Below are positions 1 to 39,890 of a stretch of 39,890 nucleotides of DNA, piece by piece. Made by a program: the position numbers and the translations under genes. The notes beneath the pieces are model-generated. The model had not been told where the DNA came from. It was given only the letters and a program-made list of their open reading frames with translations, and did not search any database. The DNA is taken from the IMG/VR virus record IMGVR_UViG_3300031857_000481, positions 1 to 39,890 of that record. One strand, written 5' to 3'. This stretch comes from a virus. Each line of letters begins with the position of its first letter. The stretch's first letter is position 1.

Positions 1-372
1 TTCTCGTTGAGCTTCTGCTGGGCTTGCAGCAGAACCAGCGAGGTGGCCGGCGTGGTGCCGGGGGTGCCCACCGAGTTGCCAATCGTCTTGAAGGCGTTGG
101 CCACGTCGGCGTCGATGCTGGCAGCGAGTTGGCTGATACGAGGCTTCAGCACGCGATCCGCGAAGTCGTCCAACTGCATCGTCAGTTCGGCGGACGTGAA
201 GTTCACGCCGATGTGCTTCTGCGAGGCGACCGAGAGGGTCGTGAACTGCTCGTTGTCGTCCTGCACTTGCAGGGCGGCACCGTCAGTCACCAGAGCGCGG
301 TCCGGCAGGCGGATACGCAGGGTGGAGCCGATCTTCGCGCCTTCGACGGCGAACGAGTCGTCGTACTGGCGG
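1..372. repeat. Terminal overlap, copy 1
   Basis: Bases 1-372 match 39519-39890 except at positions 105 (G/A), 162 (G/A) and 245 (A/T). The repeat lies wholly inside the coat gene. This is what a linearised circular or circularly permuted genome looks like after assembly; the mismatches argue against an identical packaged terminal repeat. Two differences are silent in the coat frame and the third changes Phe to Ile. Confidence 0.93.
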
Positions 373-461
373 TTGACGTTGCGGGTAAGAACCAGATTGT
401 TCTCAAGGATCTCCAGGGCCTTCCTGGTGATCATGTCAATGGTAAGCAGTGAATTGCTCAC
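1..461 (-). CDS. Major capsid (coat) protein, P22-like, 5' part
   Basis: This is the N-terminal part of the coat protein; the reading frame leaves the window at base 1 and continues in the copy at 38771-39890. Joined across the overlap the protein is about 402 residues. The N-terminus contains SLLTIDMITRKAL, NVNRQYDDSF and GSTLRIRLPDRALVTDG, which I recognise from P22 coat (gp5-type) proteins. The start is a GTG at 461, chosen because AAAGGA sits seven bases upstream and because the conserved N-terminal segment begins there; the next in-frame ATG would remove part of it. It lies 19 bases after the scaffold gene, so the two are probably co-transcribed. This copy has Phe where the right-hand copy has Ile. 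Confidence 0.9.
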   Translation of the reverse strand, partial: MSNSLLTIDMITRKALEILENNLVLTRNVNRQYDDSFAVEGAKIGSTLRIRLPDRALVTDGAALQVQDDNEQFTTLSVASQKHIGVNFTSAELTMQLDDFADRVLKPRISQLAASIDADVANAFKTIGNSVGTPGTTPATSLVLLQAQQKLNE

Positions 462-480
462 GGTGTATTCCTTTCAAGTC

Positions 481-1275
481 TTAGCGGGACATCTGAGCCT
501 GCATCTTACGCAACTGTCGGGCGCGTTCCGCTTCAATCCACTCTGACGTACTCATGCTCTTGATCGAGCGCGGGTCTGTCGTGTCGTAAGACGAGTTGGC
601 AGTGCTGCGGGCGGTGACAGGTGTGATCGGTGCTGGCGCGGATGAGGTTCGTTTGGCGGGAGGGCTGTCGCCTAGTCTGGCTTCAATCTTCCCAATTTCC
701 TTTGCCTGCAAGAACGGCGACAGACGAGAAATACGAGCGGCTTCTTTCGGATTGGCACCGAGGTAGTAGGCTACATCGGGTCCAACGTCAGACGCCTGAA
801 TCGTCTCGGCCATGACATCCGTGATGGGCAGATTCGGGTTGTATGCGACTTGTTCAAAGTCGTCGTACTTGTCCCGAGCCTGTTCTTCGCGGTCGGCATA
901 GGCGTTGCGAAGTTCAGCTTGCTGCTTCTGGCGCTCTCGCTGGTTCAGCAGTTCTTCGGCCTTACGGAGGGCCAACGCTTCTGCGTAGGCTTCCGGGGAC
1001 TCAAACTGATCGACCGGCGGTAGTTCCTTCGGCACCGGCTTTGCTTGCGTTTCCGCCAGCTTGGCCTGCTGCTCTCTTTCCCACTTGCGCTGCTCTCTTG
1101 CGAGGCGCTTGCTGATCATCGCGTCGATTTCAGCCTGGGTGAATTTCTTCTCCTCAGTCTGTTCGGCTTGGTTCTCAGCGATTTCCGGCGCTTGAACTTC
1201 GGTATCAGGCGCAGCCGTTGCCACCTGTGCCGGCGCGGAGTCTGCTTCCGCTAGGACTTGGACTTCTTCAGTCAT
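481..1275 (-). CDS. Scaffolding protein
   Basis: The 264-residue protein is acidic and low-complexity at the N-terminus (many Ala, Glu, Gln), then has a charged helix with KKFTQAEIDAMISKRLAREQ and a long Glu/Arg/Gln-rich coiled-coil stretch, and ends in a basic tail (RARQLRKMQAQMSR). This is the usual make-up of phage scaffolding proteins, which line the inside of the procapsid and guide coat assembly; basic C-terminal helices contact coat in P22. Position immediately before the coat gene supports the call. A candidate sigma70-type promoter lies 50-80 bases upstream, so scaffold and coat may have their own transcript. Confidence 0.85.
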   Translation of the reverse strand: MTEEVQVLAEADSAPAQVATAAPDTEVQAPEIAENQAEQTEEKKFTQAEIDAMISKRLAREQRKWEREQQAKLAETQAKPVPKELPPVDQFESPEAYAEALALRKAEELLNQRERQKQQAELRNAYADREEQARDKYDDFEQVAYNPNLPITDVMAETIQASDVGPDVAYYLGANPKEAARISRLSPFLQAKEIGKIEARLGDSPPAKRTSSAPAPITPVTARSTANSSYDTTDPRSIKSMSTSEWIEAERARQLRKMQAQMSR

Positions 1276-1323
1276 GGATGCTCGTTGTGAGCCCTGGTCA
1301 ACCCGGCCAGTAAGGTTTTGTTG

Positions 1324-1353
1324 ACTATAGCACTTGGGCTATAGATATTTCAA
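1324..1353 (-). promoter_or_regulatory. Promoter candidate with internal dyad before scaffold-coat
   Basis: On the minus strand TTGAAA (1353-1348) and TATAGT (1329-1324) are 18 bases apart, a fair sigma70-type pair. A perfect inverted repeat, CTATAGC and GCTATAG with a 6-base loop (1325-1344), covers the -10 box and much of the spacer and could be an operator or an RNA hairpin. The site overlaps the end of the upstream membrane-protein gene. Inferred from sequence only. Confidence 0.5.
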
Positions 1354-1590
1354 GCATACAGGCGCCGCGACTATCGCGCCCCCAGCCACCGTGGCAACAG
1401 CGTCCATGAGGTCGGGGGTGTGCTTGTCGCGGTTGAGGTGGTCGTAGACCTCTTTGCCCACAGCGGCCAGCACCACGGCGCCTGCTGCGATGTGCAGGGC
1501 GGGCAGGCCAGCGAGGGTGAAGAGGACGTAGGCGGCGCTGAAGATGGCACCGCCGACGACGATGTGGAGGGCTTTGTCGTGGGGCAGCAT
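1339..1590 (-). CDS. Small integral membrane protein
   Basis: An 83-residue protein with three hydrophobic stretches, near residues 8-30, 32-45 and 62-80, separated by the polar segment VGKEVYDHLNRDKHTPDLMDA. The pattern MLPHDKALH at the start, EVYD in the middle and HTPDxxDAxAT near the end recurs in small phage membrane proteins I have seen, but I know no defined function. It sits between the tailspike and scaffold genes, away from the holin-endolysin cassette. The ribosome binding site before 1590 is weak. A role in lysis or superinfection exclusion is possible but unsupported here. Confidence 0.7.
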   Translation of the reverse strand: MLPHDKALHIVVGGAIFSAAYVLFTLAGLPALHIAAGAVVLAAVGKEVYDHLNRDKHTPDLMDAVATVAGGAIVAAPVCLKYL

Positions 1591-1632
1591 GATTAGCGGA
1601 TGATGTGAAGCGCGGGGCGGGGTGTCATTGCT

Positions 1633-3054
1633 TTAGAAACTCCGGCTTACTTCAAACCACCGGGCACTCAGCGTTGAGTCATATTCAAACGTCATGAACT
1701 GACCGACTGCTGGCGTGACATTAACACCGCCCTTTAACGTCAGATTGTCTGTTCCGGTCCCATGCACCACCGTTGTGTTGCTGTTATCGAAGCGCAAGCT
1801 CACAATCATTTTGCTGCGACCAACAGGCGGCACCATCGTACTCATGTTAGTGGCGCTGCCGTTTTCAACCTTTCCTGCGCCAGTAACTGGGGCATTAGGG
1901 CCAGTGCCAGTAACTGATAAGCGATTAGGAGATTGCGCAGTTCCGATTTCAAAACCTGCGGCGGTTGAAACTGCAAAAATGTTTAGCCCGCGTGTTACAT
2001 CTCGCGCCGTAATTGTTCCAGTGGAGTCGTCAATTTCCAAATGCCACGATTTCGACCCAGCAGACTGAGTGTGCCTTGCAGTTCCGCTAGTTGGAGCGTA
2101 TTGCCCAGACTTTCCATCTTCAAACCAATCAAACCGAGTCGAATCCAGAGCTAGTGCGGCTTGTACATAGCTCCAAGTTACACCGCCATCGCTGATGGAA
2201 GCGCCCGTGCCGGTCGGCGCGGTAGCTCCGGAAGTGCCGCCAGCCGCGGTGGTGTAAATCTTCCCGCTGTCGCTGACGCAGTATGAATTTGCTGCGTAAA
2301 CTGTTGACGCTGCCCAGAGCTGCGGATTTTTAATGGCTACGCTGTAGGGCGTTTGAAGACGCATGGATGTGCGCCATTGGGCGGCACTTGGGTCTTTTGC
2401 AAACTGATAAATCCAACCGAGCAAAGGATCGCCAGCGTAATCCTTTCCAACTCCTTGCAAAATTGTTGCGTACCGAGATGCTGCGGCAACGCTGACATCT
2501 GTCCCCATGTTCAGCAACATGAGTGCAGGATGATGCGGGCTTGCAATTATTTCTTGAGTGTCGTCTGCAACATCATCGCCAGAGTAGGTGATCAGAAATT
2601 TATTCTTGTAGCTTGGCGGCTGGCCCCAATTGATGCTGGACTCATCCTGCAATATCACGCCAAGCGGCACCGCCGCATATACAGTCGCAACATCAAATTT
2701 TGTGCCATATGGAATGTTGATCAGTCCCCTGTATGACGAAGACGACAACACCCCCATCAGCGTCACTAATGCAGACGTTTGGCTTGTGACTCCATCAACA
2801 ACGATTCCGTAATCCCGTACATCCACCACATCCCGCATCTTGCTCTGCGCCGTGCGCGTGACTGCGCCGGTGCCGGCTTGGAGGAAGCCGACAAGCGAAG
2901 AGCCGGATGACGCAGCGAACTCGTCCAGCACCGCGTCAGACACGGCGTCAGCAGACGCCTGCTTAGTGACGCCGCCTTGGACGATGGCGAGCAGTTCAGT
3001 GCCAGCCAGCGGGGTGGTCGCGGCTGGGAGTTCAGAAATCTTCACGCCGGGCAT
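1633..3054 (-). CDS. Tailspike / tail fibre protein
   Basis: A 473-residue protein. Residues 1-45 (MPGVKISELPAAT, then GTELLAIVQGG and TKQASADAV) are a common podovirus head-binding N-terminus. Residues about 70-100 (RDVVDVRDYGIVVDGVTSQTSAL) are the entry strand of the right-handed beta-helix found in pectate-lyase-like tailspikes. A segment near residues 250-300 (AASTVYAANSYC, GGTSGATAPTGTG, GGVTWSYV) resembles a small carbohydrate-binding-like insert of phage fibres. It should bind, and may cleave, a surface polysaccharide. GC is visibly lower than around it (30 of 60 bases at 2521-2580 against 41 of 60 at 3301-3360), so the body of the gene was probably exchanged. The start has GAGGTGACTC before ATG. 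Confidence 0.82.
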   Translation of the reverse strand: MPGVKISELPAATTPLAGTELLAIVQGGVTKQASADAVSDAVLDEFAASSGSSLVGFLQAGTGAVTRTAQSKMRDVVDVRDYGIVVDGVTSQTSALVTLMGVLSSSSYRGLINIPYGTKFDVATVYAAVPLGVILQDESSINWGQPPSYKNKFLITYSGDDVADDTQEIIASPHHPALMLLNMGTDVSVAAASRYATILQGVGKDYAGDPLLGWIYQFAKDPSAAQWRTSMRLQTPYSVAIKNPQLWAASTVYAANSYCVSDSGKIYTTAAGGTSGATAPTGTGASISDGGVTWSYVQAALALDSTRFDWFEDGKSGQYAPTSGTARHTQSAGSKSWHLEIDDSTGTITARDVTRGLNIFAVSTAAGFEIGTAQSPNRLSVTGTGPNAPVTGAGKVENGSATNMSTMVPPVGRSKMIVSLRFDNSNTTVVHGTGTDNLTLKGGVNVTPAVGQFMTFEYDSTLSARWFEVSRSF

Positions 3055-3062
3055 GAGTCACC

Positions 3063-3560
3063 TCAAACGCTGAGAGCAGCAACCTTGTCTTGAAACGCCT
3101 TGATGCGGGCGTTGAGCGCGAGTTCTGCGGCGTCCATCCGCGCGGCCTGTTCGGTTTGAACAACAGCGGTCTGGTTGATCGCGGTTTCGCGCAGCGCCAG
3201 CGTCTGCTCGTTGGCGTCCAGTTCGGACTGTTTGGCCTGCACCCGAACGGCAAAGTCTGCCTCTTTGGCAGCCAGCGCCTTTTCCCGAGCCGTCAGATCC
3301 TTGGCCTTGGCCGCAGACTCGGCGTTGGCCGCCTTGGCGTCGTCCAGCAGTTCCTTGGCCTGCGCCTTGGCGGCGGCCAGTTCACCAGCCGCGGCTTCGC
3401 GGTCAGCAGCAGCATCCTTGACCGCCGACAGCGCGCCTTGGCGCTTGGCCAACTCATCACGCGCTTCGATCAACCGCTTGAACTCACCAGGAAATTCCTT
3501 GGTGATGTACTCGATCAGCTTGGCCGAATCAACAACGCCCGATTGGTCGAAGACGTACAT
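3063..3560 (-). CDS. Coiled-coil structural protein
   Basis: A 165-residue, Ala/Glu/Lys-rich protein. After a short N-terminus (MYVFDQSGVVDSAKLIEYI) residues 30-160 are almost unbroken heptad-like helix with no Pro and few Gly, so a long coiled coil is expected. It lies within the fibre/decoration gene run directly before the tailspike gene, which suggests a fibre stalk, chaperone or attachment rod, but I recognise no named family. The stop is a few bases from the tailspike ribosome binding site, consistent with one transcript. Confidence 0.72.
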   Translation of the reverse strand: MYVFDQSGVVDSAKLIEYITKEFPGEFKRLIEARDELAKRQGALSAVKDAAADREAAAGELAAAKAQAKELLDDAKAANAESAAKAKDLTAREKALAAKEADFAVRVQAKQSELDANEQTLALRETAINQTAVVQTEQAARMDAAELALNARIKAFQDKVAALSV

Positions 3561-3569
3561 GACGGCTCC

Positions 3570-3875
3570 TTATGCGTAGTACGAGATGTTGAGCTTGGCG
3601 CTGGCCGTCTGCTCAATGAACTGAATCTTGGTCAGGTCACCGTCGTACTGCAACGTGGCGCCCGCAGCCAGCGGCATGCCGACAGACGCGGTAGGCGCGG
3701 TGTCGTCATCGCGCCAGCGGACGGCTTGCGTCTCAGCGGTGATGATGGCCAGGGTGGGCTTGCATGCCAGGCCGTTCAGGTCAGTTTGCGGGACCGTCAA
3801 ACCGGCGGCGGAACTCAGTGAGGTGATCTGCTGATACCCCAGCCGAGTCGTGATTGCTTTGAGCGTAAGTGCCAT
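3570..3875 (-). CDS. Small virion (decoration-like) protein
   Basis: A 101-residue beta-rich protein. The C-terminal half (VGMPLAAGATLQYDGDLTKIQF and SAKLNISYYA) matches a family I have seen repeatedly among podovirus structural genes, without a proven function. The pattern of a small compact beta domain suggests a capsid or tail decoration protein. It sits 10 bases before the coiled-coil gene and two bases after the repeat protein, in the same direction. Confidence 0.68.
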   Translation of the reverse strand: MALTLKAITTRLGYQQITSLSSAAGLTVPQTDLNGLACKPTLAIITAETQAVRWRDDDTAPTASVGMPLAAGATLQYDGDLTKIQFIEQTASAKLNISYYA

Positions 3876-3876
3876 G

Positions 3877-4659
3877 TCAATCGCTTTCTGTAAACGACCG
3901 TAGCCTGATTATTCGCTGGCCGGCACCTACGGTCAAGGTGCCAACATAGATGCCACCCGGCCCGTATTGTACGCCTGCGAGGACGACAGACGGGTCTGGG
4001 TAGAGTGAGATGTGGTCGGCTTGGCCGACGATGGCCGACCCGGGGCCTACCAGCACGCCCGTGGTGTCATGCGTGAGCGCCGCGCCGGTGCGGTTGGCGC
4101 TGCCGACAATGATAGCGCCTGGGCCGTTGAGAACGCCGCTGGTGTCAAACGCTCGAAAGCGAGCCGCAGCGCCGGTGACCGTTGCGCCTTGGCCAGCCAA
4201 GACGCCGGTGGTGTCAAAAGTACGGAAGCGGCTGGCGCTGCCCGACAGCGTTGAGCCTTGGCCGGTCAAAACGCCGGTCGTGTCAAACGCCCTGAACCGG
4301 CTGGCGTTGCCGGATAGCGTCGTGTTCTGACCAACCAAGACGCCGGTGGTGTCGTGGGTGACAGCACCTGTCGCACGGTTCGCGTCGCCGGTAATGACCG
4401 ACCCGGGGCCAATTAGGACGCCCGTCGTGTCGAACGCTCGGAAACGGGCCGCCGAGCCCGTGACCGTTGAGCCGGGGCCGGTCAGGGCACCGCTGGTGTC
4501 GTGGGTAACCGCCCCGGCTTCGATTTCCAGCCAGGAGACTTCGACGGTGGGCGCCGCCCGTGCGGCCGACCCCGTGACCGACGCGCCTGGCCCGGTCAGC
4601 GCCCCCGAAGTGTCATGGGTAACCGCCGCCGACTGCGACTGCAGCAGTATCAGCAGCAT
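3877..4659 (-). CDS. Eight-repeat virion-associated protein
   Basis: A 260-residue protein made mainly of eight copies of a ~20-residue unit, roughly DTxGxLxGxxxxxxGxAxR, between residues 13 and 215. Copies begin with HDT or FDT and some are joined by FRA or longer linkers (for example APTVEVSWLEIEAG after copy 1). The repeat looks like a short beta-strand/turn unit and could build a beta-solenoid or fibre shaft. The C-terminus (VVLAGVQYGPGGIYVGTL) matches a short module common at the ends of phage surface proteins. AAAGG precedes the ATG at 4659. Repeat-number variation is likely. Function unknown; a surface or fibre role is inferred from location. Confidence 0.72.
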   Translation of the reverse strand: MLLILLQSQSAAVTHDTSGALTGPGASVTGSAARAAPTVEVSWLEIEAGAVTHDTSGALTGPGSTVTGSAARFRAFDTTGVLIGPGSVITGDANRATGAVTHDTTGVLVGQNTTLSGNASRFRAFDTTGVLTGQGSTLSGSASRFRTFDTTGVLAGQGATVTGAAARFRAFDTSGVLNGPGAIIVGSANRTGAALTHDTTGVLVGPGSAIVGQADHISLYPDPSVVLAGVQYGPGGIYVGTLTVGAGQRIIRLRSFTESD

Positions 4660-4669
4660 GGTCTACCTT

Positions 4670-4822
4670 TCAGTCAGGCCGGGTCCACTTGATCCGCCAC
4701 GGGTGCGCCGGATCGTAGTTGTCGTTCAAGACCGTCAGTTCGTTCTGCGGCTCAGGCCGCGCCGCCTTGGCGTCAAGGGCTTCCTGCTCGGTGGCGTAGG
4801 CGCCGACGTAAATCTCATCCAT
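4670..4822 (-). CDS. Small hypothetical protein in fibre operon
   Basis: A 50-residue protein beginning MDEIYVGAYATEQEALDAKAAR and ending PAHPWRIKWTRPD. I placed the start at 4822 because this ATG overlaps the stop of the upstream gene (4817-4815), giving translational coupling; a longer frame to 4852 lacks a plausible site. The family is unknown to me. Small coupled genes between fibre genes are often fibre chaperones or connector pieces, but nothing here proves that. Confidence 0.6.
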   Translation of the reverse strand: MDEIYVGAYATEQEALDAKAARPEPQNELTVLNDNYDPAHPWRIKWTRPD

Positions 4823-5429
4823 AGATGCCGCCTCCGTAGACTTCGTTGGCACCGACTTCCATCACCTCGTCGGTGCGGATGTTTTCGTTGAACCGCACCC
4901 AGGTGTCGCCCGCCGCAGCCGAGGCAGGCCCGTTGTGGCTGTTGGTCACCGTGCCGGCGCCCATCGTGCCAACGTTGCGCACCTTCAGCGTCACCTTGAT
5001 GCGCTCGCCCACCGCCATCGCGGTGCTGGTGGGCGTGTAGGTTGCCGCGCCGTTGGCGGCGTCGGCGGTGGTGTACTCGGTGATGGTGGCCGGCACCGTT
5101 GAGTCCGCGACGATGGTGGACTGCACCGTGCCCGCGTTGTTGGTGCGCTCGATCAGGATGCCCCGGCCCGCGTTGACCGCGTTGGCGCTCTCCAAGCCTC
5201 GGATGTTGACCGTGACCGTGCCGCTGATGGTGATGGCCTCGGTGATGGGCTCGCTGAACCACGACAGCGCCTGGCCGCCGGCGCTGGCGGTGCAGGTGAT
5301 GTTGGTGCCGCTGGCGACAGTCGTGGTGATGAAGGTCGCGCTGGCGCGGCCCCGTCGTTGGCTCAAACGGCGCTGACCGGCGCCGCCCAGGCCCGATGCG
5401 TCCGAGCGCAGGAAGAAGTCGGCCGGCAT
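4815..5429 (-). CDS. Putative structural protein
   Basis: A 204-residue protein with a short basic N-terminus (MPADFFLRSDASGLG, then QRRLSQRRGRA) and a Thr/Ala/Val-rich beta body with segments such as TFITTTVASGTNITC and ITISGTVTVNIRG and a C-terminus ending VYGGGIYG. The body reads like a beta-sandwich of a tail or decoration protein. Its ATG follows the stop of the preceding gene by one base. No named family recognised; the role is inferred from its place in the fibre module. Confidence 0.68.
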   Translation of the reverse strand: MPADFFLRSDASGLGGAGQRRLSQRRGRASATFITTTVASGTNITCTASAGGQALSWFSEPITEAITISGTVTVNIRGLESANAVNAGRGILIERTNNAGTVQSTIVADSTVPATITEYTTADAANGAATYTPTSTAMAVGERIKVTLKVRNVGTMGAGTVTNSHNGPASAAAGDTWVRFNENIRTDEVMEVGANEVYGGGIYG

Positions 5430-5430
5430 G

Positions 5431-6279
5431 TCAGATCTCGTAGCCCCAGACCGTGATCGTGATGCTCTGGGCGTTGGTCGTCGTCACCCGCAGCACGAAA
5501 TTGGCCGTGCCACGGATCGGCGTCGGGAACGACATGATCACGCCGGGTTTGTTGGTGGCGCTCGGCGCGAACTCGCCGTCGAAGATGGCCGCGTCGGTGC
5601 CGCGGGTGTAGGTCGTGTCGGCGCTGCCGCCGAACCAGATGATGGCCGTGCCCGCCGTCGTGCCGTAGGACTGAATCTGCAAGCTGGTGACCACCACCGA
5701 CAGGCCCGATGACGGCGTCCACAGCGCGGTGCCGGTCTGGGCCGAGGTGTACTGACCCGCCTTGAAGACGGTGGCGTGGCTGCGCTTGCGGTCCCAGCTG
5801 GTGCCGTTGAACTCGTAGGCACGGGCCTGGACGTGCAACTGGTTGATGGCGTTCGACTCGGCGTCGGTGCCGCTTGTGTCCACGCTGACGGGGCTAGTGC
5901 CGTCGCCGATCTGCACTTGGCCTTGCACGCGGCTGACATCGACCAGCATCCCGTTGCTGATGCTGCCTCTGGCGCGGTCCCATGTGGACCCGTTGTAGAC
6001 GTAGGTGCGGCCCTCGACGTGCAGGGCATTGCCGCTGTTGGGCTCGGCGTCAGCGGGGTCAATGTCAATCGTGACCAGATTGGTGCCGTCACCGATGGGC
6101 AGGTTGGCGTTGCTGAGTTCGACCAGCATGCCGTTGGTGGCGTCAGCGGGAATGAACGTCCTGCTGCCATCAGTGCTGATGGCCAGCTTGACGACTTGGC
6201 AGTGCTCGCCGGTGCCCGTCACCTCGTCGGTGGCGACCGTTGACCCTGAGCCCTGCGTATATCCCAAGTTGTCTGCCAT
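5431..6279 (-). CDS. Putative virion structural protein
   Basis: A 282-residue protein. The N-terminus (MADNLGYTQGSGSTVATDEV, then QVVKLAISTDGS) is the conserved start of a phage structural family. The middle holds two similar blocks, each with NGMLVxxS, IGDGT, a Val/Asp strand, LHVxxRxYxxNGxxWDR (about residues 50-105 and 108-170), which looks like an internal duplication. The C-terminal half is a beta domain. Start: the ATG at 6279 shares bases with the stop of the upstream gene (TGATG), so I prefer it to the TTG one codon earlier. It probably forms part of the tail or head surface. Confidence 0.72.
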   Translation of the reverse strand: MADNLGYTQGSGSTVATDEVTGTGEHCQVVKLAISTDGSRTFIPADATNGMLVELSNANLPIGDGTNLVTIDIDPADAEPNSGNALHVEGRTYVYNGSTWDRARGSISNGMLVDVSRVQGQVQIGDGTSPVSVDTSGTDAESNAINQLHVQARAYEFNGTSWDRKRSHATVFKAGQYTSAQTGTALWTPSSGLSVVVTSLQIQSYGTTAGTAIIWFGGSADTTYTRGTDAAIFDGEFAPSATNKPGVIMSFPTPIRGTANFVLRVTTTNAQSITITVWGYEI

Positions 6280-6707
6280 CAAGGCCTCACTTCAAGTTGA
6301 ACCCGCGCCGCCGTGCCGCTGGTCGTGACGCTCAAGGTGTATTGCGCAAAGCTCGCGGTCAGCGCCTGCCAGGACGAGGTGCCCACCGTGGCACCACCAG
6401 AGTCCAGCAGCAGCGCCCGGATGTCGCCCGTCGAGCCGGTGCGCTTGGCTCTCAGCCGCACGTTGTAGGTGCCGCTGGCTTGTGTGGGCGTGATGCCGAA
6501 CACCGCCGGGCCGGGAGTGGCGTTGAGCGCGGGGGAGATGATGAAGTCGGTGTCGCTGGGGCTGACTTCGTCAATGTTGTTGAACAGGGTGACGTTGTCC
6601 GGGTCGCCGGTCCAGCCGGTGGTGGTGATGTCGCTGCTGGGGCGGGAGATCGTGCTGGGACTTGCCAGCAGTTGCGCGCCACCCAGCAGGAGCGGGGCAA
6701 ACCACAT
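6279..6707 (-). CDS. Putative structural protein with beta-sandwich
   Basis: A 142-residue protein with a hydrophobic N-terminus (MWFAPLLLGGAQLLA), then a beta domain with GTYNVRLRAKRTGS and FAQYTLSVTTSGTAARVQLEVRP, resembling the jelly-roll ends of carbohydrate-binding-type modules. It has no catalytic motif that I can see. It lies one base from the upstream gene and overlaps the downstream start, so the whole run is translated as one unit. The hydrophobic start could be a buried insertion segment rather than a signal peptide. Confidence 0.65.
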   Translation of the reverse strand: MWFAPLLLGGAQLLASPSTISRPSSDITTTGWTGDPDNVTLFNNIDEVSPSDTDFIISPALNATPGPAVFGITPTQASGTYNVRLRAKRTGSTGDIRALLLDSGGATVGTSSWQALTASFAQYTLSVTTSGTAARVQLEVRP

Positions 6708-7058
6708 TTAGGCCACCTGTCGGATGCTGAACGGAATGGCGCGGTCGGTGCCTTGGTTCTTCTTCAGCGTCATCGTCCAGCCATGCAGCAACAGCAGCGA
6801 GGCGGTGACGTAGATCGGCTCGGTGGTCTGTGCGCCGCTGAAGATGACCTCTTGCACCACGCGCTGGGTGCTGCTGCTCTGCGTCTTCTCGTAGATGCGC
6901 AGCCGGTACTCCTCGGTGCTGGTCAGCGCATTGAGGTCGATGAACAACTGGTAGATGCCGTCAGTTGTCTGAGCGGACAGCGTGGTGGACGCGCTGGGCA
7001 GGTCGTACTCCGTGGTGCCGACCGTGGGGTTGCCGTTGAAGGCTTCAGAGATAGCCAT
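6708..7058 (-). CDS. Putative structural protein
   Basis: A 116-residue beta-rich protein (SEAFNGNPTVGTTEYDLPSA at the start, YQLFIDLNAL and EEYRLRIYEK in the middle, RAIPFSIRQVA at the end). I know this type of small protein next to glycine-rich adhesin genes in podoviruses, but not its function. Its start overlaps the stop of the glycine-rich gene by one base, suggesting co-translation and perhaps a partner in the same fibre. Confidence 0.65.
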   Translation of the reverse strand: MAISEAFNGNPTVGTTEYDLPSASTTLSAQTTDGIYQLFIDLNALTSTEEYRLRIYEKTQSSSTQRVVQEVIFSGAQTTEPIYVTASLLLLHGWTMTLKKNQGTDRAIPFSIRQVA

Positions 7059-7975
7059 CAGTCGGCACTCCAGTAGGTAATCTGGACGTAGCCGTTGCCG
7101 CCATCGCCGCCCTTGCGCCGTGCCGTGCCGGAGCCGCCACCACCGCCGCCGCCTGCTCCGTAGTCGCCAGAGCCTGCGCTGGTGCCTACTGCGTCACCAC
7201 CGCCGCCAGCGGGAGATACGCCGGAGAAAAAGCTGGGAGTCCCCCTGCCACCGCCACCCATTGATACCCCGCCAGCGGTGGTGCCGGTGGCAACCGTGAA
7301 CCAGTTGGCCTCGGATGTAGGAAAAAAGCCGTACTGGGTATACGAGTAATAAGTGAACCCACCATTGGCGCCAGCAGCACCGGAGGCTTTGCCGCCGCCG
7401 CCCTGACTGCCGATGTTGATGTAATAAAAAAGAAAGTAAAAACCGGTTTGTTCGTTACTAACTCCTTGCTGGCCATCAGAACCGGCTGTGCTATTGTTGC
7501 CGCCGGTTGTTGCAACGGCAGAGGTTGATGATGTCGGCGGGGAAAGATAGGAACCCCCGCCGCGCAACTCCAGTGTGTTGTTGAACGTCAGGAAATTAGG
7601 CAACAACCCCGCCACCGTCGTGTTGCCGCCGTTGGCATATGTGCCGTCTGCCGTGGCCGCGCCCGTACCGCCAGCGCCAATGGTTACGGTCAGACTTGCC
7701 CCGGGGACCACCTTGGCGCGGTAATCCCGACAAACCATCCCCGAAGTCCCACCAGCACCGCCTCCCGCTGACAAGGCGCTGGCTTGGTAGGCCCCCGCCG
7801 CGCCGGATTGCCCCGCGCCGCACCCGTCAATCATCAAGTCCACCACCCCCGCAGGCACCGTCCACGTCCACGGCCCATTGGTGCTGGTGGCGTCTACGAC
7901 ACCGTCGGTTTTAACGCCCGTGCCGCGAATGAACTCGACAACGTGCTGACGAATGACAGGTCCGCCGAGGCTCAT
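7058..7975 (-). CDS. Glycine-rich adhesin-like fibre-tip protein
   Basis: A 305-residue protein. After an N-terminal beta segment with WTWTVPAGVVDLMIDGCGAG, most of the chain consists of Gly-rich stretches (GGGAGG, GGGGKASGAAGANGG, GGGGRG, GAGGGGGGG) separated by non-Gly loops, two of them strongly aromatic: NEQTGFYFLFYYIN (about residues 175-190) and FTYYSYTQYGFF (about 207-220). This alternation resembles the gp38 adhesins of T-even phages, whose Gly-rich motifs form a scaffold and whose intervening loops contact the host receptor; sequence kinship is not claimed. The DNA for the aromatic loops is a local AT-rich patch (7320-7550). Most likely the receptor-contact tip. Confidence 0.7.
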   Translation of the reverse strand: MSLGGPVIRQHVVEFIRGTGVKTDGVVDATSTNGPWTWTVPAGVVDLMIDGCGAGQSGAAGAYQASALSAGGGAGGTSGMVCRDYRAKVVPGASLTVTIGAGGTGAATADGTYANGGNTTVAGLLPNFLTFNNTLELRGGGSYLSPPTSSTSAVATTGGNNSTAGSDGQQGVSNEQTGFYFLFYYINIGSQGGGGKASGAAGANGGFTYYSYTQYGFFPTSEANWFTVATGTTAGGVSMGGGGRGTPSFFSGVSPAGGGGDAVGTSAGSGDYGAGGGGGGGSGTARRKGGDGGNGYVQITYWSAD

Positions 7976-7977
7976 GG

Positions 7978-8367
7978 TCAGGCGCTCAGTGCCGTGTAGG
8001 TCAACGACGAGCAGGACACCGTGTCGCCGCTGGCCACGGTCAGGCCGTTGGTCATGTTGATGTCGCTGCCGCTCGCGGCCACCGCGCAGTGGATGACCAC
8101 CGTGCCGGCGCCGGTTTGCAGCGTCGCCGTGGCAACCGGGCTGGCGTTGCCGGTGGCGTTGGTGTCCGAAGTGATGGCGTTGGCCGTGGCGGTGCCGGTG
8201 CTGGCTGCGCCGAACGCGGTCGCGCTCATGGAGAGCGTGGCCACCGCCGTACCAGGTGCGCTGACTGTGCCGCTCAGGCGAAACACCAGCTTGGCGGTGC
8301 CGCCAAGCAGGTTGGTGACGGCGTCAGTCGCCGCGTTCCGTGCTGCTGTACTGTGTGTGACGGCCAT
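7978..8367 (-). CDS. Small virion protein
   Basis: A 129-residue Ala/Thr-rich protein beginning MAVTHSTAARNAATDAVTNLL, with an AFGAAxxG motif and repeated short beta strands. This N-terminus is common among phage head or tail decoration-like proteins; a proven function is not known to me. Its ribosome binding site (AAGGAG seven bases before ATG) lies inside the upstream 57-aa gene, which it overlaps by 44 bases. Confidence 0.7.
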   Translation of the reverse strand: MAVTHSTAARNAATDAVTNLLGGTAKLVFRLSGTVSAPGTAVATLSMSATAFGAASTGTATANAITSDTNATGNASPVATATLQTGAGTVVIHCAVAASGSDINMTNGLTVASGDTVSCSSLTYTALSA

Positions 8368-8497
8368 CGCTCAACTCCTTCAGCTTTTCCTCATCCAAGT
8401 AGCCGACCAATTCGACTTCTTCGACTTTACCTGTTTCCTTACGGGTGATCTGCACCGTGAAGCGCAGTTCACCTGGCTGCCCGTTGAGGCTGATCAT
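8324..8497 (-). CDS. Small hypothetical protein (57 aa)
   Basis: A 57-residue ORF, MISLNGQPGELRFTVQITRK followed by ETGKVEEVELVGY and KLKELSDGRH. The ATG at 8497 shares four bases with the stop of the preceding gene (ATGA) and the 3' end overlaps the next gene by 44 bases, so it fits tightly into the operon. The sequence reads as a genuine small protein and resembles a short family I have seen near podovirus portal genes. Function unknown. Confidence 0.7.
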   Translation of the reverse strand: MISLNGQPGELRFTVQITRKETGKVEEVELVGYLDEEKLKELSDGRHTQYSSTERGD

Positions 8498-8859
8498 GCG
8501 AGGAACTTCAACTTGTACAGGGACGACAGGTACTGCCCAATGATCTCGTCGATGATGTTTTGCAGCGGGGTGTCGGTCTTCTCGCAGACCTTGTACCGCA
8601 TGGCTTCGACATCTTTCAGCGAGTCTTCCAGAAACTCGACGATATTGCCTGTTTTCTTGGCGCTCATCAAGGTGATCGGCCCGATCAGCCCATGCCGGCC
8701 TTGGTAGGCTTCGGCAAACTTGTCCGTCAGGTCAACAATCCCGTCGTAGAACTCGTTCAGCGCCGAGTGCTTGGCAAACGACCGGGTGTTCAGATGCACG
8801 CTGTGGGCCACATCACGGGCCAGAAACAGCGTGCCTACGAAGTCGGCACAGGAACTCAT
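8494..8859 (-). CDS. DUF5856-like protein
   Basis: A 121-residue all-helical protein containing ARDVAHSVHLNTRSFAKH, ALNEFYDGIVDLTDKFAEAY and QGRHGLIG. The set of His and acidic residues on the first two helices (HLNTRSFAKH; EFYDGIVDL) recalls four-helix ferritin/Dps-like bundles; I recognise the family as DUF5856, whose role is unknown. The gene follows the portal gene with an ATGA-type overlap (8856-8859). If it binds metal it could protect packaged DNA, but that is speculation. Confidence 0.65.
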   Translation of the reverse strand: MSSCADFVGTLFLARDVAHSVHLNTRSFAKHSALNEFYDGIVDLTDKFAEAYQGRHGLIGPITLMSAKKTGNIVEFLEDSLKDVEAMRYKVCEKTDTPLQNIIDEIIGQYLSSLYKLKFLA

Positions 8860-11051
8860 TGCATCGGTCCTTCCATTGGCGCAGCCATCTCAGGCGGCGG
8901 CATCATCTCAGGCATTTCCCGCACTTCCATCGGCTGCACCAGATCGCCAGCCGTCAGCACGTCGCGCAGGGTCTGCATGACGACCTCCTGCACCTGTTCG
9001 GGCTGCATACCGGCTGCAACGGCCTGTAAACGACGGGTTTCGGCCTCGTATGCCTTGATGTCGGCGTCCGTCTGGGCCTTGAACTCGTTGATCTCCAGCG
9101 TGCGCGCTTCCATCGTCTGGTTGATGTTCTGGAGCATCTTGTGCATCTGCTCCATCTCCGCGCCCATCGCCTGGATCTGCTGGTTGGCAGCTTGCAGCGC
9201 CGGGTCTTCGTCGGCGTCGCCCAGAATCTTCGGGTCGATGGTCTTGGCGAACCGCTTGGCCATCTCCTGCGCGCCTGGCCAATCCATGTTCTTGACGAAC
9301 AGATCGCCGGCGATGCCCCACAGTTGCGGGTTGCCTTGCAGCAGTTGAGCCATCGCCTCCAGCGCCTCTTGGCGCTTGGTGGCGTAGCCAGGGCCAGTAA
9401 CAACCACCACGTCGTACTTGCCGACGCTGGGGTTGTAAATCTTGTCGATGACGATGCCCTGCTCGTTGACGATCTTCTTGACCGGCTCCTGCTGCATGGG
9501 GTTCATCTTCACCATGCTGGACTCGCCGTCCTCGCCGATGATGCGCGCGATGCGCTGGGTGTCGTAAATCTTGGGGATCAGATCCACCAACTGGCGAGTA
9601 ACATGACGAACAGCGCGGGCCAGATTATCCACATAGTGATACGTCCCAGTGTCGCCTTCCTTTTGCCGGGCAAGGATCGCCTTGCCTGACCGCTCATTGC
9701 CCTCCAGGCCCAGCGAGGCGTTGTACTGGCCCGTAGTGCCCTTGATGTCCTCGGCAGCGCCCATCTTGGCTTGAATCAGCCCGGTCTGGGCCATCGGCGG
9801 CATGGCGCGCTGCGGCAGGGGCAGTGTAGCGCCCGAGCCATCGGTCACATCAGGATTGACCTCAAGATACGGCCAGTTCTGCGTGTTGGCCGTCTTCCAC
9901 TGCGTTTCGTAACCTTCAAACTGGCCACCGTAGCCAATAAACGGCGCTTTGGGCGCCAGCGCCAGCATCTCGGCCTCTTGGCTGGTCCAGTAGTTGTACA
10001 TCCGCTGGGCGTCCTTGGCGTTGCGCACCAAACCCGAAACGTACAGCCGGCCATCGACCTCGTATTCGTTGCCGACCACCCGCACGACGGGGATGTACTT
10101 GCCGGCCCACTCAGCCTCTTCCAGCACCTCGTAGCCGTTGATCTTGCACCACTTGATGCGCTTGCGGTCGGCCTGGCGGCTGCGTAGCGGCTTGCCAAAC
10201 ATGGCCCGAAGCTGCTTGTCCTCGGGCGTGCCTTGGAACGCCGTCTGGTTGCTCGGGTACAGGTTCAGCGTGGCGCGGTCGTATTCGACATGGAAATACT
10301 CCGCGATCCGCACCGTGTCCTCGTTGAGCCACTGGCTCAGGGACTGATCCCCAATGCCCAGGCTCATCAGCGTGTTGGCGGGCGAAGCGTTCGGGTACAG
10401 CCGGTGGTACTCCTCCCGCGTGATGTCTTCGGTGATGAAGCACCACTTGGCGTCCGCGCCGCACGGGTCTTGGATCATCGGGTCCATGTAGACCGAAAAC
10501 GAGTTGCGCACCCGCCCGATCTTGATGTCTTGATCGAAAGTGTTGTCGTCGCAATACTCGGTCAGGACGCGGATGTATCCTTCTCCGAACGCGACTTGGT
10601 TTTCGCAGGCGGTGTCGTAAGCAACGTCGGCGTCGGAGATGTATTCGATGTGCCGGACGACTCCATCGAAGATTTCTGCGACTTCAACGTCTGCTTTGTC
10701 GTCGGCAGGAATAACCTTGCCACTTGGGCGGTTTTGGCGCTGGTCATTGGTCACCTGCCTGACGTGCTGCGGCAGCTTGTTGATCGTCAAGCAAGGCCGA
10801 GCGTTGATCGTCTGTCCTTGGACCGCGCCGCGGGTAGCCAGCACGTCCGCTGGCCATTGCCAGTGGTTGTCAGGGCTTCCGGCGAAGAATTTGAGATCGT
10901 CTATCTGGTCTTCCCGGCTCTCAGAGTACGCCGAGATGGCCATATTCAACCGCTGCCGGGCGGTGGACAGCATGTCCGATTCGGACTTGTTTTTGCCCCC
11001 GCCGCCGTTGGCAACTGCGCCCGCAGCCGTAATCCCGGTGTAATCGCTCAC
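8856..11051 (-). CDS. Portal protein, P22-like
   Basis: A 731-residue protein of the P22-type portal family, the dodecameric channel at one head vertex through which DNA is pumped and ejected. Recognisable segments are DQIDDLKFFAGSPDNHWQWP, INKLPQHVRQVTNDQRQNRPSG (about residues 90-110), AFGEGYIRVLTEY and the long C-terminal helical barrel region (QQIQAMGAEMEQMHKMLQN). It begins with GTG at 11051, sharing GTGA with the stop of the upstream small gene and preceded by AAGGG. The length suits P22-like portals. The C-terminal 30 residues are Pro/Met/Glu-rich. Confidence 0.92.
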   Translation of the reverse strand: MSDYTGITAAGAVANGGGGKNKSESDMLSTARQRLNMAISAYSESREDQIDDLKFFAGSPDNHWQWPADVLATRGAVQGQTINARPCLTINKLPQHVRQVTNDQRQNRPSGKVIPADDKADVEVAEIFDGVVRHIEYISDADVAYDTACENQVAFGEGYIRVLTEYCDDNTFDQDIKIGRVRNSFSVYMDPMIQDPCGADAKWCFITEDITREEYHRLYPNASPANTLMSLGIGDQSLSQWLNEDTVRIAEYFHVEYDRATLNLYPSNQTAFQGTPEDKQLRAMFGKPLRSRQADRKRIKWCKINGYEVLEEAEWAGKYIPVVRVVGNEYEVDGRLYVSGLVRNAKDAQRMYNYWTSQEAEMLALAPKAPFIGYGGQFEGYETQWKTANTQNWPYLEVNPDVTDGSGATLPLPQRAMPPMAQTGLIQAKMGAAEDIKGTTGQYNASLGLEGNERSGKAILARQKEGDTGTYHYVDNLARAVRHVTRQLVDLIPKIYDTQRIARIIGEDGESSMVKMNPMQQEPVKKIVNEQGIVIDKIYNPSVGKYDVVVVTGPGYATKRQEALEAMAQLLQGNPQLWGIAGDLFVKNMDWPGAQEMAKRFAKTIDPKILGDADEDPALQAANQQIQAMGAEMEQMHKMLQNINQTMEARTLEINEFKAQTDADIKAYEAETRRLQAVAAGMQPEQVQEVVMQTLRDVLTAGDLVQPMEVREMPEMMPPPEMAAPMEGPMQ

Positions 11052-11206
11052 TTTTTGCCCTTTTTAGCGGTTTTAGCCGACTCTTTGAACGCTTTGGCGG
11101 TCGGAGCGCCGGGTGCGCCGGGCTTGCGCATCTTTTCGCCGCTACCGGCGGCAATACGCTCACGCTTGGCGTGGATATTTGCGTACAAGCCGGGTTTGGT
11201 GGCCAT
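11048..11206 (-). CDS. Small basic protein before portal (52 aa)
   Basis: A 52-residue Lys/Ala-rich peptide: MATKPGLYANIHAKRERIAA, GSGEKMRKPGAPGAPTAKAF, and a KTAKKGKK tail. Proteins of this kind (YANIHAKRxRI...SGEKMRKPG) are frequent next to portal or terminase genes in podoviruses; the function is not known and a nucleic-acid or capsid-interior role is only suggested by charge. Its stop overlaps the portal GTG. Confidence 0.75.
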   Translation of the reverse strand: MATKPGLYANIHAKRERIAAGSGEKMRKPGAPGAPTAKAFKESAKTAKKGKK

Positions 11207-11208
11207 GA

Positions 11209-11859
11209 TTACCTCTTGTCGGTGACAGGTTGCGACCTTTGCAGCCGGTTTGCCATGTCCATCAGTATAGTGAACTCACTTGCCAACGTAGGGTTCAAGT
11301 GCAGTGGCGGGCGGTAGGCGTCTCTAGGCTCTACCGTGGCCCCCATAGCCCAAGCAGGTAGCTCGACGTTGGTAGACCGGTATTCACGCTCTTTTTTAAC
11401 CCACGCCGGGTCTAGTTTTTCCGCCAGTGTCTGGCGAGGGAACGCTTTGTCACGGCCAAACCTGTCGTACGACAGTTTTTCAAACGCCTGCATGTACTGC
11501 TGCTCTGCGGGCGTCAACTTGCCACGTTTGTTCAGCAACTCGTAGTATTGCGAAGTGAGTTGATCATCAGCGGCGTGCGTCAACTCATGTACGACAGTGT
11601 TTGGCTCGGCTCTGTAACTAACTTTAATCGCGCCTGTTTTTGGCAATTCGTTAGAAAAAATTGAGTTTTGTTCAAAAACGCCGGTCGCGCCTCTCGTGCC
11701 GCCCATAGAAATTGGCGGCATCATGCGCCGCGACGACAGGTAGTCCACCAGCTCACCGTACTGTGGGTACTCTGCCGACTCGCGCAAAAGCGATTGCAAC
11801 GGGTCCGACTGACGGACCATTGCGTTTTTTGGCTTTGGGGCGAGGGCGTTTGTAGCCAT
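11209..11859 (-). CDS. HExxH putative zinc metalloprotease
   Basis: A 216-residue protein starting MATNALAPKPKNAM at 11859, where the ATG shares bases with the terminase stop (ATGA). Residues 91-95 are HELTH followed by AADDQ, a zincin HExxH site in a VVHELTHAADD context. A third ligand is not obvious. The gene sits between terminase and portal, so the product is likely packaged or acts during assembly; possible roles are prohead processing or cleavage of a host barrier at entry. The N-terminal NALAP is repeated at the C-terminus of the 762-aa ejection protein. The catalytic activity is inferred from the motif alone. Confidence 0.68.
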   Translation of the reverse strand: MATNALAPKPKNAMVRQSDPLQSLLRESAEYPQYGELVDYLSSRRMMPPISMGGTRGATGVFEQNSIFSNELPKTGAIKVSYRAEPNTVVHELTHAADDQLTSQYYELLNKRGKLTPAEQQYMQAFEKLSYDRFGRDKAFPRQTLAEKLDPAWVKKEREYRSTNVELPAWAMGATVEPRDAYRPPLHLNPTLASEFTILMDMANRLQRSQPVTDKR

Positions 11860-13385
11860 CAGGCGCTCATCCAACCGGCAGAAACCACTTGTTTGTCGCG
11901 GATTGTAAGCGTTCGGGGCCGCTCCACGCGCTCGCGGTGGGCCACAGGAAACGCAAAAGTGACCGCCAGCGCGTCTGCGGCGTCTGGAGAGGCCAATCCG
12001 CGGGCTTTCATGTCCTTTTTCGACTCCAAGAAGATGGTGCCGCTGCTGTCAGGCTTCGTCTTCGGGCCTGTGAGGTCGGATTTGAGCGCCCGGTCGTCGG
12101 GAACGGACGCGGTGCGCAGCCAATCGCGCATCGCGCCCCACATCTCGGCCCGTTTGTTGCCCCACATGACCTGGTTCTTGGCCTTCCAGCCAAAATTCAC
12201 GCCGCGCACCTTATACCGCTGTTCGTTGAGCCGGTCAAGGATGCCGTACCCCAGCCCACCCTCGTCCATGACGACCAGCGTCGGCTTGTACTCCTCTATC
12301 GCCTCGATGACGTGCCCCACCACCGTCATAGTGTCGTCGCCGTGGTAGCGCCTGATGGCCACCAGGTCGCGCCCCTGCCGCACCGCGATGACGGTCGAGT
12401 CCGCGCCGCCTCGCGCCGGGTCGATGCCGACGACGATAGGCGCCTGCGGGTCTTTGTGCTTGGGCCGTCTGGCCGCCTCGTCCACCAGCCGCGGTGAGAT
12501 GAACTGGTCGTCGCCAGACGCCGGGAACTCGCCGTAGACCTCGATCCGCGCCTGCGGGCTGTCCTCGCCGTACTCCGCGATGATCTGCTCGTACACCTGC
12601 TTGTCGGTGTCCTCCACGTCGCGGGCGTCGATGTTCGCCGTCTTCCAGAAGTCCCGCTTGGCGTTGAAGCACTCGTAAAAGTACCCCTGATTGCGCCGCG
12701 GGTTGCTGAACGCCATCCAGAACCGATGCGGCGTGTTCTCCGTGAAGAAGCCCTGCGCCACGTCCCAGATCGCGTCCGGTATGCCGCTGGCTTCGTCGAA
12801 GATCAGCATCACGCCGTCAGCGTTGTGCAAGCCCGCGTAACTGTCCGGGTTCTCCTCCGACCACAGCCGCCCCTCGACCGACCAGTACCGCGTGCCTTTG
12901 CGCAGGTCGCGCTCCACGATCTCAGCCAGCCACTTGGCCGGGCTGACCCGCGTCGCGCTGATCTCAAACCAGTGGCTGTTGATCAGCATGGCCAGCCACT
13001 TCGTGATCTCGGCCCAGGTGATGCTGCGTAGCTGCGCTTCGCTGTTCGCGCTGACGATTACGCTCGCCCCGATGCGCGTGGTGACCATCCACAGCACCAG
13101 CCAGGACACCAGCGCCGACTTCCCGATCCCGCGCCCTGACGCCACCGCCGAGCGGAACACATCAAAGTCCACCTTCCCGCCGTTAGCCCTGACGTGGTCC
13201 TTCAGCGTGCGCAGCACGCGCCGCTGCCAGGCCCGCGGCCCGCGGTAGTTGGCCAGCGGCGTGCCGGCCTCGCCCCACGGGAACGCCAGCAGCACAAACG
13301 CCTCCGGGTCGTCCTTGATTTGCGGCGACCACAGCCGCGCCATCAAGGTCTGTTCTTCTTCAGCGGTGTACCGTGGCTGCTGCAT
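11859..13385 (-). CDS. Terminase large subunit
   Basis: A 508-residue packaging motor protein. The ATPase domain has a Walker A-type GRGIGKS at 84-90 and Walker B VMLIFDE at about 192-198. The RNase H-like nuclease domain has GIDPARGGADST (Asp 322), VVMDEGGLGYG (Asp 374) and SPDAADALAV near 470, the expected acidic triad. It cuts concatemeric DNA and drives it through the portal. The gene overlaps the small terminase gene by 26 bases and the next gene by three. Everything expected of the family is present and in order. Confidence 0.95.
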   Translation of the reverse strand: MQQPRYTAEEEQTLMARLWSPQIKDDPEAFVLLAFPWGEAGTPLANYRGPRAWQRRVLRTLKDHVRANGGKVDFDVFRSAVASGRGIGKSALVSWLVLWMVTTRIGASVIVSANSEAQLRSITWAEITKWLAMLINSHWFEISATRVSPAKWLAEIVERDLRKGTRYWSVEGRLWSEENPDSYAGLHNADGVMLIFDEASGIPDAIWDVAQGFFTENTPHRFWMAFSNPRRNQGYFYECFNAKRDFWKTANIDARDVEDTDKQVYEQIIAEYGEDSPQARIEVYGEFPASGDDQFISPRLVDEAARRPKHKDPQAPIVVGIDPARGGADSTVIAVRQGRDLVAIRRYHGDDTMTVVGHVIEAIEEYKPTLVVMDEGGLGYGILDRLNEQRYKVRGVNFGWKAKNQVMWGNKRAEMWGAMRDWLRTASVPDDRALKSDLTGPKTKPDSSGTIFLESKKDMKARGLASPDAADALAVTFAFPVAHRERVERPRTLTIRDKQVVSAGWMSA

Positions 13386-13836
13386 CCGTCAGTTCCATCA
13401 CGTTGGGGTGTTGCCGCGTGACCTTGGCCTGCGGCACTTCTTCGACCATCTGGCTGGCGCTGACGCGGGCGTTGGCCTGCTCCAGCGCCAAGGTGATGCT
13501 GATCGCCTGCGCGGTGTCTACCTGAATCTGCTGCTTGGCCACCCAATCGTGACGGTGCTTCAACACCTCAAGCGCGGCCTTCACGTCGCCGCCGCGCCCT
13601 GCTTCATATAGCGTGTTGGCCATTTCCGCCTCGGCGTCGGCGTACCCCTTCAGGATCGCCATGTCCGCAATCGGGTCCATCTGGCGCAGCCGATTGAGTT
13701 CAATAGGCAACAGGTTGGCTCTGGTCGCCAACGTCTCACCTTTCATCCCCAGACGCGCTGCTGCGTACAAACGCTCCAGCACAGCTTCGGTGGCCTTTAT
13801 CTCGCGCGGCACCAGCGGTAGTGATTTGAACGTCAT
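13360..13836 (-). CDS. Terminase small subunit
   Basis: A 158-residue helical protein. Residues about 12-60 (REIKATEAVLERLYAAARLG, then KGETLATRANLLPIELNRLRQMD) form a helix-turn-helix-like DNA-recognition region, and the C-terminal half is helical (oligomerisation). The call rests on this pattern and on its place directly before the large subunit. It is the first gene of the long minus-strand late block; an AT-rich stretch 45-100 bases upstream may hold its promoter. No strong ribosome binding site precedes the ATG at 13836. Confidence 0.8.
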   Translation of the reverse strand: MTFKSLPLVPREIKATEAVLERLYAAARLGMKGETLATRANLLPIELNRLRQMDPIADMAILKGYADAEAEMANTLYEAGRGGDVKAALEVLKHRHDWVAKQQIQVDTAQAISITLALEQANARVSASQMVEEVPQAKVTRQHPNVMELTDAAATVHR

Positions 13837-13879
13837 GCGCGGATGCTACCGCAATTTGTGTGACGGGTGGCGGTGGGCG

Positions 13880-13935
13880 TTTTGCAAAAAATTTTGCAAA
13901 TAAAAAATTGTTTGTGGCCCCTTCGTTTTTGATCA
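13880..13935. promoter_or_regulatory. AT-rich block with repeated TTTTGCAAA
   Basis: In an otherwise GC-rich genome this stretch is dominated by A and T. TTTTGCAAA occurs at 13880-13888 and 13892-13900, 12 bases apart, followed by ATAAAAAATTG. It lies just upstream of the small terminase gene. It could be an UP-element-like promoter region for late transcription or a DNA-unwinding element; no clear -35/-10 pair could be fixed. Confidence 0.45.
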
Positions 13936-13982
13936 CTCAGCCCGCCGGCCCTCCCCTCCCCCCGTCTGGCCGCGAGCCGCCA

Positions 13983-14051
13983 CCGGGTGGTGCTGGGCAC
14001 CGCCCCCGCAGTCGGGGCGCCGTGCGCCCAGGCGCCGGGTGGTGCTGGGCA
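13983..14051. repeat. 17-bp direct repeat pair
   Basis: CCGGGTGGTGCTGGGCA occurs at 13983-13999 and again at 14035-14051, 52 bases apart (about five helical turns), with no mismatch. The second copy runs into the inverted repeat at 14047-14095. Function unknown. Confidence 0.75.
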
Positions 14052-14095
14052 TACCCGGCAGGGTAGCGGTGCGGGGTCATGCGGCGGGTATGCCC
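14047..14095. repeat. 10-bp inverted repeat
   Basis: GGGCATACCC (14047-14056) is the exact reverse complement of GGGTATGCCC (14086-14095), with 29 bases between. It could be a paired protein-binding site or a cruciform/RNA stem. No coding sequence covers it convincingly. Confidence 0.7.
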
Positions 14096-14130
14096 GGTGC
14101 TGCCCGGGCATGGGGCAGGGGGGGTAGGCC

Positions 14131-14304
14131 GGGTAGTTCGGGTAGTCCGGGCACTACCCCCGGAATCGATGCGCCATAGAAAACGCACGTACACGCGCCA
14201 GCGTACCGGCCACGCATAAAAGCCCGAACCGACTTCGATTTTCTTATCAAAACACTACCCAGCAATACCCCCACAGAGGAAGATCTTGCATCCCCTCACT
14301 ACCC
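14131..14304. repeat. Cluster of ACTACCC / GGGTAGT words
   Basis: The 7-mer appears at 14131-14137 and 14140-14146 (as GGGTAGT) and at 14153-14159, 14254-14260 and 14298-14304 (as ACTACCC). ACTACC without the last C appears once more at 14409-14414, inside the dyad arm. Five exact copies in 174 bases suggest binding sites for one regulator, in both orientations. Confidence 0.5.
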
Positions 14305-14386
14305 GGCCCGGGCGCCCCGCACCGCCCCGCGCCCCTACTGGCGCCGCCACCAAGTGAAAGACCCCACATCACGCTCGGGATTGTCT

Positions 14387-14413
14387 GTAGTGTCTCCAAT
14401 TGTGAGACACTAC
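14387..14413. promoter_or_regulatory. Perfect 10-bp dyad, operator candidate
   Basis: GTAGTGTCTC (14387-14396) and GAGACACTAC (14404-14413) are exact reverse complements separated by seven bases (CAATTGT). The 27-base dyad ends 25 bases before the first ATG of the plus-strand accessory block, where a repressor or activator site, or a 5'-UTR hairpin, would be expected. No T-run follows, so it is not a standard terminator. Confidence 0.65.
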
Positions 14414-14438
14414 CGCGCCTAACTTCGGAGAACCCAGC

Positions 14439-14519
14439 ATGAAGACCCGCCCCATCGACTACGTTCTCGCCATCGCCATCGGCGCGGCGCTTGCGTTTCT
14501 TATCGCCTACAGCATCTAA
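14439..14519 (+). CDS. Tiny membrane peptide (26 aa)
   Basis: A 26-residue ORF, MKTRPIDYVLAIAIGAALAF followed by LIAYSI. A short basic N-terminus leads into one hydrophobic helix that could span the membrane. CGGAGAA lies eight bases before the ATG, and the next gene follows in 10 bases with its own AAGGGGA site. It is the first gene after the dyad. Function unknown; the clear ribosome binding site and membrane-helix composition are the support. Confidence 0.6.
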   Translation: MKTRPIDYVLAIAIGAALAFLIAYSI

Positions 14520-14529
14520 GGGGACCATC

Positions 14530-15309
14530 ATGCCGAACACTAACTCACTCATCGTTTACGAAGGCCCCAGCACCATCGATGGCGCGCCTATCGTCGTGAT
14601 CCTCACGGGTCTGGATCAATCCAGCGCCAACGGGAAGACCGGTAACTTAGTCCAGTCTTTCATCATCCGCGCGGACGTTGAGCCCCATGATGCGCTGAAA
14701 ACCGGCGATGACGCTAGCGTCTGCGGTATGTGCCCGCACCGTCCCCTTATCGTGCGCATGCTGGCCAAGGCCGGCATCACGTCATCACCATGCTATGTGC
14801 GCGTTGGGGAATCCGTCCTATCAGTATTCCGCGCATACCGTCGCGGATCCTATGCGCGCGCATCATCGATCGCACAAGTAGCCGCAGCGCTGCGCGGGCG
14901 CCGTTTGCGTCTCGGCACCTATGGGGATCCCGCGGCCGCGCCTGTAGGTTTGTGGCAGCTACTGGTGTCCCTTGCATCGGGCCACGTCGGTTACACCCAC
15001 CAGTGGCAAGCGCACGGGTTCGACGCGCGCGCATGGTCCCCCCTTGTTATGGCATCGGCCGATAGCGCTGCCGAGGCTGCGCAAGCTACCGCCATGGGGC
15101 TGCGCTACTTCCGCGTGAGCATCGGGGTCGACCGTCAACCCCTCGAGGTGACATGCCCCGCCAGCGCTGAGGGCGGACGCAAAGCGCAATGCTCCGATTG
15201 CATGCTCTGCGGAGGCACCAGCAAGGCCGCGCGCAGCATCGTCATTGCCGACCACGCATCGGGGCATGAGAGCCGGGCGCGCGTGATTCCCCTTCACCTT
15301 GCCGCTTGA
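14530..15309 (+). CDS. Cys-rich conserved phage protein, DUF7227-like
   Basis: A 259-residue protein. I recognise the pattern SANGKTGNLVQSFIIR, VCGMCPHRPL near residue 70, CYVRVGESVLSVFRAYRRG near 90-110, and a C-terminal cluster CPAS, CSDCMLCGG, then IVIADH. I associate this with a family labelled DUF7227 in phages and plasmids; the label is from memory. Several Cys pairs plus His imply zinc binding or possibly a metal cluster. No catalytic fold is obvious. Start: ATG 14530 with AAGGGGA upstream, rather than an upstream in-frame codon overlapping the membrane peptide. It is the largest gene of the accessory block and probably its key player. Confidence 0.75.
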   Translation: MPNTNSLIVYEGPSTIDGAPIVVILTGLDQSSANGKTGNLVQSFIIRADVEPHDALKTGDDASVCGMCPHRPLIVRMLAKAGITSSPCYVRVGESVLSVFRAYRRGSYARASSIAQVAAALRGRRLRLGTYGDPAAAPVGLWQLLVSLASGHVGYTHQWQAHGFDARAWSPLVMASADSAAEAAQATAMGLRYFRVSIGVDRQPLEVTCPASAEGGRKAQCSDCMLCGGTSKAARSIVIADHASGHESRARVIPLHLAA

Positions 15310-15320
15310 ATGGACACGTT

Positions 15321-15518
15321 ATGGATCAGGATAGCCCTATCTGGCGCGCACCATGCGCAAATCACCCGGAATTGTCCGTCACGGTATCGCGCACCGTCAT
15401 CGGCACCTATCGGACATTGTTCCGTGACGATGATGCCGATGCGGTAATCGAAACCCGTATCTTCAATTCGGCCGATCGCGCGAACGACTATGCGCGCATG
15501 TTGATTGATCAGGATTAA
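15321..15518 (+). CDS. Small hypothetical protein (65 aa)
   Basis: A 65-residue protein (MDQDSPIWRAPCANHPELSV, IGTYRTLFRDDDADAVIETR, ADRANDYARMLIDQD). The alternation of strands and a final helix suggests a small alpha/beta domain. The ATG at 15321 has a weak GGA upstream; a TTG at 15306 is the alternative and would overlap the previous stop. Unknown family. Confidence 0.6.
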   Translation: MDQDSPIWRAPCANHPELSVTVSRTVIGTYRTLFRDDDADAVIETRIFNSADRANDYARMLIDQD

Positions 15519-15532
15519 TCGGAGAACCTATC

Positions 15533-15886
15533 ATGCCCTTCCCTGCTCGTTTCCCCGGCCGGTGCGCGCGCACCGGCGCCGCTATCCGCCCTGGTGACAC
15601 TATCGCATCCGCCGGCCGCGGCCGGTATACCCTAATTGGCCGGGCGCCCCGGCCGGCGCCGGAACCCGTCGACCCGGTCGACGCCGATATCGCGCTGACG
15701 GAGTCTATCGACCCCGGTACCGCGGCCGATGACCCCGATGCGGCCGCATCGGCCGGCCGCTATCTCCGTCAATCGATCGCGCGCGGAGTGTCCGATATCT
15801 GGCGCACGTCAACCGGGCGAGAGTACTACCGCAACCGCCGGGGGCTCTGCGAGGATGCCCCGTGCTGCGGCTGTTGCAATGCATAG
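15533..15886 (+). CDS. Cys-rich hypothetical protein
   Basis: A 117-residue protein. The N-terminus (RCARTGAAIRPGDTIASAGRG) looks like half of a zinc knuckle, the middle is Pro/Asp/Ala-rich, and the C-terminus GREYYRNRRGLCEDAPCCGCCNA is strongly Cys-rich. C-terminal CxxxxCCGCC segments of this kind occur in small phage proteins of unknown function. CGGAGAACCTATC precedes the ATG. The middle of the gene is a dense run of palindromic GC-rich words. Confidence 0.65.
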   Translation: MPFPARFPGRCARTGAAIRPGDTIASAGRGRYTLIGRAPRPAPEPVDPVDADIALTESIDPGTAADDPDAAASAGRYLRQSIARGVSDIWRTSTGREYYRNRRGLCEDAPCCGCCNA

Positions 15887-15896
15887 GGGGTTGACC

Positions 15897-16070
15897 ATGC
15901 AAACCGTAACCCTTCGAACGGGCGCGCGCGTGCTTGCGCGCATGGTAGCCGGTCATTTGTACGCCTACCATTACATGAGCCGCGCGCAAGCCGAAAAGCG
16001 CGCCGCGACGATACCGGGCGCCGTGGTGATTCGCCCGACCCGCAGCTACTTTGTGGCGGTGCCAGCATGA
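15897..16070 (+). CDS. Small basic hypothetical protein (57 aa)
   Basis: A 57-residue protein (MQTVTLRTGARVLARMVAGH, YHYMSRAQAEKRAA, IRPTRSYFVAVPA). I chose the ATG at 15897, ten bases after the preceding stop, over longer frames that overlap the Cys-rich gene. A short family of this type (AYHYMSRAQAEKRA) may exist in phages and plasmids but I cannot name it. Confidence 0.6.
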   Translation: MQTVTLRTGARVLARMVAGHLYAYHYMSRAQAEKRAATIPGAVVIRPTRSYFVAVPA

Positions 16071-16216
16071 GCGCCAGCAACCCCATGCACCCCGCCACCC
16101 CGCGCCCCGCCCCGTGGCCATTCCCGGCCAGGCTACCGGGCGCGGATCTGCCCCCCGACCCCCGGCGCCAGCCCGCGCCCCGTCAACCCCTGCCGGCCAC
16201 CCCGGCGCCCTTTTGA
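16067..16216 (+). CDS. Proline-rich peptide (49 aa)
   Basis: A 49-residue ORF starting in an ATGA overlap with the preceding gene and followed after 15 bases by the next gene with GGAGAACCAAC. About a third of residues are Pro (MSASNPMHPATPRPAPWPFP; RRQPAPRQPLPATPAPF). The composition could come from GC bias, but the coupling and exact fit between neighbours support translation. It would be unstructured. Confidence 0.5.
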   Translation: MSASNPMHPATPRPAPWPFPARLPGADLPPDPRRQPAPRQPLPATPAPF

Positions 16217-16231
16217 ATCAGGAGAACCAAC

Positions 16232-16672
16232 ATGAACAAACGCGAACGCGAGCGGCTTACCGCTCAGGAAAATACCCTTGTCTCTCTCGGCTTTACCGCC
16301 AGCGAAGCCGACACCCTGCGGCGCATCAGCCGCGCCCTGCGCCGCTGGCATGAATTGGAGTGTGGGACCGATGCGGGATGCATCGAACGCGACGATGCGA
16401 CGGGCAGACCCCGATTCATCAGCTACACCGGGCGGCGCTGGCCGGTGGCCGACCGTGAACGCGGCGCCCTGCGGCGCCTCGGGCGCATCGTCGGGCTGCG
16501 CAATACGCGCGTATGGGCCGCATCGGACGCGCACGCCGTGCACGTCCACGCCGTGCACCCTTACGTTCAAACGGACCCGCGCGGCGCGGCGCTTTACATC
16601 CTGCGCCCTGGTGACGTGCCGCAGGGGATCAAGCCGGAATCCTGTTACACCCGCGGCATTTGCGTCTACTAA
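16232..16672 (+). CDS. Conserved hypothetical phage/plasmid protein
   Basis: A 146-residue protein. N-terminal helices (RERERLTAQENTLVSLGF, ADTLRRISRALRRWHELECG) precede a C-terminal beta domain with VHPYVQTDPRGAALYILRPG and ending SCYTRGICVY. The QTDPRGxALYxLRPGD...YxRGIxVY ending is a pattern I know from many phage and plasmid proteins without a function. GGAGAACC precedes the ATG. Confidence 0.7.
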   Translation: MNKRERERLTAQENTLVSLGFTASEADTLRRISRALRRWHELECGTDAGCIERDDATGRPRFISYTGRRWPVADRERGALRRLGRIVGLRNTRVWAASDAHAVHVHAVHPYVQTDPRGAALYILRPGDVPQGIKPESCYTRGICVY

Positions 16673-16687
16673 TCGGAGACTGACACC

Positions 16688-17005
16688 ATGACAACCCTGA
16701 ACATCACCCGCCCCGACGGTACCCGCTCGGCCTACACCAACATCTCCCCCGCGGCCTGGGCTGCGGTGCAGGCCGTCAAGCCGCACCGCACTAGGTGGGC
16801 ACGCAGTGAAAAGCGCTTGTTTCCAAAACAGGCCATGAGCACTGCCGATTATGTGCGCCAGTACTTCGCGCTGAACACTGGCCGACGGGGCAAGATCACC
16901 GCATATGCGGATCATCTAAACCACCTGGCGCTGTTTCAGCCGCTGAATGAAAAGCCGTGGCACTGGGCGCCCGACACGGTGGAAATTGAAATGTTGGAGG
17001 GTTGA
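16688..17005 (+). CDS. Hypothetical protein (105 aa)
   Basis: A 105-residue protein: an N-terminal strand pair (TLNITRPDGTRSAY), a central charged helical segment (RSEKRLFPKQAMSTADYVRQ) and a C-terminus rich in Trp/Pro (PLNEKPWHWAPDTVEIEML). CGGAGAC precedes the ATG. No family recognised. Its stop is two bases from the next start. Confidence 0.62.
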   Translation: MTTLNITRPDGTRSAYTNISPAAWAAVQAVKPHRTRWARSEKRLFPKQAMSTADYVRQYFALNTGRRGKITAYADHLNHLALFQPLNEKPWHWAPDTVEIEMLEG

Positions 17006-17007
17006 CC

Positions 17008-17220
17008 GTGAACGACGACGACGACGACACCTACACCGACGATAGCCCGCCCGACACCCCGGACCCGTATGACCCCGGGCCGGACCCGTATGACCCCGGG
17101 CCGGACCCGTATGACCCCGGGCCGGACCCGGCCCTCGGCGTGCCGCATCCGGACCCCCGCGTGCGGGACCGCGCAGCCGACGCTGCGTTGGATCAATGGC
17201 TCAACCGGCGCGGCCTATGA
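17008..17220 (+). CDS. Asp/Pro repeat protein (70 aa)
   Basis: A very acidic 70-residue protein: a run of Asp after the start, then three PDPYDPG repeats, then a short helical C-terminus (RDRAADAALDQWLNRRGL). I chose the GTG at 17008 because GGAGGG stands six bases upstream; a TTG two codons earlier is the alternative. The repeats come from an exact 21-bp tandem repeat. The C-terminal helix is the only part likely to fold. Function unknown; DNA mimicry is conceivable from charge but unsupported. Confidence 0.6.
   Translation: MNDDDDDTYTDDSPPDTPDPYDPGPDPYDPGPDPYDPGPDPALGVPHPDPRVRDRAADAALDQWLNRRGL
17059..17130 (+). repeat. Three exact 21-bp tandem repeats
   Basis: Units at 17059-17079, 17080-17100 and 17101-17121 are identical, with a 9-base partial fourth copy to 17130. 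They encode PDPYDPG. Perfect identity suggests recent slippage expansion. Confidence 0.9.
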
Positions 17221-17279
17221 TCATTGCAGCCCTTGTCGCCCTCGCCGTTCTCGCGCTCGCGGTCCTGCTGGATCTGTAA
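17217..17279 (+). CDS. Tiny membrane peptide (20 aa)
   Basis: A 20-residue ORF whose ATG overlaps the preceding stop (ATGA). It is almost entirely Ala/Val/Leu/Ile (MIIAALVALAVLALAVLLDL), long enough for one membrane helix. It ends the accessory block, mirroring the 26-aa membrane peptide that opens it. The coupling is the main support. Confidence 0.5.
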   Translation: MIIAALVALAVLALAVLLDL

Positions 17280-17293
17280 CCCTTCCCTGAGTG

Positions 17294-17313
17294 CCCGCCT
17301 CCCGGCGGGTTTT
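17294..17313 (+). terminator. Rho-independent terminator 1
   Basis: CCCGCC (17294-17299), loop TCCC and GGCGGG (17304-17309) form a perfect 6-bp stem followed by TTTT. It lies 14 bases after the last plus-strand accessory gene. Confidence 0.75.
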
Positions 17314-17348
17314 GCGCCCCGACAGCTAACGCTGCCGGGGCGCCTTTT
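17314..17348 (+). terminator. Rho-independent terminator 2
   Basis: A longer stem begins GCGCCCCG (17314-17321) and closes with CGGGGCGC (17336-17343), with one mismatch inside and loop TAAC, followed by C and TTTT. It directly follows terminator 1 and touches the stop codon of the convergent primase gene, insulating the two opposed operons. Confidence 0.75.
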
Positions 17349-19681
17349 CATTTGACTAGCGATAGGCCACCGGCGGCGCCTGCCGCCAGCGCGTCGCGGG
17401 CCTCGGCCTTACTGCCGGTCCAGCCAGGCGCCGCGAAGATATGCGCCTTGGTCTTGTAGGTTTTGCTATGGCATAGCCCGAGATCCACCCAGCGAGCCTC
17501 CTGTAGCGCGTGAATCACCGCGGCGGGTATCACGCGGGTACCGGCGGGGGCGCGGGCCTGCACCAGATCGCAGAGCTTGCCCCACGGGGCGCCGACGACG
17601 GGCCGCGCGAACTCCCCGACCCGGTTGGACACTTCGGACAACAGCCAATCTTCCACAATCGACCGGGACGCCCCCGCCATCAGGGTTTTGGCCTCGGTTA
17701 GGGGCGGGGGCGCCCCAGGCGCGAACGCGGTCACATCACGCGCGTGCAGGTAAGCCGCGCACTGTTCAAACCCGCCGCCTTGCAGCCAGCCCCAAAACGC
17801 GCGGCCCTCGGCCTCGGTCATAGGTGCCGCGTCGGTCCACAGCACAAACCAGCGGCGATCATCGTAGCTCAAGCTGATGGCCCCACGCTCATTCGAGAAC
17901 GCGACGACAGAACACCGGTTCGGCGCCTCATACGGGTGCAGGCCCTTGCGCTCGATTACCAAGTGCTCAGGGGGCGCGGCGATGATGGATTTGAGGCGGT
18001 TTTCCAGCCCCCGCCGGTCGGACGCATCGGCCTGCCGCAGTTCGTTGATCACGACAACTTCAGCCTCCAGGTGATACCCCCACTGGGTTTGCAGCCTATC
18101 GTTTTCCAGCAGCGCGACGTTGGACCGGGATTCCCCGCCGACCGCCCAAAAGAACGGCGCCCAGGCCGAATCCTTCCCCGCGCCTTGCACGCCAGCGTGC
18201 AGGATCGCGTGATTGATCTTGACACGCGGGTGCTGGACTTTCCAGGCCATCACGTTCAGGACGTGCTCACGCTCAAGCCGGTTCGGTATGACCCGCTCCA
18301 AGTGCGCCAGCCACGGCAGCGGGACGACACTGGACGCGGGCGCTGCGGGCCGCGCGTCGCGCCAGCGGTTGACGAAGACCGAGCCGCTGCGCGACACCAG
18401 CATATCGTCGCCGGCGGCGTAGGTCATGCCGGCCACCGACCGGGCGCCGCAGGCGATGCGGTTCTCATCAAAATAGTATGACGCGGGGATCTGGCGGCGC
18501 TTGCCGGCCTGCGTCAGGTGGACGCTGAAGCACGGGACATGCCGATAGACCGCATCGAACACCCGGCGCGACAGTTCCCGCCGCTCGATCAGATCGAAGA
18601 AGCTATCGTCGGCCTCGACGTAGGCGTAGCGCGTGAACCACTCCTTCTGCGCCAGGCGCCCCGCCTCCTTCCGTTCGACCTCGGCCACCACGGCGGCGGC
18701 CTCGGCGGCCAGCGCGGGCGTCGGCACCAGGTGCGCCAGCGCCCCGCCCAGCGCAGCCGATAGCAGCTCCTCGCGCAGGCCGGGCCTGCGGCTGGGGCCG
18801 CCCTGCGAAGCCACCCAATCGAGGAACCGCTGGCTGTCCAGATCGAGGCAGTGCGAGTGCAGGCAGCAGAAGGCCCGCCCGCTGGGCAGGTAGCGGCCCT
18901 CGGGCGAGCCATCGGTATGCTGGTCGGCCTGCGGGCAATGCACGCCCATCCAGCCCTCGCTGTTGGGCCGGCTGTAGACCATCCCTTGGTCGGACAACCA
19001 GGCGGCCACGTCATCGCCGCCATCGTCGGCCAGGCGCAGCGGGCGTGGGCCCCCGCCATCGGTCGGCCCCGGGGTCACGCCCAGCGCGGCGCAGACCTCG
19101 GCCAGCGTGAACTCGCGGTCGGGGTGGAACTCCACCAGCCGCGAGGCGAACCCGTTGCGGCCAGGCTTCAGGTTGATCGACCCGGGCAGGCGGAAGTTTC
19201 TGACCGGGTTACAGGCGCCCGGGTCGGTGTAGCCCGCCGCGGCGATGGCCGTGATCGCCGCGGCGAAGTCGGCCTTCGGCGGCTGCTCGCTGAAGGCATA
19301 GCCCCACTGGTAATTGCCCTCGCTCGTCTCCATCACCCAGGTCGGCGGCAGCGGCGGCTGCTGGGACTTGGTGCCGATGTCGTCCAGCACCATCACCAGG
19401 ACGTACTCGCAGGCGGCGGCGCTGGCGGACGGCTTGCCATCCATGAACCGCTCGCTGATGAAGGACGCGGTGTTGCCGTACCAGGCTTCCCCCTTGCGCG
19501 GGCTGCGTGACGGCAGAAACGACGGCCACGTCGCTTTTATCGCCCCGTCCGCGTGGACTTGGATCTGGCCCTTGTCGTCCAGGCGCGGCACCTGCCGCAC
19601 GATCAGAGCCGTCTCGCCATCCTCGGCGGGCGCCAGGCTTGCGAACCACTGAACAAATTTGGTATAGTGTGCGTCGATCAA
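17348..19681 (-). CDS. Primase-helicase (DUF5906 type)
   Basis: A 777-residue replication protein. The N-terminal third looks like a primase-polymerase: YVLVMVLDDIGTK (Asp 100-101) and a RNFRLPGSINLK motif near 161-171. A zinc-binding segment follows (HCPQADQH at 248-255, CCLHSHC at 272-278). The C-terminal half is a DUF5906-type superfamily 3-like helicase with Walker A GVQGAGKDS at 497-505 and downstream VVVINELRQ and VIERKG. This resembles the primase-helicase-polymerase fusions of the NrS-1 type. The start is TTG, chosen because GAGGAG lies upstream and no in-frame ATG occurs before residue 80. It is the last gene of the replication operon. Confidence 0.85.
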   Translation of the reverse strand: MIDAHYTKFVQWFASLAPAEDGETALIVRQVPRLDDKGQIQVHADGAIKATWPSFLPSRSPRKGEAWYGNTASFISERFMDGKPSASAAACEYVLVMVLDDIGTKSQQPPLPPTWVMETSEGNYQWGYAFSEQPPKADFAAAITAIAAAGYTDPGACNPVRNFRLPGSINLKPGRNGFASRLVEFHPDREFTLAEVCAALGVTPGPTDGGGPRPLRLADDGGDDVAAWLSDQGMVYSRPNSEGWMGVHCPQADQHTDGSPEGRYLPSGRAFCCLHSHCLDLDSQRFLDWVASQGGPSRRPGLREELLSAALGGALAHLVPTPALAAEAAAVVAEVERKEAGRLAQKEWFTRYAYVEADDSFFDLIERRELSRRVFDAVYRHVPCFSVHLTQAGKRRQIPASYYFDENRIACGARSVAGMTYAAGDDMLVSRSGSVFVNRWRDARPAAPASSVVPLPWLAHLERVIPNRLEREHVLNVMAWKVQHPRVKINHAILHAGVQGAGKDSAWAPFFWAVGGESRSNVALLENDRLQTQWGYHLEAEVVVINELRQADASDRRGLENRLKSIIAAPPEHLVIERKGLHPYEAPNRCSVVAFSNERGAISLSYDDRRWFVLWTDAAPMTEAEGRAFWGWLQGGGFEQCAAYLHARDVTAFAPGAPPPLTEAKTLMAGASRSIVEDWLLSEVSNRVGEFARPVVGAPWGKLCDLVQARAPAGTRVIPAAVIHALQEARWVDLGLCHSKTYKTKAHIFAAPGWTGSKAEARDALAAGAAGGLSLVK

Positions 19682-19705
19682 GTTGGTTTCTCCTCAAGTT
19701 GCTTG

Positions 19706-19735
19706 CGCCCGGTGGCCCCCCCACCGGGCGTTTTT
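19706..19735 (+). terminator. Strong hairpin with T-run, plus-strand sense, between polymerase and primase
   Basis: CGCCCGGTGG (19706-19715), a loop of five C, CCACCGGGCG (19721-19730) and TTTTT. As RNA from the plus strand it is a textbook terminator, yet both neighbouring genes run on the minus strand, where the hairpin lacks a U-run. It may stop antisense transcripts, or act in the minus mRNA as a processing or stability hairpin. Confidence 0.65.
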
Positions 19736-19737
19736 GT

Positions 19738-21693
19738 TTACGAATACCGCGTGGCTGGGCTGCACTCATCCACCTTCAGCGGTAGGTCAGGGGCCCACGC
19801 TGGCGCCTCGCACATGATCTCGCGCATCCGCGCGGCCTTCGCGTCGAACTCACCCTCGGCGCACTCGACCAGAATTTCGTCGTGCGTGTGCGCGATCACG
19901 TCGAACCCCTCTTGATCGAGCCGACGCAGAGACAGACGCAAGATGTCATGCGCAGTTGCTTGGGTGATGTTTTCCGCTGCCGTCCCGACCCAGAGGCGCG
20001 CTCGGGGCCACTCCTTGGCGTCGGCTGCCGGCTTCCACGAAGCCTTGGCGTAGGATACGCCTTCCTCGTCGATTCTGGCAAACGGATAGCACAGCACTCG
20101 ACCACTCGGCAGGGCGTACCACAGATGCTGGCCGTCGAAGAGGTAGGTGCAGCGCGCCGCGTGGAACTCGTGGCCGGGATGCCGCAGCGCGCTCATGTAC
20201 GCGCTCTCCAGCCGCTGCCACATGCGAGGCGCCCAAGGGTTTGAGCGGCGCCACAGATCGACCATCCGCCGCGCATCCGCCTCCGTGATCACGATGCCGT
20301 AGATGCGGGCCATCGCCGAGAACGCGCCGACGCCGCCGGCAAACCCGCACGCGAGAACGGCCACCTTGGCTTGCTGACGCTGATCGGGCGTCACGTCCTG
20401 CACGTTGAACATCTTGCGCGCGACGGCGACGTACAAGTCCTCGCCGCGCCGGAAGATGTCGAGCGTCGCATCACCCTCGCCACTCAACCACGGCAGCACC
20501 CGCGCCTCGATGGCCGACCAGTCGTAATTGATGAAGACACGGCCAGGCGCGGCCATGAGCGACGGGCGTAGCATACTTTTCAGTACGCTATTCGTGGACG
20601 GGCCAAACGCCGGGACAATAGAGTGCCCTCGGACAATCGCCGTGCGCACAGTATCGGCGTTTTTGGCCGACTTGCGGACCATGTTGTGCAACTGGAGCCC
20701 GTAGCTGGCGGCCCTGCCTGTCGCCGCACCGCCTGCGAACACGAACGCGCCCCTGACGCGGTGGTCGTCCTCGTCGGCTAACTGCACCATCCGCTTGAAC
20801 TTCGCCACTGACGACGCCCAAAGCGCGTCCGCCGCCTCGATCACCTCCTGCACGTCCGCCGGCACCTCTTCCGGATCGTCGAACGCCAGCAGCGACGCCC
20901 GCACTGATTTGTCAATCGAGTCCTTGCTCTCGCCGTCCTTATGGACGACGCACAGCTTGCGCGCCTGCGGCCCGAGGCGCTCCAGCACCCAGGCGCGCAT
21001 CCGGGGCGAGCGCACGCTCGGCACGGCGCCGGCCGTCACCTCGACAACGCGGTGCTGAATCTCCTGCGACTCCACGTCGGCGTACCGCTGCGCCGCCTCG
21101 GCCAGCGGCACGTCCACCAGCACGCCGCGGTCGTTGATCCGTTCGTTGCAGTGGTAGTCGGCCAGCTCATCATTGGTCAGCGGGCGCATGGCCTTGCTGA
21201 TGGCCCGCATCGCCCGCACGTCCTGAGCGCAGTAGTCGAACAGGTCGGCCAGATCCTGCTCGGTGTGCTTGAACGGTGGGCAGCAGCACTTGCGCACCAG
21301 CGCCGCGCCCTTGTGATCTTTGCGCATGTCAGCGCCAGCGAAGCGACCTACGTCCTCCAGCCCGCCCGGGGCGCAGTTGGCGCGGGCCTGGGTGGCGGTG
21401 CAGTAGAACTGCTCCAGCCGCGGCGTGACGATGTTGAAGTCCGGCCCCAGCACATACGTCCAGATCAGGCGCTCGAAAGCGGCGTTGTGGGCGTAGATCA
21501 TTGCGCCGTGCTGCACCGCGTCGTACACCTGATGCGGGAACGGCTGATCCGGCGTCCAGACGCTCACCTCACCATCGTTGATGGCCCAGGCCATGCACAG
21601 CACGCGGGTGGATGGGTCGCGGGCGTAGTTGTAGGCGCCGCGAGTGGGCAGGTCGCACTCGCTGGCGGACTCGAAGTCGATATAGATAGGCAT
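19738..21693 (-). CDS. DNA polymerase, family A
   Basis: A 651-residue phage replicative polymerase with proofreading domain. Exonuclease motifs: Asp 6/Glu 8 in YIDFES, NAAFERL near 70-76 and YCAQD with Asp 158. Polymerase motif A is NYDWSAIEAR (Asp 391, Glu 397), motif B RQQAKVAVLACGFAGG (Arg 439, Lys 443) and motif C HTHDE (Asp 605, Glu 606). All catalytic residues are present. The start must be at 21693 because exo motif I begins at residue 6, yet no Shine-Dalgarno sequence is present: the ATG directly follows a GC-rich hairpin and U-run. It lies in the operon nuclease, putative DNA-binding protein, polymerase, primase. Confidence 0.93.
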   Translation of the reverse strand: MPIYIDFESASECDLPTRGAYNYARDPSTRVLCMAWAINDGEVSVWTPDQPFPHQVYDAVQHGAMIYAHNAAFERLIWTYVLGPDFNIVTPRLEQFYCTATQARANCAPGGLEDVGRFAGADMRKDHKGAALVRKCCCPPFKHTEQDLADLFDYCAQDVRAMRAISKAMRPLTNDELADYHCNERINDRGVLVDVPLAEAAQRYADVESQEIQHRVVEVTAGAVPSVRSPRMRAWVLERLGPQARKLCVVHKDGESKDSIDKSVRASLLAFDDPEEVPADVQEVIEAADALWASSVAKFKRMVQLADEDDHRVRGAFVFAGGAATGRAASYGLQLHNMVRKSAKNADTVRTAIVRGHSIVPAFGPSTNSVLKSMLRPSLMAAPGRVFINYDWSAIEARVLPWLSGEGDATLDIFRRGEDLYVAVARKMFNVQDVTPDQRQQAKVAVLACGFAGGVGAFSAMARIYGIVITEADARRMVDLWRRSNPWAPRMWQRLESAYMSALRHPGHEFHAARCTYLFDGQHLWYALPSGRVLCYPFARIDEEGVSYAKASWKPAADAKEWPRARLWVGTAAENITQATAHDILRLSLRRLDQEGFDVIAHTHDEILVECAEGEFDAKAARMREIMCEAPAWAPDLPLKVDECSPATRYS

Positions 21694-21719
21694 AAAAAAG
21701 GCGGGGCCGAAGCCCCGCC
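21694..21719 (-). terminator. UUCG hairpin plus U-run abutting polymerase ATG
   Basis: On the minus strand GGCGGGGC, loop TTCG, GCCCCGCC (21719-21700) is followed by TTTTTT and then at once by ATG of the polymerase (21693-21691). It has all parts of an intrinsic terminator and sits between the upstream gene's stop and the polymerase start. It could partly end transcription or produce a processed mRNA end at the start codon. Confidence 0.75.
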
Positions 21720-21725
21720 CCCTGC

Positions 21726-22370
21726 TTACGCAGCCACCCGACGACGGCGCTTCGGCTCTTCAGCCGGCGCCTCGGGCTCCTCGGCCTCGGCAGCCGGGCC
21801 ATCCATGCTCATCCACTCCTTCACCTCGAAGACCGGGGTGTAAATGCGGCCATACGACTTGTGCTGGTAGTGGTCGCGTTCCAGCGTGACGACCGGCACG
21901 GGCTTGGTCTGGTCTTTATCGACCTGACCCGCAACGGCAAGAGCAAGCTCCTGCACCGCACGCTTTCCGCCAACACTGGTGGCGGAGAACCGTGCTTCCA
22001 TGCCGGCGTCCTCGCCGGAGATGCACTTCAGCGAAAACCCGACCTGCGGCTCCCAGCCCTTGGACGCGCCTGGCGGCGCGGCCTCGACCTCGGGCAGCGG
22101 GTCGGTCATGGCCGCCATCTTCTCGCCCAACACTTGGCCGTCGCCCCACGCGATGAAGCCGTGGGTGAAGCTGAACGGATTGACCGCCCACTTCGCCCCC
22201 GCTTCCACCTCGTCCTGGTCGGCACCAAACACCCAGTGGCCCGTGCGATCCATTTTCAGGATCACCATGCCACCCGCAGGCGCGACCTGTTGGGCCGCGA
22301 CCCGCAGGGCCGAGGAAAGAGACTGCACGCTGGGCAGGCCAGCAGACTTGAACGCTACTAGATTGGACAT
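21726..22370 (-). CDS. Putative replication-associated (ssDNA-binding-like) protein
   Basis: A 214-residue protein, MSNLVAFKSAGLPSVQSLSS at the start, with VILKMDRTGHWVFGADQDEV, NPFSFTHGFIAWGDG, PQVGFSLKCIS and VVTLERDHYQHKSYGRIYTP, ending in an acidic Ala/Glu/Pro tail and a basic KRRRR cluster. The beta-rich core with a low-complexity tail, and its place between a recombination nuclease and the polymerase, suggest single-stranded-DNA binding, but I recognise no named family. Start at 22370 has GGAG eight bases upstream; a longer frame overlaps the nuclease gene without a site. Confidence 0.65.
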   Translation of the reverse strand: MSNLVAFKSAGLPSVQSLSSALRVAAQQVAPAGGMVILKMDRTGHWVFGADQDEVEAGAKWAVNPFSFTHGFIAWGDGQVLGEKMAAMTDPLPEVEAAPPGASKGWEPQVGFSLKCISGEDAGMEARFSATSVGGKRAVQELALAVAGQVDKDQTKPVPVVTLERDHYQHKSYGRIYTPVFEVKEWMSMDGPAAEAEEPEAPAEEPKRRRRVAA

Positions 22371-22383
22371 TTCTGTCACTCCT

Positions 22384-23487
22384 TTACTGGACACGATTAA
22401 GAGCAGCACGAAGCTGCTCGCCTAGCACCAACACCGCAGGCCGGGGGTCCGACTCAGCAGCGAGGGTGTTGCCGGACGACACTGCGACGACGAGATCGTC
22501 GGGCAGTGGCAGTCCACGCTTCTTCAGCACTTTCTCGGCCTGGGCGGGCGAGAGCAGCACTGTCTTTGTCTCTACGAAATCTTCGCCCAGCACCTGAGCA
22601 GCTTTGGCCTCATCGGCCCACTGCCGCACAGCGCGCTTGGCTACTAGTTTGTACCCCGGGACCGGGATGTTTTTCTCAAGCCGCGCCTGCGCCAGCGCAC
22701 GGGCGTCGCTGATAAAGGACTCCAGCGCATCGGCGCGGGCCAGCACTTGGCCCAGCATGGGGCCATCGATGTCCTTCAGCGCCGTATGCACCACGCGGTC
22801 GATGCTGCCGTTCATCTGCGGGCAGATGGGCTTGGCGGTGCACCAGCGGCACCAATCGCCGATGGCCAGCGGCGGGTCACGCTCCGCGGCCACGCGGACT
22901 GCGTTGACCAACTGCCGCTCAAACTGATCGACCCGCGCCCACGTCGTCACCCAGCGCCGGACGTGCGGCGGCTGGACGATGACGATCTCCACCTCGCGGG
23001 TGCCCTCGATGGCCCAGGCCAACGTGCTGGTCTTCTTCGCCGCAGCGGCGTAAAACAGCCCTTGGTAGGACTCCTCGGCCTCGACCATGACGCCGTCGCC
23101 GAACTTCCAATCGCCGATCAAGCAGCGGTCGTTCAGCCGGCCCACCAGGTCGGCGTTGCCGAACACGCCCTCCAAGCCCTTGACGCCCTCAAACTCGACC
23201 TGCACCTCCTGCACGAAGGTCATGTCCTGCCCGGGGTCGATCTGGTCAAGCGCGTCGAGGCAGAACTGCAACTTGTCGACCTGCTCGGGCGTCAGACCGT
23301 GCTTGGCGATCACGTCGCCCATCTCGCCGTCTGCCAGCAGGTCCTCCATGCAGGCGTGCAGCATGGTGCCCTCGGCGGCGTACCTGCTCTCGACTTGGGG
23401 CGGCATGCGCTGGACCAGCGCCACGCTGCCGGGGCAGTTGATGACGCGCTTGGCGGTGGACCCGCCGACTACTTTACTGTGCTGCAC
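22384..23487 (-). CDS. Cas4/RecB-like nuclease (DUF2800)
   Basis: A 367-residue protein of the PD-(D/E)xK type. HSKVVGGSTAKRVINCPGSV is the typical DUF2800 start; AAEGTMLHACMEDLL carries the His of the fold; FGNADLVGRL and LIGDWKFG give the catalytic Asp/Lys; SYQGLFYAAAA is the QxxxY motif; and CRWCTAKPICP a Cys cluster that could hold an iron-sulfur centre as in Cas4/AddB proteins. The role is probably DNA end processing in recombination or replication. I prefer the GTG at 23487 (GGAG four bases upstream) to the TTG at 23499, because family members begin near HSKVVGGS. First gene after the minus-strand promoter. Confidence 0.82.
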   Translation of the reverse strand: MQHSKVVGGSTAKRVINCPGSVALVQRMPPQVESRYAAEGTMLHACMEDLLADGEMGDVIAKHGLTPEQVDKLQFCLDALDQIDPGQDMTFVQEVQVEFEGVKGLEGVFGNADLVGRLNDRCLIGDWKFGDGVMVEAEESYQGLFYAAAAKKTSTLAWAIEGTREVEIVIVQPPHVRRWVTTWARVDQFERQLVNAVRVAAERDPPLAIGDWCRWCTAKPICPQMNGSIDRVVHTALKDIDGPMLGQVLARADALESFISDARALAQARLEKNIPVPGYKLVAKRAVRQWADEAKAAQVLGEDFVETKTVLLSPAQAEKVLKKRGLPLPDDLVVAVSSGNTLAAESDPRPAVLVLGEQLRAALNRVQ

Positions 23488-23517
23488 ACTGAACTCCAAT
23501 GAATTGAACGAGCCCGC

Positions 23518-23546
23518 AGTCTAGGGTGTTGCTAAAAATTTGTCAA
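23518..23546 (-). promoter_or_regulatory. Sigma70-type promoter for replication operon
   Basis: On the minus strand TTGACA (23546-23541), a perfect -35 box, is followed after 17 bases by TAGACT (23523-23518), four of six matches to TATAAT. Transcription would start about 23511, some 24 bases before the nuclease GTG. Confidence 0.7.
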
Positions 23547-23549
23547 CAC
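23526..23549. promoter_or_regulatory. 24-bp dyad overlapping both divergent promoters
   Basis: GTGTTG (23526-23531) and CAACAC (23544-23549) are exact reverse complements flanking an AT-rich centre. The dyad covers the -35 of the minus promoter and the -35 of the plus promoter candidate, a layout expected of a shared operator. Confidence 0.5.
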
Positions 23550-23557
23550 GCTACCAT
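23529..23557 (+). promoter_or_regulatory. Promoter candidate for early plus operon
   Basis: TTGCTA (23529-23534) and TACCAT (23552-23557) are 17 bases apart, each with four of six consensus bases. Transcription would start near 23564, shortly before the first plus-strand gene at 23579. Confidence 0.45.
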
Positions 23558-23578
23558 GACAAAAAATTTGGAGAAGCA

Positions 23579-23710
23579 GTGATCCCTCATCTGTTCCTGC
23601 GGCGGTGTTTCGATTGCAACCGCAACCTGAGAGATCACGCGGGCAGCAGCCTGCACAGGCGCATCTGGCGCTGCGCGGCCTGCACAGCGAAAAGGAAAAG
23701 CAATGCTTGA
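23579..23710 (+). CDS. Zinc-ribbon peptide (43 aa)
   Basis: A 43-residue ORF starting GTG with TTTGGAG five bases upstream. It has CFDC near residues 10-13 and CAAC near 32-35, two CxxC knuckles of a small zinc ribbon, in a basic context (LRRCFDCNRNLRDHAGSS; RRIWRCAACTAKRKSNA). It overlaps the VRR-NUC start by eight bases. It is the first gene of the early operon, so a nucleic-acid-binding regulatory role is plausible. Confidence 0.6.
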   Translation: MIPHLFLRRCFDCNRNLRDHAGSSLHRRIWRCAACTAKRKSNA

Positions 23711-23984
23711 GAAGGACATCGAGAAGCGGCTTGTCGCGGGGGTCACGGCCCTTGGCGGCAAAGCGTGGAAGTTCGTATCGCCTGCGCACCGCGGCGTGAG
23801 CGACCGGTTGGTCGTGCTGCCTGGTGGCCGCGTGTGGTTCGTCGAGTTGAAGACGGAAACCGGGCATCTTACGCCGTTGCAGGAGGTGTTCCGGCGTGAG
23901 GTGCAGGCGCTTGGCTGCAATTACGTCTGCCTGTACGGCGCGGCGGACGTGGACAACTGGCTGCTGTATGTGGAGGCCGCATGA
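23703..23984 (+). CDS. VRR-NUC domain nuclease
   Basis: A 93-residue protein that is just one VRR-NUC domain: MLEKDIEKRL at the start, GVSDRLVVLPGGRVWFVELK with Asp 34, Glu 48 and Lys 50, then TPLQ (Gln 60). These are the PD-(D/E)xK residues. Stand-alone VRR-NUC proteins are common in phages beside SNF2-like helicases and are thought to act in DNA repair or branch cleavage. It is coupled by overlap to genes on both sides. Length and motifs are as usual for the family. Confidence 0.9.
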   Translation: MLEKDIEKRLVAGVTALGGKAWKFVSPAHRGVSDRLVVLPGGRVWFVELKTETGHLTPLQEVFRREVQALGCNYVCLYGAADVDNWLLYVEAA

Positions 23985-24217
23985 CCACCCTACGCGAAGC
24001 CGCCCAGCAGGCGCTGGAGGCTGTTGAGCAAACGCGCCGCCTTATGCCCGACTCGTATTACTACGAGCGGCTGCACAAAGCTGCCGCCGCCCTCCGCGCC
24101 GCGCTGGCAGAGCCGGTTGAGTACGCCGTCGAGCCCAACGGCAAGCGCAGTCCTTTGCTCACTCACATGATGAACAAGCGAACTAAAGAAGACCTCCGCG
24201 CAAGGGGTAACACATGA
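23981..24217 (+). CDS. Small helical protein (78 aa)
   Basis: A 78-residue protein (MTTLREAAQQALEAVEQTRR; RAALAEPVEYAVEPNGKRSP). Its N-terminus and the AALAEPV motif recur in the 194-residue protein downstream (24617-25201), where the DNA is also repeated, so the two genes share duplicated modules. ATGA overlaps link it to neighbours on both sides. The MTTLRxAAQQALE family is frequent in betaproteobacterial phages; function unknown. Confidence 0.7.
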   Translation: MTTLREAAQQALEAVEQTRRLMPDSYYYERLHKAAAALRAALAEPVEYAVEPNGKRSPLLTHMMNKRTKEDLRARGNT

Positions 24218-24309
24218 CCCGCATCCATTACTGGTGCCCGGTACATCGGGCTTACGTTACGGCAATCGTGCCTACGCAGGTTGCTTTCACTTTGATGGGG
24301 TGGGTATGA
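24214..24309 (+). CDS. Coupled small ORF (31 aa)
   Basis: A 31-residue ORF (MTRIHYWCPVHRAYVTAIVP; QVAFTLMGWV). Both ends are ATGA overlaps, with the upstream stop and with the downstream start, so ribosomes can pass from gene to gene. It holds a CPVH motif. Family unknown; the exact fit is the reason for the call. Confidence 0.5.
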   Translation: MTRIHYWCPVHRAYVTAIVPTQVAFTLMGWV

Positions 24310-24620
24310 CCGACCGCGAGCTTCTGGAAAACGCCGCGAAGGCGGCGGGGATCGAGTTCTCTGAAACGGGCGGTGGCTCACGCTACGCCCCAAAGCCGGG
24401 GTTTATTCAACCTTATGTCCCGTGGAACCCCCTCACCGACGATGGCGATGCGCTGCGGCTGGCGGTGACCTGCGGTCTTGTTGTGGATTGCAGTCGCCCG
24501 TCTGCCGGTGAGCCGTATAAGCAACACACAATCTGGCTAGACGAAACCATGAGCAATGCAGAGCTTACACGCCGTGCCATCGTCAGGGCTGCTGCCGAGA
24601 TTGGGAGGAACATGAAATGA
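24306..24620 (+). CDS. Conserved phage hypothetical protein
   Basis: A 104-residue protein, MTDRELLENAAKAAGIEFSE at the start, then WNPLTDDGDALRLAVTCGL and a C-terminal helix AELTRRAIVRAAAEIGRNMK. The WNPLxDDGDALRLAV motif is common in small phage proteins of unknown function. I placed the start at 24306 (GGGGTGGGT directly before ATG, overlap with the upstream stop) because the family begins there. Confidence 0.75.
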   Translation: MTDRELLENAAKAAGIEFSETGGGSRYAPKPGFIQPYVPWNPLTDDGDALRLAVTCGLVVDCSRPSAGEPYKQHTIWLDETMSNAELTRRAIVRAAAEIGRNMK

Positions 24621-25201
24621 CCACTCTACGAACCGCCGCCCAGCAGGCGCTGGAGGTGTTGGAACTCGCCTATGGCTACAGCATGAAGAGAGAGGAAGCC
24701 ATTGAAGCCCTCAAGGCCGCGCTGGCAGAGCCGGTGCAGGAGCCACAACTCAAGCGCATTCACCCGCTCGATATGCCGCTGGAGGTTTTTGTTGAGGACT
24801 TGAGCACCCGCCCTCGCAACATCATCAATGCCGAGATAGGGTACTTCACCCATTTTGGCGACGAGTACATCAAGCCGCCGCTTACCGTGCGGCATTTGCT
24901 GATGTTCAGCCGCAAAGAACTGCGCAAGTGGCCCAACCTCGGCAAGCGTTCGTTAAACGAGATTGAGGAAATGCTGCGGAGCCGTGGGTTGCAACTCTGG
25001 GATGAGCATGACGAGCGGTCCCTGCGACTGCTGCGTGAGCATCCGACCTACTTCCGCGCCGCGCTGTCAGAGCCGGTGCAGGAGCCGGTGGCGTGGATGG
25101 TTTACACGCTCGACGGCAAGTCTGTTTGCGTGACAGATAACCCTGCCGACTTCACGCCGGAGCATAGAGCGCTGCCTCTTTATACAAAGGAAAACATATG
25201 A
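24617..25201 (+). CDS. Protein with RNA polymerase alpha C-terminal-domain-like domain
   Basis: A 194-residue protein. Residues ~57-128 resemble the C-terminal DNA-binding domain of bacterial RNA polymerase alpha: DLSTRPRNIINAE aligns with the first helix, and ELRKWPNLGKRSLNEIEEML, then RSRGLQL, with the last two helices. By that alignment the DNA-contact residues of E. coli alpha are kept: Arg 65 (for R265), Asn 68 (N268), Gly 109 (G296), Arg 111 (K298), Ser 112 (S299), Glu 115 (E302). About 13 extra residues (FTHFGDEYIKPP region) interrupt the domain. The flanks are AALAEPVQEP modules shared with the gene at 23981. It may bind UP-element-like DNA or contact host factors to redirect transcription. 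The alignment is by eye; the function is inference. Confidence 0.75.
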   Translation: MTTLRTAAQQALEVLELAYGYSMKREEAIEALKAALAEPVQEPQLKRIHPLDMPLEVFVEDLSTRPRNIINAEIGYFTHFGDEYIKPPLTVRHLLMFSRKELRKWPNLGKRSLNEIEEMLRSRGLQLWDEHDERSLRLLREHPTYFRAALSEPVQEPVAWMVYTLDGKSVCVTDNPADFTPEHRALPLYTKENI

Positions 25202-26481
25202 ACCTGCGCCCCATCCAAGAGCAGGCCGCGGACTTCCTGTACGAGCGCGACCGTGCGCTGGTGCTGGCGCCAGTGGGCGCGGGTAAGACGGCTATCACGC
25301 TGACCGCGATGCGGGACATGGTGGAGAACCATTCCATCCGCTGGCTGGTGGTCGCGCCGCTGCGGGTGGCGGCGAATGTGTGGCCGGTCGAGGCCAAGCT
25401 GTGGGCGCCGTCGCTGAACGTGCGCGTGGCCACAGGCACGCCCAATGCCCGCTACGCGGCGCTGTACGACACCGACGCGGACGTGGTGGTGACCAACTAC
25501 GACAACCTGCAATGGTTGGCCGACCACGCCTTGAACGACTACACGGGCGTGGTGTTCGATGAACTCACGCGGCTGAAGAACCCCAGCGGCAAGCGGTTCA
25601 AGGCGTTGCAGAAGATCATTGAAAGCATCGACATCCGCTGGGGCCTGACCGGCTCGTTCACGTCCAACGGGCTGGAGGATGTCTTTGGCCAGGTGAAGAT
25701 CATCGACCAGAGTCTGCTCGGGCGCAGCAAGGGCGCGTTCATGCAGCAGCATTTCTTCCAGTTCAACCGCGGCACGCACGTCGAGTGGTCGCCGATGCCG
25801 GGCGCGCTGGAGGCGGTCATGCAGCGCATCAAGCCGTCCACCTTCCTGCTGGAGGGCAGCAGCAGCCAGCGGGCGCTGCACACGGTCGAGGTGCCGGTGC
25901 AGATGGAGATGCGCGAGTACGACGAGATGAAGAAGAACTTCGTGCTGGAGTTCCCCGACGAGACGGCCATTGCGCAGAACGCTGCCGTGGTCACGCAGAA
26001 GCTCCAGCAGTTGGCCGCGGGGTTTATCTACACCGGCGACGCGCGGTGGCTGTCGTCGCACAAGCTCGACGCCGTCGAGGAGATCATCAACGAGAACCAG
26101 CGCGCCCCGACCATCGTCTGGTATCAGTACGTCGCCGAGCGCGAGGCGCTGATGCAGCGGTTTCCGCACGCCCGCGACGTGAAGGACGCGGGGGCCATCG
26201 AGGCGTGGAACGCCGGCAAGGTCGAGGTGCTGCTGGCGCACCCGGCCAGCGCAGGCCACGGGCTGAACCTCCAGCACGGCGGGCACCACATGGTGTGGCT
26301 GTCGCTGCCGTGGTCGCTGGAACTCTTTGAACAGGCTGTCGGGCGGTTGCACCGTTCCGGCCAGGCGCGCGACGTATGGTGCTACGTCCTGCTGACCACC
26401 AGCACCATCGACCACAAAATCTGGGCGGCGCTGCGCGACAAACGCAGCCTGTCCACCATCGCATTGGAGTCCCTGAAATGA
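25198..26481 (+). CDS. SNF2-family helicase
   Basis: A 427-residue superfamily 2 DNA-dependent ATPase. Motif I is APVGAGKT (residues 24-31), motif Ia VVAPLRVA, motif II VVFDELTRLKN (DELT in place of DEAH), motif III LTGS, and in the second lobe HPASAGHGLNLQ and motif VI EQAVGRLHRSGQ. Compact phage members of this family occur with VRR-NUC nucleases and may remodel replication forks or displace bound protein. It starts in an ATGA overlap with the alpha-CTD-like gene. All motifs are present. Confidence 0.92.
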   Translation: MNLRPIQEQAADFLYERDRALVLAPVGAGKTAITLTAMRDMVENHSIRWLVVAPLRVAANVWPVEAKLWAPSLNVRVATGTPNARYAALYDTDADVVVTNYDNLQWLADHALNDYTGVVFDELTRLKNPSGKRFKALQKIIESIDIRWGLTGSFTSNGLEDVFGQVKIIDQSLLGRSKGAFMQQHFFQFNRGTHVEWSPMPGALEAVMQRIKPSTFLLEGSSSQRALHTVEVPVQMEMREYDEMKKNFVLEFPDETAIAQNAAVVTQKLQQLAAGFIYTGDARWLSSHKLDAVEEIINENQRAPTIVWYQYVAEREALMQRFPHARDVKDAGAIEAWNAGKVEVLLAHPASAGHGLNLQHGGHHMVWLSLPWSLELFEQAVGRLHRSGQARDVWCYVLLTTSTIDHKIWAALRDKRSLSTIALESLK

Positions 26482-26774
26482 CCAACGGAGAATTGTCATG
26501 GCGAGCAATGGCCCGGCGCCTGCCGACCATGACAGAAGGCGAACTCAAGACTTTGCTTGACGCAGAACTGGTCGGGCAGAGGCGTGTGTTCGTCGCAGAG
26601 CGTCTGCACCAACGCTACAGCACGGTGAGGGCATCAAGAGAGCGCCGGGAACTGATGGAGAGACTACATGAAAATCATCTTGAATCCGTTTCGGACCCCC
26701 AGCCCAGAAGAACTGGTCGCGCGAGAGTTGGACGAGGCGCGGCGCGGGCTGTTGGAAGCACTGACGGGGCGTGA
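26478..26774 (+). CDS. Small hypothetical protein after helicase
   Basis: A 98-residue frame beginning MTNGELSWRAMARRLPTMTE in an ATGA overlap with the helicase stop. Residues 1-65 (EGELKTLLDAELVGQRRVFV, AERLHQRYSTVRASRERREL) look like a real helical domain. The last ~35 residues (SDPQPRRTGRARVGRGAARA) lie over the next gene in another frame and look non-native, so an older stop may have been lost by a frameshift. Confidence 0.6.
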   Translation: MTNGELSWRAMARRLPTMTEGELKTLLDAELVGQRRVFVAERLHQRYSTVRASRERRELMERLHENHLESVSDPQPRRTGRARVGRGAARAVGSTDGA

Positions 26775-26862
26775 CTACGCCATCGCTATGGTGTCGTACC
26801 ACGAGACGCGCATCGAGCGTCTGAAGGCTCAACTCGAAACCGTGGCGCAGGAGGCCGCATGA
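26668..26862 (+). CDS. Small helical protein (64 aa)
   Basis: A 64-residue protein, MKIILNPFRTPSPEELVARE, DEARRGLLEALTGRDYAIAM and HETRIERLKAQLETVAQEAA. The PSPEELxxxELxEARxxLLEA...YHxxRIxxLxxQL pattern is a small coiled-coil family common in phage early operons; function unknown. GAGAG precedes the ATG. It overlaps the previous frame by 107 bases and the next start by four. Confidence 0.72.
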   Translation: MKIILNPFRTPSPEELVARELDEARRGLLEALTGRDYAIAMVSYHETRIERLKAQLETVAQEAA

Positions 26863-27056
26863 TCAAGATCACACCCACCGACGCGCAGTGCGGCGGGCTC
26901 TGGAAGGAAGACCCGCACTGGGGCCGGCTCTACAAGATCGAATGCACGGACTGCGCTCGTAGGGTTTACACGCCTGACAGGAAAACGCCGCTCATCTACC
27001 CTTGGGACGGGCACGGCCCGTGCCCGGATTGGATAGCTCGTGCGTCAGTGTCCTAA
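26859..27056 (+). CDS. Small Cys-containing hypothetical protein
   Basis: A 65-residue protein (MIKITPTDAQCGGLWKEDPH; YKIECTDCARRVYTPDRKTP; GPCPDWIARASVS) with a CTDC knuckle and two further Cys, so a zinc-bound fold is plausible. Starts in an ATGA overlap. The last 17 bases overlap the next gene. Family unknown. Confidence 0.65.
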   Translation: MIKITPTDAQCGGLWKEDPHWGRLYKIECTDCARRVYTPDRKTPLIYPWDGHGPCPDWIARASVS

Positions 27057-27237
27057 GTGCCGGGGTAAGGTCGAGGTGCTACAGACTCGGCCTAGCCTGT
27101 CCGGTTTCACGTCAAGGAGGTATCAATGTCAGAACGGACATCGGTTCAGCACCCGAGAGTTCCTATCGGATGTGACCAACAAGGACGGCACCCTGAAGCA
27201 GCTTCATGTTGCACCGAAATTGGTTTTGAAGACATAA
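27040..27237 (+). CDS. Zinc-ribbon protein, Ogr/NrdR-like N-terminus
   Basis: A 65-residue protein starting GTG: MRQCPKCRGKVEVLQTRPSL, then SRRYQCQNGHRFSTREF. CPKC plus CQNGH form a treble-clef/zinc-ribbon like those at the start of NrdR and in Ogr/Delta-type phage activators; such modules bind DNA or RNA polymerase. It may be a transcription regulator of this phage, which is inference. The codons for Arg-Arg at 27115-27120 (AGG AGG) double as a perfect ribosome binding site for the overlapping frame at 27126. Confidence 0.68.
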   Translation: MRQCPKCRGKVEVLQTRPSLSGFTSRRYQCQNGHRFSTREFLSDVTNKDGTLKQLHVAPKLVLKT

Positions 27238-27332
27238 AGGAAAGCCCGTGGGAATGGATACCCGTGTTCCTCTACCCGTTCCTGATGCTGGCCATCCTGG
27301 TGGTGCTGGCGCTGGTCGTTCTGCACCCGTGA
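27126..27332 (+). CDS. Overlapping single-span membrane protein (68 aa)
   Basis: A 68-residue frame whose first 37 codons lie inside the zinc-ribbon gene in another frame. The ATG is preceded by AAGGAGGT at four bases' distance, the best Shine-Dalgarno match I noticed in the window. The C-terminus (WIPVFLYPFLMLAILVVLALVVL) is a clear membrane helix. The N-terminal part looks non-native, so a shorter form starting downstream is possible. The stop overlaps the next GTG. Confidence 0.5.
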   Translation: MSERTSVQHPRVPIGCDQQGRHPEAASCCTEIGFEDIKESPWEWIPVFLYPFLMLAILVVLALVVLHP

Positions 27333-27463
27333 ATTTCGCGGCGTGGCAGCACGACTCGCTGGTCATGTACGCCACCGACGCCTACGCCCGCATCAACGAG
27401 TTGGAAGCCGACCTCAAGGCCGCGATGGCGGCCTACCGGGATCTGCTGCGCCGCGCTCAGTAA
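27329..27463 (+). CDS. Small helical protein (44 aa)
   Basis: A 44-residue protein (MNFAAWQHDSLVMYATDAYA; INELEADLKAAMAAYRDLLR). I chose the GTG at 27329, which overlaps the preceding stop (GTGA), over an in-frame codon 27 residues earlier whose extension is GC-bias-like. The FAAWQHDxL...ATDAxxR pattern is one I have seen in short phage proteins. It ends the early operon and overlaps the convergent endolysin gene by seven bases. Confidence 0.65.
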   Translation: MNFAAWQHDSLVMYATDAYARINELEADLKAAMAAYRDLLRRAQ

Positions 27464-27819
27464 GACCAGACGGTGGGCTGCTGGCGCAAGTCCAGATGGA
27501 TGAAGCGCCCGGTGCCCTTCTGCTGGACACCGATGCCGGTGAAGCCCAAGTGCATGGCCAGGCGCAGCAGTTCATGCGCGTCTGCGCCTTGCACGCCCAC
27601 GTCGCAGGCCAGGCCGGTGGAGTGCATTCCCGGCTCGGGCTTCGCCTTCTCGATAGGATGGTCAGGGCAGCGGTAGCCTGACGTGATCGACATCGGGCGC
27701 CGGTAGACATCGCGCAGCGCCTGCAACCGACCCATGAACTCGGGCTTCATCTCCTGCTTGCCGCAGTGGCGGCAGCGGAACTCGACCTCGCTGAAGTTCG
27801 GGTAGTCGGCCCAGTTCAT
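27457..27819 (-). CDS. Endolysin, M15 peptidase (D-Ala-D-Ala type)
   Basis: A 120-residue cell-wall peptidase. The zinc ligands of the family are His 66 and Asp 73 (HSTGLACD) and His 108 (FIHLDL), after TSGYRCP at 47-52. An N-terminal FRCRHCG (Cys 16, Cys 19) is an unusual but familiar addition in these short phage versions. It would cut peptidoglycan cross-bridges after holin opening. Start at 27819 removes a poor N-terminal extension. It has no signal peptide, as expected for a holin-dependent enzyme. Confidence 0.85.
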   Translation of the reverse strand: MNWADYPNFSEVEFRCRHCGKQEMKPEFMGRLQALRDVYRRPMSITSGYRCPDHPIEKAKPEPGMHSTGLACDVGVQGADAHELLRLAMHLGFTGIGVQQKGTGRFIHLDLRQQPTVWSY

Positions 27820-27838
27820 GGTCACTTCGCCCGTCCAG

Positions 27839-28240
27839 TCACTTCGTGACGCCTTTGGACTTCTCAAACGTCCGCAGGCCACCTATGCCCAGCATGCCGG
27901 TGATCACGACCCACAGCAGATCCAGGTTCAACGTCGGCGGGGCGGGCCAGCCCTTCACCGCAGCGCCCCACGCCAGCAGCGGCTGGGCGATGGTGGCGTA
28001 CAGGAACCCGACGCCGCCGGCCCAGCCGAAGAACGGGCGCCAGCCGGCCACGAAGATGGATGGGTGCGCCGCCTCGCGGGCGTTGATCTCAAGCTGCGCG
28101 ATGACCTGCTTAAGTTCACCGTCCGCGGCCATCCGCACCAGTTCCATCTCCGCTTCGGCCTTCTTCTGCGGGTCAGGAACGAAGCGGTCCAGCAGCGTCT
28201 TGCCAACGTCCAGAATCGAGCCGAGGATGAGCGGGTTCAT
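27839..28240 (-). CDS. Holin, 3TM type
   Basis: A 133-residue protein of the three-TM holin family. The soluble N-terminus contains LLDRFVPDPQKKAEAEMELV and NAREAAHPSIFVAGWRPF; hydrophobic segments follow at about 68-83, 85-95 and 106-125. The NAREAxHPSxFVAGWRPxxGW signature is diagnostic. It forms the membrane hole that releases the endolysin, whose gene follows 19 bases downstream. Start overlaps the stop of the 74-residue gene (ATGA type). Confidence 0.88.
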   Translation of the reverse strand: MNPLILGSILDVGKTLLDRFVPDPQKKAEAEMELVRMAADGELKQVIAQLEINAREAAHPSIFVAGWRPFFGWAGGVGFLYATIAQPLLAWGAAVKGWPAPPTLNLDLLWVVITGMLGIGGLRTFEKSKGVTK

Positions 28241-28461
28241 TTGTCAGCCTTTTCGTCCAGCTTGTCAAAGATCCGCGCCAGCATCGTCTTGATCTCACCG
28301 ATGTCGTTGCGGTAATCGTTCTTGGTGACGTAGTAGTGCGGCATGTTGCGCACGTCCTTGTCCAGCACGCGGATGCTCTGGTAGATGCTGTTCAGAATCC
28401 AGCCGCCCAGGAAACCGGCCAGGGTGACAGCCACGTTGAAGAGGGTTTGAGTGTCCATCAC
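28237..28461 (-). CDS. Lysis-cassette membrane protein (74 aa)
   Basis: A 74-residue protein with an N-terminal membrane helix (TLFNVAVTLAGFLGGWILN), then a helical tail (RVLDKDVRNMPHYYVTKNDY; IGEIKTMLARIFDKLDEKAD). The MPHxYVxKxDYRxDIxEIKxML pattern occurs next to holin genes in many podoviruses. It may be a holin regulator or a second holin; this is unproven. Its start overlaps the end of the ejection-protein gene. Confidence 0.75.
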   Translation of the reverse strand: MMDTQTLFNVAVTLAGFLGGWILNSIYQSIRVLDKDVRNMPHYYVTKNDYRNDIGEIKTMLARIFDKLDEKADK

Positions 28462-30746
28462 GGTGCCAAAGCGTTGACGTTTTCGGATTCGGGGGCGAGG
28501 GCGTTGTACGACGGCGGTTTTGCTCGGCGCGAGAACTCAGCCCCCGCACCAAACGTCGCCGCGCGCGCGACTTCCGGCGCGACTTTACCGCCAAGTTGTC
28601 TGGCGGTTTGCAATTTCAACGCTTGCTCTACAGATTTGGCGGCCAAAGCGGGGTCGGTCATTTCTCGCGCTATCTCCATCGCCAGCTTATCGTCCAGACG
28701 CAACGCCAAGCGTTTAACCACCGCGTTGAACACTGTGATAGGTACGCTTAAGAACGACGGCAACGGGACGCCCAGCTCGGCGCCAGTTTTGGTACCGATC
28801 TGTTTAATGTCGATCCCGGCTTCCGAGCCCGCCTTGACCAACCGTTCGTACTCACCGCGCCGCAGCAAATCCTGCTGCACTGCGTTGACGTGCGACAGTT
28901 GTTGCGGCGTCAATCCGTTAGTGAGCGCGGTCAGACGACGCTCAACAGCATCTGCCGTAGCACCTGGCGGCAGAGGGGGCGTCAGCTTGACGCCGGTTTG
29001 CGCTGCCAAATCATTGATCTTCTGCAACCGCGCGGCGTTCTGGCCAACGACGTTGATGCGTTGCAGCACGTTCATGCCGGCGTCGTCTAGCACCTTGATC
29101 GGATCGGCGTACTTCTGCAAGAACGCTGCGTGCGCCTCTGGCGTGGGCACTTTGACCTCGCGGGCGTACAGGTCTTCGATGCCCGACCGCGCCACTTGCA
29201 TAGCCTTCGGGTCGTCTCCAAACAGCGTGACAAAGTTGCGCGCCTCACTGACACCACGCGGCTGGAAGTATTTGGTGATTACGTCTTCGGGCTTGATCTT
29301 GGGTTCGTTCAACGCCGTGGCGCGGAACATCTGATCGTTGACGCCGGTCTTGAACCGAGGAACGTACTCGGTGCGGTACAGGTTCAGCGCGTCGGCATAC
29401 GCAGCCTTTGCCGTGTCGGGCAGCGTGGTGGACGACTTGACCGCATCGTCAATCACGTCGTGAATCTTGCCGAGGCTGCGCAAACGCATGCCGGCGCCGG
29501 GGTCTATCGAGGTACGCCCCGCTGCGATGTCCACATTGATCGCTTTGCGGATGTCGTCCAACTGTTGCAGTGTGACCTCGGGGACCGGCGCAGCAGGCGT
29601 GGCCTGCTTGATCTTGCCGCTGACAACGCCTGCGCCCAACGGCTTTGCAGGCGGCGCCTTGGGTTGCAGCGACAACAGCTTGCGTATTGTCTCTGGCGCG
29701 GTGGTGGGGTCAAAGTCTGACAACTTGCGCTGAAAAATGGCCTCTGCTTCGCCGATGACTTTGCTCATGTCAATCTTGGCGTCGCCGGCCTCCTTGAACG
29801 CTGCGGCGTATGCGGGCTCGATGACGCCCTTCTTCATTGCCTCGCGCTTGGCCTCGGCCCCAGCCACCAACGCCGCGCCAGCATCCTCTGGCCGCATAGG
29901 CGTAAGCGCGGAGTTCATCTTCGACTGCACTTTGGCGGCTGCGGCGTCGAACTTGGCCTGCGCGCGCGTCTGTTGCGCGGCCTGCGCGGCAGCAGTTTGC
30001 GCTTCCATACCTGCAAATTCAGATGCCATAGCAGGCACCTTTTGCGCCTTAGCCTGCAAGACCGAGAAGCGCGCGCTACCCGCCGGCGCAGCCACCTCGC
30101 CCGCGCCGGGCGCGGCGCCTGGCACAGCAGCGCGAGGCCCGCGCAGGGCTTGCAGGATGTCGTCGCCCTTACCGTCAAGCGCTTTGATGTAGGTGTCTAG
30201 CTTAAGGTTCTTGACCTTGCTGACGTACTCTGCGGCTTTGCTGACCGCAGGAGCAACAATACCGCGCCCTCCAGCCTCTAGCGCGCCCCCGGTCAGCACA
30301 TCCTCCGCGCCTTTCACCAGCGCTTCTTTTGCGCTGCTGGGCGCGCGCTGATAGCCAAGCGCCTGCTCGGCGATATCTAGCCCGGTCTTGGCGATGCCGT
30401 AACCTAGCCCTGCACCGCCAACAACCCCCGCGGGGCCAAGCGGCGTGCCTAGCGTGCCCCCGCCAGCAGCACCCAACGCCTCGACCGTAGGCCGCACCAC
30501 CTGCATGACGCGGCGGCCCATTGGAACTTCTTGCACCGCAGCAGGCGCTTGGTATGGCCCGGCGCCGGGGATCTGGCCGGCGGGCGTTGCCGGTGCGGGC
30601 TGACGCCCGCCGTCCATAGACGCCACTCGTTTACCAAACTCTTTAGCCGCGCGGCGCTCGACTGCGTCAGGCGTCACATCGTCCGGCGCGTTTTGGTAGA
30701 CGTGCGAACTGCCGTCATCAAAGGTAACCGTGATATTGCGCGGCAT
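28458..30746 (-). CDS. DNA ejection / internal virion protein, 762 aa
   Basis: A large Ala-rich protein. The N-terminus (MPRNITVTFDDGSSHVYQNA) is a short beta domain typical of podovirus ejection proteins. A Gly/Ala-rich hydrophobic stretch (about residues 90-140) may insert in a membrane, and long helices follow to the end. By position and size it corresponds to the largest of the three P22-type ejection proteins, which leave the virion to form a conduit for DNA across the envelope. It ends with NALAPESENVNALAP, two copies of a motif also found at the start of the metalloprotease-like protein. Confidence 0.72.
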   Translation of the reverse strand: MPRNITVTFDDGSSHVYQNAPDDVTPDAVERRAAKEFGKRVASMDGGRQPAPATPAGQIPGAGPYQAPAAVQEVPMGRRVMQVVRPTVEALGAAGGGTLGTPLGPAGVVGGAGLGYGIAKTGLDIAEQALGYQRAPSSAKEALVKGAEDVLTGGALEAGGRGIVAPAVSKAAEYVSKVKNLKLDTYIKALDGKGDDILQALRGPRAAVPGAAPGAGEVAAPAGSARFSVLQAKAQKVPAMASEFAGMEAQTAAAQAAQQTRAQAKFDAAAAKVQSKMNSALTPMRPEDAGAALVAGAEAKREAMKKGVIEPAYAAAFKEAGDAKIDMSKVIGEAEAIFQRKLSDFDPTTAPETIRKLLSLQPKAPPAKPLGAGVVSGKIKQATPAAPVPEVTLQQLDDIRKAINVDIAAGRTSIDPGAGMRLRSLGKIHDVIDDAVKSSTTLPDTAKAAYADALNLYRTEYVPRFKTGVNDQMFRATALNEPKIKPEDVITKYFQPRGVSEARNFVTLFGDDPKAMQVARSGIEDLYAREVKVPTPEAHAAFLQKYADPIKVLDDAGMNVLQRINVVGQNAARLQKINDLAAQTGVKLTPPLPPGATADAVERRLTALTNGLTPQQLSHVNAVQQDLLRRGEYERLVKAGSEAGIDIKQIGTKTGAELGVPLPSFLSVPITVFNAVVKRLALRLDDKLAMEIAREMTDPALAAKSVEQALKLQTARQLGGKVAPEVARAATFGAGAEFSRRAKPPSYNALAPESENVNALAP

Positions 30747-30754
30747 ATGTAGCC

Positions 30755-32062
30755 TTACCAGTTGCTGACCGTCGCGCCAGAGCCCGTCGCGGCAGGCGCA
30801 GCAGGCGCGGCGGGGGTGACCGCTCCGCTGCTCTTGCGGCCTTTAATTGTGGACTTAGGCGCGGGCAAATCTTTGAACTGCGGGAACCGTTCAAAATCTT
30901 CACCGAACTGCCGCTGGTAAGCATCGCGGATGCGTTCCATCGCACCTTGCGCTTGCGCCTCCACCAACGCTATCTGTTCTAGCAATGGGCCGGTACCTTT
31001 GACAAGCTCCAGCGCGGCGATTTGATCCGCCAAAATCTTCCACTCTTGGTTGGCGATTGAGCCGATAGCGCCGCTGGCAGCGGCTTGCGCTTTACCCAGC
31101 GCCGTAACCTTGCCCTTGAGGTTCTGAAACCGCGTCTCAGCCTGCGCCGCAGCGCCTTCAGGAATAGACGGCGCGTACACGCCCAAGTAGCCTGTGGCCC
31201 GATCTAGACCGGGGGCGTCTTTTACGCTTTGGACCGAGTCCAGCACGTCTTGCGTAGTCTGCAAAGCGTTGACCGCAGACTTGAACTCTTTGCCCAACTT
31301 GTCCCGCCGCTGCGTCTCTTGCTGCGCTGTTAGCGGCTTGGCCGCCGGGGCTGCGGGCGCGGGTGCGGGCGCGGCGCGTTCTTGCGTGGCCGCAATCGCT
31401 GCTTGCGGCGGCGTGATGAATTTTTGTTCTTGCCGGTCAAACACCAACTTCCCAACCGGCACGAAACGATCTTGCAGCCGCGCGTCAGGCTGATCCTTTG
31501 GCAACGACGCCAACACAGCCTTAGCGCGGTCCACCACGACCTTCGGCGAAGCGGGATCGGCGATGATGGCGCGCAAGCGTTCAGGGCTCATGCCGCCAGC
31601 AGCCGGTGCGGTGGGGGCTTGCGGCGGTGCGACCAACGCATTAGCCGGCGCAGCACCAGCTTGCGGGCCAAACGCGGCCGTCAGTGCTTCGCGTTCTTCC
31701 AACGCTTGCACTGTTTTGTTCATCATCTCGATGGCGTCTCTGTTGCCCGAGCGCACGGCATATGACTGACCTTCCCGAGCGGTCTGCAAATTAAGCGGCA
31801 TGTTGTTTGACCCAAACAACGCGGTCATTTTGCCCAGCCATGTTTGGGACTCCGCTGCTCTTGCAGTCGCAGCACGGCGTTCTTCTGCCGACGCCATCCG
31901 CTGCTCACGCAGCGCCAGCGCGTTCTCTTGCTGCATGGCGAATTGCTGGGCCTGCTGCTGACGCAGCATGTTGCGGTCCTGCTCGGCTAGCGCGGCCTCG
32001 CGGCCACGGAAGAACGCGCCTGCGGGGTCGGCTGGCTGGAGAAGGCTAAAGTCAACTGCCAT
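30755..32062 (-). CDS. DNA ejection protein, 435 aa
   Basis: A 435-residue protein rich in Ala, Gln and Pro. Helical N-terminal third (EAALAEQDRNMLRQQQAQQF and ENALALREQRMASAEERRAA), Pro/Ala linkers in the middle, and a helical C-terminus. This make-up and its place between the gp20-like and the 762-residue ejection genes fit an internal virion protein delivered with DNA. No named domain is certain. Confidence 0.68.
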   Translation of the reverse strand: MAVDFSLLQPADPAGAFFRGREAALAEQDRNMLRQQQAQQFAMQQENALALREQRMASAEERRAATARAAESQTWLGKMTALFGSNNMPLNLQTAREGQSYAVRSGNRDAIEMMNKTVQALEEREALTAAFGPQAGAAPANALVAPPQAPTAPAAGGMSPERLRAIIADPASPKVVVDRAKAVLASLPKDQPDARLQDRFVPVGKLVFDRQEQKFITPPQAAIAATQERAAPAPAPAAPAAKPLTAQQETQRRDKLGKEFKSAVNALQTTQDVLDSVQSVKDAPGLDRATGYLGVYAPSIPEGAAAQAETRFQNLKGKVTALGKAQAAASGAIGSIANQEWKILADQIAALELVKGTGPLLEQIALVEAQAQGAMERIRDAYQRQFGEDFERFPQFKDLPAPKSTIKGRKSSGAVTPAAPAAPAATGSGATVSNW

Positions 32063-32071
32063 GATGCGTCC

Positions 32072-33208
32072 TTAAGGTTCCGGCATGATTGCCCAAGCCG
32101 GCAATCCACTGACAACACCTGGTTGTCCACCGCCACTTGGCTGGGCAAAGTACCGTCCCGCAATATCACCTAATCGGTTAAGCCCGGTGTTGTAAGCCGA
32201 CCCTCTGGTCAGCGCGGCGTTGGCGGCAGTATCGCCTTGGCGCATGAAGATGTTGCCGGCGTTGCTGGCGTAGTTCTGGCCAAGGTTGCTCATCACGCCC
32301 GCGGCCTGCGGGCCAAGGTCGGCGAGGCGAGCGAGGCGGTTGTAGGCCGAACCGAACTCCTGCGACGCCACATCCTGGCCGTACCGCTGCGCGGCCTTCA
32401 GCGCGCCGCCTGAAATCAGCCCACCACGGGCGGCGGCCTGGCGGTCAAGTGACTTCAGACCCTCGCTCAGACGGAACTGGTAGCCCGGGTCCATCTGAAG
32501 GAACTGCTGCGCTGCCCCGGGGCCACCGCTCATCATCGCCCGCAGCCGGTTGTAGTCCTCAGTGCCGCCCGCGAGGAACGGTTGCTGGCGGGCAATCGAC
32601 TCTTGGTAGATGCGCTCTTGCAACTGGGTGGCGCGGTCTGCCGCAGCGCCCGACGCCGCAGCAGCCTTGCTGGCCGCGCTGGCTTGCATACCCGTGCCGA
32701 TCAACTGCGACGCCGCGGGGATCAGAAATTCAAACATCTTGCCTCCTGCCATCTTGCCAAGCGTCGAGCCGATACCCGTGCCCACGCCGCCGCCACCTGC
32801 AACACCGGCGCTTGCGCCGATGCCGGGCAACGCGCCAGCAGCGGATGTGCTTAAACCGCCCGCAGCGCCCAACTCCGCAGCCGGCGTGCCTAACGCGGTG
32901 ACGTTGCCCATGCTGCCGAGCGCAGAGCCGCCCCCACCACCCAAGCCGGCCAGCGCGTTGCCGCCCAAGTACGCGCCGCCCATGATGGCGGCGAGCTTGG
33001 CCACCTCTTTGAGGTCCAGCGTCTGGTTGCGCATCGGGTCGCCGCTGGCCCAGTAGCCTTGGCCGTTGTAGAACGCCGAAGTCGGTTCGGTGTACGGCGT
33101 CTGGCTCTCACCGTACATGGCTGTCTGCTCGGGGTGGTACGACCACCCCGGGATCTGCTCGCCCGCCGCAAGGCGGTTGATGATGGCGGCGACTTCGGCT
33201 TGGTTCAT
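32072..33208 (-). CDS. DNA transfer protein (P22 gp7/gp20-like)
   Basis: A 378-residue protein. The middle is Gly/Ala-rich and probably membrane-active; the C-terminal half carries DPGYQFRLSEGLKSLDRQAA, GGLISGGALKAAQRYGQDVA and GSAYNRLARLADLG, a signature of podovirus ejection/DNA transfer proteins. It would form part of the channel made at infection. The start (33208) overlaps the previous stop by one base. Confidence 0.8.
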   Translation of the reverse strand: MNQAEVAAIINRLAAGEQIPGWSYHPEQTAMYGESQTPYTEPTSAFYNGQGYWASGDPMRNQTLDLKEVAKLAAIMGGAYLGGNALAGLGGGGGSALGSMGNVTALGTPAAELGAAGGLSTSAAGALPGIGASAGVAGGGGVGTGIGSTLGKMAGGKMFEFLIPAASQLIGTGMQASAASKAAAASGAAADRATQLQERIYQESIARQQPFLAGGTEDYNRLRAMMSGGPGAAQQFLQMDPGYQFRLSEGLKSLDRQAAARGGLISGGALKAAQRYGQDVASQEFGSAYNRLARLADLGPQAAGVMSNLGQNYASNAGNIFMRQGDTAANAALTRGSAYNTGLNRLGDIAGRYFAQPSGGGQPGVVSGLPAWAIMPEP

Positions 33209-33546
33209 TACGACGTTACCTCACGCCCGGAAGCGCGGATGTTGATAGCGCTTGCCGTGCCGGCGATTGTAGAGATGAACCCGCCCGGCGCAAGCACATG
33301 CCCCACGATCTCTGGGAAGGTGTACGACTCGCCAGCTTGGAGCGTCTTGGTCTTGACGATCAGGTTGTCGTTGCCGGCGCTGCCGGCCACGGTGACGAGG
33401 TTGACGCTGATCGTCGCCGCCGACGCGCTGTAGTTCGTCGCGGTGAACTTGTCGATGATCGCTGTCACGTTCGTAGCCGTGTACTGCGTACTCTGCGTGG
33501 CTTCCGCCGTCTTCGCAGCGATCAGAACTTTGGTGGTGACTGTCAT
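33208..33546 (-). CDS. Small virion beta protein
   Basis: A 112-residue beta-rich protein (TEATQSTQYTATNVTAIIDK; FTATNYSASAATISVNLV; LQAGESYTFPEIVGHVLAPG). The strand pattern and the phrase LxAGESYTFPExVGHxL are typical of small tail or decoration proteins between fibre and ejection genes of podoviruses. Function not established. Confidence 0.7.
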   Translation of the reverse strand: MTVTTKVLIAAKTAEATQSTQYTATNVTAIIDKFTATNYSASAATISVNLVTVAGSAGNDNLIVKTKTLQAGESYTFPEIVGHVLAPGGFISTIAGTASAINIRASGREVTS

Positions 33547-33563
33547 GTCAAGTCCTTATTTGG

Positions 33564-34028
33564 TTAGCCAATACGCCAATTAACGCCGTCGCTGTATACC
33601 GGCACAGTATTACTACCTCCACCTACAACAACAGACGCAAATGTCGTAACTGTTGCATCAGATACAAAAGCTCTTGATCCCGCGTCGATAAGCGCAGCGG
33701 AAGGCAAATTAGCTACGACGACAGGGGGTATCGCAGAATTAGCCCCCGGAATATTGTCTTTTGTCCAAACCGCAACGCCAACCGAAGTTTGCAACACAAA
33801 CTTATACACATACGCCGTGTTCAGCCAAATCTGCTCGGGCACGCGGCCAGCGGCGTCCAGCACCACCGGGTTGGCGTTGGCCGTAGCACCTGAGCTGGAC
33901 GTGTACGTCGTCACCGGCGTGGTCGTACCGGCCTCGTAGGTGTACAGCAGACCGCCCGACAGCGGGTTGCCGTTGTCGTCAAAGAACTGCCAACCGGCGC
34001 CTGCGAGAAGGGAGAGGGAAACGGCCAT
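33564..34028 (-). CDS. Tail-fibre-like protein with collar-type N-terminus
   Basis: A 154-residue protein. WQFFDDNGNPLSGGLLYTYE, TTTPVTTYTSSSGAT and NPVVLDAAGRVPEQIWL form a module widely seen at the start of phage tail fibres and spikes; the end (SAALIDAGSRAFVSDATVTT and VPVYSDGVNWRIG) is a second common surface module. The DNA for the C-terminal half (33564-33800) is clearly more AT-rich than that for the first half, so the distal part was probably exchanged. It could be a short fibre or a base for another receptor protein. Confidence 0.72.
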   Translation of the reverse strand: MAVSLSLLAGAGWQFFDDNGNPLSGGLLYTYEAGTTTPVTTYTSSSGATANANPVVLDAAGRVPEQIWLNTAYVYKFVLQTSVGVAVWTKDNIPGANSAIPPVVVANLPSAALIDAGSRAFVSDATVTTFASVVVGGGSNTVPVYSDGVNWRIG

Positions 34029-34037
34029 GATGAATCC

Positions 34038-34826
34038 TCAATCTTGATACGCGCTGATGTTATCCGTCACGGTCAGGATGACGCTGGGGATCGCGGGTAC
34101 GGGCGCGGCAGCGGCCTGAGCAAGTATCTGCACGGCGGTATCGTTCACAGACCACATTAGTTCACAGTAGTCGCCAGCGCGCAACTGCTCGACGTAGTTC
34201 CACGACGTTACCAGTTCACCGTCCGTTCCCTTAAGCCGCACTTGGCCGGCTGAGTTTGCTACGTCCACGCCGTTGATGCGCAACCAAATGTAGACCAGAT
34301 GACTGCCGCCGCTAGTGTTGTCCAACTGCGCGCTGAACTGCAAGTCGTACACGCCGTCTTTGGCCACATATACCCGCGACGTGGGTGAACCGATGTAGAC
34401 GCCGTTGGACAGAACGGTTGAGTTCAGCGTGATGCCGTAGGCGGTGTTGATGGCCGCTGCAGTCTGCGTCGTCGTGTCGTAGAACGTGCCGTAGGCGCGG
34501 TCGCGCAGCTGCGGCGTGTAGATGGGCGCTGCTGCCAGCGCCTCGACCTGCTTGGTCAGTTCGGCCCACTGGTCAACGGTCACCAGGCGCTGCGTCAGCG
34601 CCTCCTGCTCAACGACGGCCAAGCTGTTTTGCAGGCTGGTCAACGCGGCGTAAGCGTCGGGCTGGTGCTGGAGGTCTTCCAGGCTGGCCACGCTCTGGCC
34701 GCTGCCGGTGAGGAAGAACAGGTTGAGGAAGAACCGATACCACTCCCGCGAGATCAGGCCCGTGCGGTCGTCCACCAACGGCACGCGCGGCGGCGTGATG
34801 TTGGTGAGGTTCGGCGGGCTGGTCAT
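34038..34826 (-). CDS. Tail protein with C1q/TNF-like jelly-roll C-terminus
   Basis: A 262-residue protein. The N-terminus (PRVPLVDDRTGLISREWYRF, FLNLFFLTG) is the conserved start of a podovirus tail family and is followed by a predicted coiled coil (about residues 60-100). Residues 140-262 form a beta domain (DGVYDLQFSAQLDNTSGGSH; YIWLRINGVDVANSAGQVRL; YCELMWSVNDTAVQIL) like the trimeric jelly-roll heads of C1q/TNF type. Coiled coil plus globular head suggests a tail needle or knob analogous to P22 gp26-type proteins, although this is by analogy. Confidence 0.68.
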   Translation of the reverse strand: MTSPPNLTNITPPRVPLVDDRTGLISREWYRFFLNLFFLTGSGQSVASLEDLQHQPDAYAALTSLQNSLAVVEQEALTQRLVTVDQWAELTKQVEALAAAPIYTPQLRDRAYGTFYDTTTQTAAAINTAYGITLNSTVLSNGVYIGSPTSRVYVAKDGVYDLQFSAQLDNTSGGSHLVYIWLRINGVDVANSAGQVRLKGTDGELVTSWNYVEQLRAGDYCELMWSVNDTAVQILAQAAAAPVPAIPSVILTVTDNISAYQD

Positions 34827-36349
34827 GCGTTGGTGCCGCTGATGACCAGTTCAGCACCCATGATGGTGACCTTGACGGGGTCGGTGCCGCTGATCTCGTA
34901 GACCCGGTCGCGCAGCTTCAGCGTCATGCCCAGACGGCGCCAGAAGACGCGCCGGCCCCACTGACCGATGCGGCCCATCTCGGCCCAATGCTCGTTGGAC
35001 CATGTGTGGCCGCCGTCGTCTGACCAGCGCAGCATGACCGCGGGGTTGGCCCCTACGACCGTGGCCACGGACACCAGAATCGGCACGTCGTCCTCGGTGA
35101 TGATCTCGTCGCCGGTTTCGGCCAGCAGCGTCTCCAGCGGGTCGAAAGCGTCGATGCCGTTTAGCCCGACGCCCGACTCGCAGTCCAGTTGAAGCGTGTG
35201 GTGCGCGGTGCGCTTGAGGTTGTTCTGGCCGGTCGGCAGCGCCCGCCACGACCGCAGCCACCGCTGCTCTTGGCCGTTGTCAGCGTAGACCTCCAGATCG
35301 AAGGCGTACAGATTGCCGCTCTCGTAGTCCCCGACGACGATCTCGTTGCCGTAGGACATCTGGCAATTGCTGCGGTGCCGCGTAAACGAGTTGCCCGTCC
35401 AGCCGGCGCGTTCGTGCCAGGCGCTGGTGGAGACATCGTAGACCCACGTCGTGTTGGCCGAGGGGAAGACCAGCACATAGAAGGCGTGGCCGTCCTGCTG
35501 GTAGGTGTAGCCGATGGCGTCGGACAGGTCGCCGTACTGCTGGATCTGCCACTCCACCGCGTGCGTGCTGATGCGCTGGCCGGTGTAGCCGTTGGCCCGG
35601 TAGACGATGCCGCGGCCACGGGCGTCAGCGCCCAGCCAGAACAGGCCGTTGTCCAGCTTGGCCACCGAGTACGCGGCTGCGCAGCCGATCTCGTTGAACG
35701 CGCCTTGGATGCGTTGCAGCGGGAAGTCCGCAGCGCCGGCGTCGTACCAGACCTCGACCGAGTTGGTGCCGTACAGCCACACCTCGCGGTGGTCAACGAT
35801 CAGGCTCACCAGCCCGTCAGGAGCGCCCTCGGCGCTGGCGAAGTCTAGCGGGTCTACGGACGTGCCATCCAGCAGGCTGGTGATCCACAGGCGCTGGCTG
35901 TTGGGCTCGTTGAAGACGAAGTAGCCGTCGATGTAGCCGACCGTCACCGCGCCGGGGTAGTCAGGGTCGGTGATCTGGGCGAAGACGTTGGTGCTGGCGT
36001 TGTAGATGTAGCCGTCTGGGTTGCAGGCGATGAACAACTGCACGCCGTTGTCCGACATGCTGACCGGGCCGCTGCCGGTCACGCTGCCCAGCAGCGTGGC
36101 CGTCCAGTTGGTGTCGATCTTGTACAGCGCGCTGCCGCTGACGACGTAGCCGTACCCGCCGAACTGCCACAGCCCACGGATGGGGCCAGCGCCGACCGTG
36201 GCTAGCAGCCGCAGGCCAGGAGCGCGGTTCAGGAACGCGGGCTCTTTGCCGCCCTCGGGCACGATCTCGGCAAAGAGATTGACGCAGCGGTTGTCCGCAG
36301 CGTTGACGCTGCGGGCGACATACGACGACCCGAGGATCGGCGTCTTCAT
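34823..36349 (-). CDS. Packaged DNA stabilisation protein, P22 gp10-like
   Basis: A 508-residue protein matching the P22 gp10 type: MKTPILGSSYVARSVNAADN, RCVNLFAEIVPEGGKEPAFL, RAPGLRLLATVG and later WHERAGWTGNSFTRHRSN, LRWSDDGGHTW, GRRVFWRRLGM. Repeated ~50-residue beta units suggest a beta-propeller-like fold. It closes the head after packaging and links the gp4-like adaptor to the tail needle. CGGAG lies before the ATG at 36349. The opposite-strand HNH gene is inserted just upstream. Confidence 0.87.
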   Translation of the reverse strand: MKTPILGSSYVARSVNAADNRCVNLFAEIVPEGGKEPAFLNRAPGLRLLATVGAGPIRGLWQFGGYGYVVSGSALYKIDTNWTATLLGSVTGSGPVSMSDNGVQLFIACNPDGYIYNASTNVFAQITDPDYPGAVTVGYIDGYFVFNEPNSQRLWITSLLDGTSVDPLDFASAEGAPDGLVSLIVDHREVWLYGTNSVEVWYDAGAADFPLQRIQGAFNEIGCAAAYSVAKLDNGLFWLGADARGRGIVYRANGYTGQRISTHAVEWQIQQYGDLSDAIGYTYQQDGHAFYVLVFPSANTTWVYDVSTSAWHERAGWTGNSFTRHRSNCQMSYGNEIVVGDYESGNLYAFDLEVYADNGQEQRWLRSWRALPTGQNNLKRTAHHTLQLDCESGVGLNGIDAFDPLETLLAETGDEIITEDDVPILVSVATVVGANPAVMLRWSDDGGHTWSNEHWAEMGRIGQWGRRVFWRRLGMTLKLRDRVYEISGTDPVKVTIMGAELVISGTNA

Positions 36350-36383
36350 GCTATACTCCGTTTACCTTGAAAGGAGATAGCAC

Positions 36384-36926
36384 ATGGAAACGTGGAAGCC
36401 CGTACTTGGCTTTGAAGACCTGTACGAAGTCAGCGATCATGGCAACGTGCGGCGCATAGCGCGCGGCAAGACGCTGGATGGCGCCAAGGTAGCGGAAGCC
36501 AAGTGCATGTTTGAGCAAGGCGCTACGCTGAAGACAGTGGCGACTTTTTTGAACACAAGTATTCCGACCGCGCACAGCATCAAGTTGGGTAAGACTTGGG
36601 CTGGCGATACAAGTTATCGTCCAGTCAAACTTCGCAAAGATACTAAACACTATTTGCAAGTAGATCTTGTGCAAAACGCGAAATACAACCGAAAGCGAGT
36701 GCATCGAATTGTGTGGGAAGCGTTCAACGGCCCAATCCCCGGCCGTCTTGAGATCAATCACAAAGACCTTGACCGCGCGAACAATAGCCTGGAAAACTTG
36801 GAGTTGGTTACACACCAGCAGAACACCCAACACGCGATTGACGCATACAAAAGTCAAGGACTTTTGCGCGCCAAGAAAGGTGTGAAGGGTTTTCTTTCGG
36901 GGAAACATAGCGCCTATAGTCGTTAA
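36384..36926 (+). CDS. HNH homing endonuclease with NUMOD4 and inserted HTH
   Basis: A 180-residue free-standing endonuclease on the strand opposite to all its neighbours. Residues 4-25 (WKPVLGFEDLYEVSDHGNVR) are a NUMOD4 module, and residues ~103-147 (VHRIVWEAFNGPIP; INHKDLDRANNSLENLELVT; HQQN) the HNH/HNH_3 nuclease. Between them, ~33-70 (GAKVAEAKCMFEQGATLKTV, ATFLNTSIPTAHSI) read as a helix-turn-helix DNA-binding segment. It is more AT-rich than its surroundings and has GAAAGGAG before ATG. Inserted between adaptor and gp10-like genes; its stop TAA shares bases with the convergent adaptor stop. Confidence 0.88.
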   Translation: METWKPVLGFEDLYEVSDHGNVRRIARGKTLDGAKVAEAKCMFEQGATLKTVATFLNTSIPTAHSIKLGKTWAGDTSYRPVKLRKDTKHYLQVDLVQNAKYNRKRVHRIVWEAFNGPIPGRLEINHKDLDRANNSLENLELVTHQQNTQHAIDAYKSQGLLRAKKGVKGFLSGKHSAYSR

Positions 36927-37633
36927 AAATTTCCAGAGTAGATATTGAACCTTTGCCTCGTCGCTACCAGCGAGTACGGCAGACTCATAATGTCTTCGGG
37001 GTTGTTGATGCGCTTGATGTTGCGCTTGCTGGTCATGGCGATGCGCTGCACTTGCGGCGACGGTTCAACGCCGAACTCAGGCGCGATTTCCATCGCCAAG
37101 TTGTAAGTGAACGCTCGCAAATAGCCGGGCGGGATCGCCAGGTTGGTGTTCAGCGTGGCCGGCTGCGTCAGTTCCTCAACCGAGATGAAATGCCACTCCA
37201 GCAGCCGCGTGGGTACCGGGTAGATGTACATCTCGATGTTGGGGTAGGTCATGTTCAACCACAGCACTTGCGGGTACGTCGAGGTCACGGTCTTGACCGC
37301 GATGCCGTCGTACTGCTGCTGGTTGATCAGCTTGATGCCAAAGCTGACGTTGGTGCTGGGGTCGCGGAAATACGTCGCGTCGTCCAGCAGGATGGGCCGG
37401 TTGCCCACGAAGTCGCCCGTAGGCCCCAACGTGCGGCTGATGGTGCTGGTAGGCCAGTTGAAGACCTGGTCCTGCGTGGAGAACACCGACAAACGCTCGG
37501 TGTTCCACGAATCCAGCATCTGGTTCATCGCCGTCAGCGCGTCTTGCGAGACGGCGGCGTTTGGTGTTTCGCCTTCAGCCAATACGCCTAGCAGGCGCAA
37601 GGCGCGATTGATCTGATCACCCGCTGTGGACAT
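36923..37633 (-). CDS. Head-tail adaptor, P22 gp4-like
   Basis: A 236-residue helical protein: INRALRLLGVLAEGETPNAA, ALTAMNQMLDSWNTERLSVF, and AIPPGYLRAFTYNLAMEIAP near the end. This is the P22 gp4 type (tail accessory factor) which binds the portal ring after packaging and in P22-like phages joins it to gp10. Placement just before the gp10-like gene agrees. The convergent HNH gene overlaps its stop in a shared TTAA. Confidence 0.82.
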   Translation of the reverse strand: MSTAGDQINRALRLLGVLAEGETPNAAVSQDALTAMNQMLDSWNTERLSVFSTQDQVFNWPTSTISRTLGPTGDFVGNRPILLDDATYFRDPSTNVSFGIKLINQQQYDGIAVKTVTSTYPQVLWLNMTYPNIEMYIYPVPTRLLEWHFISVEELTQPATLNTNLAIPPGYLRAFTYNLAMEIAPEFGVEPSPQVQRIAMTSKRNIKRINNPEDIMSLPYSLVATRQRFNIYSGNF

Positions 37634-37811
37634 GCTCGGGCTCCTTGCGACGACGGCGGCCCAGCGTGTTTACTGGCGGCGCGTCGTCCTGTTCGTCCTC
37701 GACGCCGGGAGTATAGCGTTCCCACCCGCTGCGCTCGTCATACTCCGCTTCCATTTCAAGGTTGGCGATCTTGGCCCCGTGGACCGGGTGGCGCATGTAG
37801 ATGAGAGGCAT
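37617..37811 (-). CDS. Small conserved virion-module protein (64 aa)
   Basis: A 64-residue protein beginning MPLIYMRHPVHGAKIANLEM, with EAEYDERSGWERY and an acidic then basic tail (EDEQDD; GRRRRKEPE). The MPLIYxxHPxHGxK start is typical of a small family between coat and adaptor genes in podoviruses; function unknown. The start at 37811 is set by this similarity. There is no Shine-Dalgarno, only a UUCG hairpin and CCTTTAAT in front, strikingly like the leader of the polymerase gene. Confidence 0.72.
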   Translation of the reverse strand: MPLIYMRHPVHGAKIANLEMEAEYDERSGWERYTPGVEDEQDDAPPVNTLGRRRRKEPEHVHSG

Positions 37812-37819
37812 ATTAAAGG

Positions 37820-37837
37820 CGGGGGCCGAAGCCCCCG
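37820..37837 (-). promoter_or_regulatory. UUCG-loop hairpin before 64-aa gene
   Basis: On the minus strand CGGGGGC, loop TTCG, GCCCCCG (37837-37820) forms a 7-bp stem, eight bases before the ATG at 37811. The loop and closing pair are of the stable UNCG type. Confidence 0.7.
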
Positions 37838-37843
37838 TTTTGC

Positions 37844-38257
37844 TTACGAGGTCATAATGACCCAATCGGTGCCGTCACACACCAGCATGGCATTGGCGCC
37901 TGCCGTCCCCGCGAGGATCGCGGTGCCAGCAGTGTTGGTGCCAATAGGCTTCACGTTGGACGACGCCGACACAACGGTCTGAGCAGCGATGGTCTTGATC
38001 CACACGATGCGGCCAGTGCTGGCCGCAGCGGAGGGGAACGTGACCGTGATGCTGGCGCCACCGTTGCAAACAACGAAGTTTTCCGTGTCGCCGAGCGTGA
38101 ACGAAGCCGTCTTGATGACGGGCGCATTCAAGTCCAGCATGGTGCCGTTCAGTGCGCCGGTAGCCGACACACTGGCGCCGGTAATGGCGCCGGTGACGGT
38201 AACGCTTTCAAACTCAGGGTCGCTGTACGCGACGCCTACTGCCTTGGTATTCGGCAT
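37844..38257 (-). CDS. Head-associated beta protein 2
   Basis: A 137-residue protein starting MPNTKAVGVAYSDPEFESVT. The body consists of short Thr/Val/Ala-rich strands, ending GANAMLVCDGTDWVIMTS. It resembles its upstream neighbour (38300-38713) in length, in the C-terminal pattern of A-x-V-x-x-x-G-x-W-x-x, and in the position after the coat gene, so the two may be distant duplicates. Likely a capsid decoration or head fibre protein. AAAGGA precedes the ATG. Confidence 0.68.
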   Translation of the reverse strand: MPNTKAVGVAYSDPEFESVTVTGAITGASVSATGALNGTMLDLNAPVIKTASFTLGDTENFVVCNGGASITVTFPSAAASTGRIVWIKTIAAQTVVSASSNVKPIGTNTAGTAILAGTAGANAMLVCDGTDWVIMTS

Positions 38258-38276
38258 GATCGTTCCTTTCAGAATC

Positions 38277-38292
38277 GGGGGCCGAAGCCCCC
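38277..38292 (-). promoter_or_regulatory. UUCG-loop hairpin between two head genes
   Basis: On the minus strand GGGGGC, loop TTCG, GCCCCC (38292-38277), a perfect 6-bp stem, between the stop at 38300 and the AAAGGA of the next gene. No U-run follows closely. Confidence 0.7.
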
Positions 38293-38299
38293 TGGTTGA

Positions 38300-38713
38300 T
38301 CAGGCCACGCGGTACAGCGTCCACGCACCAGCCGCCGACTTCCGAGCGACCATCTGGGCGCCGGTCGTGGTGGGGATGGTCATGGTCAGCGAACCCGTCA
38401 CCGTCCAGCCGGTGCCCGCGGAAATGATCGCGGTGCCGGAAGAGGTGCCGAGGTTGACCACGCGGAACGAGAACGTGGTGCCGATGCGGTCAGAGTTGAT
38501 CAGCACGGCTTCCAGATCCGCGACCGTGGGCAGCGTGTAGGTCTGTGCAGAGGTGATGCCGCTGTTGGCCAGGATCAGGCCGTTCAGAACTTGCGCAACA
38601 GTCAGAGTCGCGGTCGCAGTGATGGAAACGGGGTCAGCGATCAGGTCGATGATCGGATCGTTGACGTTGCCGTCGCCGACTTGGTAGCCGCCAGCGCCAT
38701 TAGGGAGTGCCAT
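38300..38713 (-). CDS. Head-associated beta protein 1
   Basis: A 137-residue protein starting MALPNGAGGYQVGDGNVNDP, with Thr/Val/Ile-rich strands and ending ARKSAAGAWTLYRVA. This type, MALPNGAGGYQVGDGN, commonly follows P22-like coat genes and is probably a capsid-surface or head fibre protein. AAAGGA stands before the ATG at 38713. Confidence 0.72.
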   Translation of the reverse strand: MALPNGAGGYQVGDGNVNDPIIDLIADPVSITATATLTVAQVLNGLILANSGITSAQTYTLPTVADLEAVLINSDRIGTTFSFRVVNLGTSSGTAIISAGTGWTVTGSLTMTIPTTTGAQMVARKSAAGAWTLYRVA

Positions 38714-38747
38714 GATAGAAATCCTTTCAGTGTTCAGTTGAGAGAGT

Positions 38748-38763
38748 GGGGGCCGTAGCCCCC
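38748..38763 (-). promoter_or_regulatory. UACG-loop hairpin after coat gene
   Basis: On the minus strand GGGGGC, loop TACG, GCCCCC (38763-38748), seven bases after the coat stop. It differs from the other hairpins only by U-to-A in the second loop position, which keeps the stable UNCG loop class. It could stabilise the coat mRNA 3' end or attenuate downstream transcription. Confidence 0.7.
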
Positions 38764-38770
38764 ATCTTCA

Positions 38771-39890
38771 TCAGCCCCAGAGACGGCAAGCCATCTGCGG
38801 ACGAATAGTGCTGTAGCCGTACAGCACGTCGATCCGGCAGGGCATGCGGTCGTTGTTGATGTCGTACTGACGCACGACGCGCAGGCTGATACCGTTGTGG
38901 ACGGCACGCGAAGCCATGTCGACACCCTGCGGCAGCAGGAGGTCGGCGGTGGCGAACGTGATGGCGTCCTTGTGGTAGACCAGGTTCTGAGCGTAGCCAG
39001 TAGACGCAGCGCCGAGGAACACGATGGCCTTGCTGTTGCCAGGCAGCGCGTTCACGGTGGCCAGAGCGTGGTTGGCCGAGTAGACCGGCGACACGGTGAT
39101 GTTGCCAGCACCCGCGCCGCTCAGGGTCACGTCAGCCAGAACCACGAACTGGAACAGCGAGCCGGTGGACTCACGGGTCTGCGGGTTCACGGCGAAGCAG
39201 TCAGCCACGGTAAACACATCGCCGGCCTTGACCGTCGCGCTTGCGCCAGCGCCGGTGATGGCGATGGTGGTTGCGCCTTCGGTCGAAACCGCAGCGGAGG
39301 TGGTGCCGCCAGTGGCGGTGCGCGAGCCGGTCGTGAAGACCTTGATCGACTGAGACATATTGATCTCGTCGAAGCCCAGCACGCCGGTGCCCATCATGCC
39401 GTTCTTGAACTGCTTGCTGACAGTGTCGGTCGGGTTGAACAGGCCCTTCATGCCTTCCACCAGACCGGCGTTGGCAGCCGGGTTGACGGTGGCATAGCGA
39501 GGCGACATCACAGCGGCGTTCTCGTTGAGCTTCTGCTGGGCTTGCAGCAGAACCAGCGAGGTGGCCGGCGTGGTGCCGGGGGTGCCCACCGAGTTGCCAA
39601 TCGTCTTGAAGGCGTTGGCCACATCGGCGTCGATGCTGGCAGCGAGTTGGCTGATACGAGGCTTCAGCACGCGATCCGCAAAGTCGTCCAACTGCATCGT
39701 CAGTTCGGCGGACGTGAAGTTCACGCCGATGTGCTTCTGCGAGGCGACCGAGAGGGTCGTGATCTGCTCGTTGTCGTCCTGCACTTGCAGGGCGGCACCG
39801 TCAGTCACCAGAGCGCGGTCCGGCAGGCGGATACGCAGGGTGGAGCCGATCTTCGCGCCTTCGACGGCGAACGAGTCGTCGTACTGGCGG
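38771..39890 (-). CDS. Major capsid (coat) protein, P22-like, 3' part
   Basis: The larger part of the coat gene, open at the right window edge; its true start is the GTG seen at 461 in the overlapping copy. Residues here cover the P22-type coat core: VTDGAALQVQDDNEQ, QKHIGVNFTSAELTMQLDDF, RVLKPRISQLAASIDADVAN, then a beta-rich central part (about residues 195-275 of the joined protein) that may hold the inserted I-domain of this family, and a C-terminal end MPCRIDVLYGYSTIRPQMAC. It should build the T=7-type shell together with the scaffold gene product. Joined length about 402 residues. Confidence 0.92.
   Translation of the reverse strand, partial: RQYDDSFAVEGAKIGSTLRIRLPDRALVTDGAALQVQDDNEQITTLSVASQKHIGVNFTSAELTMQLDDFADRVLKPRISQLAASIDADVANAFKTIGNSVGTPGTTPATSLVLLQAQQKLNENAAVMSPRYATVNPAANAGLVEGMKGLFNPTDTVSKQFKNGMMGTGVLGFDEINMSQSIKVFTTGSRTATGGTTSAAVSTEGATTIAITGAGASATVKAGDVFTVADCFAVNPQTRESTGSLFQFVVLADVTLSGAGAGNITVSPVYSANHALATVNALPGNSKAIVFLGAASTGYAQNLVYHKDAITFATADLLLPQGVDMASRAVHNGISLRVVRQYDINNDRMPCRIDVLYGYSTIRPQMACRLWG
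39519..39890. repeat. Terminal overlap, copy 2
   Basis: Second copy of the 372-base overlap with positions 1-372, three mismatches (39623, 39680, 39763). At 39763 the change makes coat residue Ile instead of Phe. Collapsing the copies gives a circle of about 39,518 bases. Confidence 0.93.

What the first reader, a model, noticed from the sequence alone, without database searches (positions are those of the whole stretch)
14439..17279. Uncharacterised accessory block bracketed by two tiny membrane peptides
Eleven tightly packed plus-strand genes, none with an assigned function: a 259-aa Cys-rich DUF7227-like protein, a Cys-rich protein with a CCGCC tail, Pro-rich and Asp/Pro-repeat peptides, a 146-aa conserved protein, with a 26-aa membrane peptide first and a 20-aa membrane peptide last. 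It has its own upstream dyad and two tandem terminators. A compact self-contained cassette like this may be a host-takeover, exclusion or anti-defence system. That function is a guess; the architecture is seen.
Basis: partly seen in the sequence, partly recalled or inferred. Interest (0 to 1): 0.66.

Follow-up and report, generated by a model that had tools for sequence, protein, structure and literature searches.

The report
Phage slot with three-cysteine enzyme pair
This block is an exchangeable set of small genes, probably made early in infection, in a water-borne phage; at its heart is a widespread pair, a protein that looks like a radical-forming iron-sulphur enzyme beside a small protein with an unusual cysteine-rich tail, which may be an undescribed way for phages to alter their host.

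Summary
The architecture is real: ten (not eleven) tightly packed plus-strand genes, a unique perfect dyad upstream and hairpins downstream, under purifying selection. It is not one self-contained system. It is the variable cargo slot between the terminase and primase genes of a P22-like podophage group. A sibling phage (terminase 100% identical) keeps both membrane peptides, p146, p105 and p70b, but has another gene where the window has p259-p70a-p117-p57.

The new result is a conserved pair inside the slot. p259 belongs to the DUF7227/GP88 superfamily: three invariant cysteines after strand 1, a YGDP motif ending strand 2, six parallel strands and a second 4-Cys site, a layout like radical-SAM enzymes. 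p117 ends in a near-invariant tail, YRNxxGRCEDAPCCGCC. In viral contigs, 91 of 116 such tails sit beside a member of one of five DUF7227/GP88 subfamilies, often in unrelated phages; none of 49 control loci had one. In a separate survey of 30 complete slots, tails occurred in 6 of 11 slots with such a gene and 0 of 19 without.

Best reading: an early module of a radical-SAM-like enzyme and a Cys-tail partner, perhaps its substrate. Enzyme chemistry and substrate role are inferred.

The parts
14387..14413 (.). perfect 10-bp dyad with 7-nt spacer, candidate operator or processing/attenuation site
   Evidence: unique in window, 0 expected; folds at -15.5 kcal/mol, z -4.7; left arm and most of right arm kept in L059
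14439..14519 (+). p26, 26-aa single-helix membrane peptide, first gene of the slot
   Evidence: relatives in 19 of 108 loci searched, L001 (self) included; dN/dS 0.11-0.31; 92% identical in sibling L059
14530..15309 (+). p259, three-cysteine protein of the DUF7227/GP88 superfamily, radical-SAM-like layout
   Evidence: phrog_2554 E 7e-66; hhalign to DUF7227 family E 7e-14; model pLDDT 92; C65/C68/C88 in 48 of 48 relatives, C209 in 46, C221/C224/C227 in 47; dN/dS about 0.1
15321..15518 (+). p70a, small acidic protein (ATG at 15321 preferred to TTG at 15306)
   Evidence: homology in L003/L009 covers 64 codons from the ATG frame, dN/dS 0.22
15533..15886 (+). p117, tail protein ending GREYYRNRRGLCEDAPCCGCCNA
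   Evidence: tail matches phrog_5664/2656; 91 of 116 C-terminal tails in IMG/VR lie next to a p259-superfamily gene; dN/dS 0.11-0.16
15848..15886 (+). CEDAPCCGCC tail at the extreme C-terminus of p117
   Evidence: 61 of 64 non-redundant tail proteins stop 2-3 residues after CCGC; flanking N 57/64, G 60/64
15897..16070 (+). p57, small basic protein
   Evidence: 93% identical in L031/L034, dN/dS 0.15; absent from L059
16067..16216 (+). p49, Pro-rich peptide found beside p259 or p146 in relatives
   Evidence: tblastn hits in 55 of 108 loci, composition-biased; dN/dS 0.38-0.45
16232..16672 (+). p146, conserved RRWHELECG / QxDPRG family, independent of p259
   Evidence: 51 IMG/VR loci, none in 50,697 phage records; model pLDDT 91 without a fold match
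16688..17005 (+). p105, accessory protein
   Evidence: relatives in 14 of 108 loci; dN/dS 0.17-0.24
17008..17220 (+). p70b, Asp/Pro-repeat protein (3 copies of a 21-nt unit)
   Evidence: repeat found; counterpart in L059, dN/dS 0.16
17217..17279 (+). p20, 20-aa membrane peptide, last gene, overlapping the p70b stop
   Evidence: positional counterpart in L059; otherwise only in L002, the same phage
17293..17343 (.). two hairpins closing the block, the second strong in both directions
   Evidence: fold energies; both kept in L059

Best explanation
The block is the cargo slot, probably expressed early, between the terminase genes and the primase gene of a P22-like podophage group. Its ends (dyad, p26, p20, hairpins) are backbone and its middle is exchanged. 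The main cargo here is a two-gene module. p259 is a divergent radical-SAM-like enzyme: C65, C68 and C88 would hold one iron-sulphur cluster for S-adenosylmethionine, the YGDP motif ending strand 2 would sit where the SAM-contacting GGEP motif of radical-SAM enzymes sits, and C209/C221/C224/C227 would hold a second metal site. p117 is its dedicated partner, whose C-terminal CEDAPCCGCC tail is either modified by the enzyme or supplies or holds metal for it. Shown: the slot, its exchange, the superfamily, the cysteine pattern, and the linkage of enzyme and tail. Inferred: early expression, cluster binding, SAM chemistry, the tail as substrate or metal carrier, and an effect on the host.
For: Slot: all 84 loci with terminase, primase and a superfamily gene have that gene between them (74 F1, i.e. 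p259-like; 9 F2; 1 F5b; window and contigs fetched twice included). L059, with identical terminase, has replaced p259-p117. Near relatives MW202483 and OR003940 carry other genes in the same slot, OR003940 an F2 gene. Superfamily: p259 to DUF7227 E 7e-14, p259 to GP88-type F3/F4 E 2e-5; Pfam names F2 DUF7227 and F3-F5 GP88. Layout: six strands with the Cys loop after strand 1 and YGDP ending strand 2. Of 998 chains aligned, the four best are radical-SAM enzymes (viperin Z 3.7, TYW1 3.5, SkfB 3.1, CteB 3.1). GP88 also matches DUF5131 proteins, and a DUF5131 protein matches NCBIfam 'radical SAM mobile pair protein A' (E 7e-28, below its cut-off). Module: 91 of 116 tails adjacent, 53 of these 91 in loci without similarity to this phage's core genes; 46 of 64 non-redundant clusters versus 0 of 49 control loci. 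Tails within 1.8 kb downstream in 17 of 42 and 25 of 52 F1 loci, 25 of 70 F5, 8 of 68 F2, and nowhere else in those loci. Slot survey: 6 of 11 versus 0 of 19.
Against: Foldseek found no PDB match at E <= 0.001; VIA Z values are far below the level that means relatedness by itself. The cysteine spacing is not the canonical CX3CX2C. No profile link of p259 to DUF5131 or F5, and none to any PDB sequence. Tails are absent beside p259 relatives in bacterial genomes (0 of 29) and isolate phages (0 of 7), and 23 of 116 tails have no superfamily gene in the held DNA (16 of these with at least 1.8 kb upstream), so neither gene strictly needs the other. F2-F5 were first noticed beside tails, so the forward count is not fully independent. 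Early expression is inferred from position only.
Confidence: 0.5

Rival explanations
1. p259 and its relatives are zinc or iron-sulphur proteins with no radical chemistry: a metal-stabilised early protein that binds a host factor. The partial-barrel look is convergent.
For: Low structural Z values; non-canonical spacing, CX2C then C 19 residues later, with loop length varying among members; no direct profile link to DUF5131.
Against: Strand order, position of the Cys loop and of YGDP, and the rank of radical-SAM enzymes in the aligned list; GP88 to DUF5131 to a radical-SAM NCBIfam model.
Confidence: 0.3
2. The tail protein is an independent early effector. It and the three-Cys genes are neighbours only because both are favoured cargo in the same kind of early operon.
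For: 23 of 116 tails have no superfamily gene nearby; tails occur on unrelated short scaffolds such as the 38-aa peptides of L249, L290 and L297; p259 relatives in bacterial genomes and isolates lack a tail.
Against: Fixed order and strand, median gap of 86 nt, five or more subfamilies swapping in front of the tail, many in phages unrelated to this one, tails only in slots with such a gene, 0 of 49 controls.
Confidence: 0.3
3. One reading: the whole block is a single self-contained host-takeover, exclusion or anti-defence system.
For: Conserved brackets p26/p20, dyad and hairpins; compact gene order.
Against: p259 and p146 almost never occur together (2 of 133 and 2 of 45); L059 replaces four genes of the middle; slots of relatives hold different genes.
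Confidence: 0.05

Closest known systems
Pfam DUF7227 (PF23872) and PHROG 2554
   Same: p259 is in PHROG 2554 (E 7e-66), which also takes the DUF7227 family; hhalign p259-DUF7227 E 7e-14 over 192 columns, with the second Cys site aligned.
   Different: p259 scores below Pfam's cut-off, has an N-terminal hairpin, and spaces its three cysteines differently.
Pfam GP88 (PF17338)
   Same: Three-Cys loop followed by a GD/SD strand and a YTH/YTK-like strand; GP88 members F3-F5 take p259's place beside the same tail.
   Different: Direct profile link only to F3/F4 (76%, E 2e-5), none to F5, which also lacks the second Cys site.
DUF5131 (Gp37/Gp68, PF07505) with three-Cys-motif partner TcmP (TIGR04474)
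   Same: A three-Cys protein followed by a dedicated partner gene; GP88 matches DUF5131 proteins; L228 shows the DUF5131-TcmP pair.
   Different: TcmP is a large protein, not a tail peptide; DUF5131/TcmP matches PADLOC candidate defence families, p259 does not; no direct profile link to p259.
Radical-SAM peptide maturases with an extra cluster (SkfB, CteB) and viperin/TYW1
   Same: Top of the PDB second look; enzyme next to a small protein with a Cys-rich C-terminus.
   Different: Weak structural scores, other Cys spacing, and a tail that is more conserved than the rest of the partner, the reverse of the usual peptide precursor (recalled).

Membership tests
DUF7227/GP88 superfamily (PHROG 2554) | profile similarity over most of the length | tested here: met
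   phrog_2554 E 7e-66; hhalign to DUF7227 members E 7e-14, to GP88-type F3/F4 E 2e-5
Pfam DUF7227 as curated | Pfam gathering score for DUF7227 | tested here: not met
   16.9 bits against 27, so not a member of the Pfam family as curated
Radical SAM superfamily | (beta-alpha)6 partial barrel with the cluster loop after strand 1 | tested here: inconclusive
   strand order and Cys loop fit in a pLDDT-92 model; four best of 998 aligned chains are radical-SAM enzymes, but Z at most 3.7 and no Foldseek hit at E <= 0.001
Radical SAM superfamily | three cysteines for one 4Fe-4S cluster, canonically CX3CX2C | tested here: inconclusive
   three invariant Cys in 48 of 48, but spacing CX2C-X19-C in p259; other subfamilies differ again
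Radical SAM superfamily | binding of a 4Fe-4S cluster and cleavage of SAM | not testable with these tools
   needs the purified protein
Radical-SAM RiPP maturase with precursor | adjacent small precursor with a modifiable C-terminal core | tested here: inconclusive
   tail gene adjacent in 91 of 116 tail loci, absent in many others; core unusually conserved
Radical-SAM RiPP maturase with precursor | leader-binding (RRE-like) domain or export/protease genes | not tested
   no dedicated search was made; none seen among the ten genes
Known anti-defence or defence system | match to a described system | tested here: not met
   no PADLOC match for p259, p117, p105, p146 or for 112 slot proteins of relatives; one AcrF31-like protein in a relative's slot

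The most novel reading that the evidence does not exclude
Phages carry their own peptide-modifying system for the start of infection: interchangeable DUF7227/GP88 radical-SAM enzymes install crosslinks on the CEDAPCCGCC tail of a small partner protein, and the modified tail acts on a host target. This would be a RiPP-like host-takeover module spread through many aquatic phage lineages.
Probability: 0.2. Interest if true: 0.88.

Novelty: new variant of a known kind. Interest (0 to 1): 0.62.

Why it matters
DUF7227 and GP88 proteins are among the larger unnamed protein groups in phages: each of three IMG/VR scans stopped at its 600-stretch limit with over 580 relatives. Tying them into one superfamily, giving them a radical-SAM-like layout with named residues, and showing that they trade places in front of one conserved cysteine tail turns 'hypothetical early protein' into a testable enzyme-partner pair. 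The slot between terminase and primase also gives a place to look for further early host-takeover and anti-defence genes.

Tried and rejected
Rejected: the block as one co-inherited system; p146 as a partner of p259; other Cys-rich C-termini as substitutes for the tail in loci without it (only one-letter variants in L163 and L468, the rest looked like chance frames); another GP88-type gene near tails without one (51 of 89 neighbouring ORFs scanned, no GP88, DUF7227 or radical-SAM family).

Led nowhere: fold matches for p146; sequence relatives in the PDB for five profiles; defence libraries; direct profile link of p259 to DUF5131 and to F5. No DUF5131, GP88 or DUF7227 protein is listed among the PDB matches, which says nothing, since no sequence relative was found there.

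Papers: searches. No paper in that library holds DUF7227 or any of the tail letters, PF17338, PF23872, phrog2554 or 'gene product 88 domain'. Of PMC11118758 and PMC12445080 I saw passages only; the others only as search listings with the start of their abstracts. PMC11118758 links rSAM-modified peptides of prokaryotes to phage interactions; the passages I saw name none encoded by phages. The canonical radical-SAM motifs, the GGEP motif and the usual RiPP leader/core pattern are recalled, not from a call.
Full report
What is there. The window is a virus record of 39,890 bases; a script joining its ends shows the capsid ORF running across them, so it is probably a complete, circularly mapped genome. 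Core genes are P22-like: portal, scaffold, coat, head closure, terminase, with DNA polymerase, primase, exonuclease and helicase. The block lies between the terminase genes (minus strand, ending at 13836) and the convergent primase gene (17348-19681, minus). It has ten plus-strand genes, a perfect dyad upstream and two hairpins downstream. All nine genes compared show purifying selection (dN/dS 0.09-0.45).

A variable slot, not one cassette. p259 relatives were found in 148 of 50,697 phage records, p146 in none. p259 and p146 co-occur in 2 of 133 p259 loci with 3 kb held downstream and in 2 of 45 p146 loci with 3 kb held upstream; one of the two, L002, is the same phage at 100% over 14,107 bases. 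Locus L059 is a sibling: terminase 100%, primase 98% identical. Its slot keeps the dyad (right arm changed), p26, p146, p105, p70b, p20 and both hairpins, but in place of p259-p70a-p117-p57 it has one gene of another family, and one more gene stands before p26. Two phage genomes with the closest coat protein have the same slot with different genes: MW202483 a cytosine methyltransferase and a DnaA-like protein, OR003940 a DUF7227 gene of subfamily F2 with a small membrane peptide near the start. In all 84 loci where terminase, primase and a superfamily gene could be placed, the gene lies between the two (the window and some contigs fetched twice are included).

A survey of the slot not chosen by p259 or by the tail. 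A scan with the terminase alone gave 80 loci; 30 held both terminase and primase. Of these 30, 11 carry a superfamily gene (5 F1, 3 F3, 2 F5b, 1 F2) and 6 of the 11 also the tail; none of the 19 others has the tail; one has p146. Of 112 slot proteins of 85 aa or more from these 30 slots, Pfam names 6 DNA polymerase III beta-like, 5 GP88, 5 DUF7227, 4 DUF7249, 3 TreK, and one each of AcrF31, NinX and DnaA_C among others; none matches PADLOC. This fits an early, host-directed cargo site. p259 relatives also sit at the early end of several isolate genomes, e.g. the second or third gene from the end of the T7-like phages jiawei and S2B, and near the right end of cluster A and related actinophages; in Bradyrhizobium phage BDU-MI-1 and Klebsiella phage KpS11 they lie in runs of small genes without a clear end position.

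What p259 is. PHROG 2554 (E 7e-66). It aligns with DUF7227 members over 192 columns (E 7e-14) and more weakly with GP88-type F3/F4 (76%, E 2e-5), not with F5. In 48 sequences (p259 and 47 relatives) C65, C68 and C88 are invariant, C209 is kept in 46 and C221/C224/C227 in 47. The model (mean pLDDT 92.1, 48 sequences) has strands at 40-47, 125-131, 151-156, 174-177, 193-197 and 236-240, with the first three cysteines after the first of these, YGDP (131-134) ending the second, and the four other cysteines between the fifth and sixth. That order is the one of radical-SAM enzymes (recalled). The numbers are weak: no Foldseek match at E <= 0.001. In the second look the four best chains, and six of the best seven, are radical-SAM enzymes (viperin, TYW1, SkfB, CteB, RlmN, SpeY; Z 3.7 to 2.8). 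If the seven radical-SAM rows among the 50 shown were placed at random, four in the top four would have probability 1.5e-4, but those rows were chosen by Foldseek and Z, so this is only a guide. By sequence, the GP88 model reaches proteins above its cut-off in 7 of 149 genomes, and the proteins read there carry the DUF5131 three-Cys pattern; a DUF5131 protein matches NCBIfam 'radical SAM mobile pair protein A' at E 7e-28, below the curated cut-off. F3/F4 align with that DUF5131/GP88-hit set at 66%, E 6e-5. Direct comparison of p259 with it gave nothing.

The tail and its partners. p117 ends in GREYYRNRRGLCEDAPCCGCCNA. A scan of IMG/VR for the DNA of C-x-DAPCCGC stopped at 120 stretches; 119 loci are held, and in 116 the motif stands at the C-terminus. 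Its N-terminal scaffolds vary, while flanking residues not used in the search are conserved: N 57, G 60 and R 53 of 64 non-redundant proteins, and 61 of 64 end 2-3 residues later. Of the 116, 83 have a superfamily gene within 1.8 kb upstream on the same strand, 8 just downstream, 2 elsewhere, 23 none in the held DNA (16 with at least 1.8 kb upstream). Families next to the tail: F2 28, F5 and F5b 23, F1 21, F4 12, F3 7. Of the 91 adjacent pairs, 53 are in loci without similarity to this phage's terminase, primase, polymerase, portal, coat or helicase (short contigs could hide some). After clustering at 80%, 46 of 64 are adjacent, against 0 of 49 control loci chosen by p146 (L082, which has both p146 and a p259 relative, was left out of that control set beforehand). 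F2-F5 were noticed beside tails, so the reverse test matters: within 1.8 kb downstream the tail is found in 17 of 42 near and 25 of 52 wide F1 loci, 8 of 68 F2 and 25 of 70 F5 loci, never elsewhere in them; but in 0 of 29 bacterial-genome loci and 0 of 7 isolates (loci with under 1.2 kb held downstream were dropped). The F2 and F5 query sets included sequences from tail loci.

Mechanism. The simplest reading that covers the swapping of subfamilies in front of one tail is that all of them do the same thing with it. Given the layout, that is most likely radical-SAM chemistry on, or metal exchange with, the five-cysteine tail. The extra 4-Cys site in F1-F4 recalls maturases with an auxiliary cluster. 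Absence of the tail beside other members means the enzyme can also work without it, perhaps on another target. Nothing here tests chemistry or expression.

The rest of the block. p146 has a confident model (pLDDT 91) without a fold match and a stretch between about residues 92 and 108 that varies strongly in length among relatives. p49 recurs after either p117 or p146. p26 and p20 are backbone. I have no functional evidence for these.

Verdict. The finding worth keeping is the enzyme-and-tail module and its slot.

Noticed in passing
L246 (OR003940) 34018-34158 and 34980-35660: Phage DSL-LC05, a near relative, has a 46-aa membrane peptide and a DUF7227 gene in the same slot, without the tail.
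   Followed up: partly
L249, L290, L297: 38-40-aa peptides MKSILDILDDMVISGI...CGCEDAPCCGCNL carry the same motif on another scaffold, with no superfamily gene found.
   Followed up: no
L214, L216, L218, L224 around 7000-8740: Nostocales chromosomes carry a p259 relative with recurring neighbours (e.g. ...RKSSTPxxQPIDxSILGEYA... in three of them), perhaps a mobile element.
   Followed up: no
L208 7830-10010: A 727-aa open frame joins a p259 relative to a long Lys-rich C-terminal extension.
   Followed up: no
window 13837-14386: About 550 bases without a clear gene between terminase and the dyad, with GGGTAGT/ACTACCC repeats; candidate packaging or control region.
   Followed up: no
slots of L523-L600: One AcrF31-like, three TreK-like and six DNA polymerase III beta-like proteins lie in the same slot of relatives.
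   Followed up: no
window 1 and 39890: The coat protein ORF continues across the joined ends, so the record is a circular map cut inside that gene.
   Followed up: yes
L228 1492-3533: A DUF5131 gene followed by TcmP, both matching PADLOC candidate families PDC-M30.
   Followed up: no

Follow-up and report, generated by a model that had tools for sequence, protein, structure and literature searches.

A homologue of the RNA polymerase α C-terminal domain in a repeat-flanked segment of a small phage protein

Does the short ORF directly ahead of a phage helicase gene encode a true relative of the C-terminal domain of the RNA polymerase α subunit (α-CTD) and, if so, what use would a phage have for this domain away from the polymerase? 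The window, by which we mean the whole stretch of 39,890 nucleotides analysed (IMG/VR record IMGVR_UViG_3300031857_000481), comes from a virus whose record holds terminase, DNA polymerase and primase genes. The ORF call placed the ORF at exactly 24617-25201 on the plus strand, as gene 4 of a compact plus-strand cluster in which the SNF2 helicase gene comes next. The cluster is divergent from the minus-strand replication genes (DUF2800/PD-(D/E)XK, 21726-22409, DNA polymerase A and primase). The genes and the region between the two sets are as follows.

23518-23567, no single strand: candidate divergent promoter region (minus strand, TTGACA-17-TAGACT; plus strand, TTGTCA-16-AAAAAT; dyad TTTGTCA-N11-TGACAAA)
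23703-23984, plus strand: VRR-NUC-type endonuclease, an early-operon gene (phrog_93 endonuclease, E = 2e-26; Pfam VRR_NUC below its cut-off)
23981-24217, plus strand: 78-aa ORF with the N-terminal module of the α-CTD ORF and a different tail (ORF list, DNA comparison)
24234-24620, plus strand: 128-aa ORF, phrog_5086, matching from residue 25 on (profile search)
24617-25201, plus strand: α-CTD ORF, 194 aa, comprising an N-terminal helical cap, the α-CTD domain and a C-terminal EPVAW module
25198-26481, plus strand: SNF2-type helicase (profile searches)

The α-CTD ORF shares a few nucleotides with each of its neighbours: its start codon overlaps the stop of the preceding ORF at 24617-24620, and its own stop runs into the start of SNF2 at 25198-25201. 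This is the arrangement one would expect if the operon is translationally coupled. A preliminary description of this DNA had set the gene between the VRR-NUC nuclease and the SNF2 helicase; it does abut SNF2, but ORFs 23981-24217 and 24234-24620 intervene on the other side, so the gene directly adjoins the helicase and not the nuclease. The only orthologues found are identical copies of one virus. Two contigs (L001 and L002) were rejected as independent relatives since they are 100% identical to the window across 6.1-6.6 kb, and hence represent the same virus and lend no independent support. Two scans of genome contigs with patterns specific to the α-CTD ORF protein, chosen because a broader pattern would be flooded by rpoA, gave no cellular relative.

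Sequence, predicted fold and surfaces of the domain

Sequence and predicted fold together confirm that ORF 24617-25201 contains a genuine homologue of the RNA polymerase α C-terminal domain, as the preliminary description had proposed by eye. The RNA_pol_A_CTD family of Pfam (PF03118) matches significantly at residues 90-121 with 26.9-27.6 bits (E = 4e-6) against a curated cut-off of 23.8 bits, the first half of the domain being missed because of an inserted segment. The same residues are hit by the NCBIfam α-subunit models through their C-terminal ends, and a phmmer search of PDB chains ranks α subunits first (E = 2.5e-5). A profile of 21 other phage α-CTD domains, from which the window sequence was excluded, scores the ORF at 51 bits (E = 3e-15); in the controls, no other ORF among the 572 of the window has an E-value below 1.7, and 5,000 shuffled versions of the domain score at most 7.7 bits.

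The predicted structure leads to the same family. An AlphaFold model of the domain alone (94 residues, pLDDT 81.8) is compact and, as in RNA_pol_A_CTD, combines helix 1 with a helix-hairpin-helix at the C-terminal end; it compares with solved α-CTDs at Z-scores up to 8.7 (VIA; rmsd 2.2 Å over 65 residues). α-CTDs fill almost every row of this structure comparison, and the best non-α match is the N-terminal domain of Dmc1 (Z 5.6). In a Foldseek search of the PDB with the 94-residue model, rows 1-46 are all α subunits, but the E-values are weak (best 6.8e-3) and the fold claim therefore stands on its combination with the sequence. In the full-length model, pLDDT is 92-96 across most of the domain core and 74-75 in the insert. 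The ORF is not an RpoA: it is 194 aa long, RpoA equivalog models score it at 10-28 bits against cut-offs above 220, and the α N-terminal (dimerisation/assembly) domain has no Pfam match in it. Two parts of the domain need to be distinguished.

24767-25003, plus strand: α-CTD core, residues 51-129, matching E. coli α residues about 249-316 (Pfam, alignment, models)
24836-24874, plus strand: 13-residue insertion IGYFTHFGDEYIK, residues 74-86, at the helix 1/helix 2 junction (alignment)

Arg65, Asn68, Gly109, Arg111, Ser112 and Glu115 align with E. coli R265, N268, G296, K298, S299 and E302. All six DNA-contact positions are thus kept, with a conservative change of K298 to Arg111, in agreement with the earlier reading by eye. 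For R265 and N268 of α, contact with DNA is well established (PMC11434276, PMC2988021). Across the 21 other phage domains the equivalents of R265, G296 and E302 are invariant, the S299 position holds Ser (19/21) or Thr (2/21), and the K298 position holds Lys or Arg in 19 and His in two; the N268 position, at which the window protein retains Asn, is Asn in 10 of the 21. The RpoA domain (PF03118; E. coli about 249-329) further shares the core motif PNLGK(K/R)SLxEI and L289 with the window protein, which has Asp in place of the likewise acidic E261.

A second surface has changed. Window residues S98, R99, K100 and E101 lie at the positions of E. coli T285, E286, V287 and E288, so that E286 is replaced by Arg and V287 by Lys, while Glu occupies the 286 position in 18 of the 21 other phage domains. 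The 287-type patch of α-CTD is the surface used by host activators and is not part of the PF03118 family definition. As judged from the alignment, this 287-determinant patch is charge-altered and not conserved in the window domain, which argues against simple mimicry of host α towards activators that use it.

The preliminary description had counted about 13 residues inserted between the halves of the domain, and the number is exactly 13. The insert, IGYFTHFGDEYIK, forms a short β hairpin in the predicted model. Since the DNA contacts lie at the N-terminal end of helix 1, the way this helix points suggests that the insert should leave the DNA unblocked. A single other phage (L039) has a comparable insert, of 11 residues in the same place; its profile match comes in two pieces, 12-29 and 32-67, separated by 39 nt. 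The window protein thus differs from RpoA in the missing α N-terminal domain, the 13-residue insert, E286R, V287K and the phage modules that lie on either side of the domain.

A modular protein with a repeat-flanked segment

At the level of sequence, the mosaic, repeat-flanked structure of the protein is an addition to the preliminary description. The α-CTD segment lies inside a modular phage protein and is flanked by two 29-nt direct repeats.

24617-24745, plus strand: N-terminal module, residues 1-43, MTTLRTAAQQALE...AALAEPVQEP, common to many small phage proteins
24716-24744, plus strand: 29-nt direct repeat, copy 1, encoding AALAEPVQEP (DNA self-comparison)
25058-25086, plus strand: 29-nt direct repeat, copy 2, 97% identical, encoding AALSEPVQEP (DNA self-comparison)
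25064-25201, plus strand: C-terminal EPVAW...PLYT module, defined from sequence relatives, of low model confidence and with no confident fold

The N-terminal module is a helical hairpin in the full-length model and is shared by ORF 23981-24217, with 88% DNA identity over the 40 nt of 23981-24020. In phage relatives such as L003, L004 and L010 the N- and C-terminal modules are fused at a single copy of the linker, giving a short protein that lacks the α-CTD. Among 22 distinct proteins that carry both modules, the spacing between them is 33-60 residues in 16 and longer in the remaining 6, the window protein included. Other long segments separate the N-terminal and EPVAW modules in L025 (5965-6867), L019 (6370-7326), L032, L023 and L035, and their differing nature suggests a variable slot. 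Given the flanking repeats and the relatives without the domain, we infer that it arrived as a cassette, and the simplest reading would be that homologous recombination at the linker repeats swaps domains in and out. The contigs L001 and L002 end and begin within the C-terminal module, at 25181 and 25068, respectively. Such breaks are what an assembler would leave if a module has more than one set of neighbours, and those at 25068-25181 hint that the sample may contain the C-terminal module in several contexts.

Phage relatives and known systems

Scans of IMG/VR yielded about 20 other distinct phage proteins with an α-CTD, set in other architectures, a count that is a lower bound; a further scan with a 22-sequence profile added no new locus. 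Contamination by host rpoA was considered for the other α-CTD contigs and rejected, as every contig tested has PF03118 above cut-off in one short domain ORF (122-303 aa) and none holds a full α subunit. The hits in the 'phages' collection were not counted as relatives: the ones that were annotated or read proved to be host rpoA in mis-binned or host contigs. Several records filed as phages carry host rpoA genes, full-length in L095-L098, and look like host DNA for that reason.

Like the window protein, the IMG/VR proteins (L031, L039, L042, L050, L053, L055, L058 and others) combine PF03118 above cut-off with attached phage modules and, where read, early-type neighbours, and they differ from it in their fusion partners. 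Small helical phage modules stand ahead of the domain in L031, L042 and L050 and behind it in L039, and in L055 (IMGVR_UViG_2858530654_000001, 3425-4129) a protein of 235 aa joins Sigma70_r4 (34.9 bits) and RNA_pol_A_CTD (72.4 bits) in one chain. The neighbouring genes that were read belong mostly to replication and recombination. An SNF2 helicase is immediately downstream of the α-CTD gene in L067, as in the window, with DUF2800 near; DNA polymerase A is immediately downstream in L050, SSB and YqaJ lie upstream of the fusion gene in L055, and L039 has a PD-(D/E)XK protein as neighbour. In L031 a terminase is downstream.

About ten phage proteins in BFVD, found as fold matches, are already named as α subunit C-terminal, so the kind is known by annotation. 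Those called 'RNA polymerase, alpha subunit, C-terminal' (A0A6J5M7I6, A0A6J5L490 and others; Rhodococcus phage Finch A0A2P1JY10; Mycobacterium phage Mithril A0A5Q2WLP1) are short phage α-CTD proteins as in the window, although the similarity to the window protein is weak (15-32% identity in Foldseek alignments). The window protein belongs with this type, being phage-encoded and short, with the domain present and no α N-terminal domain. A curated family of short proteins with an α-CTD-like region, the 95-aa hypothetical protein NF005841/PRK07758, gives the phage protein P0001 a weak 17 bits against a cut-off of 115 and in the NCBIfam search has no match to the window protein. Phage factors that act through the host α-CTD include T4 Alt and ModA and P2 Ogr (PMC2988021, PMC11434276); these modify or contact α-CTD and, unlike the window protein, are not homologues of it. 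What is added here is the cassette between repeats, the insert with its counterpart in L039, and the phage fusion of sigma region 4 with α-CTD.

Possible roles of the detached domain

We propose, as the likeliest reading, though one that sequence and model leave evenly poised, that the α-CTD protein may be a small early transcription adaptor that binds DNA at phage promoters. The residues of helix 1 and the helix-hairpin-helix by which α-CTD grips A/T-rich promoter DNA in its minor groove are kept, so the domain most likely binds DNA of this type. The protein has no α N-terminal domain, cannot assemble into polymerase and must act in trans. The domain would be placed on DNA upstream of phage promoters, while a different face of it, together with the N-terminal helical cap, would contact another factor such as sigma region 4, host α or a phage regulator; to judge by the altered 287-type patch, this partner would not be a standard host activator. 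It would have entered the protein as a cassette between the 29-nt repeats that code for the linker in a family of modular phage proteins. The pairing of Sigma70_r4 with α-CTD in the single chain of L055 speaks for a role in transcription. Against it stand the unconserved 287-type surface, promoter predictions near the operon that are close to chance, and the company of many phage homologues: a location next to replication and recombination genes would fit a role outside transcription just as well.

The candidate promoter region at 23518-23567 is a plausible target of the protein on sequence grounds. Promoter-like sites near the operon number 2 where 1.0 would be expected, barely above chance. 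The intergenic stretch 23533-23572 between the two early operons is 70% A+T, contains the dyad TTTGTCA-N11-TGACAAA and is possibly an operator. The preliminary description had suggested binding tests with 13880-13935. No other stretch of the window is as AT-rich, but the operon's own divergent promoter region (23533-23572) is the better-motivated candidate DNA.

The shared SNF2 and polymerase neighbourhoods give real weight to a second explanation, that the domain is a general DNA grip which guides the adjacent SNF2 helicase, nuclease or polymerase and has no part in transcription. The ORF lies directly upstream of SNF2 and overlaps it, comparable surroundings recur in L067 (SNF2 and DUF2800), L050 (DNA polymerase A) and L055 (SSB/YqaJ), and the best non-α fold match is to Dmc1. 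We nevertheless consider such a replication or recombination accessory unlikely, as the similarity is specific to RNA polymerase α and not to the helix-hairpin-helix families of repair, and one relative, L055, has Sigma70_r4 in the same chain.

An abundant early domain could also act as a decoy that occupies UP elements or the contacts of host α-CTD and lowers host rRNA and activator-dependent transcription, an effect likened to that of T4 ModA, which modifies Arg265 of α (PMC2988021). The retained DNA-contact residues fit this, and phages are known to target both Arg265 (T4 Alt and ModA; PMC2988021) and α itself (Rac; PMC7552054). With R99 and K100 in the 287-type patch, however, the domain would be a poor mimic towards host activators, it forms part of a larger modular protein and is not a free-standing domain, and stoichiometric action would require strong expression; a decoy, too, is improbable.

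It is considerably more doubtful that the domain is a passenger, a copy without selected function left by repeat-mediated recombination that shuffles the C-terminal pieces of small phage proteins: the 29-nt repeats and the relatives without α-CTD would be expected of it, but neither the six contact residues nor the core motif has decayed, the ORF is still open and coupled in its operon, and about 20 different phage proteins have such a domain.

A gene 1.8 kb downstream of the α-CTD gene (27040-27237, plus strand) encodes an Ogr/Delta-like or NrdR-like zinc-ribbon protein, which scores 26.2 bits with Pfam Ogr_Delta against a cut-off of 26.3. The P2 Ogr activator acts through the host α-CTD (PMC11434276), and by analogy with such activators one might imagine a private circuit in which the zinc-ribbon protein recognises the phage's own charge-altered α-CTD and ignores host α, a notion to which we attach very little probability. 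That Ogr-like zinc proteins travel with phage α-CTDs was unsupported over 35 records, the window alone among the α-CTD phages coming near the cut-off.

We return to the adaptor reading. That phages act on the host α-CTD, by modifying or contacting it, is known, whereas a search of the open-access literature found no study, functional or other, of phages that carry the domain themselves. Such domains recur among the clustered early genes of further unstudied phages, which suggests that phages probably steer transcription with them, and the repeat-flanked cassette suggests a possible way in which α-CTD is moved among small phage proteins. Should the detached domain prove to bind promoter DNA, it would offer a minimal handle on what α-CTD can do away from the polymerase, and the L055 fusion would be a natural single-chain pair of upstream promoter readers, for the -35 and the UP element.
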